Part shown: piece by piece, positions 1 through 43,810 of the stretch | Position numbering within the stretch: the stretch's first letter is position 1 | Layout of the letters: the number at the start of each line of letters is the position of its first letter | Source of the DNA: a virus | Length of the DNA stretch: 43,810 nucleotides | Direction: 5' to 3' (one strand) | Virus record (IMG/VR): IMGVR_UViG_3300021404_000022 | Coordinates: 1-43,810 of that record | Notes under the pieces: generated by a model | Told to the model about the DNA's origin: nothing | The model's input: only the letters and a program-made list of their open reading frames with translations | Database searches by the model: none | Made by a program: the position numbers and the translations under genes

Positions 1-1
1 G

Positions 2-97
2 GGCGCCGTCGTTCAATTTCAGATTACCCAGACTTTGCTTGCCGGAGGAATCGAGATCACGGTTGACGATCTATGGCTAGAATGGGATCAGCAATAA
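2..97 (+). CDS. C-terminal fragment of an unidentified protein (5'-truncated)
   Basis: The reading frame is open from the left edge and ends at TAA 95-97, leaving 31 residues ending EWDQQ. The hydrophobic/acidic alternation (GAVVQFQITQ, GGIEITVDD) suggests a beta-strand-rich end. It loosely resembles the end of the Ig-like protein at 933-1421, which has GAVIGAGGEAITVDW, so the two may be related phage proteins. The start lies outside the window and no function can be given. Its stop overlaps the end of the convergent HNH-like gene by 10 bp. Confidence 0.5.
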   Translation, partial: GAVVQFQITQTLLAGGIEITVDDLWLEWDQQ

Positions 98-441
98 GCT
101 TCAAATGTTTGGATGTGAGGGGCGTCTTTGAGAGAGATGAATCCCTGCGTGAACATTACGTGATGAGACCTGCACATCCAATGGACTTCCAGAGGTTTTG
201 AATAATCTTCGTGATGCGCCTCGATATTTTCAGTGCTTCTGCAGAATATGCAAGGGCCTTTTTTGATTATGCCGCGTTTGACATAGACATGAAGATAGGC
301 GCGGCAATTTGCTTTTTTTCTTTGCTCGGAAGTGAGAGAGTTTTTAGATCTCCATATCCGAGCATAGGTAGCATGGCACTCTTTACAATCTCTCTGACCG
401 GGCCTGACTTCATCGCCACAGAGACAAGAATTGGATCGCAT
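88..441 (-). CDS. Small HNH-type zinc-binding endonuclease-like protein
   Basis: This 117-residue protein has an N-terminal zinc knuckle (CLCGDE with CKEC around residues 7-22) and a C-terminal CIFC-x(n)-AHHEDY-x(n)-CRSHH core at about residues 64-94. That is the pattern of short phage HNH/His-Me finger proteins, in which the AHH histidines and the last HH pair hold metal or catalyse nicking. Proteins of this size are common beside phage accessory or packaging genes and are usually annotated as HNH endonucleases. The gene is leftward while its neighbours are rightward, as for a free-standing mobile or homing nuclease. Activity is inferred from the motif only. Confidence 0.75.
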   Translation of the reverse strand: MRSNSCLCGDEVRPGQRDCKECHATYARIWRSKNSLTSEQRKKANCRAYLHVYVKRGIIKKGPCIFCRSTENIEAHHEDYSKPLEVHWMCRSHHVMFTQGFISLKDAPHIQTFEAYC

Positions 442-503
442 AAGAAGCAGTATATGACGTGGAACACTACGTGGAACATTTAATTGTCTTGGGGAGCGCG
501 AAT

Positions 504-821
504 TTGAGCAAAAGAAAGCCGCGGGGCTGGCATCAACACAAGATCGACATATTCCATGGACGGGTCAAGGCTCCGCCGAGCGAGCCATCAACGTTTGAAA
601 AACTGATTACGGGGGCTGGAATATCGGAAGAGAATGCGATCGAGAGTCCTGTTGTTGTAGCGTGGATTCGCAGATATTACGTTCGGTATTTTGTTCCGGA
701 AGCGATCTTGGAGGCTCTCGGCCTCGAAGTTACGGACCAAATGATCGGGTTTCAAGGCGAGAAACAAGCACGTTGCGGGTTGGTCAGTCGAGGGCCAGGA
801 GTTTTGCAGAGCGATAGTTGA
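504..821 (+). CDS. Hypothetical protein, about 105 residues
   Basis: I do not recognise this protein. A TTG start at 504 is preferred because GGGGAG lies 7 bases upstream; an in-frame ATG at 459 would add 15 residues but has no clear ribosome site. The N-terminus is basic (LSKRKPRGWHQHK). The middle, IRRYYVRYFVPEAILEALGLEV, could form helices. It starts just upstream of, and divergent to, the HNH-like gene. No membrane segment or catalytic motif is visible. Confidence 0.5.
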   Translation: MSKRKPRGWHQHKIDIFHGRVKAPPSEPSTFEKLITGAGISEENAIESPVVVAWIRRYYVRYFVPEAILEALGLEVTDQMIGFQGEKQARCGLVSRGPGVLQSDS

Positions 822-825
822 AAAT

Positions 826-834
826 CGTAATACA
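826..834. promoter_or_regulatory. Near-palindrome CGTAATACA in a gene gap
   Basis: This is one mismatch from the TGTAWTACA palindrome found in several other intergenic gaps of this window. It lies between the gene ending at 821 and the Ig-like gene at 933. The sequence following it, AAGCTTTG, is also shared with the copy at 5250-5258 when that copy is read on the minus strand. A TATGAT -10-like box follows at 853-858. It may be an operator or promoter element; this is inference. Confidence 0.3.
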
Positions 835-932
835 AGCTTTGCACTTCTGGGTTATGATTCGGTTCAGACTTGTTCCCTGTAGTTTCCGCTTGTTTATCAG
901 GCATGGTCGCGGTCTCCTGTGGAGGGCAATTT

Positions 933-1421
933 ATGCACGATATTCTGGCGGCAAAGCTTTTTGAGATGTTGGAGCGCATCGAAGAACAGAACGAAGTTAA
1001 GATTCGATTGCTCCGTGATATTCGCCGCAACACAGCTTTTCCCTACCGCGTTCTGGGCGGCGTTATGACCCAGATTGGAGATCCCACCATGATTCCTATT
1101 CAGCCGGGTCAATCGCCCAAGTTCCAAGTCACTCCCACGTTTAGTGGGGCGCCCTTCGCTCTCGATGGCAGCAAGGCCGCTATCTCAACCTCTGACAGCG
1201 TCAACGCTCCGGCATCGATCGATCTCACCGACGATCCAACAGGCGCAACGTTTGTGTTGAACCTCACGGCAGGCGCCGTCATCGGCGCTGGCGGGGAGGC
1301 GATCACGGTTGATTGGTCGTACACCAATCTCGATGGCGTGGTAGCTCACGTAACTGGCACAGTGACCGAAGAGGGCATTGTGGACGACGTGACGGGTGGA
1401 ACCTTCGCACAGGTAGCTTAG
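933..1421 (+). CDS. Ig-like domain protein with N-terminal coiled coil
   Basis: The ATG at 933 is chosen because GGAGGG sits 6 bases upstream, giving 162 residues. Residues 1-35 form a charged amphipathic helix (LFEMLERIEEQNEVKIRLLRDIRRN) likely to oligomerise. The rest is a beta-rich domain with the pattern of bacterial/phage Ig-like folds: PGQSPKFQVTPTFSGAP, then ATFVLNLTAGAVIG, then ITVDWSYTNLDG, ending VTGTVTE. Similar small Ig-like proteins in phages are accessory decoration or adhesion proteins, but no virion location can be shown here. It is followed by a strong hairpin at 1432-1462. Confidence 0.55.
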   Translation: MHDILAAKLFEMLERIEEQNEVKIRLLRDIRRNTAFPYRVLGGVMTQIGDPTMIPIQPGQSPKFQVTPTFSGAPFALDGSKAAISTSDSVNAPASIDLTDDPTGATFVLNLTAGAVIGAGGEAITVDWSYTNLDGVVAHVTGTVTEEGIVDDVTGGTFAQVA

Positions 1422-1431
1422 GTTCGAAATC

Positions 1432-1462
1432 AACGGCGCCTGGGGCATACCTGGGCGCCGTT
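1432..1462 (+). terminator. Hairpin, probable terminator
   Basis: A perfect 9-bp inverted repeat, AACGGCGCC at 1432-1440 and GGCGCCGTT at 1454-1462, encloses a 13-base loop 11 bases after the stop of the Ig-like gene. The T tract after it is weak (GCACTTTG), so termination may be partial. Confidence 0.55.
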
Positions 1463-1548
1463 GCACTTTGTACTTACATCTGCAGTACGTTGGCCGATCA
1501 TGCAAGGGCAGTGTCCTGCAATTTGCAATACAAAATGGGGTACGAAAC

Positions 1549-1854
1549 ATGAGCGCGGATGGGTTGATCGATAGTTTGGCGGCTCTCAAGCGGAAACAAT
1601 GGTATCGCGGTCCAAGCTTGGAATCTCTCGATGAGAAAGGCCAAAGGCTTTATTTCCGTTCCGCGGATCTCGCGGCGAGACTCTGCCTAAACGGAGAGTC
1701 GTTAGCGCTGTTTGAGCAGGGACATCGCCAAGCTTCATGTATTTTGCTTCATGCTGAACGATACCTGGCAGACAGACTCGCTTACGAGTTGTCTCCCTGG
1801 CCGAAGGGCATGATCAAGTTTGAATCCTCAGACTCTTATGCTCTTCCTCGTTGA
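1549..1854 (+). CDS. Hypothetical protein, about 101 residues
   Basis: The ATG at 1549 follows a G-rich but poor ribosome site (ATGGGGTACGAAAC). The sequence has two predicted helical segments (LIDSLAALKRKQW and RLYFRSADLAARLCLNGESLALFEQGHR) and several hydrophilic loops. No membrane segment, zinc site or known motif is visible. It stands alone between the hairpin at 1432-1462 and a promoter at 1876-1903. The frame can be opened further upstream, but that part runs through non-coding-looking sequence. Confidence 0.45.
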   Translation: MSADGLIDSLAALKRKQWYRGPSLESLDEKGQRLYFRSADLAARLCLNGESLALFEQGHRQASCILLHAERYLADRLAYELSPWPKGMIKFESSDSYALPR

Positions 1855-1875
1855 ATTTCCACAATACATTTCCAG

Positions 1876-1903
1876 TTGACAAGAGGAAAGACAATGCTAG
1901 ACT
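1876..1903 (+). promoter_or_regulatory. Sigma70-type promoter
   Basis: A perfect -35 TTGACA (1876-1881), a 16-base spacer and a -10 TAGACT (1898-1903) preceded by TGC (extended -10) lie upstream of the tightly overlapping gene run 2003-4207. Transcription would start near 1910, leaving a leader of about 95 bases that contains the hairpin at 1960-1982. Confidence 0.65.
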
Positions 1904-1959
1904 GGGCTCTGAATCGATCTCCTTTCGGTTGGTTGGAAAACCCTGATGCGTAGCAGTTG

Positions 1960-1982
1960 AGCCCCGGTGCAATGCCGGGGCT
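1960..1982 (+). terminator. GC-rich leader hairpin (attenuator or terminator)
   Basis: AGCCCCGG (1960-1967) pairs perfectly with CCGGGGCT (1975-1982) around a 7-base loop and is followed by TTTGCTGTGTTT. Because it lies between the promoter at 1876-1903 and the first gene at 2003, it could attenuate that promoter as well as end any transcript from upstream. Confidence 0.5.
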
Positions 1983-2002
1983 TTGCTGTGTTTGGAGGCA
2001 AA

Positions 2003-2197
2003 TTGAAAGTGCGTGGCTATACCGAGAAGCAGATTGAGAAAGCTAAAGAGCAGAACCTCAGCCTCTTCAAATGGGAGATGGACAAGCGGTTTGTGGCTGA
2101 TCCCAACGATCAATGCAAGATCACAATAACCGGAACGATGACGGCTGACAAGGCTAGCAGGATCTTTAGGATCATTCAGGAACAGGAGGCTAGATGA
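2003..2197 (+). CDS. Hypothetical small protein, 64 residues
   Basis: The start is TTG 2003 or GTG 2009, placed by GGAGG at 1994-1998. The protein is charged, with helix YTEKQIEKAKEQNLSLFKWEMDKRF followed by a short beta segment (CKITITGTMTADKASRIFRII). It is unrecognised. It overlaps the next gene by the ATGA junction, so the two are probably translationally coupled as the first genes of the 2003-4207 operon. Confidence 0.5.
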   Translation: MKVRGYTEKQIEKAKEQNLSLFKWEMDKRFVADPNDQCKITITGTMTADKASRIFRIIQEQEAR

Positions 2198-2379
2198 CTA
2201 TTGAGGAAGAAGAAGAATGCAAGATCGGCATCCACTGCATCCTGAAGCATATTCAGCATATGGAACGAGACGGATTGCCGAATTCGCTCGGACACTTGCG
2301 ACAAATCGAGCAGGATGCGAGGGCCTTGGAAAATCTAATAATCATGGGTGAGCCAGCTACACAACCTGTGCATCTTTGA
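2194..2379 (+). CDS. Hypothetical small acidic protein, 61 residues
   Basis: It starts at the ATGA overlap with the previous stop. The N-terminus is strongly acidic (MTIEEEEEC) and the rest is helical with several His residues (HCILKHIQHMERD). No motif is recognised. It is supported by coupling and by its compact position in the operon. Confidence 0.5.
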   Translation: MTIEEEEECKIGIHCILKHIQHMERDGLPNSLGHLRQIEQDARALENLIIMGEPATQPVHL

Positions 2380-2397
2380 CTGGAATTGAGAGGCCCA

Positions 2398-2769
2398 ATG
2401 CTTCTGGTAAGAACAACGCTGGAAAAGAGTGCGGTTCACGGTCTTGGGATTTTCGCCGCCGAGTTTATTCCGAAGGGTACGAGAGTTTGGGAATACCTAG
2501 AGGGTTTCGACCATCGAGTTTCAGTGGAATTTGTTGATGCTCTTCCAGAACCCGCACGGTCTACTCTACGGCACTACTCCGCGCTTTGGGGAGGTGGATA
2601 TGTAGTCTCTGCAGATGATGCCCGTTTCTTGAATCATTCTGATACGCCGAACTTGAAGACTTTTGCCGATCCAGATATTGATGTGGCAATTCGGGATATC
2701 GAAATCGGCGAGGAGTTGTTAGAGAACTACCATGAGTTTGATGAAGCAGATAAGGGTATTGAGGATTGA
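2398..2769 (+). CDS. SET-domain protein (putative protein-lysine methyltransferase)
   Basis: The ATG at 2398 has GAGAGG 4 bases upstream and gives 123 residues, the size of a bare SET domain. The hallmark motifs are in order: GLGIFAAEFIPKGTRV at about 15-30 (S-adenosylmethionine-binding GxGxxA region), RFLNHSDTPN at 76-85 (canonical NHSxxPN, forming the SET pseudoknot with the cofactor) and GEELLENY at 104-111 (canonical GEELxxDY, with N in place of D and the catalytic Tyr kept). SET proteins transfer a methyl group to lysine side chains. Free-standing SET domains occur in bacteria and phages, where the substrate is usually unknown. The AWS and post-SET cysteine motifs of eukaryotic enzymes are absent. 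It sits in an accessory operon; a role in modifying host proteins is inference. Confidence 0.8.
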   Translation: MLLVRTTLEKSAVHGLGIFAAEFIPKGTRVWEYLEGFDHRVSVEFVDALPEPARSTLRHYSALWGGGYVVSADDARFLNHSDTPNLKTFADPDIDVAIRDIEIGEELLENYHEFDEADKGIED

Positions 2770-2771
2770 CA

Positions 2772-3041
2772 ATGACCGATCAAATCAAGGGTGCTGGCGG
2801 GGTAGAGAGATGCGAACAGTGCGGAGAGGGAATATGCACTGGCGAGCACCGATTGACTATTGCCGCGCTGCTAGAAGTGGTGAAGGCGTATAGGCACCAA
2901 CACGACGTGAAGTTAGATTGCAATCTGCAAACTTATGGCATAAATGTCGGTGACCATCTGCCTCGAATCGAGGAAATCGACGACGGGCGCTGTGAATTAT
3001 GCCGACGCGCAGACCAATTGCTGAAGGAGGTAGAGGGGTGA
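2772..3041 (+). CDS. Putative zinc-ribbon small protein
   Basis: The 89-residue product has two CxxC pairs, ERCEQCGEGIC near the N-terminus and GRCELCRR near the C-terminus, separated by a helix (IAALLEVVKAYRHQ). The spacing would allow one zinc site to be made from both ends. ATG 2772 directly follows the SET gene, with GAGG upstream. The function is unknown. Confidence 0.5.
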   Translation: MTDQIKGAGGVERCEQCGEGICTGEHRLTIAALLEVVKAYRHQHDVKLDCNLQTYGINVGDHLPRIEEIDDGRCELCRRADQLLKEVEG

Positions 3042-3229
3042 GCAACGACACAAAGCTTTGGGATGTATGGCAACGCTCTGTCATTGTTTGCGCCAACTGT
3101 ATAGAGTCTCAGGCTGATAACAAGATAGAAAACGAGCTACGCGGCGGGATTGTCATGACGAAGAAACCTGCACGTAAAGTCGAACCCGCTCCTTGGATTA
3201 TGGTTCTCACGGAGGAAGAAGATGACTGA
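3038..3229 (+). CDS. Hypothetical small protein, 63 residues
   Basis: GTG 3038 overlaps the previous stop (GTGA) and has AAGGAGG upstream. The sequence has one CANC pair (VIVCANCIES) and an acidic tail (LTEEEDD). It is unrecognised; overlaps with both neighbours support it as a coupled gene. Confidence 0.45.
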   Translation: MSNDTKLWDVWQRSVIVCANCIESQADNKIENELRGGIVMTKKPARKVEPAPWIMVLTEEEDD

Positions 3230-3770
3230 AGCGACTGATAGCACAAAGGCACCGATCTCGGAATCGTTCGACGTTTTGTTCGAGCGCATCGCCGCTCTGG
3301 AGGCTGAGCGGGACGTAGCGCAGAATGATCCAAACCTCAAAGATTGCTCTCCTGCTGTGTTAAAAGCAATCATTGCATTTCACAAGAAGCGGACAGAGTT
3401 GCTACGTGCAGAGAATACTGCGCTGAAGGGAAAGTACGACGAAACCGTAGGCGTAATGAGGGCAGAGGGTAACAGGCTACGACAGGAAATTCTTCGAATT
3501 GAAAATGAACTGCGCAAGTTAGAAGACGCCGAGGAATACGGCAATGAAATGGAAAGACGTTGGGATGCTGCCGAGAAACATCAAGCCGAGCTAGACGTTG
3601 TGATTACTAATATGCTAGCCATGATTGAGCGGCTGAAGGCTCCCGTGAGCGATGCGGAGAAAAAAGCCATCGCATTCAGATTTGGCGGAGGAAGCGTGGC
3701 AAATGAATTTGACCGGATCATCGCCGCCCGTCCCTCCACACCCAAAAGTGCCGCAAAGGAGAATGAGTAA
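3222..3770 (+). CDS. Coiled-coil protein
   Basis: The 182-residue protein is dominated by a long charged helix (about residues 20-140) with heptad-like spacing in ERIAALEAERD, ENTALKGKYDE and IENELRKLEDAEEYGNEMERRWDAAEKHQAELD. It ends in a low-complexity basic/acidic tail (STPKSAAKENE). It overlaps the previous gene by 8 bases and the next by one (TAATG), so it belongs to the same operon. Such proteins in phages may be scaffolding-like or host-binding factors; I cannot assign a role. Confidence 0.6.
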   Translation: MTEATDSTKAPISESFDVLFERIAALEAERDVAQNDPNLKDCSPAVLKAIIAFHKKRTELLRAENTALKGKYDETVGVMRAEGNRLRQEILRIENELRKLEDAEEYGNEMERRWDAAEKHQAELDVVITNMLAMIERLKAPVSDAEKKAIAFRFGGGSVANEFDRIIAARPSTPKSAAKENE

Positions 3771-4207
3771 TGAACAAATTAAAACCTTGTCCTTTTTGCG
3801 GCAGTGAGGCAAGGTGGGCGACAACTCATGCCGAAAGCGATTGGGAAATTCAATGTTCCAATAGCGACTGCCTGTTGCTTGTATACGGTCAAGGTCAAAC
3901 AGGCGAGGAAACTGTGGCGGCATGGAATAAGCGTGTTCCCGATCCTGACGTTCTACAAAAAGTGGCATTTCAGGCCCAACAAATGGCCGAGGAAATGGCG
4001 CGGAAAATTAAGAGGAGTCAGATGAGTGAAATACCAAGCACACGATGCAGACGATGTGGCCATCTATCTGACTGGCATCGTCTCGATGACTCGAAGAATG
4101 AAGGTCCAACTGATCTAAATGCTAAGTTTCGTTGCATTGGCTATGACTGCGAAGCACCTGGTCCGCCAGTTAAGAATGGCTGCGATTGTCCTAATTTCGT
4201 TAAATAA
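3770..4207 (+). CDS. Lar-like restriction-alleviation domain with a second zinc ribbon
   Basis: Residues 1-55 fit the Lar_restr_allev pattern: LKPCPFCGSEA, a central CSNSDC, then ETVAAWNKR. Classical Lar of Rac prophage alleviates type I restriction. Many phages carry this short zinc fold with unproven function. Residues 90-145 add a second four-cysteine module (TRCRRCGHLSDWH, FRCIGYDC and CDCPNF), so this is longer than the usual 60-70-residue family member. It is the last gene of the tightly overlapped operon. Confidence 0.6.
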   Translation: MNKLKPCPFCGSEARWATTHAESDWEIQCSNSDCLLLVYGQGQTGEETVAAWNKRVPDPDVLQKVAFQAQQMAEEMARKIKRSQMSEIPSTRCRRCGHLSDWHRLDDSKNEGPTDLNAKFRCIGYDCEAPGPPVKNGCDCPNFVK

Positions 4208-4246
4208 AAGTGCCGCATCGCCAGATAACGAAAGGGAGAGGCATCC

Positions 4247-4729
4247 TTGAGAATCATCTTCCTCGATTTTGATGGTCCGATCATTCCGATTCAGTCGCAC
4301 GAAACGCGCCGGGCTCCGATGGAGAAAGCCTGGCCGCCTTGTATTACAGCATTGAATCGGATCACGGCCGAGACCGGCGCCAAGATCGTAGTTAGCTCTT
4401 CCTGGCGTGGAGGCGGTCTGAGAGAAATGCAGCACCTTTTGAAAGCTTGGGGTGTAACCGGGGATGTGATCGCCGTCACGCCGTATTGCTATGTTCAGAA
4501 GCATGGCTACAACCATGCCGTTCAGCGCGGAATCGAGATCCAAGCATACTTAGATCTGACTCGAAACGTTGAAAGCTTTGTCATACTGGATGACGATCGG
4601 GACATGGTTCACCTGATGCCTTTCCTAATTCAAACTCCCTTCGAAGTCGGCTTGACGGAGGCGGACGCAGATCGAGCTATCGGGATGTTGAGAACCCGAA
4701 ACTGGCCATTGATCACTGCAGAAGCTTAA
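4247..4729 (+). CDS. HAD-like hydrolase/phosphatase-type protein
   Basis: The 160-residue product begins with the HAD nucleophile motif FLDFDGPI (about residues 5-12). It continues with VVSSSWRGGG near 49-58 (motif II Ser and Arg) and FVILDDDRDM near 111-120 (motif IV acidic pair), ending with VGLTEADADRAI. This is the arrangement of the small HAD domain family found in Swiss-army-knife RNA-repair proteins and phages. It probably hydrolyses a phosphate ester and may act as a nucleic-acid end phosphatase; the substrate is not visible. The start is TTG 4247 with GGGAGAGG upstream. Its 3' end overlaps the convergent small gene at 4713-4874. Confidence 0.7.
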   Translation: MRIIFLDFDGPIIPIQSHETRRAPMEKAWPPCITALNRITAETGAKIVVSSSWRGGGLREMQHLLKAWGVTGDVIAVTPYCYVQKHGYNHAVQRGIEIQAYLDLTRNVESFVILDDDRDMVHLMPFLIQTPFEVGLTEADADRAIGMLRTRNWPLITAEA

Positions 4730-4874
4730 AAGCGTTTTCGGGAAGTTGCAGGAGAAAGATCCACGTTCCCACGAGATAGGCCAGGCGCCCCAACTCGGCA
4801 GCCCTTGGATTTGAAGCCTTGTGATAGGCAATCCCCCCGATTACAGCAATCAGCCCACTTGCCAGGATAATCAT
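4713..4874 (-). CDS. Small membrane protein, 53 residues
   Basis: ATG at 4874 is placed by GAGG 7 bases upstream on the minus strand. Two hydrophobic stretches, MIILASGLIAVIGGIAYH and GRLAYLVGTWIFLLQL, predict a two-pass inner-membrane protein. Small two-pass proteins are common among phage holin-like and superinfection-exclusion proteins, but nothing specific identifies this one. It is the second of two leftward mini-genes. Confidence 0.55.
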   Translation of the reverse strand: MIILASGLIAVIGGIAYHKASNPRAAELGRLAYLVGTWIFLLQLPENAFKLLQ

Positions 4875-4941
4875 TGAATCAACCTCGCGACCATCATAGA
4901 CTTTGGATGCGAAATAAGCGTAATACAATTCAAGCGAAATT

Positions 4942-4964
4942 CGGCGAGGGGCTTCCCCTCGCCG
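4942..4964 (-). terminator. Strong hairpin between two leftward mini-genes
   Basis: CGGCGAGGGG (4942-4951) and CCCCTCGCCG (4955-4964) form a perfect 10-bp stem with a 3-base loop just after the stop of the gene 4973-5146. On the minus strand it is followed by AATTTCGCTT, so it is a plausible intrinsic terminator with a weak T tract. Confidence 0.55.
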
Positions 4965-4972
4965 CGATGGGG

Positions 4973-5146
4973 TCAGTTGATTATGTGGCCAAAGACTCTC
5001 CATCCGAGTATTCCGACCAAAAGCCAGAGCACTAGATAGGCTCCCGCGCGGCGATACCAAAGCGGCTGTCCGGTTTCATAGTTTGACCAGACGCCAAATA
5101 GGATAGCGATCACGTAGATCGTCCAAAACAGATTTCCAAGTGGCAT
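4973..5146 (-). CDS. Small membrane protein, 57 residues
   Basis: The gene reads ATG 5146 to TGA 4973, with GAGG 6-7 bases upstream on the minus strand. The protein starts MPLGNLFWTIYVIAILFGVW, a first membrane helix. A positively charged loop (WYRRAGA) and a second helix (YLVLWLLVGILGW) follow, with the tail VFGHIIN. The inside-positive loop suggests both ends face the periplasm. The function is unknown; small phage holins, antiholins and exclusion proteins look like this. Confidence 0.6.
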   Translation of the reverse strand: MPLGNLFWTIYVIAILFGVWSNYETGQPLWYRRAGAYLVLWLLVGILGWRVFGHIIN

Positions 5147-5464
5147 GGGACACCTCGCAATTGATGAGATGCGCTCGTCCCTATCGGAGTCTGAGCAATT
5201 CTGACCACTAGCCTGGACTGGTTAAGACTGGCGAAAAGATGTCAAAGCTTGTAATACATTTCCCGCTTTTAGTGTATTACTGCCAAATTTCCTATTGCAA
5301 TAATGATTTTTCCGTGTGCTATATTGAACACGTCAAAGCAACAAGACTGAAACCGGCTAGGACCATTTCCCTTCAGGGACGAAGCAGGCCGGGCAGACCG
5401 CGATAAGGTCTCTGCAAGCAGCGCCTATAAGCACACGTGTCTCAACTCATACATCGGAGTCATT
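5147..5464. promoter_or_regulatory. Divergent regulatory gap with TGTAWTACA palindromes
   Basis: This 318-bp gene-free gap separates the leftward mini-genes from the rightward packaging region. It holds the palindrome TGTAATACA (5250-5258), a near copy TGTATTACT (5273-5281), a minus-strand TTGACA (5241-5246) and the rightward promoter at 5295-5325. The rest is an untranslated leader (5326-5464). The arrangement looks like a switch region for divergent transcription, but no repressor gene is visible nearby. Confidence 0.5.
5295..5325 (+). promoter_or_regulatory. Extended -10 promoter for the packaging operon
   Basis: TATATT (5320-5325) is preceded by TGC, an extended -10, and TTGCAA (5295-5300) is a weak -35 at a long 19-base spacing. 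Transcription would run into a leader of about 140 bases before the first gene at 5465. The leader has a hairpin around 5395-5419 (GCAGACC and GGTCTCTGC). Confidence 0.5.
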
Positions 5465-5788
5465 TTGGCTTGGTTTAGTGTTCAACTCCAGTTGCATGAC
5501 AGGACGCTCTCCCGTTGGATCTCTCCGCGGGAAGCGCAGCAAAAGATAGAGAGCGGCGAAGCTATCAAAGTCCCTCGCAAAGCTCACCAGCCATTCGCAA
5601 TTATCCGCCTCAAAAAGCCAGTAGACCCTTCCAAGTCCCCCGACTCGCCTTGCTCAATCACTTGCACCGATATGCTAGTGAATGCAGGCGTAATCGAGCG
5701 CTCCCGTTTCCGCGTGGAGTTGCTCCACGCGAAGATCGACCATTTCAAACCGTTTCCAATTCCCATTGTCGAAGCGGTGATTGAGTGA
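5465..5788 (+). CDS. Hypothetical protein, 107 residues
   Basis: The start is TTG 5465 with CGGAGT upstream. The protein is beta-rich with a basic middle, WISPREAQQKIESGEAIKVPRKAHQPFAIIRLKKP, and one Cys pair (CSITC). It is unrecognised. Lying just ahead of the terminase genes, it could be a small DNA-binding or packaging accessory protein, but that is guesswork from position. It overlaps the next gene by the GTGA junction. Confidence 0.5.
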   Translation: MAWFSVQLQLHDRTLSRWISPREAQQKIESGEAIKVPRKAHQPFAIIRLKKPVDPSKSPDSPCSITCTDMLVNAGVIERSRFRVELLHAKIDHFKPFPIPIVEAVIE

Positions 5789-6054
5789 GCGTCTTCGAAG
5801 CTGGCGATTCCAGACAACTCATGAAGTGCAGAGGTTGTCATCAAACGCTCTGCCTACCTTCTCGACTGGTAGGGAAGCCGCTCTCGGCGGCCCTTTGGGT
5901 CGAGAAGGCGGAAGAGAATCACGCCGATTGCTTCGCTTTCGTCACTCCGCAAGCCGCGCAACGCGATCGCAGGTTCCGAACCGCGGTGCATTTCGCGAAT
6001 CTCATGGAGCGCAAACTTGCGTTGAGGAAACCACAACTTCAGACTGCGCAATAA
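5785..6054 (+). CDS. Hypothetical protein with a CxxC knuckle
   Basis: GTG 5785 overlaps the previous stop. The 89-residue product has MKCRGCHQTLCLPSRL near the N-terminus, possibly a zinc knuckle, and a basic C-terminal half. A competing longer frame (5781-6161) covers the same DNA but has shadow-like composition. I chose this frame because of the coupled start and the cysteine motif, with moderate certainty. Confidence 0.4.
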   Translation: MSVFEAGDSRQLMKCRGCHQTLCLPSRLVGKPLSAALWVEKAEENHADCFAFVTPQAAQRDRRFRTAVHFANLMERKLALRKPQLQTAQ

Positions 6055-6119
6055 TCATTGTTCCGGACCGGCAACACAAAAACCACGATTGCACAACAGG
6101 ACTCACGGAGAGCATTGCC

Positions 6120-6148
6120 GGTAACCAGTTGATGACGAAAAGGTTACC
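6120..6148. repeat. Inverted repeat upstream of the small terminase gene
   Basis: GGTAACC (6120-6126) and GGTTACC (6142-6148) form a 7-bp inverted repeat with a 15-base gap ending 5 bases before the small terminase start. It could be a hairpin affecting translation or a binding site for the small terminase; neither is shown. Confidence 0.35.
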
Positions 6149-6153
6149 AGCCA

Positions 6154-6648
6154 ATGTCTAAACGGCCCAAGCGCTCAAAGAAAAAGGATTTCGAGTTTTT
6201 CCTCTCTCTTGCTGTGGGCGATAGTGTGTCGTTGGCTTGTCAACGGGCTCAGTATGCACGGCGGACAGTGTATGAGTGGCGCAAGGAAGACGCAGAGTTC
6301 GCAGCCAGGTGGGACTCGGCCGTTGAAGAGGGAACGGATTCGCTGATTGATGAAGCCAGGCGCCGGGCAACAAAGGGGACGCTCCGGCCGGTGTACTACA
6401 AGGGCAAGCCGGTAGGCGGGATTCGCGAGTTCTCCGATTCCCTGCTTATGTTCTTGATTAAGGCGAAACGGACGGAGTATCGAGATAGGTTCCCACAACC
6501 GCCGAGCGAAGACGGGCTCAACGAACAACTGCAGCTTCTCGCCGCTGCGCTCAATGCCGGGCCGGTCGAAGGCGAAGAGATCGAAGGTCAGACGATCGAG
6601 GGGAAGTTCTTAGAGGCTGGCGAGAAGACGGATGAGCCGAAGCCATGA
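6154..6648 (+). CDS. terS: Terminase small subunit
   Basis: The 164-residue protein begins with a basic stretch (MSKRPKRSKKKDF). A helix-turn-helix follows that is typical of small terminases: FFLSLAVGDSVSLACQRAQYARRTVYEWRKEDAEFAARWDSA at about residues 14-55, then a helical oligomerisation region (IDEARRRATKG) and the conserved segment SDSLLMFLIKAKRTEYRDRF. Small terminases bind the packaging start site and recruit the large subunit to the procapsid portal. The end overlaps the large-subunit start by 4 bases (ATGA), as is usual for this pair. The C-terminal tail is acidic and low-complexity. Confidence 0.85.
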   Translation: MSKRPKRSKKKDFEFFLSLAVGDSVSLACQRAQYARRTVYEWRKEDAEFAARWDSAVEEGTDSLIDEARRRATKGTLRPVYYKGKPVGGIREFSDSLLMFLIKAKRTEYRDRFPQPPSEDGLNEQLQLLAAALNAGPVEGEEIEGQTIEGKFLEAGEKTDEPKP

Positions 6649-7898
6649 GCGCGATCTTCAAGCGCTTTGGAAAAAAGGCGCACAAGTTCATCACGCGGCA
6701 TCCGTCGAAGGACAAGAAGTACACGCTGCTCGAAGGCAGTGTTCGTAGCTCCAAGACGTTCGCGGTTGACGCCAAGCTGATCACGCTTCTGTCCCGGTAC
6801 AACGTCGAGGGCAAGCGCGTTATTTGCGGAAGCACCAAGGGCAATGTCTACAAGAACATGCTCTTGGATATCTTTGCCGTCATCGGCAAGAAAAATTATT
6901 CGTACAATCACCAAACCGGCGAGCTATGGTTGTTCGGCAGACAATGGTTTGTGATTGGCGCCAAGGATGAGGCGAGCTACAAACAGATCCTTGGAATGAC
7001 GATCGGAATCGCGATCTGCGATGAGTGGACAGAGTTTCCCCGCTCATTTACGATGCAGCTTTTCCTTCGTATGTCTCCGGCTGGCGCCAGGCTATATGCA
7101 ACGACCAATCCGGGTACGCCTCAGCACTACCTGTACACCGAAGTCATCCACGGAAAGGATTTCGCGAACGATCTCGAAGTCATCCACTTCACCTTGGATG
7201 ACAACCCAAATATCGGGGAGACCGAAAAACAGCAAATCCGGAATTCGCAGAAGGGCGTTTACTACCTGCGTTACATCCTGGGTCTCTGGGTGGTTGCGGA
7301 AGGCGCCATCTACAAGGACTCGTGGAGCGAGGATCTCCTTTACGACGATTCGACGCGGCCGATCGGGCTCTACAACCAAGGCGGTTGGGTTGATCACATT
7401 ATCGCGGTTGACTATGGAACCACCAACCCGATGGTATTTCTCGAACTGATCGACGACAGCAAGACAGTTTGGATGGACCGCGAATACTACTGGGATTCTG
7501 TCAAAGAGATGCGACAGAAGAGCGATGAAGAGTATGCGGATGATCTGGTCGAGTTCATCAAAAACTCCCGCATCGTGGGCAGTAAGGCTCCGCGGGTGGT
7601 CATCGATCCGAGCGCGGCTAGCTTCAAGGTTGCACTAGAGAAGCGCGGCATTTGGTGCGTAGACGCAAACAACGATGTTGCAAACGGCATTCGCCGCACA
7701 TCGTCTGTGATGGGCATGAAGCGCCTGCGCGTTCATCGCGAATGCGTGAACGAAAAGCGCGAAGTGACGATCTACTCGTGGAATCAGAAGTCGGCCGAGA
7801 ACGGAGTAGAAGAGCCGATCAAGAAGAACGATCACACTCAGGACGCGAAGCGCTACGGGGTGATGGAGTTGTTCCCCGATTGGAGAATGGCGGCCTAG
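6645..7898 (+). CDS. terL: Terminase large subunit (packaging ATPase and nuclease)
   Basis: At 417 residues this is a typical large terminase. The ATPase part has a Walker A-type loop GSVRSSKT (residues 31-38), a Walker B region IAICDEW near residue 122 with adjacent acidic residues, and the coupling motif ATTNPGTP. The RNase H-like nuclease part has IAVDYGTTNPMVF near residue 252 (first metal Asp), VVIDPSAASF (second) and the terminal NDHTQDAKRYGV (third). It powers DNA entry at the portal and cuts genome ends. It is coupled to the small subunit upstream. No intein or truncation is seen. Confidence 0.95.
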   Translation: MSAIFKRFGKKAHKFITRHPSKDKKYTLLEGSVRSSKTFAVDAKLITLLSRYNVEGKRVICGSTKGNVYKNMLLDIFAVIGKKNYSYNHQTGELWLFGRQWFVIGAKDEASYKQILGMTIGIAICDEWTEFPRSFTMQLFLRMSPAGARLYATTNPGTPQHYLYTEVIHGKDFANDLEVIHFTLDDNPNIGETEKQQIRNSQKGVYYLRYILGLWVVAEGAIYKDSWSEDLLYDDSTRPIGLYNQGGWVDHIIAVDYGTTNPMVFLELIDDSKTVWMDREYYWDSVKEMRQKSDEEYADDLVEFIKNSRIVGSKAPRVVIDPSAASFKVALEKRGIWCVDANNDVANGIRRTSSVMGMKRLRVHRECVNEKREVTIYSWNQKSAENGVEEPIKKNDHTQDAKRYGVMELFPDWRMAA

Positions 7899-7899
7899 T

Positions 7900-8133
7900 G
7901 TGGACACAATGTTTTTAGTATTCGAGTGGGCCGGGCATGGAGAGGTTTGCATCCGCGGGATATTCACTGATTTCTCAAAAGCGTTCGACGCTTGCGAAGG
8001 TGAAGACCTCGCGATCGCTCGCATTCCGATCAATATCAAGTTTGTTGAAGACGTGCCAGGCGATTACTGGATCATAGGGACGGACCCAAGGCCAGAGTGG
8101 GCTGTCGCGGAGTGCTTCCATGCCGTTGGTTAA
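7900..8133 (+). CDS. Hypothetical protein, 77 residues
   Basis: The start is GTG 7900 or ATG 7909, immediately after the large terminase. The product is acidic with alternating beta-like segments (MFLVFEWAGHGEVCIRGIF and DYWIIGTDPRPEWAVAECF). It is unrecognised. It overlaps the next small gene by 14 bases. Confidence 0.5.
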   Translation: MDTMFLVFEWAGHGEVCIRGIFTDFSKAFDACEGEDLAIARIPINIKFVEDVPGDYWIIGTDPRPEWAVAECFHAVG

Positions 8134-8329
8134 GACGCCGATCTTCATGGTCGAAAAACGAAAGCGAACATACTTCATATCGCTCTACGTGCCGTGGCTG
8201 CATTACACGTTCGTATTCCGCAACCAAGATCCGACGCCAAGCAGTAACTTCTACCATCTGAAGCGTGCGAATCGGAAAGATCGTTTCTTCCTGGGTTGTC
8301 AACTGATCACGATCACTGAGGTTATGTGA
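8120..8329 (+). CDS. Hypothetical protein, 69 residues
   Basis: ATG 8120 follows GGAG by 7 bases. The protein is basic and aromatic (MVEKRKRTYFISLYVPWLHYTFVFRN) and probably beta-rich. It has no known motif. It is coupled to the next mini-gene by a TGATG junction. Confidence 0.45.
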   Translation: MPLVKTPIFMVEKRKRTYFISLYVPWLHYTFVFRNQDPTPSSNFYHLKRANRKDRFFLGCQLITITEVM

Positions 8330-8427
8330 TGCTGAAAACGCCATGGTGGGCTTGGCTCGTTGCTGCGCTCGGTTGGAACTGCTACTACGTGACAGACACG
8401 GAGATCAAGTTTACGCGAGTGAGGTAA
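8329..8427 (+). CDS. Mini-protein with one membrane segment, 32 residues
   Basis: This gene starts at the TGATG overlap with the preceding stop and reads MLKTPWWAWLVAALGWN, then YYVTDTEIKFTRVR. The tryptophan-rich hydrophobic start is a probable membrane anchor. It is followed 5 bases later by another small membrane gene. It is supported by coupling rather than by homology. Confidence 0.4.
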   Translation: MLKTPWWAWLVAALGWNCYYVTDTEIKFTRVR

Positions 8428-8432
8428 ACTCG

Positions 8433-8540
8433 ATGCGCAAAGAATCGATTCGATCTGCAGCCGTGATGATCGGCAAAGGCGCAATGATACTCGTGCTCTT
8501 CATTGTGGGGGCTCTGTGCATTCGTTGTGGATTTAGTTAG
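8433..8540 (+). CDS. Mini-protein with one membrane helix, 35 residues
   Basis: ATG 8433 has GAGG upstream. The sequence is MRKESIRSAAVMIGKGAMI followed by LVLFIVGALCIRCGFS: a positively charged start, then one hydrophobic helix with two cysteines. It is likely a single-pass inner-membrane peptide of unknown role. Confidence 0.4.
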   Translation: MRKESIRSAAVMIGKGAMILVLFIVGALCIRCGFS

Positions 8541-8549
8541 GAGTCGAAG

Positions 8550-8783
8550 ATGACAGACGAAGTTTTTATGGCCAGGCTTCACGGTTTTGCGTACATCATA
8601 CAACGCGGCGGATACGGAGACGGTCCAGTGCCGGATAGCTTCCAGCCGATCATCCCATACTTCAAGAATGCGGATGGGACCATCAACCGGGAAAAGACGC
8701 TCGATCCGCTGTTGTTTCCTGGGATCACCGGGATCGAGCGCGAGCACCTCCTCAAGATTGACATTCCCTCTACCTCGGGATGA
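8550..8783 (+). CDS. Hypothetical protein, 77 residues
   Basis: A good ribosome site (AGGAG) precedes ATG 8550. The protein is soluble with aromatic and Gly/Pro-rich turns (IIQRGGYGDGPVPDSFQPIIPYFKN). No known motif is present. It is the last rightward gene before the leftward accessory operon. Confidence 0.5.
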   Translation: MTDEVFMARLHGFAYIIQRGGYGDGPVPDSFQPIIPYFKNADGTINREKTLDPLLFPGITGIEREHLLKIDIPSTSG

Positions 8784-8804
8784 CAAGTTTAGCGATTTGC
8801 AGCT

Positions 8805-9059
8805 TCATCCACCAAACGAAATAGCTGAAGCTGAGTTTCCCTTGGTCGTTTGTGATAGGCCTCCGATACCAAGGAATGTCGGAGCGCCGTAGATCCGCAC
8901 TGAAGATTGTAGGGTTGGAGTCCATGAATTCCTCTGCGAGAGCCATGGCGATTCCTGCGCAGCCAGAACCGTTCCACTTATGACTACGGCAAGGAATAGC
9001 TTTGCTGAGGTAGAACTCTCCCGTTTCTTTTTGTGCTGATTGTTTGTCAATGGCTTCAC
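8805..9059 (-). CDS. Small secreted or membrane-anchored hypothetical protein
   Basis: The product has a basic N-terminus (QHKKKRESSTSAK) followed by a hydrophobic run (LFLAVVISGTVLAAQE) that reads as a signal peptide with AxA-like cleavage. A short Ser/Gly-rich mature part follows. The start is GTG 9059 or, with better ribosome spacing, TTG 9050. The function is unknown. It is the 3'-most gene of the leftward operon. Confidence 0.4.
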   Translation of the reverse strand: MKPLTNNQHKKKRESSTSAKLFLAVVISGTVLAAQESPWLSQRNSWTPTLQSSVRIYGAPTFLGIGGLSQTTKGNSASAISFGG

Positions 9060-9090
9060 CTTCTTTCGGGCGCTGGATGCGCGATAAAGA

Positions 9091-9405
9091 TTAGTTGGTG
9101 CCGAATGTTTCCCAAGATGCTAGGTGAGATGGCTTCTCGAAGAACCTCTTTGGGATTGCAGTCATAAGCGACAACTGTCGGCACATATTTTCCATGTAGT
9201 CATTCTTCGCTCGAACGAATGCGAGATCATCTGGACTCGGAAGGATCTCTACAAATTCCATCGGAATCGCTTTTCGTTGGCGTCGATCATCCAAGCTGAG
9301 ATCACCAGGGACAGTCCGGATTTCGAAGCGATAGAATGGCAAGATCCATTCCGTGTGAATGTGGAGCCGCGGCCGTCGCTTGTGGACGTGCTTAAGATTG
9401 GGCAT
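9091..9405 (-). CDS. Hypothetical protein beginning MPNLKHVHK
   Basis: ATG 9405 overlaps the end of the upstream gene on the same strand. The 104-residue product is basic with HKRRPRLHIHTEWILPFYRFEIRTVPG at the start and an acidic middle (MEFVEILPSPDDLAFVRAKND). Its first residues resemble the start of the neighbouring gene product (MPNLRYVRMMPRKL), hinting at a partial duplication. It is unrecognised. Confidence 0.5.
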   Translation of the reverse strand: MPNLKHVHKRRPRLHIHTEWILPFYRFEIRTVPGDLSLDDRRQRKAIPMEFVEILPSPDDLAFVRAKNDYMENMCRQLSLMTAIPKRFFEKPSHLASWETFGTN

Positions 9406-9868
9406 CGAAGAATCCTTTGTCATGGAGTATGCTTGCGAGTTCGGCTGGCATCTGCATATCGAACGAGATCTTACCCAGTTCACTTGGCTGCGCGAAAGAG
9501 ATATCTACACCAATCTGATCGCGGCGAAATCCATAATGCTCGGCGAGATCGCCAAGCGCATTGTACTGAGCTAGACGAACCGTTTCGATTGCATCGGAGA
9601 AAGATGGCTTGATCTCGTCCTGAAGGGCAGCGCGAAAGTCGTCGTATAGTTTCCATGCCGGATCGTCCGACTTGGGGAAGTGATCTTGGCAGGATTCCAG
9701 CAGGCTCTTTACCCGCAGATTGTAAGCGAGATTGTATCTCACGCTTTCTTGCAGGATCTCGCTAAATCTCGGCGCCTCTTCAATGGCACCGAGCAGAGCG
9801 CGATGAAGGCACTTTACCTGCTTATTCAACTTCCGCGGCATCATGCGGACATAACGAAGGTTAGGCAT
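9392..9868 (-). CDS. Hypothetical helical protein, 158 residues
   Basis: ATG 9868 follows a purine-rich site (GAAAGAAAG). The protein is mostly helical and charged (KQVKCLHRALLGAIEEAPRF and YDDFRAALQDEIKPSFSDAIETVRL). It lacks cysteine motifs or membrane segments. It shares its opening residues with the downstream gene. No family is recognised. Confidence 0.5.
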   Translation of the reverse strand: MPNLRYVRMMPRKLNKQVKCLHRALLGAIEEAPRFSEILQESVRYNLAYNLRVKSLLESCQDHFPKSDDPAWKLYDDFRAALQDEIKPSFSDAIETVRLAQYNALGDLAEHYGFRRDQIGVDISFAQPSELGKISFDMQMPAELASILHDKGFFDAQS

Positions 9869-10097
9869 TGTCGCTTTCTTTCTTGACGATCTCGATAGCG
9901 GTAATCGGCCGTTCGTTCGCGGTACAAATCGTGATCGAGCCATCTGGATTTAGGGACGCGTGATTGAAACGAAGCGGCTTGAGCACGCGGCCATTGCCAT
10001 CGCAGTTGTAGCAAACCATTTGTTGGCCGTCTGAAGCGATAAATACCTGACGGCCCTTGCAAGCTGGACAGATCATGCTTCGATCGTCATCGGCCAT
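9861..10097 (-). CDS. DnaJ-type zinc-knuckle small protein
   Basis: The 78-residue product carries CPACKGRQVF and CYNCDGNGRV near the N-terminus, the CxxCxG repeat form of the DnaJ cysteine-rich zinc domain. A short beta-rich tail (SITICTANERPITAIEIV) follows. There is no J domain. ATG 10097 has AAGGAAA upstream. Small DnaJ-zinc proteins are common in phage accessory operons and their roles are generally unknown. Confidence 0.5.
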   Translation of the reverse strand: MADDDRSMICPACKGRQVFIASDGQQMVCYNCDGNGRVLKPLRFNHASLNPDGSITICTANERPITAIEIVKKESDNA

Positions 10098-10476
10098 AGA
10101 GTTTCCTTGCTCGATCGTCTCGATCGGTCTGACATTGTGGACACTCGCGGTTGTTGGGTTCGTTCGGCATATACATCCAGTTCGAATCATGGACTGGGCA
10201 GTATGCCATATGCCAGCCTTTAAGAAATTCCGGTTCTGGAGTCTGTTTCGCTTCGATGCGAGCGCGGGAATAATACAAGCGCAAAAGAATCTTGAAGAGA
10301 AGGCAAGGCGCTCCATTTCTTCCGGGGCAAAGCAGAATTACCGCGGCGATGTTCAGGGCCGCAACGATAAGATTGGGTACTCCACCGTGGCCACTTAATG
10401 CCAGTGTGATGTTGGAACCGGCGCTAAAAAAATTGGCGAATGCGATTATCCAAAATACGATGTGGATCAGTTTCAT
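10087..10476 (-). CDS. Membrane protein with C-terminal zinc-binding region
   Basis: ATG 10476 is set by AGGAG 6 bases upstream. Residues 1-65 contain two hydrophobic helices (LIHIVFWIIAFANFF and PNLIVAALNIAAVILLC), followed by a basic stretch. The C-terminal half has AYCPVHDSNWMYMP and RECPQCQ, a likely four-ligand zinc ribbon facing the cytoplasm. The function is unknown. Confidence 0.5.
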   Translation of the reverse strand: MKLIHIVFWIIAFANFFSAGSNITLALSGHGGVPNLIVAALNIAAVILLCPGRNGAPCLLFKILLRLYYSRARIEAKQTPEPEFLKGWHMAYCPVHDSNWMYMPNEPNNRECPQCQTDRDDRARKLYGR

Positions 10477-10484
10477 GACGACTC

Positions 10485-10844
10485 CTATTGAACGCTTTGA
10501 CCGTCTCCCCACGCGCGAAGCAGGCTTTCTGAGGTGGAATCGCACTTGGGCGGAATTGCATAGGGCTCGCCTGGCCGTCGCATAGTTTGAGGGCATTCTT
10601 CGTGGCGAAGCTGATCGATATCAGTGATCACGAAAAGCAGGTTGCAGAAGGGGCAACGAAACGTCTGGCAGATGTAGCCGACGATCGGTTGTCCTGGCTT
10701 GGTGGTATCGTTCAAGTGGCGAACGTGCAGATCTCCACTGATCGGTTCGATGTTGGCCCATAATTCGGCGGGGAAGCAGATACGTTCGATATTGCCATTC
10801 GAGTTCTGGCAATCGAGCAAGGTGTATTCGCAAAATTCAATCAT
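10485..10844 (-). CDS. Hypothetical zinc-finger-like protein
   Basis: The 119-residue product starts at ATG 10844 with AAGGAAA upstream. The N-terminal half is beta-rich (FPAELWANIEPISGDLHVRHL). The middle has a zinc-finger-like set CQTFRCPFCNLLFVITDIDQLRHEEC (two CxxC-type cysteines with a later His and Cys). No enzyme motif is visible. Confidence 0.5.
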   Translation of the reverse strand: MIEFCEYTLLDCQNSNGNIERICFPAELWANIEPISGDLHVRHLNDTTKPGQPIVGYICQTFRCPFCNLLFVITDIDQLRHEECPQTMRRPGEPYAIPPKCDSTSESLLRAWGDGQSVQ

Positions 10845-11199
10845 GGTTAGGATTTCCTTTCGGATTGGAGAAGTTGTCGAGCCACCTCTTACAGCGTTTT
10901 ATCCACGCCGTTACATGTGTAATGTGCCAAAGCTGCAGAACATCCCATAAGCTGGCGGCTTCGAAGAATTCGCAAATGAATTGCTGAGTAAGATCGTCAA
11001 AGTTCGATGCTCTCGGTGGAGCATCTACCCCATTGTCGGCCGGAACTGCTCGAAAGGCATAGCCGAGATAGATGTAATCGGGCGCCTTCCGGCCAACGAA
11101 TTCAAGGTATGTTGTCATAGTTCCGGCGCCTCGAAGACGGCGCCAGATAATCTCATCGGGACGACGATATTCGGGGAAATAGAGGCTCTCATCTGGCAT
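10837..11199 (-). CDS. Hypothetical protein, 120 residues
   Basis: ATG 11199 has AAAGGA upstream. The sequence mixes a basic N-terminal part (YRRPDEIIWRRLRGAGT) with a helical, tryptophan-rich C-terminal part (AASLWDVLQLWHITHVTAWIKRCKRWLDNF). It overlaps the next gene by 8 bases. It is unrecognised. Confidence 0.5.
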   Translation of the reverse strand: MPDESLYFPEYRRPDEIIWRRLRGAGTMTTYLEFVGRKAPDYIYLGYAFRAVPADNGVDAPPRASNFDDLTQQFICEFFEAASLWDVLQLWHITHVTAWIKRCKRWLDNFSNPKGNPNHD

Positions 11200-11235
11200 G
11201 ATGTTCCTTTCAGCCGGATCTGTCTTTGTTAAGGG

Positions 11236-11568
11236 TCAAGCTTCCGGTTTTGATTCTTTACGTAGCACGTACATGTCCACGCTGCTGTGAAGCCAATAGT
11301 CGATGTCGCCGTCCCATTCGTCGAAACGCTGGCCTGCTAATCGTTGGAGATCTTCGCGGTTATGGATAACGCAAAGTGCGATCCGAGCACGATTGGGAAA
11401 TTCGATTCTCTTTTTCTCGGTAAAGTATTTCCCACCGAGAGCGATCATCCACTGCATATTGCAGTCGAGCCAGTAGCGTAAGTCACGCTCGTAGCGGAAG
11501 CACCGCAGGATGATTAGACCTTTGGATACCGATTCGGCCAGGGGCGGATACAGCTTGTTGGTAGTCAT
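11236..11568 (-). CDS. Hypothetical protein, 110 residues
   Basis: The 110-residue protein has several tryptophan/tyrosine-rich helical segments (RYERDLRYWLDCNMQWMIALGGKYF) and a basic beta segment (RIEFPNRARIALCVIHNR). It overlaps the upstream RHH-like gene by four bases (ATGA junction), so translation is probably coupled. No family is recognised. Confidence 0.5.
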   Translation of the reverse strand: MTTNKLYPPLAESVSKGLIILRCFRYERDLRYWLDCNMQWMIALGGKYFTEKKRIEFPNRARIALCVIHNREDLQRLAGQRFDEWDGDIDYWLHSSVDMYVLRKESKPEA

Positions 11569-11759
11569 CGCATGTTAGCTCCATTCTTGGGGAACTTGAC
11601 GCTACTTAGAGGCTTGGTGAATGTCTGCCGGTAATTGGATTCAATTAGCTCGCGCAAGAAAGAGCGCAGCGGTTTCTTGAGGCAGGCAGCCTCGCGTCGT
11701 ACCAAGGCGAGTACATCATCGTCAATTCGAATGGTGATGGGGGTTCCGATTTTACGCAT
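11565..11759 (-). CDS. Ribbon-helix-helix-like DNA-binding protein
   Basis: Starting at ATG 11759, the 64-residue protein has the RHH order. A beta strand TPITIRIDDDVLALVRREA runs into the first helix, then a turn (CLKKPLRS) and a second helix FLRELIESNYRQTF. RHH proteins bind operators as dimers through the paired strands, so this could regulate the leftward operon or its neighbours. It overlaps both flanking genes. The assignment is by secondary-structure pattern, not by a diagnostic residue. Confidence 0.5.
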   Translation of the reverse strand: MRKIGTPITIRIDDDVLALVRREAACLKKPLRSFLRELIESNYRQTFTKPLSSVKFPKNGANMR

Positions 11760-11976
11760 TGCAGGCCGTACCTTCCGCGGACTGGATCGGGTGATTATGC
11801 CCACAGTGCGGATATCCGCAGCAAGGGCAATCTTGAACTTCGCGAACGTGAAGAGTTTTGACCAATGCTCTGCAGTCGCCGCAATGCAGATTGATCAAAC
11901 CATCTTCTGTCAGACATTCTGACATGATTTTGAATTCGAACGTTGTGTTATAGTGACCGCATTTTTCGCAACGCAT
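11752..11976 (-). CDS. Zinc-ribbon small protein, 74 residues
   Basis: A strong ribosome site (GGAGG) precedes ATG 11976. Cysteine pairs occur at MRCEKCGHYN, LHCGDCRAL and CPCCGYPHCGH, enough for two zinc sites. It may be an RNA- or protein-binding adaptor. There are no catalytic motifs. It overlaps the RHH gene by 8 bases. Confidence 0.5.
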   Translation of the reverse strand: MRCEKCGHYNTTFEFKIMSECLTEDGLINLHCGDCRALVKTLHVREVQDCPCCGYPHCGHNHPIQSAEGTACNA

Positions 11977-11989
11977 AGAAGCCTCCGGG

Positions 11990-12082
11990 TTAGGGTTTGA
12001 TCTTGGTGATCAATTTGCGGAGTAGGGTGCCGATACACAAACCGGCAATGATGGAAACTATTGCTTGTTCGGGAGGCGTCAC
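11990..12082 (-). CDS. Mini membrane protein, 30 residues
   Basis: GTG 12082 overlaps the stop of the preceding gene (GTGA) with AAAGGAG just upstream. The peptide is VTPPEQAIVSIIAGLCIG followed by TLLRKLITKIKP: one hydrophobic helix and a basic tail. It is likely membrane-associated; support comes from the coupled start and ribosome site. Confidence 0.4.
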   Translation of the reverse strand: MTPPEQAIVSIIAGLCIGTLLRKLITKIKP

Positions 12083-12414
12083 TTTGCTCCTTTCAGTTTC
12101 CAGTACAGTTCGGCAGCCAAGCGAGCAATGAACCGATGATCGTTCGAATAGCTGCCAACGTAGAGAACAGTAGAACCTGCGAGCGTGCTTGAACAAAATT
12201 CGCAGAGCCAGGATTGGGGAAGGTGATCTCCTGTCAAGGTAACATCGGCGCCAATGTGACCGCAGCAATGGCATGGATTGGATGAGACCGTTGGCGCTCG
12301 CTTCAGACCAATCGATTCCAAGATGGCGCCGAAGTTTGGGACCACGTACGACCAAATAAACAAAAACGTGATGCCTGCCAGGAAGGACCAATCTGTTGTA
12401 TCAGTAGTCGTCAT
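12079..12414 (-). CDS. Membrane-anchored zinc-ribbon protein
   Basis: ATG 12414 has GAGAGGA upstream. Residues 8-35 form a membrane helix (WSFLAGITFLFIWSYVVPNF). The middle then has NPCHCCGHIG and WLCEFCSS, a CxxC...CxxC zinc ribbon, followed by a helical tail (RFIARLAAELYWKLKG). The combination of one membrane segment and a zinc ribbon recurs in this operon. The function is unknown. Confidence 0.5.
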   Translation of the reverse strand: MTTTDTTDWSFLAGITFLFIWSYVVPNFGAILESIGLKRAPTVSSNPCHCCGHIGADVTLTGDHLPQSWLCEFCSSTLAGSTVLYVGSYSNDHRFIARLAAELYWKLKGAK

Positions 12415-12427
12415 TGTTCCTCTCAAT

Positions 12428-12601
12428 TCAACGTGCAAGTAGGATGAACATTCCGCCTGACAAGATCGCAGCGCAAGAGATCCCGGCGCCGGTCAAGCAG
12501 ATGAGAACGATTTCGGGTTCGAGGCGACCGGCCGCAAGCAATCCGGCCGAGAACATGAGTCCGAGGCAACCAAAGCCAATCAGTGTTACGGCTTTCTTCA
12601 T
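12428..12601 (-). CDS. Small two-helix membrane protein, 57 residues
   Basis: The gene starts at ATG 12601 with AAAGGAAA upstream. MKKAVTLIGFGCLGLMFSAGLL is either a signal peptide or a first membrane helix, and IVLICLTGAGISCAAILSGG is a second. No further motif is seen. It could be a holin-like or other inner-membrane peptide. Confidence 0.45.
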   Translation of the reverse strand: MKKAVTLIGFGCLGLMFSAGLLAAGRLEPEIVLICLTGAGISCAAILSGGMFILLAR

Positions 12602-12981
12602 TGAGTCATTTCCTTTCTTTCGCGTGCGGAGTTGATCCATTCGTGGAAGGTCATGCCGGTATCAGCACGCAGGAATTCGCGGTAGTTTTTTTGGCTGCGT
12701 GTGAGTTTAGGCGCTGCAGGGCTGGCCTCAATCATGGCTTTGATTCCGGCCTTGGTGACTGAGCAGTTGAAGTAAGGGAGCCAGGTAGTAGTTTGGTGTT
12801 GCTTCATGAAGCCGAGCGCAACAAGTTCTTTGCAGGTTTCTTCGTCTCGTCCGCCTGCGCAGAAGTGGTTACGGTAATAGGGAAAGTGTTCCGGGCCTGG
12901 ATGGCATTCCGGATGATCGTTCTTACCGTAGCGATCGCAGCCAAGCGCGTGTTGTAGGATCTGCAACTGTTCGGGCGTCAT
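12598..12981 (-). CDS. Hypothetical protein, 127 residues
   Basis: This soluble protein starts MTPEQLQILQHALGCDRYG and then NDHPECHPGPEHFPYYRNHFCAGGRDEETC. That Cys/His-rich segment resembles a recurrent family of uncharacterised phage proteins in which LxxLxHALGxD precedes RNHFV. A winged-helix-like part follows (KELVALGFMKQHQTTTWLPYFNCSVTKAGIKAM). This suggests DNA or RNA binding, but the function is unknown. It overlaps neighbours by four bases on each side. Confidence 0.5.
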   Translation of the reverse strand: MTPEQLQILQHALGCDRYGKNDHPECHPGPEHFPYYRNHFCAGGRDEETCKELVALGFMKQHQTTTWLPYFNCSVTKAGIKAMIEASPAAPKLTRSQKNYREFLRADTGMTFHEWINSARERKEMTQ

Positions 12982-13358
12982 TGGGATGTTCTCACTCGCT
13001 TCATGTTTGGTTCATTCTTATCGATGAAGGTCAAAGCATAGTCTTCTCCTCCGCAAGCTTCATCGATCTTCACTTGTAGCTGGCGGTTGGGTTGGACGAT
13101 GTAAAGACAGCGGCGATTCTCGGCCGGGTGATTCCATACCGTTGTATCCGGAGCGATAGCGAGAATCCTTTCAATCATCGATGGGTTGCGGGGTGATGGT
13201 GTCGGCATTATCGCTTTTTCGATTTCACTGAGACGCCTGCCGAGTGCATCGAGGCGTTCATCGTAACTGCGCAGCAGATCGGTGACCATTTGGAGCGGCG
13301 ATCGAGGAGTATCGAAAGCCGTTGGTTGGCGTTCATAATCCTTTTCGTTGAGTTCCAT
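12978..13358 (-). CDS. Hypothetical coiled-coil protein, first gene of the leftward operon
   Basis: ATG 13358 is preceded by GGAGG at good spacing, giving 126 residues. The helix SPLQMVTDLLRSYDERLDALGRRLSEIEKAIM is heptad-like. The C-terminal half is beta-rich (CLYIVQPNRQLQVKIDEACGGEDYALTFIDK). It is closest to the divergent gap facing the portal gene, so it probably opens the operon. Confidence 0.5.
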   Translation of the reverse strand: MELNEKDYERQPTAFDTPRSPLQMVTDLLRSYDERLDALGRRLSEIEKAIMPTPSPRNPSMIERILAIAPDTTVWNHPAENRRCLYIVQPNRQLQVKIDEACGGEDYALTFIDKNEPNMKRVRTSQ

Positions 13359-13382
13359 AGATGTTCCTCCCAATGCAGGCAG

Positions 13383-13406
13383 CGTACTCCTATTCGTACT
13401 CCTATT
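13383..13406. repeat. Tandem 12-bp direct repeat in a divergent gap
   Basis: CGTACTCCTATT occurs twice head to tail (13383-13394 and 13395-13406) in the 92-bp gap between the leftward operon and the rightward portal gene. On the minus strand it reads AATAGGAGTACG. It may be a regulator binding site; no obvious promoter boxes accompany it. Confidence 0.4.
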
Positions 13407-13450
13407 GCAAGTGGAAAGATTTTAACAACCTGTGGATGTGAAGTGAGCCA

Positions 13451-15715
13451 ATGACCAAGCAAAAGACACGCGCACCCAAGACGAAGAAAAGCGCGGTCCC
13501 GGCCGAGCCCACTGCGTTTGAGGAGATCGAGAAGCAGGTTCGTACCCATCCCGAAGACGGGAAGCGTGCGACGGATAACGCGATCAAAGAGCCGGAGAAG
13601 GTCAAAGCATTCGATGCCTTTCAGAACCTTCTAGCCAGGCTTGGCTTTGGCTCGAATAACCTTTTGGAGAGCACTCGCTACCCGCTCACGCGGTTGTCAA
13701 ACAACTACGTGCTCATGCAGAGTTTGTACCGATCCAACTGGATCGCGCAGCGCGTAGCCGATACCTATCCGGAGGAAATGTGCAAGCTGGCGCCCAAACT
13801 CACGTGCCAGGTGCATCCAAAGGAAATCGCCAGTTTCGATCGCGTTGTGGAGAAGTGCGGAGTCTGGCGCAAACTCGAATGGGCGTTGAAGCTGGCCAAT
13901 ATCTTTGGCGGTTCGGGCGCCATAATCATTATCAAGGGCCACGAAAACCACCTCGACCGTCCGCTTGATTTCGAGGAGATCCGGCCGGACTCGTTCCGCG
14001 GCGTCATTCCCTTCGATCGGTGGAGCGGTATCACGCCGAGCGCGAAGGTCTCCACCGATATCGAGAAGCCGCTCGACTATGGGCTGCCTGAGAGCTACCG
14101 TGTCACGAAAGAAAGTGGCGGCGGATTCGATATTCATGCATCACGTGTGCTGAGGTTCACCGGCCGGGATCTGCCGCTCTGGGAACAACAGGCCATGATG
14201 TATTGGGGAGAGAGCCTTTTCGAAGCGGTATATGAAGAATTGGTCAAGCGGGACAATACCAGCTTCAACATCGTTTCTTTGATGTTCCGTGCGCAGATTC
14301 TCGGCCTGAAGATTCCGGAACTGGGAAGCATCCTATCCGGCTTGAATCTCGATACGAATGCGCTCCAACGGTTGACCGCGGTGATCTCGACGCAATCGCA
14401 GTTGATGAGCAACCAAGGACTCGCGGTATTCGGCAAGGATGGCGGCATCGAGCAGCATACGTACAGCTTCGGCGGCCTAGCCGACATGTACCACGAGTTC
14501 ATGAAGGATACAGCGGCGGCCTCTGAGATTCCCTTCGAGATCCTCTTCGGTCGCGATTCGGGCCTGGGTGATTCCGGCGAAGGCTCGCTGCAAATCTACT
14601 ACGATCGCGTTGCGCACAAGCAGACTACAAAGCTGAGTCCAGCGCTTGAGAAGCTGTATCCGTGCGTGGCCATGAGCACGTGGGGGGACATCCCCAAAGA
14701 CTTTGCTTGGTCGTTCCCGATCGCTCGCACGGTGAGCAATAAGGAGAAGGCAGAACTGGCGAAGCAACTGAACACGCCGGTTATCGAAGCCTTCAATGCG
14801 GGATTGATCTCGCAGAAGACTTCGCTCATGGAGTTCCGCCAGAATTCCGACATTACGGGCGTCTTCTCGAACATCACCGATGATGACATCGAGAATGCGG
14901 ATGATCAGGTTCACGGGCCGGGCGAAATGGGCGGCATGGGTGAGATGGGCGGCGAAGGCGCCTTCGGATCTCCCAAGGCAAAGAATCCGAAAGCCAAAGA
15001 GCCGCGTCCATCGAGCACTAGCAGTGAAGCTGAAGACTCGCTCGAGCCGTTGGATTGCGACGGATGCGGCGAACTGATTCGCGGCAACAATTATGAAGAG
15101 CGCAAGGGGAAGTTCCTTTGTCCCAAGTGCATCAAGAAGGCAGGCAAAGACGGAAAACGTAAGGCGGCCGATGCGGTCATGCCTGGCTATGATCCGTATT
15201 CCGCTCCGCTCGGTTCGGTCGAGGGCATGAAGCAGTATCACGGCCTCGATGTTGTTATCGAGACACCGAAAGGCCAGCGCAGAGTAGGACTATGGTGGAG
15301 GCACACGCTGCCTGCCGACTATGGCTATATCGAGTCCACAACCGGCGCCGATGGCGATGAAATGGATTGCTATGTCGGGCCGGATGTTGAAAGTCCACTG
15401 GCGTTCGTAATCGATCAGAACAAACTCGATTCCGATCGCTTCGATGAACACAAGGTGATGCTCGGCTACAACTCGATGGACGAAGCCAAGCAGGCTTTCC
15501 TTCAAGGTCACAACTATGGCAAGCAGATCTTCCGCGGAATTACGCCGATGACAATGATCGACTTCAAGCGCTGGCTCGCCAAGGGCGATCGCAAGAAGCC
15601 TTTGTACACGCCAGACAAATTCAACACGGTTGAATTCCGTGCGCAGCTTCCGGCCTTTGATGCGGAGATCTGCGCGTCATGTGAAGCTGGCGACTGTACC
15701 TTACACGCGGAGTAG
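13451..15715 (+). CDS. Portal protein (DUF1073-type) fused to zinc ribbon and pyrophosphatase-like domain
   Basis: Residues about 55-485 match the DUF1073 anti-portal/portal family of myovirus-like phages: NNYVLMQSLYRSNWIAQRV, then GGSGAIIIIKG, then ASRVLRFTGRDLP, and a C-terminal helix region with MKDTAAASEIPFEILFGR and SGEGSLQIYYDRV. It forms the dodecameric ring through which DNA is packed. Unusually the chain runs on to 754 residues. A low-complexity linker (MGGMGEMGGEG) is followed by a four-Cys ribbon (DCDGCGELI and FLCPKCIKK, about 533-565). At about 590-715 is a domain with LPADYGYIESTTGADGDEMDCYVGP and FDEHKVMLGY, matching the InPase domain of phage polyvalent proteins. The extra part may travel in the virion. 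Confidence 0.88.
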   Translation: MTKQKTRAPKTKKSAVPAEPTAFEEIEKQVRTHPEDGKRATDNAIKEPEKVKAFDAFQNLLARLGFGSNNLLESTRYPLTRLSNNYVLMQSLYRSNWIAQRVADTYPEEMCKLAPKLTCQVHPKEIASFDRVVEKCGVWRKLEWALKLANIFGGSGAIIIIKGHENHLDRPLDFEEIRPDSFRGVIPFDRWSGITPSAKVSTDIEKPLDYGLPESYRVTKESGGGFDIHASRVLRFTGRDLPLWEQQAMMYWGESLFEAVYEELVKRDNTSFNIVSLMFRAQILGLKIPELGSILSGLNLDTNALQRLTAVISTQSQLMSNQGLAVFGKDGGIEQHTYSFGGLADMYHEFMKDTAAASEIPFEILFGRDSGLGDSGEGSLQIYYDRVAHKQTTKLSPALEKLYPCVAMSTWGDIPKDFAWSFPIARTVSNKEKAELAKQLNTPVIEAFNAGLISQKTSLMEFRQNSDITGVFSNITDDDIENADDQVHGPGEMGGMGEMGGEGAFGSPKAKNPKAKEPRPSSTSSEAEDSLEPLDCDGCGELIRGNNYEERKGKFLCPKCIKKAGKDGKRKAADAVMPGYDPYSAPLGSVEGMKQYHGLDVVIETPKGQRRVGLWWRHTLPADYGYIESTTGADGDEMDCYVGPDVESPLAFVIDQNKLDSDRFDEHKVMLGYNSMDEAKQAFLQGHNYGKQIFRGITPMTMIDFKRWLAKGDRKKPLYTPDKFNTVEFRAQLPAFDAEICASCEAGDCTLHAE

Positions 15716-15717
15716 CC

Positions 15718-16593
15718 ATGCCACAGCCTGTCACTATCAATCCGTATGAATCCTGTCGGGGTAAGAGTATTTATGAGGGCCTCAAGGCGTGGGATGCAGA
15801 CTTCAAAGAGAGTGAGCATCCGCGGAGCGAATCTGGAAAGTTCGCGTTGAAAGCTGGCCAGACCACTGAGCAAGCTTTCAGAAACGAAAAAGGCGACTGG
15901 CATCCGGAGCGCCAGGAACTTCACAACAAGGTGATTGCGAAATATCTCGAAGGCAAGAAAAAGAGAGAGAGCGGAAGCCCGGAGGCGTATGTTCTCGGCG
16001 GCGGTTCAGCTTCGGGAAAATCAACCGGATTCAACGCGATGTATGCCAAACAGTTTCGCGATGAAGTTGTCCGCATCGACTCCGATCTCTTGAAGGAAGA
16101 GATTCCAGAGTACGGAGAGTTGAAGAAGCGTGATCCGGAAAACGCTGCGCGTCTCGTGCATGAAGAATCCAGCCACCTGGCCAAACAATTGGCCGCGATC
16201 GCATCCGCCAAGAAGATCGATATGATCTACGACTCGACTGGATCGGGAGGCGGCATTCAAGGTATGGCAAAGACGTTGAGCCATGAAGGCTACAACGTCC
16301 ACGTCGTCTACTTCGACATTCCCATTCCGGAAGCACGTCGAAGGGCTGAGAAGCGAGCGGAGCGCACGGGGCGCCACATTCCCGAAGAGGTGATCCAGAA
16401 CTCGCACAGAGGGAGCGCGAAGAACTTCCTGGCCATGCATCAAGGCAAGTACGTAAAGACGATGAACCTCTACGACAATTCCGAGCGCGTACCAGCTTTG
16501 GTCTATAGCAAGAAGGGTGCCGAGCCGGGTATAGTTGTGGATGGTAAAAAATGGAAAGAGTACCAGAAGAAGGCGGGAGTGGAAGCAGAATGA
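15718..16593 (+). CDS. Zeta-toxin-like P-loop kinase
   Basis: The 291-residue protein has a P-loop GGGSASGKST at about residues 94-103. It continues in the zeta-toxin/UDP-GlcNAc-kinase order: VVRIDSDLLKEEIPEY (substrate-binding Asp), a helical middle with HEESSHLAKQLAA, DMIYDSTGSGG, then VHVVYFDIPIPEARRRAEKR with the conserved Arg residues. Zeta toxins phosphorylate UDP-N-acetylglucosamine and block wall synthesis. Phage homologues near portals are often part of polyvalent injected proteins and no antitoxin is seen here. The N-terminus has a motif, NPYESCRGKSIYEG, shared with the gene at 17399, and a head-protein-like HPRSESGKFA. It follows the portal by 2 bases. Confidence 0.75.
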   Translation: MPQPVTINPYESCRGKSIYEGLKAWDADFKESEHPRSESGKFALKAGQTTEQAFRNEKGDWHPERQELHNKVIAKYLEGKKKRESGSPEAYVLGGGSASGKSTGFNAMYAKQFRDEVVRIDSDLLKEEIPEYGELKKRDPENAARLVHEESSHLAKQLAAIASAKKIDMIYDSTGSGGGIQGMAKTLSHEGYNVHVVYFDIPIPEARRRAEKRAERTGRHIPEEVIQNSHRGSAKNFLAMHQGKYVKTMNLYDNSERVPALVYSKKGAEPGIVVDGKKWKEYQKKAGVEAE

Positions 16594-16742
16594 GCAAAGT
16601 TAATCATTATCAGGGCTGCGATTCCGAAGTCTTCCGCGATGAAAAGGATCTTGCTGAGTTCGAGAAGCTGCTCAAGGAAGCCAAGAAGAAAGAGGCTGAG
16701 AGCGCACAATCGAAGAAGCCAGAAGCCAAAAAGGAGAAATAA
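16590..16742 (+). CDS. Small charged helical protein, 50 residues
   Basis: ATG 16590 overlaps the kinase stop (ATGA). The peptide is almost all charged helix (DEKDLAEFEKLLKEAKKKEAES) with a Lys/Glu-rich tail. It might be a partner or cofactor of the kinase, as small acidic/basic helices often are, but nothing resembles a known epsilon antitoxin. Confidence 0.45.
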   Translation: MSKVNHYQGCDSEVFRDEKDLAEFEKLLKEAKKKEAESAQSKKPEAKKEK

Positions 16743-16744
16743 TC

Positions 16745-16975
16745 ATGCCTTTCGAGCGTGGCAAAGTTGGCAATATTCCCGAAGCGCTTCCACAGTGCAG
16801 CGCCTTCGATGGTGGACCGGGATCGGGTCCGCAAAAGGGCGGCGGTTCGAGATCGAACTACGATCCGTTCGCGCCTGAAAACCTGAAAGCTGGCGAAGAG
16901 CATGAGCGGTTGCATATGAGCAAATTCCCCAAGCATACGGGCGGTGGCTCGCAGGAAAACGCGGCGGGTACGTAG
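16745..16975 (+). CDS. Hypothetical Gly-rich small protein, 76 residues
   Basis: ATG 16745 follows AAGGAG. The product has a flexible Gly/Pro/Ser segment (FDGGPGSGPQKGGGSRSN) and a polar His-rich tail (EEHERLHMSKFPKHTGGGS). The DGGPGSGP motif occurs in many phage head-region proteins as a disordered linker. The function is unknown. Confidence 0.5.
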   Translation: MPFERGKVGNIPEALPQCSAFDGGPGSGPQKGGGSRSNYDPFAPENLKAGEEHERLHMSKFPKHTGGGSQENAAGT

Positions 16976-16977
16976 AA

Positions 16978-17402
16978 TGATCGATCTGGTTTTGCAAAGC
17001 GACGCCAAGGGATGTTGCGTCGCTGTACTCGCGATGGTCACAGGGAAAAGTTACCTGGCCGTCAAGAGTGAAACCGCTGATCTCTGGAAAGAGGGTGGCA
17101 GCGATTACCGGATCAATCAGTATCTAGCCGATCACGGTTTTGCGGTCCAGTATCACTACCACTATGACCAATTCAAGATCGAGGCGACTGAAGAGCATGG
17201 TACGCGCTACGGCCTGAAAGATGGTCCCTGGCCGCTGCCTCCATTTGCTCCCGCGCATATTTTGTTGACTCGCAACGAAGTTATGAGCCATTGGATAGTG
17301 ATGGGTCCAGACGGAGAGATCCTTGATCCAGTATTCGGACGTGGCCGGGATACTTCGCAATACGAAGTGACCAAAATGATTGGAATCTGGAAGGTTAAAT
17401 GA
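16978..17402 (+). CDS. Papain/C39-like cysteine protease-fold protein
   Basis: The 141-residue product begins VLQSDAKGCCVAVLAMVTGKSY, the GCxVAxLAMxxG pattern of C39/papain-like peptidases with the nucleophile Cys. Later it has HILLTRNEVMSHWIVMGPDGEILDPVFG, which supplies the catalytic His (SHW) and Asp (LDP). Whether it is active, or cleaves peptides or isopeptides, cannot be seen. It overlaps the next gene by four bases. A second protein of this fold lies at 18574-18969. Confidence 0.6.
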
Positions 17403-17755
17403 GCAATCCAGTCGTTACGAACCCTTACGAGATCTGCCGCGGCAAGAGTCTCTACGCTGGCATCCGAGCCAAGGCCACTGATTCAGGGCCGGGTCTAGAC
17501 GCCAGAGGCACTGAGGATGAAGTCGCCACACTTATGGAGTATCGTTCCTTCGGTACAGGCAAGCTGAAGGGCTACAACTTCGCAACGTATTACCGTCACG
17601 ATGGCGACATCCAAATCACAGTTCGTTTCAAGGATGGGATCGTAGTTAATTCCACGATCGTATTCGCAGGCAACGACGCGAAAAAGAAAGATCCGGCCGA
17701 GACTCGCGACGGTTTCAAAGGTCTCTTTGAATTTGCGCAGGCGTACGGCGATTGA
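17399..17755 (+). CDS. Hypothetical protein with shared NPYxxCRGKSxYxG N-terminus
   Basis: The first 26 residues (NPYEICRGKSLYAGIRAKA) closely match the N-terminus of the kinase product at 15718 (NPYESCRGKSIYEGLKAWD). The remaining 90 residues are a beta-rich domain (YNFATYYRHDGDIQITVRFKDGIVVNSTIVFAG) unlike the kinase. The shared leader may be a sorting or docking signal, for example for capsid loading. The downstream function is unknown. Confidence 0.55.
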   Translation: MSNPVVTNPYEICRGKSLYAGIRAKATDSGPGLDARGTEDEVATLMEYRSFGTGKLKGYNFATYYRHDGDIQITVRFKDGIVVNSTIVFAGNDAKKKDPAETRDGFKGLFEFAQAYGD

Positions 17756-17771
17756 AAGGTAGCGAGTAAAA

Positions 17772-18050
17772 ATGGCGGAAGTTCCAACGCTCAGTCTGGC
17801 CGTACATATCGTGAATGCTTACGAGTTGAAGCGGGACGGAATCTATCTGCTTCGGATTCCCGGCATCGGCGGTCCAAGTGCGACCAAACTCATGTCGGAA
17901 ATCGGAAAGCAGGTAGCGGCCATCGGCGAGAAAGCCGGATGCACGTTCATTCTCATGGGTGATGACTTCGAGATCGTGAACCCGGAAGTGCTCACCGAGT
18001 CTCCGCAGTTCCGAGCGGCCATGCGGCGAATCTTGAAAGGGCCGTTCTAG
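17772..18050 (+). CDS. Hypothetical protein, 92 residues
   Basis: The compact alpha/beta sequence (YLLRIPGIGGPSATKLMSEIGKQVAAIGEKAGCTFILMG) has a short IPGIGG turn reminiscent of helix-hairpin-helix loops, but the rest does not fit that family. A small phage protein of this kind is common near head genes. No known motif can be named. Confidence 0.5.
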   Translation: MAEVPTLSLAVHIVNAYELKRDGIYLLRIPGIGGPSATKLMSEIGKQVAAIGEKAGCTFILMGDDFEIVNPEVLTESPQFRAAMRRILKGPF

Positions 18051-18080
18051 TAGTACGAAGATTGACACAGGAGGTAAGCC

Positions 18081-18293
18081 ATGAAAGCAAGTCTCAAAGT
18101 CGCTCTGTTGCTCGTCCTGGCTCTGTTCAGTTTTTCGATGCCAACCGCAATGCAGAAGGCAAGCGCTCTTCCAATTCCTTGGTGTACTCCGTGGGGTCCA
18201 TGTACGCCACCGTGCGTTAAGAGTTTTCTTCCCATTCCAACTTGTACGCCTGGCACGCCGTGCGTTCCGTGGCCTGCACCTTGCGCGAAATGA
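18081..18293 (+). CDS. Secreted Cys/Pro-rich peptide with tandem repeat
   Basis: AGGAGG precedes ATG 18081. The N-terminus is a clear Sec signal peptide (MKASLKVALLLVLALFSFSM, cleavage near QKASA). The mature part of about 41 residues contains six cysteines and many prolines. It is built from two similar halves, LPIPWCTPWGPCTPPC and LPIPTCTPGTPCVPWPAPC. It probably folds through three disulfides in the periplasm or outside the cell. I know of no named family. An effector, inhibitor or exclusion role is speculation. Confidence 0.6.
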   Translation: MKASLKVALLLVLALFSFSMPTAMQKASALPIPWCTPWGPCTPPCVKSFLPIPTCTPGTPCVPWPAPCAK

Positions 18294-18577
18294 AAGATCC
18301 TCACGATCTGGACCTGGGTGACGGTCACTGGCTGGACTGGCTTACTTACGAAGGCGAGCGATGCGGAGGAAGCATCACTCACACGACGAGCAAGACTGAA
18401 ACCGGATTCTGCGAAGGCGCTTTCTTTATTGCCGGAGCCAAGGCGCTTGGATCGTTTCCCAATCGGCCGGTATGGACGTTCACCGGATCTTGGGAAACGC
18501 CGACGATGGCGCCGTCGTTCCTGTGTCATTGCGGGGATCACGGCTTTATCAGAAATGGAAAGTGGCAACGAGCATGA
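18290..18577 (+). CDS. DUF6527-like small protein
   Basis: Starting at ATG 18290 (ATGA overlap with the previous stop), the 95-residue protein ends FPNRPVWTFTGSWETPTMAPSFLCHCGDHGFIRNGKW. This is the W-x-PTxxPS-x-CHC-x-H-x-F-x-G pattern of DUF6527 phage proteins. The Cys/His cluster suggests metal binding. A second member lies at 39993-40316. The biochemical role is unknown. Confidence 0.55.
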   Translation: MKDPHDLDLGDGHWLDWLTYEGERCGGSITHTTSKTETGFCEGAFFIAGAKALGSFPNRPVWTFTGSWETPTMAPSFLCHCGDHGFIRNGKWQRA

Positions 18578-18969
18578 AGCCGGTTTATCAAGATCGATTC
18601 GGATCGGACGGGAACTGTCTCGAAGCGTGCATTGCGACGCTCTTGGATCTGCCTCTCGCGGCCGTGCCGAATTTGGGCGGTGATGCGACATACGAAGAGA
18701 ACATGGCAAAGTTTCTCGCGTCGCAAGGCATGATGTACGTCTTGGTCGAAGGGCCAGGAAAGATCGAGAAGGAATTGCTCGCGGAGATGTTCAAGGCCGG
18801 AGACGTTTATCACATCATTGAAGGCATCTGCAACGACGGAGCGCCTCACGCGATCATCGGTTTGAATGGACAACAAGATTTTGATCCACATCCGCCATTC
18901 GTTCAGCATGAAACCGGGCCAGGGCTGAAGCGAGTTGACGGATGGGGATTCATCGTGAAGAGGCTTTAG
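18574..18969 (+). CDS. Papain/C39-like cysteine protease-fold protein
   Basis: The 131-residue product starts MKPVYQDRFGSDGNCLEACIATLLDLPLAAVPNL, a widespread phage motif in which the NCLEACIAxLL Cys is the presumed nucleophile. It ends HAIIGLNGQQDFDPHPPF, supplying the His and Asp of a C39/papain-like triad. It overlaps the previous gene by four bases. Its TAG stop touches the left edge of the alternating repeat array, so the array occupies the whole space between this gene and the leftward tas-like gene. Confidence 0.6.
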   Translation: MKPVYQDRFGSDGNCLEACIATLLDLPLAAVPNLGGDATYEENMAKFLASQGMMYVLVEGPGKIEKELLAEMFKAGDVYHIIEGICNDGAPHAIIGLNGQQDFDPHPPFVQHETGPGLKRVDGWGFIVKRL

Positions 18970-18982
18970 CGCTCTCCAATCC

Positions 18983-19945
18983 TGGCGCTCTCGTTCGAAT
19001 TGGCTCGCTCTACAGTCTTGTTACTGTCCTTGTAGTTGACTCACTCCCTGACAGTGGAACTCTCATGACACGTGATTCGATCTTTTGCTTTGGAACACTC
19101 TGGACATATGACTCGCTCGGCAACACTGATACATTGTCGCTCTTTCTGGCTCGTTCGATGATTCTGATACGTTCTCGAATAGTGACTCGCTCTCCTAACG
19201 TGGAACTCTCATGACTTTGGGGCTCGTTCACAGAACATGGCACGCTCACATTTTTTGACTCGCTCCGTTTTATTGATACTGTCGATTGACCTGGCTCACT
19301 CTCGCTTGATGGCACTCTCCCGATATTTGGTTCGCTCCCGGTAGATGGATCTCTCGAAAGTAATGGCTCACTCTGGCATCATGTTACCGTCGTCAAGTTT
19401 GGTTCGTTCTCTCCGCTTGGTACGCTTGACAGGGATGGCTCGCTCATTCGACATGGAACTCTCTGACTTTTGGGCTCGCTCTCGGTGAATGGTACTGTCA
19501 GACGAAGTGGCTCGCTCGCTATCGCTTGGCACTCTCAGAATTCTTGGCTCGCTCACACGTTATGAAACACTCTATCGTTGATGGCTCGATCATTGGTTCG
19601 GGTACTCTCGTTTGGGATGGCTCGCTCCCAACCTATGAAACTGTCAAGTTGACTGACTCGCTCAACGGGCATGGAACTCTCGCTAGGGATTGACTCATTC
19701 GGATACCCTGATACGATCGTGAGGAATGATTCGCTCCTCCTTGTTTGGCACGCTCTACATTAATGGCTCACTCTTGGTTCTTGGTACATTTCGGACTACT
19801 TGGTTCGTTCCTTTTACTTGGCACTCTCAGCCTTACGTGACTCGATCCTCTAGTTTGATACGGTCATTCTGGATGGCTCGCTCTCTAGGCTTGGTACTCT
19901 CGTGGGGATTGACTCGCTCGTGAAATTTGGTACGCTCGCTCTACA
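18983..19945 (-). repeat. TIGR-like array: 53 alternating 10-bp repeats with 8-9-bp spacers
   Basis: Reading the plus strand, 53 repeats of 10 bases recur every 18 bases (occasionally 19 or 20), each followed by a variable 8- or 9-base spacer. Two types alternate without exception. Type A is near TGGCTCGCTC (for example 19001, 19109, 19436, 19874) and type B near TGGAACTCTC or TGGTACTGTC (19055, 19454, 19490, 19892). They differ most consistently at base 5, T in A and A in B. An A/B pair spans about 36 bp, so there are 26 pairs. No two spacers I compared are identical. This is the architecture reported for TIGR arrays, processed to 36-nt guides with two spacers. A degenerate unit lies at 18965-18982, and a partial one at 19946 overlaps the stop of the tas-like gene. 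Strand is assigned as co-directional with that gene; this is inference. Confidence 0.85.
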
Positions 19946-19948
19946 TGG

Positions 19949-20755
19949 CTAAATCTCGTGAGCATGGCCGAGAATGGCGATCGCAAACGGCTTGGGTGGT
20001 TCTTTACCGAAGTGATTACGAAATGCTTCGGCCTGGTAGTGACTGAGGAAGATCTTCACGGCATAGCGGCGAGCGCGAGCATGGACGTGGGCCGGTGGCA
20101 GTTTGCCGACTGAATATGCTTTGTATGCTTCAGTCGTTTTTCGCAGCTTCTTCGTTTGAAGAATGCGAACGCACTCTTCGGCAAATCCGCCAGCTTCGTT
20201 GATGGCGATGTATTCCAGCTTGCGCTTGGCATAAAGCTTGCCGTAAACATCATCGGCGTGATTCTGAACCTTGACGAATGACTCGCCGAGTTTGAATGCG
20301 CACAGAGTTTTGAGCGCTGCATTGAAAGGACGCTTTTCTCCCTTTTCCCATTTCAACGTGGGATCGAGACCGGCAAAGCGCCAGATATGGCCAGCGGTGG
20401 GCGCCTTCGTAATGTCGATGTGAGCAAGCAAACCGGCTGAGATCACGGGACCGATGCCAACGATTGATTTGGCCCAACGGCCCATGTATTGGCTGTCAGT
20501 CCATTTGTCGAGGGCTCGCTTGATCTGGGATTCAAGAGTTGCATCTTGCGCGGCCAGGTAGCCGATGACGGAATGAGGTTCCTCATTCTCGGCAAGGGTT
20601 CGCAACTGTGCATTGGAACGGATGCGGTTGTCCTGCATGGTGTAGTAGGCGTCCACGAGATACCGGGCCTCAGTGATCGAAAGCAGCGAAGCGCTTTTCG
20701 CTAGGTCCAAGGTCATTCGTTTGACGGGTTCAAAGGCAATAGACAGATCACTCAT
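19949..20755 (-). CDS. Tas-like protein: stand-alone Nop/IS110 C-terminal-like domain
   Basis: The 268-residue protein has an N-terminal helical region (LSIAFEPVKRMTLDLAKSASLL). A segment at about 97-132 typical of the Transposase_20 half of IS110 enzymes follows: SIVGIGPVISAGLLAHIDI, a helix-hairpin-helix, then APTAGHIWRFAGLDP. A basic helical tail (VHARARRYAVKIFLSHYQAEAF) ends the chain. IS110 transposases have an N-terminal DEDD RuvC-like domain before this part. None is present, nor HNH, and no terminal repeats or bridge-RNA flanks are seen. The same fold relation (Nop domain, IS110, box C/D snoRNP) defines Tas proteins, so with the adjoining array I call it a nuclease-less, TasA-like protein that would bind guide RNA and target DNA. 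GGGAGG precedes ATG 20755. Confidence 0.82.
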   Translation of the reverse strand: MSDLSIAFEPVKRMTLDLAKSASLLSITEARYLVDAYYTMQDNRIRSNAQLRTLAENEEPHSVIGYLAAQDATLESQIKRALDKWTDSQYMGRWAKSIVGIGPVISAGLLAHIDITKAPTAGHIWRFAGLDPTLKWEKGEKRPFNAALKTLCAFKLGESFVKVQNHADDVYGKLYAKRKLEYIAINEAGGFAEECVRILQTKKLRKTTEAYKAYSVGKLPPAHVHARARRYAVKIFLSHYQAEAFRNHFGKEPPKPFAIAILGHAHEI

Positions 20756-20778
20756 TGTTGTGTTCCTCCCGCAATGAT

Positions 20779-20787
20779 TGTATTACA
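20779..20787. promoter_or_regulatory. Palindrome TGTATTACA in the tas/head divergent gap
   Basis: A perfect copy of TGTAWTACA lies in the 58-bp gap between the leftward tas-like gene (start 20755) and the rightward head gene (start 20814). Its position would let a dimeric regulator control both. Flanking GCAATGATT resembles GCAATT beside the copy at 38236. Confidence 0.45.
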
Positions 20788-20813
20788 CATTTGGGTTTGA
20801 AGGGTGAATTTTG

Positions 20814-21665
20814 ATGCCTGTCGGTTTTCAGCCTCCAAGCCGGATCGAAATAGAGTACAGGAAAGCGATCCAGCGTGCGATCGTGAGTTCCATCCCGCGG
20901 CCGAGCGCGGATCTCACGGTTGATGAGTGGCTCGAAGAACTTGCAGCGATCAGCCGGAGCCAGGATCTAGCCGAAATGGCCGCGGCGATCGCCGGAAGCA
21001 TGGTGCGATGGGTCAATGTTCACAATGCTCGTACCTGGCGCGAGGCTAGCGCTCGATCGCAGCGCTCACAGATGTTATACCGGCTTTTACAGCAGGAGAT
21101 GCAAGGTCCGGTTGGGAATCGCTTTCGCGAACTGGTCAACGAGAATGCACGGTTGATCTCTTCGATTCCTCAAGAGATAGCCGGGTATCTCAATTTCGAG
21201 ATTGGCCGAGCGCAGCAACAGGGCGCCAGGCCGGAGACGATCGCCAAAATGCTGGCGAACCGTTTCCCAACTTTAACGCAAAGCCGCATCAACCTGCTTG
21301 CACGAACCGAGACGAGCAAAGCATCAACTGCTCTCACGCGAGCGCGTAGCGAAGAGCTTCAATTGCCAGCCTATGAATGGTTGACGGTTGAAGATGCTCG
21401 TGTCCGTCCGAGTCATCGCAACCTAAACGGCGTGATTGTATTTTGGGAAGATCCGCCTTCGCCTGAAGCTTTGATTGGAATTCGTAGCACGCTCGGTCAC
21501 TACAACAGTGGCGATTGCCCAAACTGCCGGTGTACGCAGCGAGTCATTCTTTCTCTCGATGACGTGAACTGGCCGCATCGGGTCTATCGCTATGGAAACA
21601 TCACGCGCATGACACGCGCAAATTTCGCCAGCATGTCTGGCATCGAGTCCCGTGCAGCGGCCTAA
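20814..21665 (+). CDS. Head morphogenesis protein (Mu gpF/SPP1 gp7-like)
   Basis: The 283-residue protein contains the conserved C-terminal Phage_Mu_F segment: ARTETSKASTALTRARSEELQLPAYEWLTVEDARVRPSHRNLNGVIV at about 163-210, then CPNCRCTQRVIL. The Asp-Arg-Val-Arg-x-x-His and Cys-x-x-Cys-Arg-Cys residues mark the family. Such proteins are minor head proteins packed with, or near, the portal and needed for head assembly or DNA ejection. The N-terminal part is helical. The start is ATG 20814 (a TTG sits one codon upstream). It begins the second rightward structural block. Confidence 0.85.
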   Translation: MPVGFQPPSRIEIEYRKAIQRAIVSSIPRPSADLTVDEWLEELAAISRSQDLAEMAAAIAGSMVRWVNVHNARTWREASARSQRSQMLYRLLQQEMQGPVGNRFRELVNENARLISSIPQEIAGYLNFEIGRAQQQGARPETIAKMLANRFPTLTQSRINLLARTETSKASTALTRARSEELQLPAYEWLTVEDARVRPSHRNLNGVIVFWEDPPSPEALIGIRSTLGHYNSGDCPNCRCTQRVILSLDDVNWPHRVYRYGNITRMTRANFASMSGIESRAAA

Positions 21666-21674
21666 AGGAGAACT

Positions 21675-21809
21675 ATGCCTAAAGGCGGACCATTTTGTTT
21701 CACCGTTAAGTTCAAGCAATTCCCATTGCTCGTTGGCGGATGTTTCATGCTGTTCGGCGAGTGGATCATCAAGAAGTTTGCGATACGTATCGTTGAAGTG
21801 TCGCAATAA
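21675..21809 (+). CDS. Small hydrophobic protein, 44 residues
   Basis: AAAGGAG precedes ATG 21675. The peptide is MPKGGPFCFTVKFKQFPLLVGG followed by CFMLFGEWIIKKFAIRIVEVSQ, with one hydrophobic stretch and a basic amphipathic end. It may be membrane-associated. It lies between a head protein and a secreted protein. Confidence 0.45.
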   Translation: MPKGGPFCFTVKFKQFPLLVGGCFMLFGEWIIKKFAIRIVEVSQ

Positions 21810-21837
21810 AAGCCGCAAGGCAAAAGGAGAAACGCAA

Positions 21838-22296
21838 ATGAGATTCGTCAAACTCGCAGTCCTGTTCGTCCTGGCGGCAATTCTGCCGATGGCAGTTGCA
21901 CAGGGACCAAACCTCACCGTCATCCAGTACAACTCGAACATCAACCCTTGCCAGTCTACGAGCATCGTGAAATCGAGTGTCGTTGTTGCGCAGAGCACAG
22001 CCACTACGACTGCTCTTGTTGCGGCCGTTGCTGGAAAAACCACGTACGTTTGTGGATTCTATGCGACGTTCAGCGGAACGACTCCGGCGCTCACCTTCAA
22101 AACTGGTACGCAGACAACGACTGCTTGTGACACTGCTACCGCATCACTGACAGGAACGTTCCTGCCAACCTCGGGAAGCTACATTGGAATGGGCGGACCG
22201 GGGACACTGTTTCAGTCGATCGCAAGTGGGCAGTTATGCGTCACGTCAGTTGCGAGCGCGGCCGTATCCGGTGTGTTGGTCTACGTTCAGATGTAA
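21838..22296 (+). CDS. Secreted Thr/Ala-rich protein with signal peptide
   Basis: AAAGGAG precedes ATG 21838. MRFVKLAVLFVLAAILPMAVA is a canonical Sec signal peptide cleaved near AVA-QG. The mature part of 130 residues is Thr/Ser/Ala-rich beta sequence (ATTTALVAAVAGKTTYVCGFYATFSG and TFKTGTQTTTACDTATASL) with four or more cysteines. Disulfides are likely outside the cytoplasm. Its place among head genes makes a capsid role tempting, but a signal peptide argues for export to the periplasm or surface. Confidence 0.6.
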   Translation: MRFVKLAVLFVLAAILPMAVAQGPNLTVIQYNSNINPCQSTSIVKSSVVVAQSTATTTALVAAVAGKTTYVCGFYATFSGTTPALTFKTGTQTTTACDTATASLTGTFLPTSGSYIGMGGPGTLFQSIASGQLCVTSVASAAVSGVLVYVQM

Positions 22297-22306
22297 GGAG
22301 TGATCC

Positions 22307-22612
22307 ATGGCGACTATAGCTGAATCAGCATTCACGCCAACGGCCCGTGCGCAAATGGCAGCGGAGCCCACGTCGAGCAATGTTGCATTGCCTACGACGG
22401 GGACTCCGACGCTCCTTCGCGTGACAAATCTCGGTCCCTTCGATGCATTCGTTTTGTTGGGGTCCAGCAGCGCCGTAGCGGCTGCAGTCGCCACGGGTCT
22501 AACCGTTCTTGCGCGAACCTCCTCGCCTTTTCTTGTCATCGGAAGCAATACCTATCTCGCTGCGATCACGCAGAGCGGCGGGGCAGCGCTCAACTTGGAT
22601 CTAGGCAACTAG
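22307..22612 (+). CDS. Probable minor structural protein, 101 residues
   Basis: The small Ala/Thr-rich beta protein (TPTLLRVTNLGPFDAFVLLGSSSAVAAAVATGLTVLARTSSPFLVIGSNTYLAAITQSGGAALNLDLG) has the look of short phage head-decoration or fibre-tip domains of the 'LRVTNxGxxxAFVxxG' kind. It sits between a secreted protein and a fibre-like protein. The assignment is from composition and context. Confidence 0.45.
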   Translation: MATIAESAFTPTARAQMAAEPTSSNVALPTTGTPTLLRVTNLGPFDAFVLLGSSSAVAAAVATGLTVLARTSSPFLVIGSNTYLAAITQSGGAALNLDLGN

Positions 22613-22625
22613 AGCGGAGATAACC

Positions 22626-23363
22626 ATGAGCCAGCAATTCGATGTTCCCTCTGGAAAACAGCTTCAGAGCACGCTCAACGCTCTGCTTAAAGTTGCCGGA
22701 ACTCCCAACGGTCCAAACGTTGTGGAGTCTTCGGGAGTGACCGATGACGGCACAACACTTTCGTACAAAGGCACTCCGATTGCGGGAGGCGGAAGCGGCG
22801 GAATAACAGGCAGTCTTACGCCTGGCAAGTATCCAGTCGCTTCCGCAGCGCACGCAGTTGTAGACGGCAAGATCGACTTTGGTGTTTCGGTTGCCAATAC
22901 GCTCTCTGTTTTAGCGCCCAATATCGTACTTGAAACCGATGCTTCTGCGCCGTCATTGGGAATAGGCTTGGTTGACGGAAGCGGCGTGGGACTCGCAATT
23001 GAGACTTCCAACGGTGGTCCTTTACTTGTTCGTGCTAGCGGCGGTGGAGCGAGTCTTACGATTAACACTAGTGGTTCCGGGGGCGGGGCAATCAATATAG
23101 ACAGTGATGGGGCTCTAGGGCTTAGTGCCGCTGGCGGCGATGTTCATATCAGTCCTGGCACTGGTAATTGCGTCATAGATGGCCCTGTGGTACCTGGCAT
23201 TGTTTACAGTGTCGCAGGCACTCCGTTACCTGTGGCGCCTCCTCTCGGATCACGGGCCGTCGTATCGGACGCTACGGCGCCGACGTTCCTGGGAGCCTAT
23301 GTCGGTGGAGGCGCCGTAGTCGCGCCTGTTTTGTGGAATGGAACGATTTGGGTCACAGCGTAA
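22626..23363 (+). CDS. Fibre-like structural protein
   Basis: The 245-residue protein is rich in Gly, Ser, Ala and Val. Its N-terminus (FDVPSGKQLQSTLNALLKVA) precedes a long beta-solenoid-like run (SANT to GGDVHISPGTG, with many GGG turns). The ending LGSRAVVSDATAPTFLGAYVGGGAVVAPVLWNGTIWVTA is typical of phage fibre and head-fibre tails. It is probably a head fibre or a receptor-interacting decoration rather than the tail fibre, which lies at 42759. The function is inferred. Confidence 0.5.
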   Translation: MSQQFDVPSGKQLQSTLNALLKVAGTPNGPNVVESSGVTDDGTTLSYKGTPIAGGGSGGITGSLTPGKYPVASAAHAVVDGKIDFGVSVANTLSVLAPNIVLETDASAPSLGIGLVDGSGVGLAIETSNGGPLLVRASGGGASLTINTSGSGGGAINIDSDGALGLSAAGGDVHISPGTGNCVIDGPVVPGIVYSVAGTPLPVAPPLGSRAVVSDATAPTFLGAYVGGGAVVAPVLWNGTIWVTA

Positions 23364-23378
23364 CGAAGGGAGATTGTC

Positions 23379-23783
23379 ATGCCGCTTACCGAAAAAGGTA
23401 ACGAGATCATGTCCAACATGCAGGAACAGTATGGGCCTGAAAAGGGAAAATCTGTTTTCTATGCCTCGAAGAATGCGGGAACAATCTCCGGGGTGGACAT
23501 GGTAGCTCCACAGCCGATTACCGGCATTGTGGGCAACGCAATGGGTGCGGAAGTATTCGGCTTGCCGGGAGCGGCCGAGCGGATTGCTTCGAGCGCTCCA
23601 AACCTGGGCTATGCAGGCAAGCCTTCGATAGCCTCTGTACCGCGTCCGATACTGGCTGCCGATCGGCCGCTATCCGGCATGGATGCAATCGTCGCATGGG
23701 GCAACAATTACGAGCTACATGCGGCGGGTCCAGACGATGGCCCTAAAGCCACGCCCGAGATCAAAAAGGCGTCCAGCCTCTAG
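23379..23783 (+). CDS. Conserved phage head-region protein
   Basis: The N-terminus MPLTEKGNEIMSNMQEQYG then KGKSVFYASKNAGTISGVD matches a recurring phage pattern (KGxxIMxxMxxQYGxxKGxxVFYAxxNxG), often found upstream of the scaffold/protease gene or fused to it. The remaining 95 residues are Ala/Pro-rich and probably disordered. The role is unknown. Confidence 0.55.
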   Translation: MPLTEKGNEIMSNMQEQYGPEKGKSVFYASKNAGTISGVDMVAPQPITGIVGNAMGAEVFGLPGAAERIASSAPNLGYAGKPSIASVPRPILAADRPLSGMDAIVAWGNNYELHAAGPDDGPKATPEIKKASSL

Positions 23784-23811
23784 TAATCATTATTCAGCGC
23801 GGGGTGACAAG

Positions 23812-24051
23812 ATGGACTCTGCTTCGCAGGGATTGCCGACTCATGCGCTCTTGGATCTCCGAACATCGACCATCATTGTCAACAACCTGAGAATCGATGT
23901 AACTCTCCTGGCGGCGATCTGCAACCCAGACAAGAGGATTCTGTGGCGATTCGTCTACGTTGATGGCGAAGTCAAAGCGGAGCCTTACACCGAAGAGCAA
24001 GTTATCTGGATCGATCGATCGGATCTTGAAGATGCCGAGACGAAAGGCTAG
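23812..24051 (+). CDS. Hypothetical protein, 79 residues
   Basis: ATG 23812 is set by GGGGTG upstream. The product has strands RTSTIIVNNLRIDVTLLAAI and a short basic loop, then YTEEQVIWID. It is unrecognised. It lies directly before the prohead protease/scaffold gene. Confidence 0.5.
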   Translation: MDSASQGLPTHALLDLRTSTIIVNNLRIDVTLLAAICNPDKRILWRFVYVDGEVKAEPYTEEQVIWIDRSDLEDAETKG

Positions 24052-24054
24052 ACC

Positions 24055-25608
24055 ATGGCAAAGCTTCTATATTTCGGTTCGCATATCTCCGAGAACATTA
24101 TCGAGGATAAGGGAAGCGGCTTCATCGTCTGCCTCAACGTTCCGGTAGCGCGTACAGGCTGGCAGACCTACTCAGGTGAAGAACTCGGCGAAGAGGTGCA
24201 AAAAGTCCATGACATCAAGCCTACCGACAGGATCAAGGTATATCGATCTCCGGAAGAGGTTTTCTCGAAAGAGACCATGGCATCGTTCGAGGGAATGCCG
24301 GTTACAGACAACCATCCGAAAGGCGGAAGGTTCGTCAACTCGGAGAATTTCAAAGAGCTAGTTTGTGGGCATGGCCAAAACGTTCGCAAGGGCGGGGAGA
24401 TCTCCAAGGGAGACGAAGAGGAACTGCTCGCGGACCTGGCCGTGCAATACAAGCCGCTCGTCAAAGATGTTCTCGAAGATCGTAAACGCGAGATTTCCTG
24501 CGGTTATGACTACAAACTTCGGCTTCGGCCGGATGGCAATTTCGAGCAATACGAGATTCGGGGCAATCATTTTGCAGTTGTTCCGAAAGGAAGAGCCGGG
24601 GACAAAATGCGGATTAACGATTCCGCATTTCCGGAAGAGGAGGAAAAAACCATGCCTGAAAACGTAGCCCCGGTGAAACCTGCGGGGATGAGTTGGAAGA
24701 AATTTCTTATGGGTCTTGGCATCAAAGTTTTCGCTACCGATGCCAAACCAGAAGAAGTGGCTGAGGCTCAAGACGAGCTTCGGAAAGAGGAGGGCGCGAT
24801 GCCTGAACAGAAGAAGGGCCTCAGCGAAGAAGAACTGAAGGCCAAAGATGAGGAGTTGACCGAGCGCGAAAAGAAACTGGCAGAGCGCGAGGAAGACTCC
24901 AAGAAGCGTGCGGAAGATGCCAGGCGTGCAGAAGATGAGCGCAAGGCAGCGGACAAGCGCAAAACTGAGGATTCGCATCGCGCCGACGATGACGATGACA
25001 AACACCCGGATGGCTGCCGGTGCCAGGATTGCGCCATGGACAAAAAGGGCAAGGATTCGAAGCGCGGCAAGGATTCCAAGGGCCGCGATGCGAAGATCGC
25101 CAAGCTGCGCAAAATGCTTGACGACTTCCTCTCTGAAGAGGAAGAAGAGCCCGAACACGCGGAAGACAAGAAGGGCAAGGACAAGCGCGTGGACGACAAG
25201 AAAACCGGAGATGACGATAAGGACGACAAGGGCGAAGTTGTCGAACCTGCCGACAATCCGGCCGAAGACAAGAAGGGCATGGATGGACTCGATCCGATTC
25301 CGGCTGTCACAGCGAAAGAGGAAACGAAGAATCCCATTCCCGGCGCCGATGCTGCTCTCGATGTCCTTCGCGAGACACGCGCAATCGTGGCGAAGAGCGG
25401 TGACAAGATGCTGATCGCAAAGTGGAACCGCGCTCGCGATTTGGCTCTCGATCCAAAGTCCGCCACAACTCGCGATGCGTACACGGCACTGGCGGAACTC
25501 GAAGCCAGGGCAACCGATGCCGATCCCGATACGAGCGCTGAGGATCGCGCCAAGGCTTATCAGGAAAACCTGAATAAGTCCAACTCTCGCGCCCGGAAGG
25601 AGAACTAA
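24055..25608 (+). CDS. DUF2213 prohead protease/scaffold-like protein
   Basis: Residues 15-185 match DUF2213: GFIVCLNVPVARTGWQTYSGEE, then SFEGMPVTDNHPKG with the conserved His, then LVCGHGQNVRKG, then REISCGYDYKL and GNHFAVVPKGRAG. This fold is a serine-protease-like prohead maturation module (the NHFAVV and CGY motifs are typical). The C-terminal half is a highly charged helical scaffold (LSEEELKAKDEELTEREKKL), with Lys/Asp/Glu repeats and a Cys/His knuckle (HPDGCRCQDCAM). It would organise capsid assembly and be degraded. It lies two genes upstream of the major capsid gene, as in many phages. Confidence 0.8.
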   Translation: MAKLLYFGSHISENIIEDKGSGFIVCLNVPVARTGWQTYSGEELGEEVQKVHDIKPTDRIKVYRSPEEVFSKETMASFEGMPVTDNHPKGGRFVNSENFKELVCGHGQNVRKGGEISKGDEEELLADLAVQYKPLVKDVLEDRKREISCGYDYKLRLRPDGNFEQYEIRGNHFAVVPKGRAGDKMRINDSAFPEEEEKTMPENVAPVKPAGMSWKKFLMGLGIKVFATDAKPEEVAEAQDELRKEEGAMPEQKKGLSEEELKAKDEELTEREKKLAEREEDSKKRAEDARRAEDERKAADKRKTEDSHRADDDDDKHPDGCRCQDCAMDKKGKDSKRGKDSKGRDAKIAKLRKMLDDFLSEEEEEPEHAEDKKGKDKRVDDKKTGDDDKDDKGEVVEPADNPAEDKKGMDGLDPIPAVTAKEETKNPIPGADAALDVLRETRAIVAKSGDKMLIAKWNRARDLALDPKSATTRDAYTALAELEARATDADPDTSAEDRAKAYQENLNKSNSRARKEN

Positions 25609-25611
25609 CAC

Positions 25612-26385
25612 ATGCCTGGATTCGTGATTCCTCTCGCTGGCCCGAATGCGGGTTATCCGGGTACTGTTTCTCGCAACGGTGACGAAGTAATCGTCAATCG
25701 TCCACTTGCGACGACAGATACCGTCAACGCCAACTTTGGCGATGTGGCCTTTCTCGATCAGAACTCCCTTGGGGGCTACTGGTCGAGTGTGCAGGCACTT
25801 GCGAAGGCAGTCGCCACTACAACCGGAACGTGGACGGGTACGGTCACTTCGATTACCGTTGCAAGTGGAACGGGCATCGTGGTTGGTCAAGCTGTCGTTG
25901 GCGCTGGCATCGCTGCCGGAACAACTGTTACGTCCGCTGTCGGAACCACAATTGGTCTGTCGATCGCTACGCTTGGAACCGAGACGGCAACGCCGCTCTC
26001 GTTCTTGAGTGCTGCGCTCGCCAGCACAACCGGCTTCGCTGGTATCTTCGCTCGCAACATGAAGGTCGATACCAACTATCCGCTTACCGGCGTAACGCAG
26101 ACAGGCGGCCAGTATCTTCCCGGCCAACTTGCCGACGTGGCCGAGCGCGGATCGGTCACCGTGCAGTTGGTTGTCTTCTCTGTCGCTCCGGTCTCCGGTG
26201 GCCAGGTGTTTGTCCGTATCGGCCTCAACCCGGCCGTTCCGGCTGGCATCGTGGGTGGCATCGAAACAGCAGCAGATGGGGCTTTCACTCTTCCGCTGCC
26301 ACTCTCAATCATCGCGTTCAAGACCGGCGCCGTCGATCCCAACGGACGCACGGAAGTTACCTTGAAGACGCGCAACAACCCGTAA
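25612..26385 (+). CDS. Capsid cement/decoration-like protein with inserted Ig-like module
   Basis: The N- and C-terminal parts (NANFGDVAFLDQNSLGGYW; NMKVDTNYPLTGVTQTGGQYLPGQLADVAERGSVTVQL) resemble the structural cement/decoration proteins encoded just before the major capsid gene. Residues about 74-132 are an extra module: VTSITVASGTGIVVGQAVVGAGIAAGTTVTSAVGTTIGLS. It recurs in the neck proteins at 28025 and 30359. The protein probably binds the capsid surface and stabilises it. Confidence 0.65.
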   Translation: MPGFVIPLAGPNAGYPGTVSRNGDEVIVNRPLATTDTVNANFGDVAFLDQNSLGGYWSSVQALAKAVATTTGTWTGTVTSITVASGTGIVVGQAVVGAGIAAGTTVTSAVGTTIGLSIATLGTETATPLSFLSAALASTTGFAGIFARNMKVDTNYPLTGVTQTGGQYLPGQLADVAERGSVTVQLVVFSVAPVSGGQVFVRIGLNPAVPAGIVGGIETAADGAFTLPLPLSIIAFKTGAVDPNGRTEVTLKTRNNP

Positions 26386-26407
26386 TCAGCCGAAGAAGGA
26401 GGCTACC

Positions 26408-27427
26408 ATGGGAAAACAGAACGGTGACCCTCGTCTCCGCGGGTTCGATGCGCTGAGTTTGAGGGGTTTCGATTCCGCTGCAGTCAATAGCGGCCTGATC
26501 TTTCTCGAAGCAGAGAATGAAAAGGTCGAGCGCAAGGTTCTCGAACCGCTCGCTTCCGTAACCTGGCAGCGAGACGTGTATACCGACGTAGGCGGCGGAT
26601 GGGTGGATGGCACTTCCCACTTCTACGCTGACTACGGCGGTGCGGACACAACGACTCTCGGCTTGACCGGCACGGAAACAACCGAGATCATGCGTGTTCA
26701 GGGAACCATCAACAAGGAAGTCTTTCCGGTAAACAACTTCCAAGTCACGAGCGACATCAAGTATGTCGATCTCGAAAAGCTGAAGGGCGCCGGTCGCTCT
26801 TTGGAAGACTTGTACGGAAAGTCTGCCATCCTGAAGTACAACAAGACGATTGACCACATTGTTTATGTGGGCGTCCCGGCAACGATCAATGTTCCGGGCA
26901 GCACTGGCTTGTTGAACAACGCCAACGTGAGCACGCAGACTGCCCCGAACGGCGCTTCTGGTTTCCCCCAGTGGAGCAAGAAGACGCCTTACGAGATTCA
27001 GGCTGATATCAACCTTGTCTTGATCAACACCGTCACCAACTCCGGTTACGATGTGTCGGGCATGGCGGATACCATCCTGATCCCGTGGGCTCAGGACAGC
27101 CTGTTGACTCAACCCATGACGATCGCGGGATGCAACTCGATTCTTGAGTATGTACTCGCGAACAACATCGCCAAGCGTCATGGCATCGACCTGAAGATCC
27201 TTCCGGTTGGTTGGGCGGCGGCTGCCAACAATGGCCTGGGTGTGGACATGCTTTGCGCGTATCGCAACGACCGCGAGCGCGTGAAGTTTGATATCACCGT
27301 GCCGATGCAGAAGGTCCAGACCACCTTCAGCGTTCCGCACGCGTCGTATCAGACGCTCTGGGCTGCACAGATCGGCGTGATCAAGTACCTATTCCCCACG
27401 AGTGGGTACTACCTCACATCGATCTAG
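26408..27427 (+). CDS. Major capsid protein (DUF2184 type)
   Basis: At 339 residues this is a DUF2184-like HK97-fold capsid protein: VLEPLASVTWQRDVYTDVGGGWVDG, then the P-domain-like WAQDSLLTQPMTIAGCNSILEYVLANN, then the end VPHASYQTLWAAQIGVIKYLFPTSGYYL. Its place after the protease/scaffold and decoration genes supports the call. It has a strong ribosome site (AAGGAGG). A promoter-like -10 box and a G6/C6 hairpin follow it. Confidence 0.88.
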   Translation: MGKQNGDPRLRGFDALSLRGFDSAAVNSGLIFLEAENEKVERKVLEPLASVTWQRDVYTDVGGGWVDGTSHFYADYGGADTTTLGLTGTETTEIMRVQGTINKEVFPVNNFQVTSDIKYVDLEKLKGAGRSLEDLYGKSAILKYNKTIDHIVYVGVPATINVPGSTGLLNNANVSTQTAPNGASGFPQWSKKTPYEIQADINLVLINTVTNSGYDVSGMADTILIPWAQDSLLTQPMTIAGCNSILEYVLANNIAKRHGIDLKILPVGWAAAANNGLGVDMLCAYRNDRERVKFDITVPMQKVQTTFSVPHASYQTLWAAQIGVIKYLFPTSGYYLTSI

Positions 27428-27436
27428 CACGTGCTG

Positions 27437-27477
27437 TACAATCGAGGCACCAAGCGGGGGGTATCCATTCCCCCCGC
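27437..27477 (+). promoter_or_regulatory. -10-like box and G6/C6 hairpin after the capsid gene
   Basis: TACAAT (27437-27442) sits in the phrase GTGCTGTACAATCGAGGC. This phrase is nearly repeated at the tmRNA promoter (GTGCTGTATACTGAGGC at 33076). A perfect 8-bp stem GCGGGGGG (27454-27461) / CCCCCCGC (27470-27477) with an 8-base loop follows. No T tract follows the stem, so it may be a leader or mRNA-stabilising hairpin rather than a terminator. No good -35 is seen. Confidence 0.4.
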
Positions 27478-27505
27478 GAATGCTCAAAAGGGAGAGAACA
27501 GGCAA

Positions 27506-28021
27506 ATGACAATGATTTCAGTTCTTGCAAGACGGCGGTTTGTGTTCACACATCCGTCCATGCGAACTTCGAAGGCTGTTGTAGAAGCTATCGCAAACGC
27601 TCAACCGAACACTCCGCTCGAAGGGTACTTTTCCACGGTTCCGGATAACTTCCGCGCACAACCCGCTCCGGACTGGATCAAGAGTGATCCGCTGTGGGCA
27701 ATCGCCGAGAAAACTGGCGACATCTTCGAAGTGCCGGTTCCTCCTGCCAGAGTTCAGATTCCGGAGAAGGTTCCGGAGACCGTTGGCAAGCGCGTGGTAG
27801 TGATTCCCGAATCCGCGGGAGTGCAGGCGCAAGCCGATCAGGGGCCGGACATCATGAAACTGAAGGCTGAACCGGCGCCAGGCACAGGTTTTCAAGATGG
27901 ACGCACAATGGCAGGCGAGCAGGCTGGCCAGGGTGCAGCGCAGATCGACGACAAAGCCAGCGATCAAGGCGATGCTAACGATCCCAACGCCGAGAAGGCG
28001 GAAGCCGAGCACGCGGAGTAA
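27506..28021 (+). CDS. Hypothetical structural-region protein, 171 residues
   Basis: ATG 27506 follows GGGAGAG. Residues 1-80 are structured (RRRFVFTHPSMRTSKAVVEAIANAQPNTPLEGYF). The C-terminal half becomes Pro/Ala/Gln/Glu-rich and disordered, ending in acidic repeats (NAEKAEAEHAE). It lies between capsid and head-completion genes, so a head role is likely but undefined. Confidence 0.5.
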   Translation: MTMISVLARRRFVFTHPSMRTSKAVVEAIANAQPNTPLEGYFSTVPDNFRAQPAPDWIKSDPLWAIAEKTGDIFEVPVPPARVQIPEKVPETVGKRVVVIPESAGVQAQADQGPDIMKLKAEPAPGTGFQDGRTMAGEQAGQGAAQIDDKASDQGDANDPNAEKAEAEHAE

Positions 28022-28024
28022 CCA

Positions 28025-28774
28025 GTGGCGACGAATTGCAATCAGCCAGACTTCATCCGGAACCTCGAACTCTTTTGGGGCGGTGCTTACGAGTCGGACG
28101 CCTATGCTGCTTTTCAGGCAGCCGCGGCGAACGTCATTGTAGGCACTAATCCTCCATGGGGTCTGGGTGATTTGCTTTCGATCTTCCCGAAGTTCTTTGG
28201 TCCTGCAGTCGCATTCGTTGTCACGGCCATAGCAAACAATACCGTAGCCACGGTGACCACTCCTCCGAGTGGAGCAACACTTGCGCCGGGACAGTTGATC
28301 AACGATCCAACCGGAACCTATTTCCCGAAAGGCACAACCATCCTCAGCGTGAGTGGAGGCAATATCACGCTATCGAATGCAGCGCTCGCTTCCGCGAGCA
28401 GCGTCAACCTATTTGTCTATCCGGCGCCATGGTTGCCTTTGATCCTGATCCAGCTTTACATCACGCTCGCGTCGTCTTCGCTCGTGCAGGCCAGGTGGAA
28501 TACAAATTGGTATCTGGCAATGGCGCTCTTTGTGGCGCACTATTGCACGCTTTGGATGGACGGCGAGACGGGACCGAATCTGACAGCATCGCAAATCGCT
28601 ACTTCCGGCCTGCAAATGGGCATCATGATCTCGCAGGCGGCGGGAGACACGAGCGCTGGACTCAAGCCGATCGAAGGGCTCGAAATATACGGAGCATGGA
28701 ACTTGACGCGCTACGGAATCCAGTTAGCGACACTCGCGACTGGCTACGGCGCCGGGATCATGTACATCCTCTAA
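28025..28774 (+). CDS. Head-completion adaptor (DUF4054-like) with inserted module
   Basis: The ends of this 249-residue protein fit DUF4054 connector proteins: FPKFFGP at about residue 54, then WLPLILIQLYITLASSSLVQARWNTNWYLAMALFVAHYCTLWM. Family members are usually about 130 residues. The surplus comes from an extra beta module at about 66-131 (ATVTTPPSGATLAPGQLINDPTGTYFPKGTTILSVSGGNITLS) related to those in the proteins at 25612 and 30359. It would sit on the portal ring and begin the neck. Confidence 0.7.
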   Translation: MATNCNQPDFIRNLELFWGGAYESDAYAAFQAAAANVIVGTNPPWGLGDLLSIFPKFFGPAVAFVVTAIANNTVATVTTPPSGATLAPGQLINDPTGTYFPKGTTILSVSGGNITLSNAALASASSVNLFVYPAPWLPLILIQLYITLASSSLVQARWNTNWYLAMALFVAHYCTLWMDGETGPNLTASQIATSGLQMGIMISQAAGDTSAGLKPIEGLEIYGAWNLTRYGIQLATLATGYGAGIMYIL

Positions 28775-28787
28775 GCTGTTTTTACAG

Positions 28788-28797
28788 TGTAATTACA
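28788..28797. promoter_or_regulatory. Perfect palindrome TGTAATTACA
   Basis: A 10-bp perfect palindrome lies in the 44-bp gap between two neck genes, one base longer than the TGTAWTACA sites elsewhere in the window. GCTGTTTTTACAG just before it could also fold. A regulatory role is inferred from recurrence only. Confidence 0.3.
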
Positions 28798-28818
28798 GCG
28801 TAGTTAAGAGGCTTGCCA

Positions 28819-29037
28819 ATGGAATCGAGACTGCTTCGCGTCTACGATCTGACTGCAGCGCAACGACAGCGCTTCGAAGATACGTTTCCCAACGCTCGCG
28901 TCTGGGAAGAGATGTATCGCGAGCAGCAAGCTGCCGACGCACTCCGAGCCGAAAGGGTGAGGAAAGATTTCGCACAGGGTATCAAGACTCCGGACACGCC
29001 TTTCAATCGACGGGCGCTCGGACTCGAACCCAGATAA
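28819..29037 (+). CDS. Hypothetical protein, 72 residues
   Basis: ATG 28819 with GAGG seven bases before is preferred over TTG 28813. The sequence is charged helix (AAQRQRFEDTFPNARVWEEMYREQQAADALRAERVRKDF). It could be a small neck or assembly factor. It is unrecognised. Confidence 0.5.
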   Translation: MESRLLRVYDLTAAQRQRFEDTFPNARVWEEMYREQQAADALRAERVRKDFAQGIKTPDTPFNRRALGLEPR

Positions 29038-29042
29038 TCATT

Positions 29043-29246
29043 ATGCGCGTTCGTATCGATCAAGAAGAGCCAGATTTCCGTTGGAACAATCGCGACATCC
29101 TGAGTTGGGTTGAGAAGCACGGGGGAGATTGTGAAACCGACGATCACCGTAGCTCGAACCTCGAAATCGAAGGCTCTCGACAGCCGTCTTCGGAGCCTGG
29201 GGAAACGCAGCGTCTACGTGGGAATTCCGGCATCTTCGGCGCGTGA
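29043..29246 (+). CDS. Possible small ORF overlapping the next gene
   Basis: An ATG at 29043 opens a frame with protein-like start MRVRIDQEEPDFRWNNRDIL then SWVEKHGGDCE, after which it overlaps the next gene in another frame and becomes compositionally poor. Either the first 30 codons belong to a short real gene, or an error or frameshift separates them from the gene starting near 29131. I list it with low confidence. Confidence 0.3.
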   Translation: MRVRIDQEEPDFRWNNRDILSWVEKHGGDCETDDHRSSNLEIEGSRQPSSEPGETQRLRGNSGIFGA

Positions 29247-29991
29247 TCGAGGGAAGACGCTTCTGGGTATGGCCGGAAAGTTTACCGGCAAAAAAGGCGG
29301 GATGAGTCTGCACCAACTGAAACGGGCCGCCAAGCTTCAGAAAGCTGCCTCGCAGGACATCAATAACGCCTCGTTGCTGTTCATCTTCAGCAAGGGATCT
29401 CCGCTCCGCAGACAGCCTCCACGGGCGGTATTGGAACCGGCGATCGAGTATCCAGCCAATCGAGAGAGGATCTCGGCGGAACTGGCAGCCGCTTCTAGGG
29501 CCGCGCTTCATGGCCAGCAGGGGGAAGTGACCAACAGGCTCAAACGGGCCGGTATGGCTGGCAGGGACGCGGCACAGGGCTGGTTTACGAACCCGGCTAA
29601 CGGTTGGGCGCAGAATGCTCCGTCTACGATACGGCGGAAGTTGGGAAAGCTGGCGCCGGGGAAGCGCCGAAAAGAAGCGCTCGACGTGCTTTCCGCGGTC
29701 AAAGGCACAATGCCGAGTGTGGGCTCGAATCCAGATCTCGACGCGATCAACACGGTGGGCATCGATACCGGGGCAATGTATCGGGCGATTACTTACGTAA
29801 TGGGTACGGATGAAGCGCCTTTTGATCACGAAGGCGTGACAAACTACCAAGGCTCCGAATCTCCGAATGATGAACAGATCCACGAGGCTCCCGACTTCGT
29901 AAAGAGAGCAACTGACGTAATCAAACAGGCAGGCTCATCCGCTGGCGAAGACGTTGGCGAAGCGGCCGAAGGGGCCGCGGAGATCCTATGA
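29131..29991 (+). CDS. Probable neck/head-tail joining protein
   Basis: The start is probably GTG 29131 (GGGGGAG upstream); an in-frame TTG at 29110 is the alternative. The basic N-terminal part (SKALDSRLRSLGKRSVYVGIP) and the segment SLLFIFSKGSPLRRQPPRAVLEPAI resemble gp10-like neck proteins, which share VxVGIP and PxRPFLxPA patterns. The C-terminal part holds an AMYRAITYVMG segment, as often ends this family. It overlaps the next gene by four bases. Confidence 0.55.
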   Translation: MKPTITVARTSKSKALDSRLRSLGKRSVYVGIPASSARDRGKTLLGMAGKFTGKKGGMSLHQLKRAAKLQKAASQDINNASLLFIFSKGSPLRRQPPRAVLEPAIEYPANRERISAELAAASRAALHGQQGEVTNRLKRAGMAGRDAAQGWFTNPANGWAQNAPSTIRRKLGKLAPGKRRKEALDVLSAVKGTMPSVGSNPDLDAINTVGIDTGAMYRAITYVMGTDEAPFDHEGVTNYQGSESPNDEQIHEAPDFVKRATDVIKQAGSSAGEDVGEAAEGAAEIL

Positions 29992-30362
29992 GCCGAATCG
30001 ATCTTAGCCGGGTGGTAAACAGTACAATCCTCGCCGATGTCTACAGCATTGAACGATCGACCGGGGTGTTCTCGCTCGGTGGATGGAAGACGACAATCAG
30101 CACGATACCAGGTTATGGGGTTGTTTCCTCCGCTTCAGACGAAGATCTTGTCATGATCCCTGAAGCCGATCGCGTCACGGGCATGTTTGTTTTCCATTCG
30201 GAAACGAGGCTCTTTCTCACGCAGTTGGATATTGCGACCGCTATCCAGCACGTGAGCGACATCATTATTTGGAACCATCAGCAGTACCGGCTTCTTCATG
30301 TGGCTCCCTACAATCAGCGGTATTACTGGCGTGCGATCGGTGCGAGGATGTCGGGACAATGA
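29988..30362 (+). CDS. Head-tail connector protein
   Basis: The 124-residue beta-rich product (VYSIERSTGVFSLGGWKTTISTIPGYGVVSSASDEDLVMIPEADRV then DIIIWNHQQYRLLHV) has the size, position and strand pattern of the small connector/stopper proteins encoded between neck and terminator genes. It overlaps both neighbours by four bases (ATGA). Confidence 0.55.
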   Translation: MSRIDLSRVVNSTILADVYSIERSTGVFSLGGWKTTISTIPGYGVVSSASDEDLVMIPEADRVTGMFVFHSETRLFLTQLDIATAIQHVSDIIIWNHQQYRLLHVAPYNQRYYWRAIGARMSGQ

Positions 30363-31162
30363 CCACCGTCAACTATCTCGATGGAACCTCACTGACATCC
30401 ACGCAGCTTTCGAACGAACAGATTGAGACTGCTTTTCAGGTTGCAACCTGCCAAATGCTTGGCATCGTCGTCTTTGCTGTAGACATGACGCTGACTTCCG
30501 GATCGAACATTGCGACTCCGGCAAGCATGGCTAATCTTGCGGTGGGCCAGCTTATCATCGGGACCGGCATTCCAGATCAGACCACAATCACGGTCGTAGG
30601 CGCCTCAACGATCACCATGAGCGCAAACGCGACGGCGAATGGAGTCCAATCGATAACGGCCGCTCAACCGGATGCGTACTCACTTGTTCGAATCGGTTGG
30701 ATGCAGCAAGGCCAGCCAGGGCCGAACATCAATAGCGATACCTGTTTTGTTCGTTGTGCTCCGCTCGATACAGACTTTGGCCGGATGCGAGACGTAACCG
30801 GATCAGCGAATTCCACAACGATTACTCAGACGGATGTTTTCACGCGAGCCTGGCGGACATTTTGGACGTTCTACGGGCCGAACTCTCTACCACGCGCCTG
30901 CGCTGTCCGATCGGCGCTGATCAAAATTGATTTTGTCGCCAATCTGCTTGCTCAGAGCAATCTTTATATCCAGCCATCGATCGCAGAACCTCTTCGCAAT
31001 CCGGAGAATTTCCAAGGCGATTGGTGGGAGCGTGTGGACCTGGCAGCATTGTTCAACGAGCAAGTCACTGAAACTCATGATGTCAATGCCGATGCTTCAG
31101 TCGAAGTGATCGGCTACAACAAGGATGGTCAGTTCACTGATTTTACAGTGCAATTGCCGTAA
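30359..31162 (+). CDS. Neck/tail terminator-like protein with inserted module
   Basis: Outside residues 41-102 the protein follows the phage neck-terminator pattern seen in LIC_12616-like families: SLVRIGWMQQGQPGPNINSDTCFVRCAPLD, then FTRAWRTFWTFYGPNSLPRACAVRSALI. Residues 41-102 are an extra beta module (IATPASMANLAVGQLIIGTGIPDQTTITVVGASTITMS), the third copy of this type in the head/neck cluster. It would cap the tail tube and sheath. Confidence 0.6.
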   Translation: MTTVNYLDGTSLTSTQLSNEQIETAFQVATCQMLGIVVFAVDMTLTSGSNIATPASMANLAVGQLIIGTGIPDQTTITVVGASTITMSANATANGVQSITAAQPDAYSLVRIGWMQQGQPGPNINSDTCFVRCAPLDTDFGRMRDVTGSANSTTITQTDVFTRAWRTFWTFYGPNSLPRACAVRSALIKIDFVANLLAQSNLYIQPSIAEPLRNPENFQGDWWERVDLAALFNEQVTETHDVNADASVEVIGYNKDGQFTDFTVQLP

Positions 31163-31174
31163 GAAGGAGTCGAG

Positions 31175-32620
31175 ATGGGATCTAATCCGCAGCCGCTCAG
31201 TATCATTGCCGATGTCAACATCGTTGTGAACTCGCCTCAAGTGAATGGACCGCCGTTTAATCAAGGTCTCTTCACGGGAACGAGTTCAGCGATTCCGAGC
31301 TACGGCACGAATCCGCGCATCCGGCAATATCTAGCCGCCACCTTCTCAACGGCGATGATCGCGGATGGATTCACAACGAACAGTCCTGAATACATCTGTA
31401 TGCAGATGTACTTTTCACAGTCTCCACAACCGCAATCTGGTTATGTCGGACGGCAGGATCTTACCGCGATCTTCTCGGCGATTCCTCACTCTGGGAATGC
31501 CGGGACAGGCTACGTCGTTGGCGATCTGGTAACCGTTACGCAGGTTGGCGCCAGCAATGGCGTTTTGCGCGTGGCATCGATCGGTGGAGGCGGGGCTGTG
31601 GCCACGCTGACAACGATTCTCGGTGAGCAAGGAACCGGGTATTCCGTCGCCACTGCATTGGCTACGACGGGAGGAACCGGAACGGGTCTCGAAGTGGATA
31701 TTACAGCGATCGGCGAAACCTGCCTGCAGGCGCTTCAAGTCTGCCGTGCGGTTCAGCCGAGTTGGTACGCTGCAATGTGTACGGCGGCAGTTACAGCCGA
31801 TCACGAAGCAATTTCAGCTTGGGTACTCAGCCAGGTTGGAACCGTGTACTTCGGAACCACGCAGGACACGAGTTCGCTGAATGGTCTGTCAACCGGCTTG
31901 CTTACTGCCCTGTTCAACGCGAGCAGCAAGCGCACGTGGATGCAGTGGGCAAGCACACAAAGCGGCTTGTATCCCAATCAGATCTACTTCACGGCCGCGG
32001 TGATGGGCTGTGCAATGGCTGCAAACACGCAGCTTGCCAACTCCGCATTCACCATGAAGTTCTCTGCAGGCGTTCCGCTTGAGGGAGTCTTTGTCGAGCC
32101 CTTGACTACCACGCAGATCCAGAACATTGAGGGAGTCAGCACTTCGGTTGGACCGAATGGGAATCTCTACATCAACTATGCGAACTCCTTCAACGTTCTC
32201 GAACAGGGAACGATGTCGGCCGCAAACCAGTTCTTCGATGAGATCCTCAACCTCGATATCCTGGCATCGAACATCCAGTACAACATCATGAACCTTCTCA
32301 CTTCGGTTCCGAAGGTTCCGCAAACCGATGCTGGCCAGGCGCAATTGATCCAAGCGGTGGAGGCTGCGCTCGCGCAGTCGGCACTTACCGGATTCATTGC
32401 AGGCGGCGTGTGGGAAGGGCAAAACATCCCAATCCCAACCGTCTCGACCGGGCTCACAAAGGGGACTACTCTTCCGAATGGATACTGGGTTGCCTCTCCG
32501 AAGGTCGCTTCCCTAAGCCAAGCGCAGATTCAGGCAAGGCAGGCCGCTCCAATTTATGTGGCTCTGATCGAGGCTGGCGCTGTCCACTTCGTCACCATCA
32601 GCGTGCAAGTCCAGAGGTAG
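31175..32620 (+). CDS. Tail sheath protein (DUF3383) with inserted module
   Basis: AAGGAG precedes ATG 31175. The 481-residue protein fits DUF3383: PLSIIADVNIVVNSPQVNGP at the start, then ATTFS-like ring-forming segments, then AVMGCAMAANTQLANSAFTMKFS and the C-terminal INNxx/DEILNLDILASNIQYNIMNLL and YVALIEAGAVHFVTISV. It would form the contractile sheath. Residues about 107-178 are an insert ([50 protein letters not shown]) closely matching one in the baseplate J protein at 40714. Confidence 0.8.
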   Translation: MGSNPQPLSIIADVNIVVNSPQVNGPPFNQGLFTGTSSAIPSYGTNPRIRQYLAATFSTAMIADGFTTNSPEYICMQMYFSQSPQPQSGYVGRQDLTAIFSAIPHSGNAGTGYVVGDLVTVTQVGASNGVLRVASIGGGGAVATLTTILGEQGTGYSVATALATTGGTGTGLEVDITAIGETCLQALQVCRAVQPSWYAAMCTAAVTADHEAISAWVLSQVGTVYFGTTQDTSSLNGLSTGLLTALFNASSKRTWMQWASTQSGLYPNQIYFTAAVMGCAMAANTQLANSAFTMKFSAGVPLEGVFVEPLTTTQIQNIEGVSTSVGPNGNLYINYANSFNVLEQGTMSAANQFFDEILNLDILASNIQYNIMNLLTSVPKVPQTDAGQAQLIQAVEAALAQSALTGFIAGGVWEGQNIPIPTVSTGLTKGTTLPNGYWVASPKVASLSQAQIQARQAAPIYVALIEAGAVHFVTISVQVQR

Positions 32621-32632
32621 AGGAGACATTCC

Positions 32633-33073
32633 ATGTCAACTTATGCGTACAAGAATGTGGTAGGTTCGTTCACCCATCCGGACGTGGGAACGTATCCTTT
32701 TGTGGGACAGCAAGGCGTCAAGTCGATGACAGTCGAGAACACGGTTGATCGTGGCGTGCTCGATGTCGCGGCCGATGGCGCCGTTATGGTGAGCTACGTA
32801 TCCGGTGCGAATGGCTCACTCAACATGGAAATGCAGCAACAGAGCAGCTTGCATATTTTCCTCACCAATTGGGCCAATACGGTATTCACCGAAGCGGAAA
32901 ATGGCAACGCTGCCAACTTCGCCGCGGCGGCCGTCAAGATCGTGGATCTTCTGACCGGGCAACAGAAAACACTTACGGGTGTTTTCCCGATGAAGATCCC
33001 CGACGTACCGTTTGGCGCGGCTGGCGGAAACGTTACCTGGCGCCTTCTTGCTGCCAACGTTGCATCTCAGTAA
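32633..33073 (+). CDS. Tail tube protein (DUF3277)
   Basis: The 146-residue protein matches DUF3277 tube proteins of contractile-tailed phages: AYKNVVGSFTHP, then GAVMVSYVSGANGSLNMEMQQQSSLHIFLTNWAN, then DLLTGQQKTLTGVFPMKIPDVPFGAAGGNVTW. It is encoded straight after the sheath, as usual. The -35 of the tmRNA promoter overlaps its last codons. Confidence 0.8.
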   Translation: MSTYAYKNVVGSFTHPDVGTYPFVGQQGVKSMTVENTVDRGVLDVAADGAVMVSYVSGANGSLNMEMQQQSSLHIFLTNWANTVFTEAENGNAANFAAAAVKIVDLLTGQQKTLTGVFPMKIPDVPFGAAGGNVTWRLLAANVASQ

Positions 33074-33087
33074 GCGTGCTGTATACT
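33060..33087 (+). promoter_or_regulatory. Promoter of the tmRNA gene
   Basis: TTGCAT (33060-33065), a 16-base spacer and TATACT (33082-33087) form a good sigma70-type promoter overlapping the end of the tail-tube gene. Transcription would start near 33094, ahead of the acceptor piece. Confidence 0.6.
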
Positions 33088-33299
33088 GAGGCTGCGCATC
33101 GGCCTCGCCGTGATTCCGCTTTCTCCTCCGATTAAGCGGTTCCGCTGCCTGTTCCTCCCAAAAGAACTGAGCCGATGCGCTTCAAGTTTGGGTTCACGTT
33201 CCCACAGAAGTAGGTAACGTGATGGCGCTCCCGGCAACGGGGCTGACTCTCAGCAAAGACTGAGTGGTGGAGGCGGCGAACTTTGCCGCCCCTTGTTTT

Positions 33300-33368
33300 C
33301 AAGTTAAGCATGTCAACGCTGCAGAAAGATGATTTCGGACACGGGTTCGACTCCCGTCATCTCCACCA
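33300..33368 (+). ncRNA. ssrA: tmRNA acceptor piece (recognisable core)
   Basis: The core holds the 3' strand of P2, the AUUUCGGAC-like stretch typical of tmRNAs, a T arm with ACGGG (33341-33345) / loop TTCGACT / CCCGT (33353-33357), then the acceptor strand and ACCA, with CCA encoded. The true 5' end of the mature piece lies upstream and cannot be fixed. A GGCGGC/GCCGCC hairpin at 33272-33290 probably belongs to it. Confidence 0.85.
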
Positions 33369-33446
33369 ATAAAATACGAGCCAAAGTCGTGAGACAGCAA
33401 CAGGCAGGCAAAGGGTGGAACTCCCGCACGATGAGTAGCTCTCCAT

Positions 33447-33663
33447 GGGGATGTCACGGTTTCGACGGGATCAGCAGACTGTAGTTTCATGCCGGGATTG
33501 ATGCTCACCGTAACGAGAATCAAACAGAAAACTGCCACCAATCGTGACAGTGCGAAGAGTGCTAAGGTTCTGGCCTTCCCGGCCATGCCGGAAGCTCTTC
33601 CAATGGCTGCTTAATAAACAGCCGGAGCCTCTCGGTGCTTGGCAACAGAAACCGAAAGAGGGA
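33447..33663 (+). ncRNA. ssrA: tmRNA coding piece with tag reading frame
   Basis: It begins GGGGATGTCACGG and has the D-loop signature GGTTTCGACGGG. The tag frame probably resumes at GCC 33534 and runs 26 codons to tandem stops TAA TAA (33612-33617). The encoded tag starts ATNRDS and ends EALPMAA, a hydrophobic end as in ClpXP degradation tags. It is longer than many bacterial tags. A pseudoknot or hairpin (CCTCTCGGT and ACCGAAAGAGG) follows the stops. Confidence 0.8.
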
Positions 33664-33697
33664 GGGCAGCCTGGGAGACAGGTTGCCCTTCTTTCTT
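33664..33697 (+). terminator. Intrinsic terminator of the tmRNA gene
   Basis: GGGCA-G-CCTG (33664-33673), a GGAGA loop and CAGG-T-TGCCC (33679-33688) form a stem with one mismatch, followed by TTCTTTCTT. It separates the tmRNA unit from the chaperone gene, whose start is 22 bases further on. Confidence 0.75.
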
Positions 33698-33718
33698 GTC
33701 ATAGGGTGAGAGGAAAAA

Positions 33719-34132
33719 ATGGAACCCCGCAAAACGTATGACGATGTGACGATCGGAGAGCGGCAATTCCGCCTCCGCATGATGGATGCCCGTACCGGAA
33801 CCTGGCTCTACTCAATATTGACAGCCAAGGCGAGCCCTAACGGGGACAACGTGAAAATGATGCAACTCCTCACGGCATTCCATACGCTTCCCAAAGAGGA
33901 GTTCGATCGCGTTCAGACTGAGGCACTCAAGCGGATCTTCTTGCTCGAAGTGAAAGACGGGAACGAATTCGAATCTGCGATCATGGCGCCGAATAAGAGT
34001 GGAGCACTTTCGTTCAAGTGGCTTGAAGATGAAGTGACGACTCTGTTTCAGTTGACGGATATGGAGGTGGTACTTAACATCTCGCCTTTTTTTACAGACG
34101 AGCCGTTGAGTTCTGGATCGCCGAGCCAGTAG
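33719..34132 (+). CDS. Tail assembly chaperone, short (gpG-like) form
   Basis: The 137-residue product begins MEPRKTYDDVTIGERQFRLRMMDARTGTWL, the usual start of tail-assembly chaperones in contractile-tailed phages. It lies between tube and tape-measure genes. Near the end is a T_TTT_TTT slippery run (34087-34093), and the -1 frame continues to 34326, so a longer G-T type product is expected. Chaperones of this kind coat the tape measure during tail assembly. AGAGGA precedes ATG 33719. Confidence 0.75.
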   Translation: MEPRKTYDDVTIGERQFRLRMMDARTGTWLYSILTAKASPNGDNVKMMQLLTAFHTLPKEEFDRVQTEALKRIFLLEVKDGNEFESAIMAPNKSGALSFKWLEDEVTTLFQLTDMEVVLNISPFFTDEPLSSGSPSQ

Positions 34133-34326
34133 CCTGGGAACCGTGCGAGTATCCAACGCTGGATGGGATGCTCATGCGTCCGGTGGTAGCCGGAATGTGG
34201 CTGCAGCGCGAGACTTTCGACGGAACTTATACCGTCGAGGATCTGCTCGATGCTTGTGAAGTGTTGGACGTGAAGGCAGAGAATCAAGCACGAAACAACA
34301 AGTGGGTGACGGACCATGCCGGATAA
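34093..34326 (+). CDS. -1 frameshift extension of the tail assembly chaperone (gpT-like)
   Basis: In the -1 frame relative to 33719 the DNA stays open from the slippery site to TAA 34324-34326, encoding FWIAEPVAWEPCEYPTLDG, MRPVVAGMWLQRETFDGTYT, VEDLLDACEVLDVKAENQA and so on. It has no good start of its own. The slip would occur at T_TTT_TTT (34087-34093) and give a protein of about 202 residues. The extension overlaps the tape-measure start by 11 bases. Confidence 0.7.
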   Translation, partial: YRRAVEFWIAEPVAWEPCEYPTLDGMLMRPVVAGMWLQRETFDGTYTVEDLLDACEVLDVKAENQARNNKWVTDHAG

Positions 34327-36022
34327 CATTCTTGAAAGCTATCTAGTCCGTCTCGGCGCCTCTGTCGATACCGGGTCATTCAGCAAATTCCAATCCACAC
34401 TTAACATGGCCACAACTTCAGTGGCTTCGATGACAACTGGCGTCGTCAAGGATTTTGCAAAGCTTGAGGGCGCCATCGTTGGTACATTCACCTCTGTTGG
34501 ACTCGGCATCATCAGTCTGGCCGATAAAACCGCAATGGCCGATCAGCAGTACCGGCTATTCGGTTTGCGAATGCTCATGGGGAAAGACGCGGCCAGGGCC
34601 ATGCAATTGGCTACGGATAACCTTGGTGCTTCGCTCGATCAGATTGCTTACGATCCGGAATTGAATGCCAGGTTCCGCGATCTCTACGAACGCAACGTCA
34701 AGTTGTCGCAGTCGCTTGGTAAGGGCTTCGATGACAACATGCGCTCGATCCGCGGCATTCGCACGGAGGCAAAGCAGTTTGGAACTGAATTGACGTTCCT
34801 TTCTATGGGAGCGGTCTCGAAGCTGTTTGAGAAGTTGGGATTTGGCAGCGGAGATCTTCTTCGCGATGTTCGCAATCTGAATATGGAGTTCAGTGACAAT
34901 CTTCCGGCGTGGATCGATAAAGTCTCGAACTTCCTTGTTCCGGTCTGGAAAGATTTCACAGTAATCCTGAAAGACACTGGCGATCTGTTCAAGATGGCGG
35001 CCGGAGACTTTACGTATCTGACTGGCATACTGACTGGTGATCAATCGCTGCAGAATACGAATTTCGACATCAACAATCTCGCCAAGGCGACGCTCGATTG
35101 GGTTGACGGTCTCACCAAGCTTTCGCTCACCTTTGGCTTGGTAGCTCGCATTGGATCTCATGCGTTCCTGTCGGTAGCGGATGCAGCCGCGGCGGCTTAC
35201 CATGCGTCTGTAGGAATGGCTACGAGCAACCCGAAGGAGATCGCGCTCGGAAAAGAACTTATCAACCGGGCGGCGGATGAATCGGTAGGCGTAGCGGCCG
35301 ATATCCGCGATATTGGGAACCCGTCGAATTGGGCGAACAACAAAGATTTCTCCGGAATGGTCGCGTACAACACTGCCCATAACTTCGACCCTGTTACGGG
35401 CAAGACGACGGCGCCAGCCGGGGAACAGCAAAGCAGAATCGGGAACCTGATGTCTTTTCTGCGCTCCGATGACTCGATGAAGAGCCTGGCAGCATCGGTC
35501 TCGCAGAAGACAGGCATTCCAGCTTCCTTGATCTATGCCCAGTGGGCGCATGAAACAGGGGGATTCACAAGCAACGTCTATAAGAAGCTGGACAATGCAG
35601 CCGGAATCCGCTTGCCTGGCTCAAATGATTACAAGAGCTACGCGTCGATGCAGGATTTTGCCGATGACTATTCGAAGGTCATTACGCAGGGGCGGTATAC
35701 CTCAAGGGGTATATTGGGCGCCAAAACTCCAGAAGACTTCGCGGCTGCGCTGAAGAGCGGCGGCTACTACGAAGACACGCAGGAGAATTACACGGCCGGT
35801 CTGAAGCGTTACGCGGGACTCTATGATCAGGGCGGTCCCGGCGCTTCGGGGGCTGCACCAATCAGTATCGGAACTGTGAATGTCACGCTGCCAGCGGGTA
35901 CACCGACTGAGCATATGGAAATGCTCACACAGAAATTCCGCGACATGCAGCACGCCAGAACGCAAGCACAGATCGCACAGAACGGCGCCGGAGCCTATGC
36001 AACGGCGGGGGTGCATCCATGA
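34316..36022 (+). CDS. Tape measure protein with C-terminal peptidoglycan-hydrolase domain
   Basis: The 568-residue product has an N-terminal region typical of short tape measures (LGASVDTGSFSKFQSTLN, a hydrophobic segment, MADQQYRLFGLRMLMGKDAARAMQLA). At about 385-500 is a glucosaminidase/lysozyme-like domain: GIPASLIYAQWAHETGGF, with the catalytic-type Glu, then DNAAGI, YKSYASMQDFADDYSKVI and LKSGGYYEDTQENYTAGLKR. It sets tail length (short for this length of protein) and probably opens peptidoglycan during ejection. It overlaps the next gene by four bases. Confidence 0.8.
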   Translation: MPDNILESYLVRLGASVDTGSFSKFQSTLNMATTSVASMTTGVVKDFAKLEGAIVGTFTSVGLGIISLADKTAMADQQYRLFGLRMLMGKDAARAMQLATDNLGASLDQIAYDPELNARFRDLYERNVKLSQSLGKGFDDNMRSIRGIRTEAKQFGTELTFLSMGAVSKLFEKLGFGSGDLLRDVRNLNMEFSDNLPAWIDKVSNFLVPVWKDFTVILKDTGDLFKMAAGDFTYLTGILTGDQSLQNTNFDINNLAKATLDWVDGLTKLSLTFGLVARIGSHAFLSVADAAAAAYHASVGMATSNPKEIALGKELINRAADESVGVAADIRDIGNPSNWANNKDFSGMVAYNTAHNFDPVTGKTTAPAGEQQSRIGNLMSFLRSDDSMKSLAASVSQKTGIPASLIYAQWAHETGGFTSNVYKKLDNAAGIRLPGSNDYKSYASMQDFADDYSKVITQGRYTSRGILGAKTPEDFAAALKSGGYYEDTQENYTAGLKRYAGLYDQGGPGASGAAPISIGTVNVTLPAGTPTEHMEMLTQKFRDMQHARTQAQIAQNGAGAYATAGVHP

Positions 36023-36840
36023 GTAGCGGAATCATTGTACCGGCCTTGCTGGAGATCCAAGGTTCGATTTCACAGGCAATCATTATTTCAAGTAGCCAGG
36101 CGAACAAGAACTTTGGAGTTCAAGCTAGATCTTCGGGGCCGTGGATGCCTCCGCAATGGGCGCAACCGGCGCTAACGGTCATGACGGTGGTCAATACCGG
36201 AAGTGCGGCTACAGGGCAGCCAGCTACGGCCGCGGCAAGGCAAGCAGCTACAACCAACTATGTTTTCCAGAATCCTTCGGTCATACGAGCAAGCCATCGC
36301 AGAACGACGAAGGCAACCTCCCATCCAGTTCTGACCGGCGCCAACATTGCAGATCACGCTTACATCGAGCCGTCATCGTTGACGCTCGAAATCATCGCTA
36401 GCGATGCGATGGCATCTCTTCAGAATGGCGCCTGGGTAGGATGGCCTACGGCTGGCATTACGGCCTGGCAGATCTTGAAGAGCCTGCAACTGAGCCGGAC
36501 ACTGTTAACGATTACGACGCGACTCGATACCTACACGAATATGCTCATCATGGAGTGCGAGGCTCCAGACGAAAACAAGACTCGTCACGGGTTGAGAGCT
36601 ACGGTCGTGTTTCGCGAGATCATTGCGGCAAGCGTGGCTTCACAGTCTACGGTGAGCGCTCGTCCGCAAGCCTCAAACCAGAATCCGCAAGGTATCGTTC
36701 AGGGCAGCGCGGCCGATCCTTCGCAGGTTAGCCAACATGTGATTCCGTCCGCTTCTTATCCGAATATCATTCTCGATCCGAGCGTGCCTGGCGCTGGAAA
36801 TGTCAGTAGTAACTCGCTTGGACAACTGCCGACTCACTGA
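36019..36840 (+). CDS. Baseplate protein, Dit-like
   Basis: The middle of this 273-residue protein (IEPSSLTLEIIASDAMASLQ, then ITAWQILKSLQLSRTLLTITTRLDTYTNMLI, then PDENKTRHGLRATVVFREI) matches the distal-tail-like N-terminal domain of contractile-tail baseplates. It probably forms the ring at the tube end, after the tape measure gene. The termini are polar and flexible. Confidence 0.65.
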   Translation: MSSGIIVPALLEIQGSISQAIIISSSQANKNFGVQARSSGPWMPPQWAQPALTVMTVVNTGSAATGQPATAAARQAATTNYVFQNPSVIRASHRRTTKATSHPVLTGANIADHAYIEPSSLTLEIIASDAMASLQNGAWVGWPTAGITAWQILKSLQLSRTLLTITTRLDTYTNMLIMECEAPDENKTRHGLRATVVFREIIAASVASQSTVSARPQASNQNPQGIVQGSAADPSQVSQHVIPSASYPNIILDPSVPGAGNVSSNSLGQLPTH

Positions 36841-36851
36841 GGGAGAGAAAG

Positions 36852-37277
36852 ATGCTTCAGCAGGTTGTAATATCGAACTCTCCCAATCAATCATTCACGG
36901 CCGCTTTGACAGTTGATGGTCAAGCACTCTCGCTCAATCTGAAGATCCGATATGACGAGATGGCCGGTTATTGGGTCATGACCATTTCGGATGTGAACAA
37001 CAATCTTTTGGTTGATTCGGTTCCGATGATTTGTGGGGCATATCCGGCCGCGAATCTGCTTCAGCAACAAAGATATCTCGCGATCGGATCGGCTTATATT
37101 GTGAACGTCTCAAACACAAACGAGAGTTCAGTCACGACCGGGCTTGGATACGGTCAAGGTGGATACGGTCAAGGCGGATACGGCGGCGGGATTGGATTGG
37201 GCGGCGTGGACTATCCGGACAATACGAACCTGGGAACTGACTTTCAACTGTGGTGGGACGACACTCCTACAGTGTGA
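36852..37277 (+). CDS. Baseplate plug-like protein with Gly/Tyr repeat
   Basis: The 141-residue protein fits the small baseplate plug family (QSFTAALTVDGQALSLNLKIRYDEMAGYWVMTISD and VPMICGAYPAANLLQQQRYLAIGSAYI). Residues about 99-114 are a GYGQGGYGQGGYGGG tandem repeat, encoded by a repeated 15-bp unit at 37146-37190. The insert probably forms a flexible loop. Confidence 0.65.
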   Translation: MLQQVVISNSPNQSFTAALTVDGQALSLNLKIRYDEMAGYWVMTISDVNNNLLVDSVPMICGAYPAANLLQQQRYLAIGSAYIVNVSNTNESSVTTGLGYGQGGYGQGGYGGGIGLGGVDYPDNTNLGTDFQLWWDDTPTV

Positions 37278-37312
37278 TGGGAAGTTCTTCATTTCGCGGC
37301 CATTCAAAGGCT

Positions 37313-37570
37313 CTAAATTATTGCACTCAGGTCAAGGGCTTGTTTCGCCAGTACCGTTAAGAATAGGTAATCTTCTGAACCTACAGCAAGCTTGCAGGTA
37401 TAGGTAGTTTCCCAATCAGCAATGAGGGTAGACAGGATCTCGTCATAGTCCATCCGCAGAAATGTGGTTTTGATTTCGGCATTCCCGAAATCAATGGACG
37501 CTGGATCTACTGCAGCCACGCTGACTGCGGCGATGCAGGAAGCAAGAAAGGATCTACGGTCAAGCATCAT
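37313..37570 (-). CDS. Small protein with Tat-type signal peptide
   Basis: The 85-residue product begins MMLDRRSFLASCIAAVSVAAVDP, a twin-arginine RRSFL motif plus hydrophobic core and AxA-like end. The mature part of about 60 residues is acidic (NAEIKTTFLRMDYDEILSTLIADWETTYTCKL). It is leftward, opposite to the surrounding baseplate genes. Tat leaders export folded proteins. The function is unknown. It overlaps the next leftward gene by 11 bases. Confidence 0.55.
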   Translation of the reverse strand: MMLDRRSFLASCIAAVSVAAVDPASIDFGNAEIKTTFLRMDYDEILSTLIADWETTYTCKLAVGSEDYLFLTVLAKQALDLSAII

Positions 37571-37859
37571 ATCTGCCTATTGCTTCGTGGTATGCCAAGA
37601 TTCTGGATCGCAGGTGAGCGTCAGTTTCTCCTGGGTAACGCGCGAAGTTTGAAATGTAGCTCAGAGCATCGAGATCGTGTCCCGTCGCAGTCAATAGATG
37701 GAAGTCTGGAACGTCGAGCGTGCCGATAACATCTTTGAAGCTGTAGATGCGTTGATTGAGTTTCCATCCTCCAGCCGGTGGAAGGACGTAGATCTTCGGA
37801 GCGGCAACCGCAACCGCTCCGGCAGCGAAGAACGATTTTAGAAATGCGCGGCGGTTCAT
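37560..37859 (-). CDS. Small protein with Tat-type signal peptide
   Basis: MNRRAFLKSFFAAGAVAVAAP is a textbook twin-arginine leader, followed by KIYVLPPAGGWKLNQRIYSF. Similar short 'NRRxFLK...PPGGW' proteins recur in phage tail regions of environmental phages without known function. The mature part includes LLTATGHDLDALSYISNFARYPGETDAHLRSRI. It sits in a three-gene leftward run. Confidence 0.6.
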   Translation of the reverse strand: MNRRAFLKSFFAAGAVAVAAPKIYVLPPAGGWKLNQRIYSFKDVIGTLDVPDFHLLTATGHDLDALSYISNFARYPGETDAHLRSRILAYHEAIGRYDA

Positions 37860-38194
37860 GCGGTTTTATAGATGGCTTTCAGATGTTGAAGCTGGCGCCA
37901 GATTCTACGGGCCGTAGGCAAGGAGACGCCAGCGGTGAGGATCTTTAATTCCATCCGCTTCTCAACTCGCTTCATCCGGCTGCGAACCCGTTTGCTGCGA
38001 TGGTGGACGCGATTGCGCCAGCCGGTTGGCTTGAAGTGGTAGTCACCCGGATCAACATCACGTTGTTCCAAGTTCAATTTGGGAGCGTGCTGCTTCCGTT
38101 CCTGATCAGAAGTAAAGCGATCAAAGCGTCCACCGAGACTGGCTAGCATGTCGCTGAAAAGAACGAACATTGACTTGTGTCTGTCTTGTGCCAT
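37856..38194 (-). CDS. Basic hypothetical protein, 112 residues
   Basis: A strong GGAGG site precedes ATG 38194. The product is very basic in the middle (GWRNRVHHRSKRVRSRMKRVEKRMELK) and ends LKAIYKTA. It may bind nucleic acid. It is the first gene of the leftward run that carries the two Tat-leader genes. It overlaps the next by four bases. Confidence 0.5.
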   Translation of the reverse strand: MAQDRHKSMFVLFSDMLASLGGRFDRFTSDQERKQHAPKLNLEQRDVDPGDYHFKPTGWRNRVHHRSKRVRSRMKRVEKRMELKILTAGVSLPTARRIWRQLQHLKAIYKTA

Positions 38195-38235
38195 GTGGGA
38201 TTCCTCCGATTGAGTGAGTGTAGACCTTTCGCAAT

Positions 38236-38244
38236 TGTAATACA
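38236..38244. promoter_or_regulatory. Palindrome TGTAATACA in a divergent gap
   Basis: A perfect TGTAWTACA site lies between the leftward gene (start 38194) and the rightward baseplate hub gene (start 38254). The site ends 9 bases before the hub start, so a bound protein could block its ribosome site. Confidence 0.45.
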
Positions 38245-38253
38245 AGAGGTGCA

Positions 38254-39288
38254 ATGAGTAGCCCGTCAAACACTCCATTCTTCGGCCGAGCCTACCAACT
38301 CTCGATCGCGCCTGCGACTCAGCCGGGTACAGAGATCGTAATCTCCAGCGACGCCTTCGAGCCGAATGCTCTGCGTTTTACATTCGACATCAACCAACTG
38401 GCATTCAAAGCTTTCTGGCAAGCTGAGATCGAGATTTTCAATTGCGATGGACAGATCACTTCCGGGCCTTCGGCTGGACAGATGTTGATCGCAGATCTGA
38501 TCACCGAAGGTTCCATCGTCACGGTCAAGGCCGGTTACCAGTATGACGGATTGCCTCAGACGATTTGGCAAGGTCCAGTATTCCAGACGATCTGGGATCG
38601 TGTGGAAGTTGTGGATTTCCGGATCACGCTTCGCTGCTTGTTGAATCGGGTTCTAACGACTCAGAACTTCATCAATACAACCATTCCGGCGCTCTCAACC
38701 CAATTCGACCAAGCGCGATTCATCGCTTCCCATTCAGTGACGCCGATCCCCGTCAACGGGACGCAACTACAGCTTTTGCCGACACGGCGCCTCCCGAGAG
38801 GCAAATCGTATTTTGGCAGTCCACATGAATTCCTGCATGACATCGCGGACGATAACGGCTTTCTAAGCTGGTTTGCCGGGAACGGCTTTAACATGGCCGA
38901 TCTAAATCAGCCTGTAGGGCCTCTGGTCGCCACGTACGCGCCTGCGACGGTATTGGGCAGTGCTCCGGCAAAGCAGCCGGACGGAACCACTCTGAGCCTC
39001 ATTGGGACGCCTCAGCAGACACAGTTTGGAATCAATTTCAAAGTGTTGCTCGATCCACGCTTACAGATCTTGTCTCCGCTCGTTCAAGTGGGAATTCAGA
39101 TGCAATTCATCCGTCAGGCGGCCGTACAATATCCGCTTCCCGAAGGGCAGTTGCCTCCGCGGCCTCTCGTCAATCAGTACACGGTTGTAGGAGTCCGACA
39201 CTACGGAGATTCACGCGGCAATAACTGGTATTCGGAAGTGACGGCATTCTCGAAGGTTGATGATGTCATCGCTCTGTTGGCAAACTAA
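38254..39288 (+). CDS. Baseplate hub protein
   Basis: The 344-residue protein has the hub (gpD/gp44/gp27-like) arrangement: PFFGRAYQLSIAPATQPG, then ALRFTFDINQLAFKAFWQAEIEIFN, then VTVKAGYQYDGLPQTIWQGPVFQTIWDR (the typical GY...WQG pattern), then FLHDIADDNGFLSWF, and the end VVGVRHYGDSRGNNWYSEVTAF. It would form the trimeric hub at the tail tip. Confidence 0.7.
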   Translation: MSSPSNTPFFGRAYQLSIAPATQPGTEIVISSDAFEPNALRFTFDINQLAFKAFWQAEIEIFNCDGQITSGPSAGQMLIADLITEGSIVTVKAGYQYDGLPQTIWQGPVFQTIWDRVEVVDFRITLRCLLNRVLTTQNFINTTIPALSTQFDQARFIASHSVTPIPVNGTQLQLLPTRRLPRGKSYFGSPHEFLHDIADDNGFLSWFAGNGFNMADLNQPVGPLVATYAPATVLGSAPAKQPDGTTLSLIGTPQQTQFGINFKVLLDPRLQILSPLVQVGIQMQFIRQAAVQYPLPEGQLPPRPLVNQYTVVGVRHYGDSRGNNWYSEVTAFSKVDDVIALLAN

Positions 39289-39996
39289 ATGGCGCTATCA
39301 ATTCAGGAACGGCTAGGATTATCGACCGAGCCCATATCGGGCGCGATGTGGCAGTGGCTTTGCAAGCTGCGGTGCGCGATACCGGCGACGGTGATTTCAT
39401 TCGATCCGGTTACGCAAACCTGCCTTGTGCAGCCGGTCATTCAAGAAGTGGTTTTGAAGCCGCCTCCGGGGAAGAATCCGCTGCCGGGTACAACGCAGAA
39501 TATTCCGACTCCGGAAACGATCGATCCAATTCAGAATGTGCCCATCGTGATGATGCGCGTACCTGGCTGGTCGATGACCTTTCCGATCGTGCAAGGAACG
39601 GAATGCCTGCTTATCTTCTCGGATATGTGTATCGATGGTTGGTGGCAGTCCGGAGGTGTGCAACCTAACTTCGATAGTCGCAGGAGGCATAACCTTTCCG
39701 ATGCGATCGCGATCTTCGGGCCATGGTCACAGCCGAATGTTCTCACCAACTATTCGACGGATTCGATTCAGATCCGCTCCGATGATCAGACAGTAGTCAT
39801 CGATCTCAAGACGGGACAAATCACGATCACGGCGCCTGCCGTGCTTGTTCAGAACACAGGTACTCCGCTGGCCTTGGTGAATGACACGTTTTATCAGTGG
39901 TTCATTACCAACATCATGCCGTTCTTGGTCTCAAAAGGCTACAGCGGTCCTCCTGTGCCGTTAGGTTCCGAAACAACAGTATTGAAGGCGGAATGA
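39289..39996 (+). CDS. Baseplate spike protein (Gp138/gpV-like)
   Basis: The N-terminal part has an OB-fold-like region (IPATVISFDPVTQTCLVQPVIQEVV, then PIVMMRVPGWSMTFPIVQGTECLLIFSDMCIDGWW) typical of Gp138/gpV spikes. The end is beta-rich (TDSIQIRSDDQTVVIDLKTGQITITAP), probably forming the spike's beta-helix. It pierces the outer membrane as the sheath contracts. It starts immediately after the hub stop. Confidence 0.75.
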   Translation: MALSIQERLGLSTEPISGAMWQWLCKLRCAIPATVISFDPVTQTCLVQPVIQEVVLKPPPGKNPLPGTTQNIPTPETIDPIQNVPIVMMRVPGWSMTFPIVQGTECLLIFSDMCIDGWWQSGGVQPNFDSRRRHNLSDAIAIFGPWSQPNVLTNYSTDSIQIRSDDQTVVIDLKTGQITITAPAVLVQNTGTPLALVNDTFYQWFITNIMPFLVSKGYSGPPVPLGSETTVLKAE

Positions 39997-40316
39997 TGGC
40001 GAAGCTTGGCAGATGTACAGATGGGACACTGCAGTTTCATTGTCCCGGTTGCAAATGTGGTCATGGGGTGTACGTTGATAAGCCGGGACCAAACCGGCCG
40101 ATTTGGGGCTGGAATGGCTCGATGGATAGACCGACATTCACGCCGTCGATCCGCGTAAGCTGGCAGGCGAATCCCAATGCGATCGAAGAGTTCAAGGAGT
40201 GGCGTACTGAACGGTGCTGTCACTCATTTGTGACCGATGGAAAGATTATGTTCCTCGCCGACAGCACTCATGCGCTCGCCGGGCAAACCGTAGAAATTCC
40301 GGAGTGGGATTCATGA
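39993..40316 (+). CDS. DUF6527-like small protein
   Basis: The 107-residue product has LQFHCPGCKCGHGVYVDKPG, then WGWNGSMDRPTFTPSIRV, then CCHSFVTDGKIMFLADSTHALAGQTVEIP. This is the full DUF6527 pattern with Cys/His clusters that probably bind metal. It is inserted between spike and wedge genes and overlaps both by four bases. A relative lies at 18290-18577. The role is unknown. Confidence 0.65.
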   Translation: MMAKLGRCTDGTLQFHCPGCKCGHGVYVDKPGPNRPIWGWNGSMDRPTFTPSIRVSWQANPNAIEEFKEWRTERCCHSFVTDGKIMFLADSTHALAGQTVEIPEWDS

Positions 40317-40705
40317 GCGGTCCAACGATCACAGTGCGCAAGCTTAATCCCGTCACCTGGGAACCGATGTGTGGCAATGGTCAGAACAACTTCATCAGCG
40401 ATCGCGAAGCTGTCGCGCAGATCCTCGCACAACGTCTGAAGCTATTCCAAGGTGAATGGTGGGAAAACCTGCTTGACGGTTTGCCGATGTTCCAATCCAT
40501 CCTTGGAACATCCGGAAGCGAAAAGAATTTGCAAGTCATCATTGGCCTGATCTCGGAGCGCATCACCCAAACCATTGGGATAACAAACATCAACTCCATT
40601 CAGGCAACTTATCAAAACCGAAAATTCGTTTTCAACGCTGAAGTGCAAACGGAATTCGGGGTCGTATTCCTCACTAACTCTCCGGCATCACAAACGATTC
40701 TGTAA
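40313..40705 (+). CDS. Baseplate wedge protein (gp25/GPW-like)
   Basis: The 130-residue product has [36 protein letters not shown], the conserved region of T4 gp25-like wedge proteins where EW and GIP/L residues recur. It ends [13 protein letters not shown]. It overlaps the previous gene by four bases and precedes baseplate J, as in related phages. Confidence 0.7.
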
Positions 40706-40713
40706 GGAAAAAA

Positions 40714-42168
40714 ATGGGCGCCTACTTTGCACCGATCATTACGGCTGGCGGCTTGTCCGTTCCAACCTATCAGCAGATCCTTGCGTCTCTGATCACTACG
40801 TATCGGAGCATCTACGGGAGCACGGTCTATCTTCAAAATGACGCGGCGGATTATCAGTGGATCTCGGCCGTAGCTCTGAAGCTGAATGATGCGATGGGCC
40901 TTTGCCAATTGGCATACAATGCTCGTTCGCCAGTGACAGCAATCGGGACCGATCTGGATTCGATCGTGAAGCTGAACGGCATTGCCAGGCTTCCGGCTTC
41001 TTTCTCAACGGTTGAGTTGGTTTTGTCCGGCACGCCTGGCACTGTCGTTATCAACGGCGTAATCGCCGATGCGAACGGAATCTATTGGTCGCTTCCTTCA
41101 TCCGTCACCATCGGTGTAGGCGGCACAGTCAACGCGACTGCAGTCTGCCAGCAGTCCGGAGCGGTGAGCGCGAACCCCAATACGGTTATAACTCCGGTTG
41201 GCGGATTCACGGCCGGGTGGACATCGGTAACCAATCCGGCGCCTGCAGTCGTTGGGCTCCCGATTGAGGTTGATTCGCAGCTTCGTGCCAGGCAGTCAGT
41301 GTCGGTTGCGCTGCCTTCAGAGACAAGACTGGCGGGAACGATTGCCGGTTTGCTGAAGGTCGCAAACGTCACGCTTATCAATGTGCTCGAAAACCAGGGC
41401 AGCGCCACAGATGGATTCGGCAACCTGGGTCACTCTTTGACGTGCGTAGTTCAGGGCGGAACCGATATCGATGTAGCAACGGCGATCTACAACAATCGCG
41501 GCATCGGTTGCAACACGCAGGGCGCCACAGTCCCAACCATGACCATCATTGCGGTTACCGATCCGAATTCCGGAAACATTACGAACATCGGATTTGTGCG
41601 GCCAACGATCGTTCCGATCTTTGTTGGCTTGACCATCCAAGGTTTGACAGCGGCTTTCAATAGTGCGGTGCAGGCCCAAGTCATCGCGGCCGTAGTTGCC
41701 TACCTGAATGAACTGCAGATCGGCGAAGCTGTCCTGCAGTCGTCTCTTTATGGCGCTGCGCTATCGGTGATGCCGAATCCTCTTCAGCCGATCTTCTCAA
41801 TCAGGTCTGTAACTCTCGGCTTGACGGCAACTTCGATTTTGGCAGGACACATCGGCGCTTCGGGTGGAACTGGATACGTGGGCGGCGATATCGGAACTCC
41901 TCTCACGGTCGTACAGGGCGGTGCTTCAGGTGGGACATTCCTGATCACGGCCGTAGTAGGAGGCGCCGTTACGGCCGTGGCGCCAGTTGCGGCGACGATC
42001 GGCACAGGATACTCGGTTGCCAACAACCTGGCCACAACAGGTGGAACCGGGACCGGAGCACAGATCGACATCACTTCGGTCCAGCCTTCCGGAACGAGCG
42101 ATCTCGCAATGGCTTTCTATAAGGTCGCATCTGGAATCACAGCTAACGTCACGCTAGGGGCCGAGTAA
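40714..42168 (+). CDS. Baseplate J-like wedge protein with inserted module
   Basis: The 484-residue protein fits Baseplate_[30 protein letters not shown], then [17 protein letters not shown], then [28 protein letters not shown], and the alpha/beta middle. Residues about 384-455 ([50 protein letters not shown]) are an insert matching that in the sheath protein. AAGGAAA precedes the start. It overlaps the next gene by the TAATG junction. Confidence 0.8.
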
Positions 42169-42749
42169 TGAGCAGTCCTATTCAGGCGTTGAATCCCGGT
42201 TACTACCTCAACATCCTTACGAGCGAATACAAACCCGCTGCCGAATGGAATGCTTGGCTCTCAGCCGTGCTCAATATCGCGAACGATATCACGACATTGC
42301 TCGCGGCCATGAGCGGAAATTTCGATCTCACTTACGCGGTTGGAAATCAACTCGATGCCTTGGGCGTAATCATCGGTGTTTCTCGCACGGTTAACTTTCA
42401 GCCGAGCGGAAGTGTCAGTCCAATTCTCGATGACGCAACGTACCGGCTTTTGCTGCAGGCGACGATTGCCAACAATCAATGGGACGGCACGATTGGGAGT
42501 CTTTATCCGATCTGGAATCAACTGTTCCCTGGCGGTCACATCACAATCATTGACAACCAAGACATGAGCGCAACGATCGTGATGACGGGAACGTTCACCT
42601 CGATCATTCAAGATCTGATTACGCACGGATACATCGTGCCGAGACCTCAAGCAGTCGGCTATACGTATGTATTTGGATCTCTGCCATTCTTCGGATTCGA
42701 CAGGGAAGACGCATTCATCGCCGGGTTCGGCGTTGGCAAGTGGAGCTAG
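42168..42749 (+). CDS. Baseplate protein, DUF2612-like
   Basis: The 193-residue protein fits DUF2612: YLNILTSEYKPAAEWNAWLSAV, then YAVGNQLDALGVIIGVSRTVNF, then ILDDATYRLLLQATIANNQWDGT, and YPIWNQLFPGGHITIIDNQDMSATIVMTG. These proteins join the outer baseplate between J and the tail fibre. They share one base with the J gene stop. Confidence 0.8.
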   Translation: MSSPIQALNPGYYLNILTSEYKPAAEWNAWLSAVLNIANDITTLLAAMSGNFDLTYAVGNQLDALGVIIGVSRTVNFQPSGSVSPILDDATYRLLLQATIANNQWDGTIGSLYPIWNQLFPGGHITIIDNQDMSATIVMTGTFTSIIQDLITHGYIVPRPQAVGYTYVFGSLPFFGFDREDAFIAGFGVGKWS

Positions 42750-42758
42750 GAGAAAATC

Positions 42759-43778
42759 ATGGGAAGTTCGAATATTTTGGTGTGGGATCTGCCTCAGACA
42801 AACATGCAGAGCGATCCCACGTATTCTGGCGATGCGCAGCGCTCCAATGGTGGGATCGACGGCGTAGCGTTTCCATCTGCGCTCTTCAACAAATTCGGAC
42901 TGCAGACAAGCGCGGTTGCATATGCGATTGGACAATTGCTGGCGTCGCGTGGATATGTCATTTCCGATTCGAACGTTCCCGCAATAGTAACGGCGCTCCA
43001 ATCGATGTTTGCAAATGTGCCGGGAAAATCTCCTCTGCAGCAACTTTCCTATTCGCCTGCACAGGCGCTCAATGCGGCGCTTTATCTGGGATTCCAGATC
43101 ACGCTTGCCGGGAATTCGGTCCTGACTATCAGTGGTCAGAATATCGGAGATACAATCTTCTTCATCTTTATTCAGGATGGTGTAGGTGGAAGAACGATCA
43201 CCTGGCCGTCCGGATTTTTCGGTTTCGTTCAACCCGATCCAACTGCAAACAGCATCAGCGTGCAAATCGGAAAGGTGCTTGCCGATCTCTCTGTTCACGC
43301 AGCAAACCCAATGATGTCGGCAGCGGGAATCAATGGGACACCGATCGGAGCAACTGAACCGTCAACCGGAGATTTTACGACGTTGACGCTGGCCGCGGGT
43401 GCTCCTTCCGGTCAGGTGCTCACAGGCGACGGAACGAAATTCATTCCGGCAACGCCAGCGGCGGCCGGGATCACGCCAAACTTCGTTACCGGATCGCGAG
43501 CATTCAACACACAGTATCAAAATACCGGCTCAAACCCGATGACGGTCATGGCGGGAGGAACGCTGAATCTCGGCGTTGGTCACAACGCCAGCGCGGTGCC
43601 GTTTATTGGCCCGTCTTCAGCAAGCAATCAATTGCCGGGCAACTCGGTAACAAACGGGCCGGGATTCGCTTCGGCTACGTTTATCGTTCCACCGGGTTGG
43701 TTCTATGAAGTGCAGACGCACATTTTCACAGATACCGATTCTCTGACACTCAATTCTTGGGTAGAGTACACGTACTAG
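42759..43778 (+). CDS. Tail fibre protein
   Basis: The 339-residue protein follows the baseplate genes, as receptor-binding fibres do. It starts with a baseplate-attachment-like region (MGSSNILVWDLPQTNMQSDP, then QTSAVAYAIGQLLASRGYVISD) and continues with Gly/Ser/Ala beta-rich repeats (SPAQALNAALYLGFQITL, TFTTLTLAAGAPSGQVLTGDGTKF). It ends in a compact domain (FIVPPGWFYEVQTHIFTD). The receptor is unknown. Confidence 0.65.
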   Translation: MGSSNILVWDLPQTNMQSDPTYSGDAQRSNGGIDGVAFPSALFNKFGLQTSAVAYAIGQLLASRGYVISDSNVPAIVTALQSMFANVPGKSPLQQLSYSPAQALNAALYLGFQITLAGNSVLTISGQNIGDTIFFIFIQDGVGGRTITWPSGFFGFVQPDPTANSISVQIGKVLADLSVHAANPMMSAAGINGTPIGATEPSTGDFTTLTLAAGAPSGQVLTGDGTKFIPATPAAAGITPNFVTGSRAFNTQYQNTGSNPMTVMAGGTLNLGVGHNASAVPFIGPSSASNQLPGNSVTNGPGFASATFIVPPGWFYEVQTHIFTDTDSLTLNSWVEYTY

Positions 43779-43787
43779 GGGAGAGCA

Positions 43788-43810
43788 ATGCGGAAAATAA
43801 TCTTTATTCT
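43788..43810 (+). CDS. Start of a gene cut by the window end
   Basis: GGGGAGAG precedes ATG 43788, and the visible codons read MRKIIFI, a basic then hydrophobic start like a signal peptide. Only seven codons are in the window, so nothing more can be said. Confidence 0.4.

What the first reader, a model, noticed from the sequence alone, without database searches (positions are those of the whole stretch)
18983..20755. Phage-borne TIGR-Tas-like RNA-guided system: alternating 36-bp dual-spacer array next to a nuclease-less Tas-like gene
Seen: 53 repeats of 10 bp with 8-9-bp variable spacers. Two repeat types alternate strictly, giving 26 A/B pairs of about 36 bp, beside one gene whose product has the IS110 C-terminal (Transposase_20/Nop-like) helix-hairpin-helix but no RuvC or HNH. 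Known: TIGR-Tas systems, described in 2025 in phages and parasitic bacteria, pair such arrays with Nop-domain Tas proteins and yield 36-nt guide RNAs with two spacers. Inference: this is a TasA-like, cleavage-free, RNA-guided DNA-binding system used by a phage, perhaps to silence host or rival genes or control its own. An automatic pipeline would probably call it an IS110 transposase plus low-complexity DNA.
Basis: partly seen in the sequence, partly recalled or inferred. Interest (0 to 1): 0.97.

Follow-up and report, generated by a model that had tools for sequence, protein, structure and literature searches.

The report
Phage TIGR-TasA RNA-guided system, 27 guides
A phage genome carries a recently described kind of RNA-guided DNA-binding system (TIGR-Tas, nuclease-less TasA type) with an unusually long array of 27 dual-spacer guides; it is a genuine new member of a known kind, and what its guides bind is still unknown.

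Summary
At 18965-19955 there are 55 alternating 10-nt repeats (53 full, plus a truncated edge repeat at each end) with 8-9-nt spacers, giving 27 units of about 36 nt. Next to them lies a 268-aa Nop-domain gene (19949-20755, minus strand). NCBIfam's TIGR-Tas model matches at E=1.5e-56, above its cut-off. The AlphaFold2 model (pLDDT 90) is closest to TasH and TasR complexes, with IS110 recombinases behind. It is all-helical, without RuvC or HNH: a TasA. Of 93 related loci, 90 have such arrays, almost always on the tas strand, so the guide strand here is MINUS.

Two results add to the published picture. Between related phages, arrays turn over in whole edge-A-loop-B units (neighbours across a loop kept 113/149 times, across an edge 63/164). 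The tas-array block is cargo: tas-less relatives run from portal to MuF gene directly.

No target was found for this array. One lead: a guide in the Acidobacteriaceae KBS 96 tas prophage exactly matches an early gene of a second prophage in that chromosome, but the lysogen test overall was not significant (2/10 cognate versus 1/20 non-cognate). Verdict: new member of a known kind.

The parts
19949..20755 (-). tasA gene: 268-aa solo Nop-domain TIGR-associated protein without RuvC or HNH
   Evidence: NCBIfam NF052498 E 1.5e-56; profile against PDB: TasR 2.1e-26, TasH 2.5e-18; AlphaFold2 pLDDT 90.2, all helical; Foldseek best matches TasH and TasR
20765..20769 (-). GGAGG ribosome-binding-site-like motif, 9 nt before the tasA ATG
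   Evidence: read from the sequence
18965..19955 (-). TIGR array: 28 edge and 27 loop repeats of 10 nt (first and last edge truncated), 27 units of spacer A and spacer B, mostly 8 nt each; guide strand minus
   Evidence: strand assigned from relatives
19946..19955 (-). first edge repeat, 5'-truncated (GATTT|AGCCA); contains the tasA stop codon at 19949-19951
19915..19950 (-). predicted first 36-nt tigRNA: half edge AGCCA, spacer A TGTAGAGC, loop GAGCGTACCA, spacer B AATTTCAC, half edge GAGCG
   Evidence: unit boundaries; mid-edge processing assumed from PMC12045711, not tested here
18965..18974 (-). last edge repeat, 3'-truncated (GAGCGC|TAAA); abuts and overlaps the end of the plus-strand gene 18472-18969
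   Evidence: read by eye; no terminator-like site found on the minus strand behind it

Best explanation
This is a dual-repeat TIGR-TasA system carried as cargo by a contractile-tailed phage. The tasA gene and the array directly behind it are probably transcribed together on the minus strand. The transcript is expected to be cut, with the help of TasA, into 27 different 36-nt tigRNAs (half edge, spacer A of 8 nt, loop, spacer B of 8 nt, half edge). A TasA dimer holding one tigRNA would bind a DNA site of the form A-(0-2 nt)-rc(B), spacer A pairing with one strand and spacer B with the other. Having no nuclease, it would act by opening, bending and occupying the site, blocking transcription or replication there. 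Most likely it is aimed at other mobile elements in the same host, such as rival phages. Shown here: gene identity and predicted fold, absence of a nuclease domain, array anatomy, guide strand, edge-A-loop-B as the inherited unit, cargo status. Inferred from characterised relatives: processing, dimerisation, dual-strand DNA pairing. Inferred more weakly: competition between mobile elements as the use. The confidence given is for a TIGR-TasA system working as an RNA-guided DNA binder; for the competition role alone I would say about 0.5.
For: NCBIfam TIGR-Tas 191.7 bits against a cut-off of 100. Profile matches TasR 2.1e-26 and TasH 2.5e-18 against IS621 3.2e-5. Foldseek: eleven best PDB matches all TasH or TasR, 6e-8 to 2e-4. 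All-helical model, no nuclease fold. Strict dual-repeat array with 36-nt period. Arrays in 90 of 93 relatives, on the tas strand. Spacer pairs across the loop are inherited together: 113/149 against 63/164 across the edge, same direction in 7 of 7 groups. Tas-less relatives lack the block between portal and MuF. No exact self-target, as expected of a system aimed elsewhere. Mechanism from PMC12045711.
Against: No RNA evidence of any kind. No target found for any of the 27 guides, and no excess of targets for about 1,500 guides of relatives in tas-phage DNA or near integrases of tas-bearing genomes. No clear promoter or terminator was found on the minus strand around the locus. A TasA could have another use, such as helping integration, or could bind RNA.
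Confidence: 0.82

Rival explanations
1. Same RNA-guided TasA, but aimed at the host chromosome, to regulate host genes during infection or lysogeny rather than to fight rivals.
For: One of three tested guides of the Halomonas NO4 tas prophage matches its own host exactly, inside an MFS transporter gene.
Against: Cognate hits were 2 of 10 against 1 of 20 non-cognate, not significant; that site is GC-rich coding DNA in a GC-rich genome. Arrays change quickly between related phages, which fits moving targets better than fixed host genes.
Confidence: 0.15
2. The TasA-tigRNA complex guides or bends DNA for phage integration, packaging or segregation instead of silencing.
For: Strong DNA bending by TasR, and the authors' suggestion of integrase aid and ParB-like partners (PMC12045711).
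Against: 27 different guides with no self-target are hard to explain by one att or pac site; no Pfam or PHROG match to an integrase or ParB among the window ORFs that were scanned (not every ORF was scanned).
Confidence: 0.05
3. snoRNP-like RNA targeting: TasA with its guides binds host or phage RNA.
For: Nop domain and box C/D-like guide layout (PMC12045711).
Against: TasR had no activity on RNA substrates (PMC12045711); RNA targets were not searched for here.
Confidence: 0.04
4. A decayed IS110 transposase next to low-complexity DNA.
For: Pfam Transposase_20 7.7e-5; PHROGs label 'transposase'; NCBIfam IS110 at 28.6 bits, far below its cut-off of 140.
Against: Intact gene, conserved over its whole length at a similar size in most relatives; the array recurs in nearly all of them; TIGR-Tas matches far exceed IS110 ones.
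Confidence: 0.01

Closest known systems
TIGR-TasA, dual-repeat type (Faure et al. 2025, PMC12045711; e.g. Flavonifractor plautii FpTIGR)
   Same: Solo Nop-domain protein, downstream array of alternating edge and loop repeats of 8-12 nt, dual spacers, 36-nt unit, truncated edge repeats at both ends, found in phages.
   Different: 27 units, against most often 5-15; spacers of 8 nt, not 9; box D-like start GA instead of UG; no terminator seen behind the array. I could not compare sequences with FpTasA directly.
TIGR-TasH (Salicola phage CGphi29; PDB 9w04, 21kl, 9vzx)
   Same: Closest solved structure by fold; 16 nt of spacer per guide (PMC12045711).
   Different: TasH has an N-terminal HNH nuclease; here there is none.
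TIGR-TasR (PDB 9mty)
   Same: Nop domain, best sequence-profile match in the PDB; both repeats end in CCA.
   Different: TasR has a RuvC nuclease, 9-nt spacers and UG box D.
IS110 bridge-RNA recombinases (IS621, ISCro4)
   Same: Related RNA-binding domain.
   Different: No DEDD domain here, no bridge-RNA layout, and far weaker matches.
Type IV and V-M CRISPR systems (cited in PMC12045711)
   Same: Presumed working principle: RNA-guided binding without cutting, used between mobile elements.
   Different: Unrelated proteins, repeats and guides; no membership claimed.

Membership tests
TIGR-Tas, dual-repeat | Nop-domain Tas protein | tested here: met
   NCBIfam NF052498 above cut-off; TasR and TasH by profile and by fold
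TIGR-Tas, dual-repeat | Adjacent array of two alternating 8-12-nt repeats with about 9-nt spacers and a 36-nt unit | tested here: met
   10-nt repeats, mostly 8-nt spacers
[quoted passage not shown]
   GATTT|AGCCA at 19946-19955 and GAGCGC|TAAA at 18965-18974 on the minus strand
TIGR-Tas, dual-repeat | Rho-independent terminator after the array | tested here: inconclusive
   None found on the minus strand behind the array by a simple scan; described as typical, not required; present by eye in Mvi-JY20 and L004
TIGR-Tas, dual-repeat | Array processed into 36-nt tigRNAs bound by Tas | not testable with these tools
   needs RNA sequencing
TIGR-Tas, dual-repeat | Tandem-spacer binding of both DNA strands | not testable with these tools
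   needs binding assays; indirect support from co-inheritance of A and B across the loop
TasA subtype | No RuvC or HNH nuclease domain | tested here: met
   no Pfam nuclease hit; twelve helices and no strands in a pLDDT 90 model
IS110 recombinase | N-terminal DEDD/RuvC-like catalytic domain | tested here: not met
   absent; NCBIfam IS110 28.6 bits against a cut-off of 140
CRISPR array | Single repeat of about 25-36 nt with similar-sized spacers | tested here: not met
   10-nt repeats of two alternating types, 8-9-nt spacers

The most novel reading that the evidence does not exclude
Phage-borne TIGR-TasA arrays are a nuclease-free, CRISPRi-like weapon between temperate phages: guides bind early genes of co-resident prophages. 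The candidate case is Acidobacteriaceae KBS 96: guide TAAAAGCA/TTCGATTC of the tas prophage matches exactly, with no gap, an early stretch of a small excisionase-like gene of a second prophage, next to its repressor and integrase. Arrays would evolve by exchange of whole edge-A-loop-B units inside the array, unlike the leader-end growth of CRISPR.
Probability: 0.25. Interest if true: 0.8.

Novelty: new member of a known kind. Interest (0 to 1): 0.5.

Why it matters
TIGR-Tas was described in 2025 with no known natural targets, no known way of array growth and no clear role for the nuclease-less TasA. This locus and its relatives form a coherent set of dual-repeat TasA systems (172 IMG/VR contigs and 13 GTDB genomes). 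They let the unit of inheritance be read directly from comparisons, and they offer testable candidates: a concrete possible target in a sequenced isolate (KBS 96) and a complete TasA locus in an isolated cyanophage (Mvi-JY20).

Tried and rejected
Self-targets in the window and in three relatives under the A-rc(B) rule, gaps 0-2: no excess over permuted pairs.

Targets of about 1,500 distinct guides in tas-phage and related DNA: exact matches at gaps 0-2 in four orientations no more than with permuted pairs; for the 1,115 guides with two 8-nt spacers, about 1.48 Mb, gaps -3 to 12, no gap or orientation stands out.

IMG/VR scans for four guides. One gave 27 homologous contigs at the start of a conserved gene (probably a major capsid gene, my reading of the translation). 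It looked striking, but a scan with another guide gave a homologous cluster of about ten unrelated contigs in the same way, and only one other guide matched the 27 contigs at gaps 0-2. I take it as chance plus homology.

Integrase neighbourhoods of nine tas-bearing genomes: one exact hit only, in KBS 96, already known from the whole-genome search; 1- and 2-mismatch counts did not exceed the control orientations.

Codon-phase tracking of targets by spacer substitutions: too few informative pairs to test.

Fetching relatives of the KBS 96 second prophage: none found. Last guide of the window as a tRNA T-arm guide: 4 of 19 IMG/VR hits lie in tRNA genes, not convincing.

Plasmid records: no TasA relative. 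PADLOC: no match. Rfam: no match over the array. One phage search with an arbitrary peptide was uninformative.

Full report
OBSERVATION. A two-state parse finds 55 alternating repeats of 10 nt from 18965 to 19955: 28 edge-type and 27 loop-type, counting one truncated edge repeat at each end. Spacing is 18 nt in 45 cases, 19 nt in 7 and 20 nt in 1. Clustering the repeats without using their order gives 49 type changes in 53 steps; 20,000 shuffles never exceeded 40. Tandem Repeats Finder does not report the array, which is why it is easily missed.

THE PROTEIN. The ORF at 19949-20755 (minus) encodes 268 residues. NCBIfam NF052498, the TIGR-Tas model, matches with 191.7 bits against a cut-off of 100. 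PHROGs places it full-length in phrog_4285, labelled 'transposase', and Pfam gives only an IS110 C-terminal hit over part of the protein. A profile of 63 relatives finds TasR at 2.1e-26 and TasH at 2.5e-18, but IS621 only at 3.2e-5. The AlphaFold2 model has mean pLDDT 90.2, twelve helices and no strands. Its eleven best PDB matches are all TasH or TasR; IS110 recombinases follow at 2e-3 to 6e-2. No RuvC or HNH fold is present, so this is a TasA.

RELATIVES AND GUIDE STRAND. Searches found 172 related contigs in IMG/VR (80 fetched) and 13 GTDB genomes. The nearest is an Acidobacteria MAG contig (L086, 75% identity). A chain search found alternating arrays in 89 of 93 relatives; a further one, Microcystis phage Mvi-JY20, has an array with different repeats, read by eye. 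The arrays lie on the strand of the tas gene; the same search on the opposite strand found an array in one locus only (L083). The window's guide strand is therefore minus, with box-like ends GA...CCA on both repeats. The tasA stop codon lies inside the first, truncated edge repeat, and the same arrangement is seen in L087.

UNIT OF INHERITANCE. Related phages share parts of their arrays. If a spacer is shared, its neighbour across the loop repeat is also kept in 113 of 149 cases, but its neighbour across the edge repeat in only 63 of 164. The direction is the same in all seven groups (Fisher p=2e-11, though cases are not independent, all-pairs count). Differences lie mostly inside arrays, while the first or last units are often the shared ones. 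This supports edge-A-loop-B as the functional unit from sequence alone, and suggests internal whole-unit turnover rather than growth from one end. I know of no such published comparison, but my literature access was limited to open papers.

CARGO. In L086 the tas gene sits, on the opposite strand, between homologues of the same head genes as in the window. In tas-less relatives with about 72% identical terminase (L100, L101) the portal is followed within about 200 bp by the MuF gene. The tas-array block, with its neighbours between portal and MuF, is therefore an optional insertion in the head-gene region.

TARGETS. Published rules (PMC12045711) imply a target A-(0-2 nt)-rc(B); I derived the orientation from the reported 3' overhangs. 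The window's 27 guides have no exact match in the window itself or in about 4.8 Mb of fetched DNA. Across about 1,500 guides there is no excess in tas-phage and related DNA. For lysogens, ten guides were tested against three whole genomes: exact matches were 2 of 10 cognate and 1 of 20 non-cognate, which is not significant. The KBS 96 match (expected about 0.06 for six guides in 6.7 Mb, uniform-base estimate) lies in a second prophage. Its surroundings are an integrase, an HTH repressor and Terminase_4, and the site falls early in a small excisionase-like ORF, L192:7743-8003 (the excisionase label is my reading of the sequence). A second guide of that array matches the same prophage with two mismatches at the outer end of spacer A. 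The Halomonas match lies in an ordinary transporter gene. Sampling integrase neighbourhoods in nine tas-bearing genomes gave no further exact hits. I treat this as a lead, not a result.

MECHANISM. Processing, dimer formation, dual-strand pairing and strong DNA bending are taken from the work on TasR, TasH and TasA (PMC12045711). For a nuclease-less Tas they imply occupancy of the site rather than cutting. Competition with other mobile elements is the most economical use for a phage-borne, fast-changing array, but it is not shown.

VERDICT. A real, well-formed TIGR-TasA system: a new member of a known kind, with a longer array than most.

Noticed in passing
window 33308-33614 (+): A permuted tmRNA gene sits in an intergenic gap among the tail genes (Rfam tmRNA_permuted 4.5e-18; alpha_tmRNA also above its gathering score; ARAGORN gives tag ATNRDSAKSAKVLAFPAMPEALPMAA). 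A phage-borne permuted tmRNA may also hint at the host.
   Followed up: partly
window 13451-15715 (+): The portal protein carries a C-terminal inorganic-pyrophosphatase-like domain (InPase, 1.9e-34).
   Followed up: no
window 15718-16593 (+): Zeta-toxin-like kinase directly behind the portal, in the same region as the tas cargo (PF06414 8.4e-31).
   Followed up: no
window 3770-4207 (+): Lar-like restriction-alleviation protein match (phrog_599, 1.5e-11).
   Followed up: no
L005 (PP438412.1, about 21367-22430): The isolated Microcystis phage Mvi-JY20 carries a solo Nop-domain gene annotated 'hypothetical' and, directly behind it, a dual-repeat array of about 8 units ending in a terminator-like hairpin. 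A phage isolate in which TasA could be tested.
   Followed up: partly
L192:7053-7068 and L192:7963-7978 (KBS 96, about 6.33 Mb): Two guides of the KBS 96 tas prophage match the early region of one second prophage, one exactly and one with two end mismatches.
   Followed up: partly
L083: Several arrays on the tas strand plus one of 64 repeats on the opposite strand at 17524-18685, the only opposite-strand array found among 94 loci.
   Followed up: no
L004:9006-9570: The same or nearly the same spacer B (TTAAAGCA, TTAAAACA, TTAGAGCA) recurs with different spacers A, suggesting half-unit duplication or shared half-sites.
   Followed up: no
NCBIfam NF052498: The model is named 'RNA-guided endonuclease' but also scores this nuclease-less TasA above its cut-off, so annotations may overstate activity.
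   Followed up: no
window 18975-19017 (last unit, -): Spacer A of the last unit (ATTCGAAC) is the reverse complement of the common tRNA T-loop sequence GTTCGAAT; 4 of 19 IMG/VR matches to the whole target lie in tRNA genes. Weak.
   Followed up: partly
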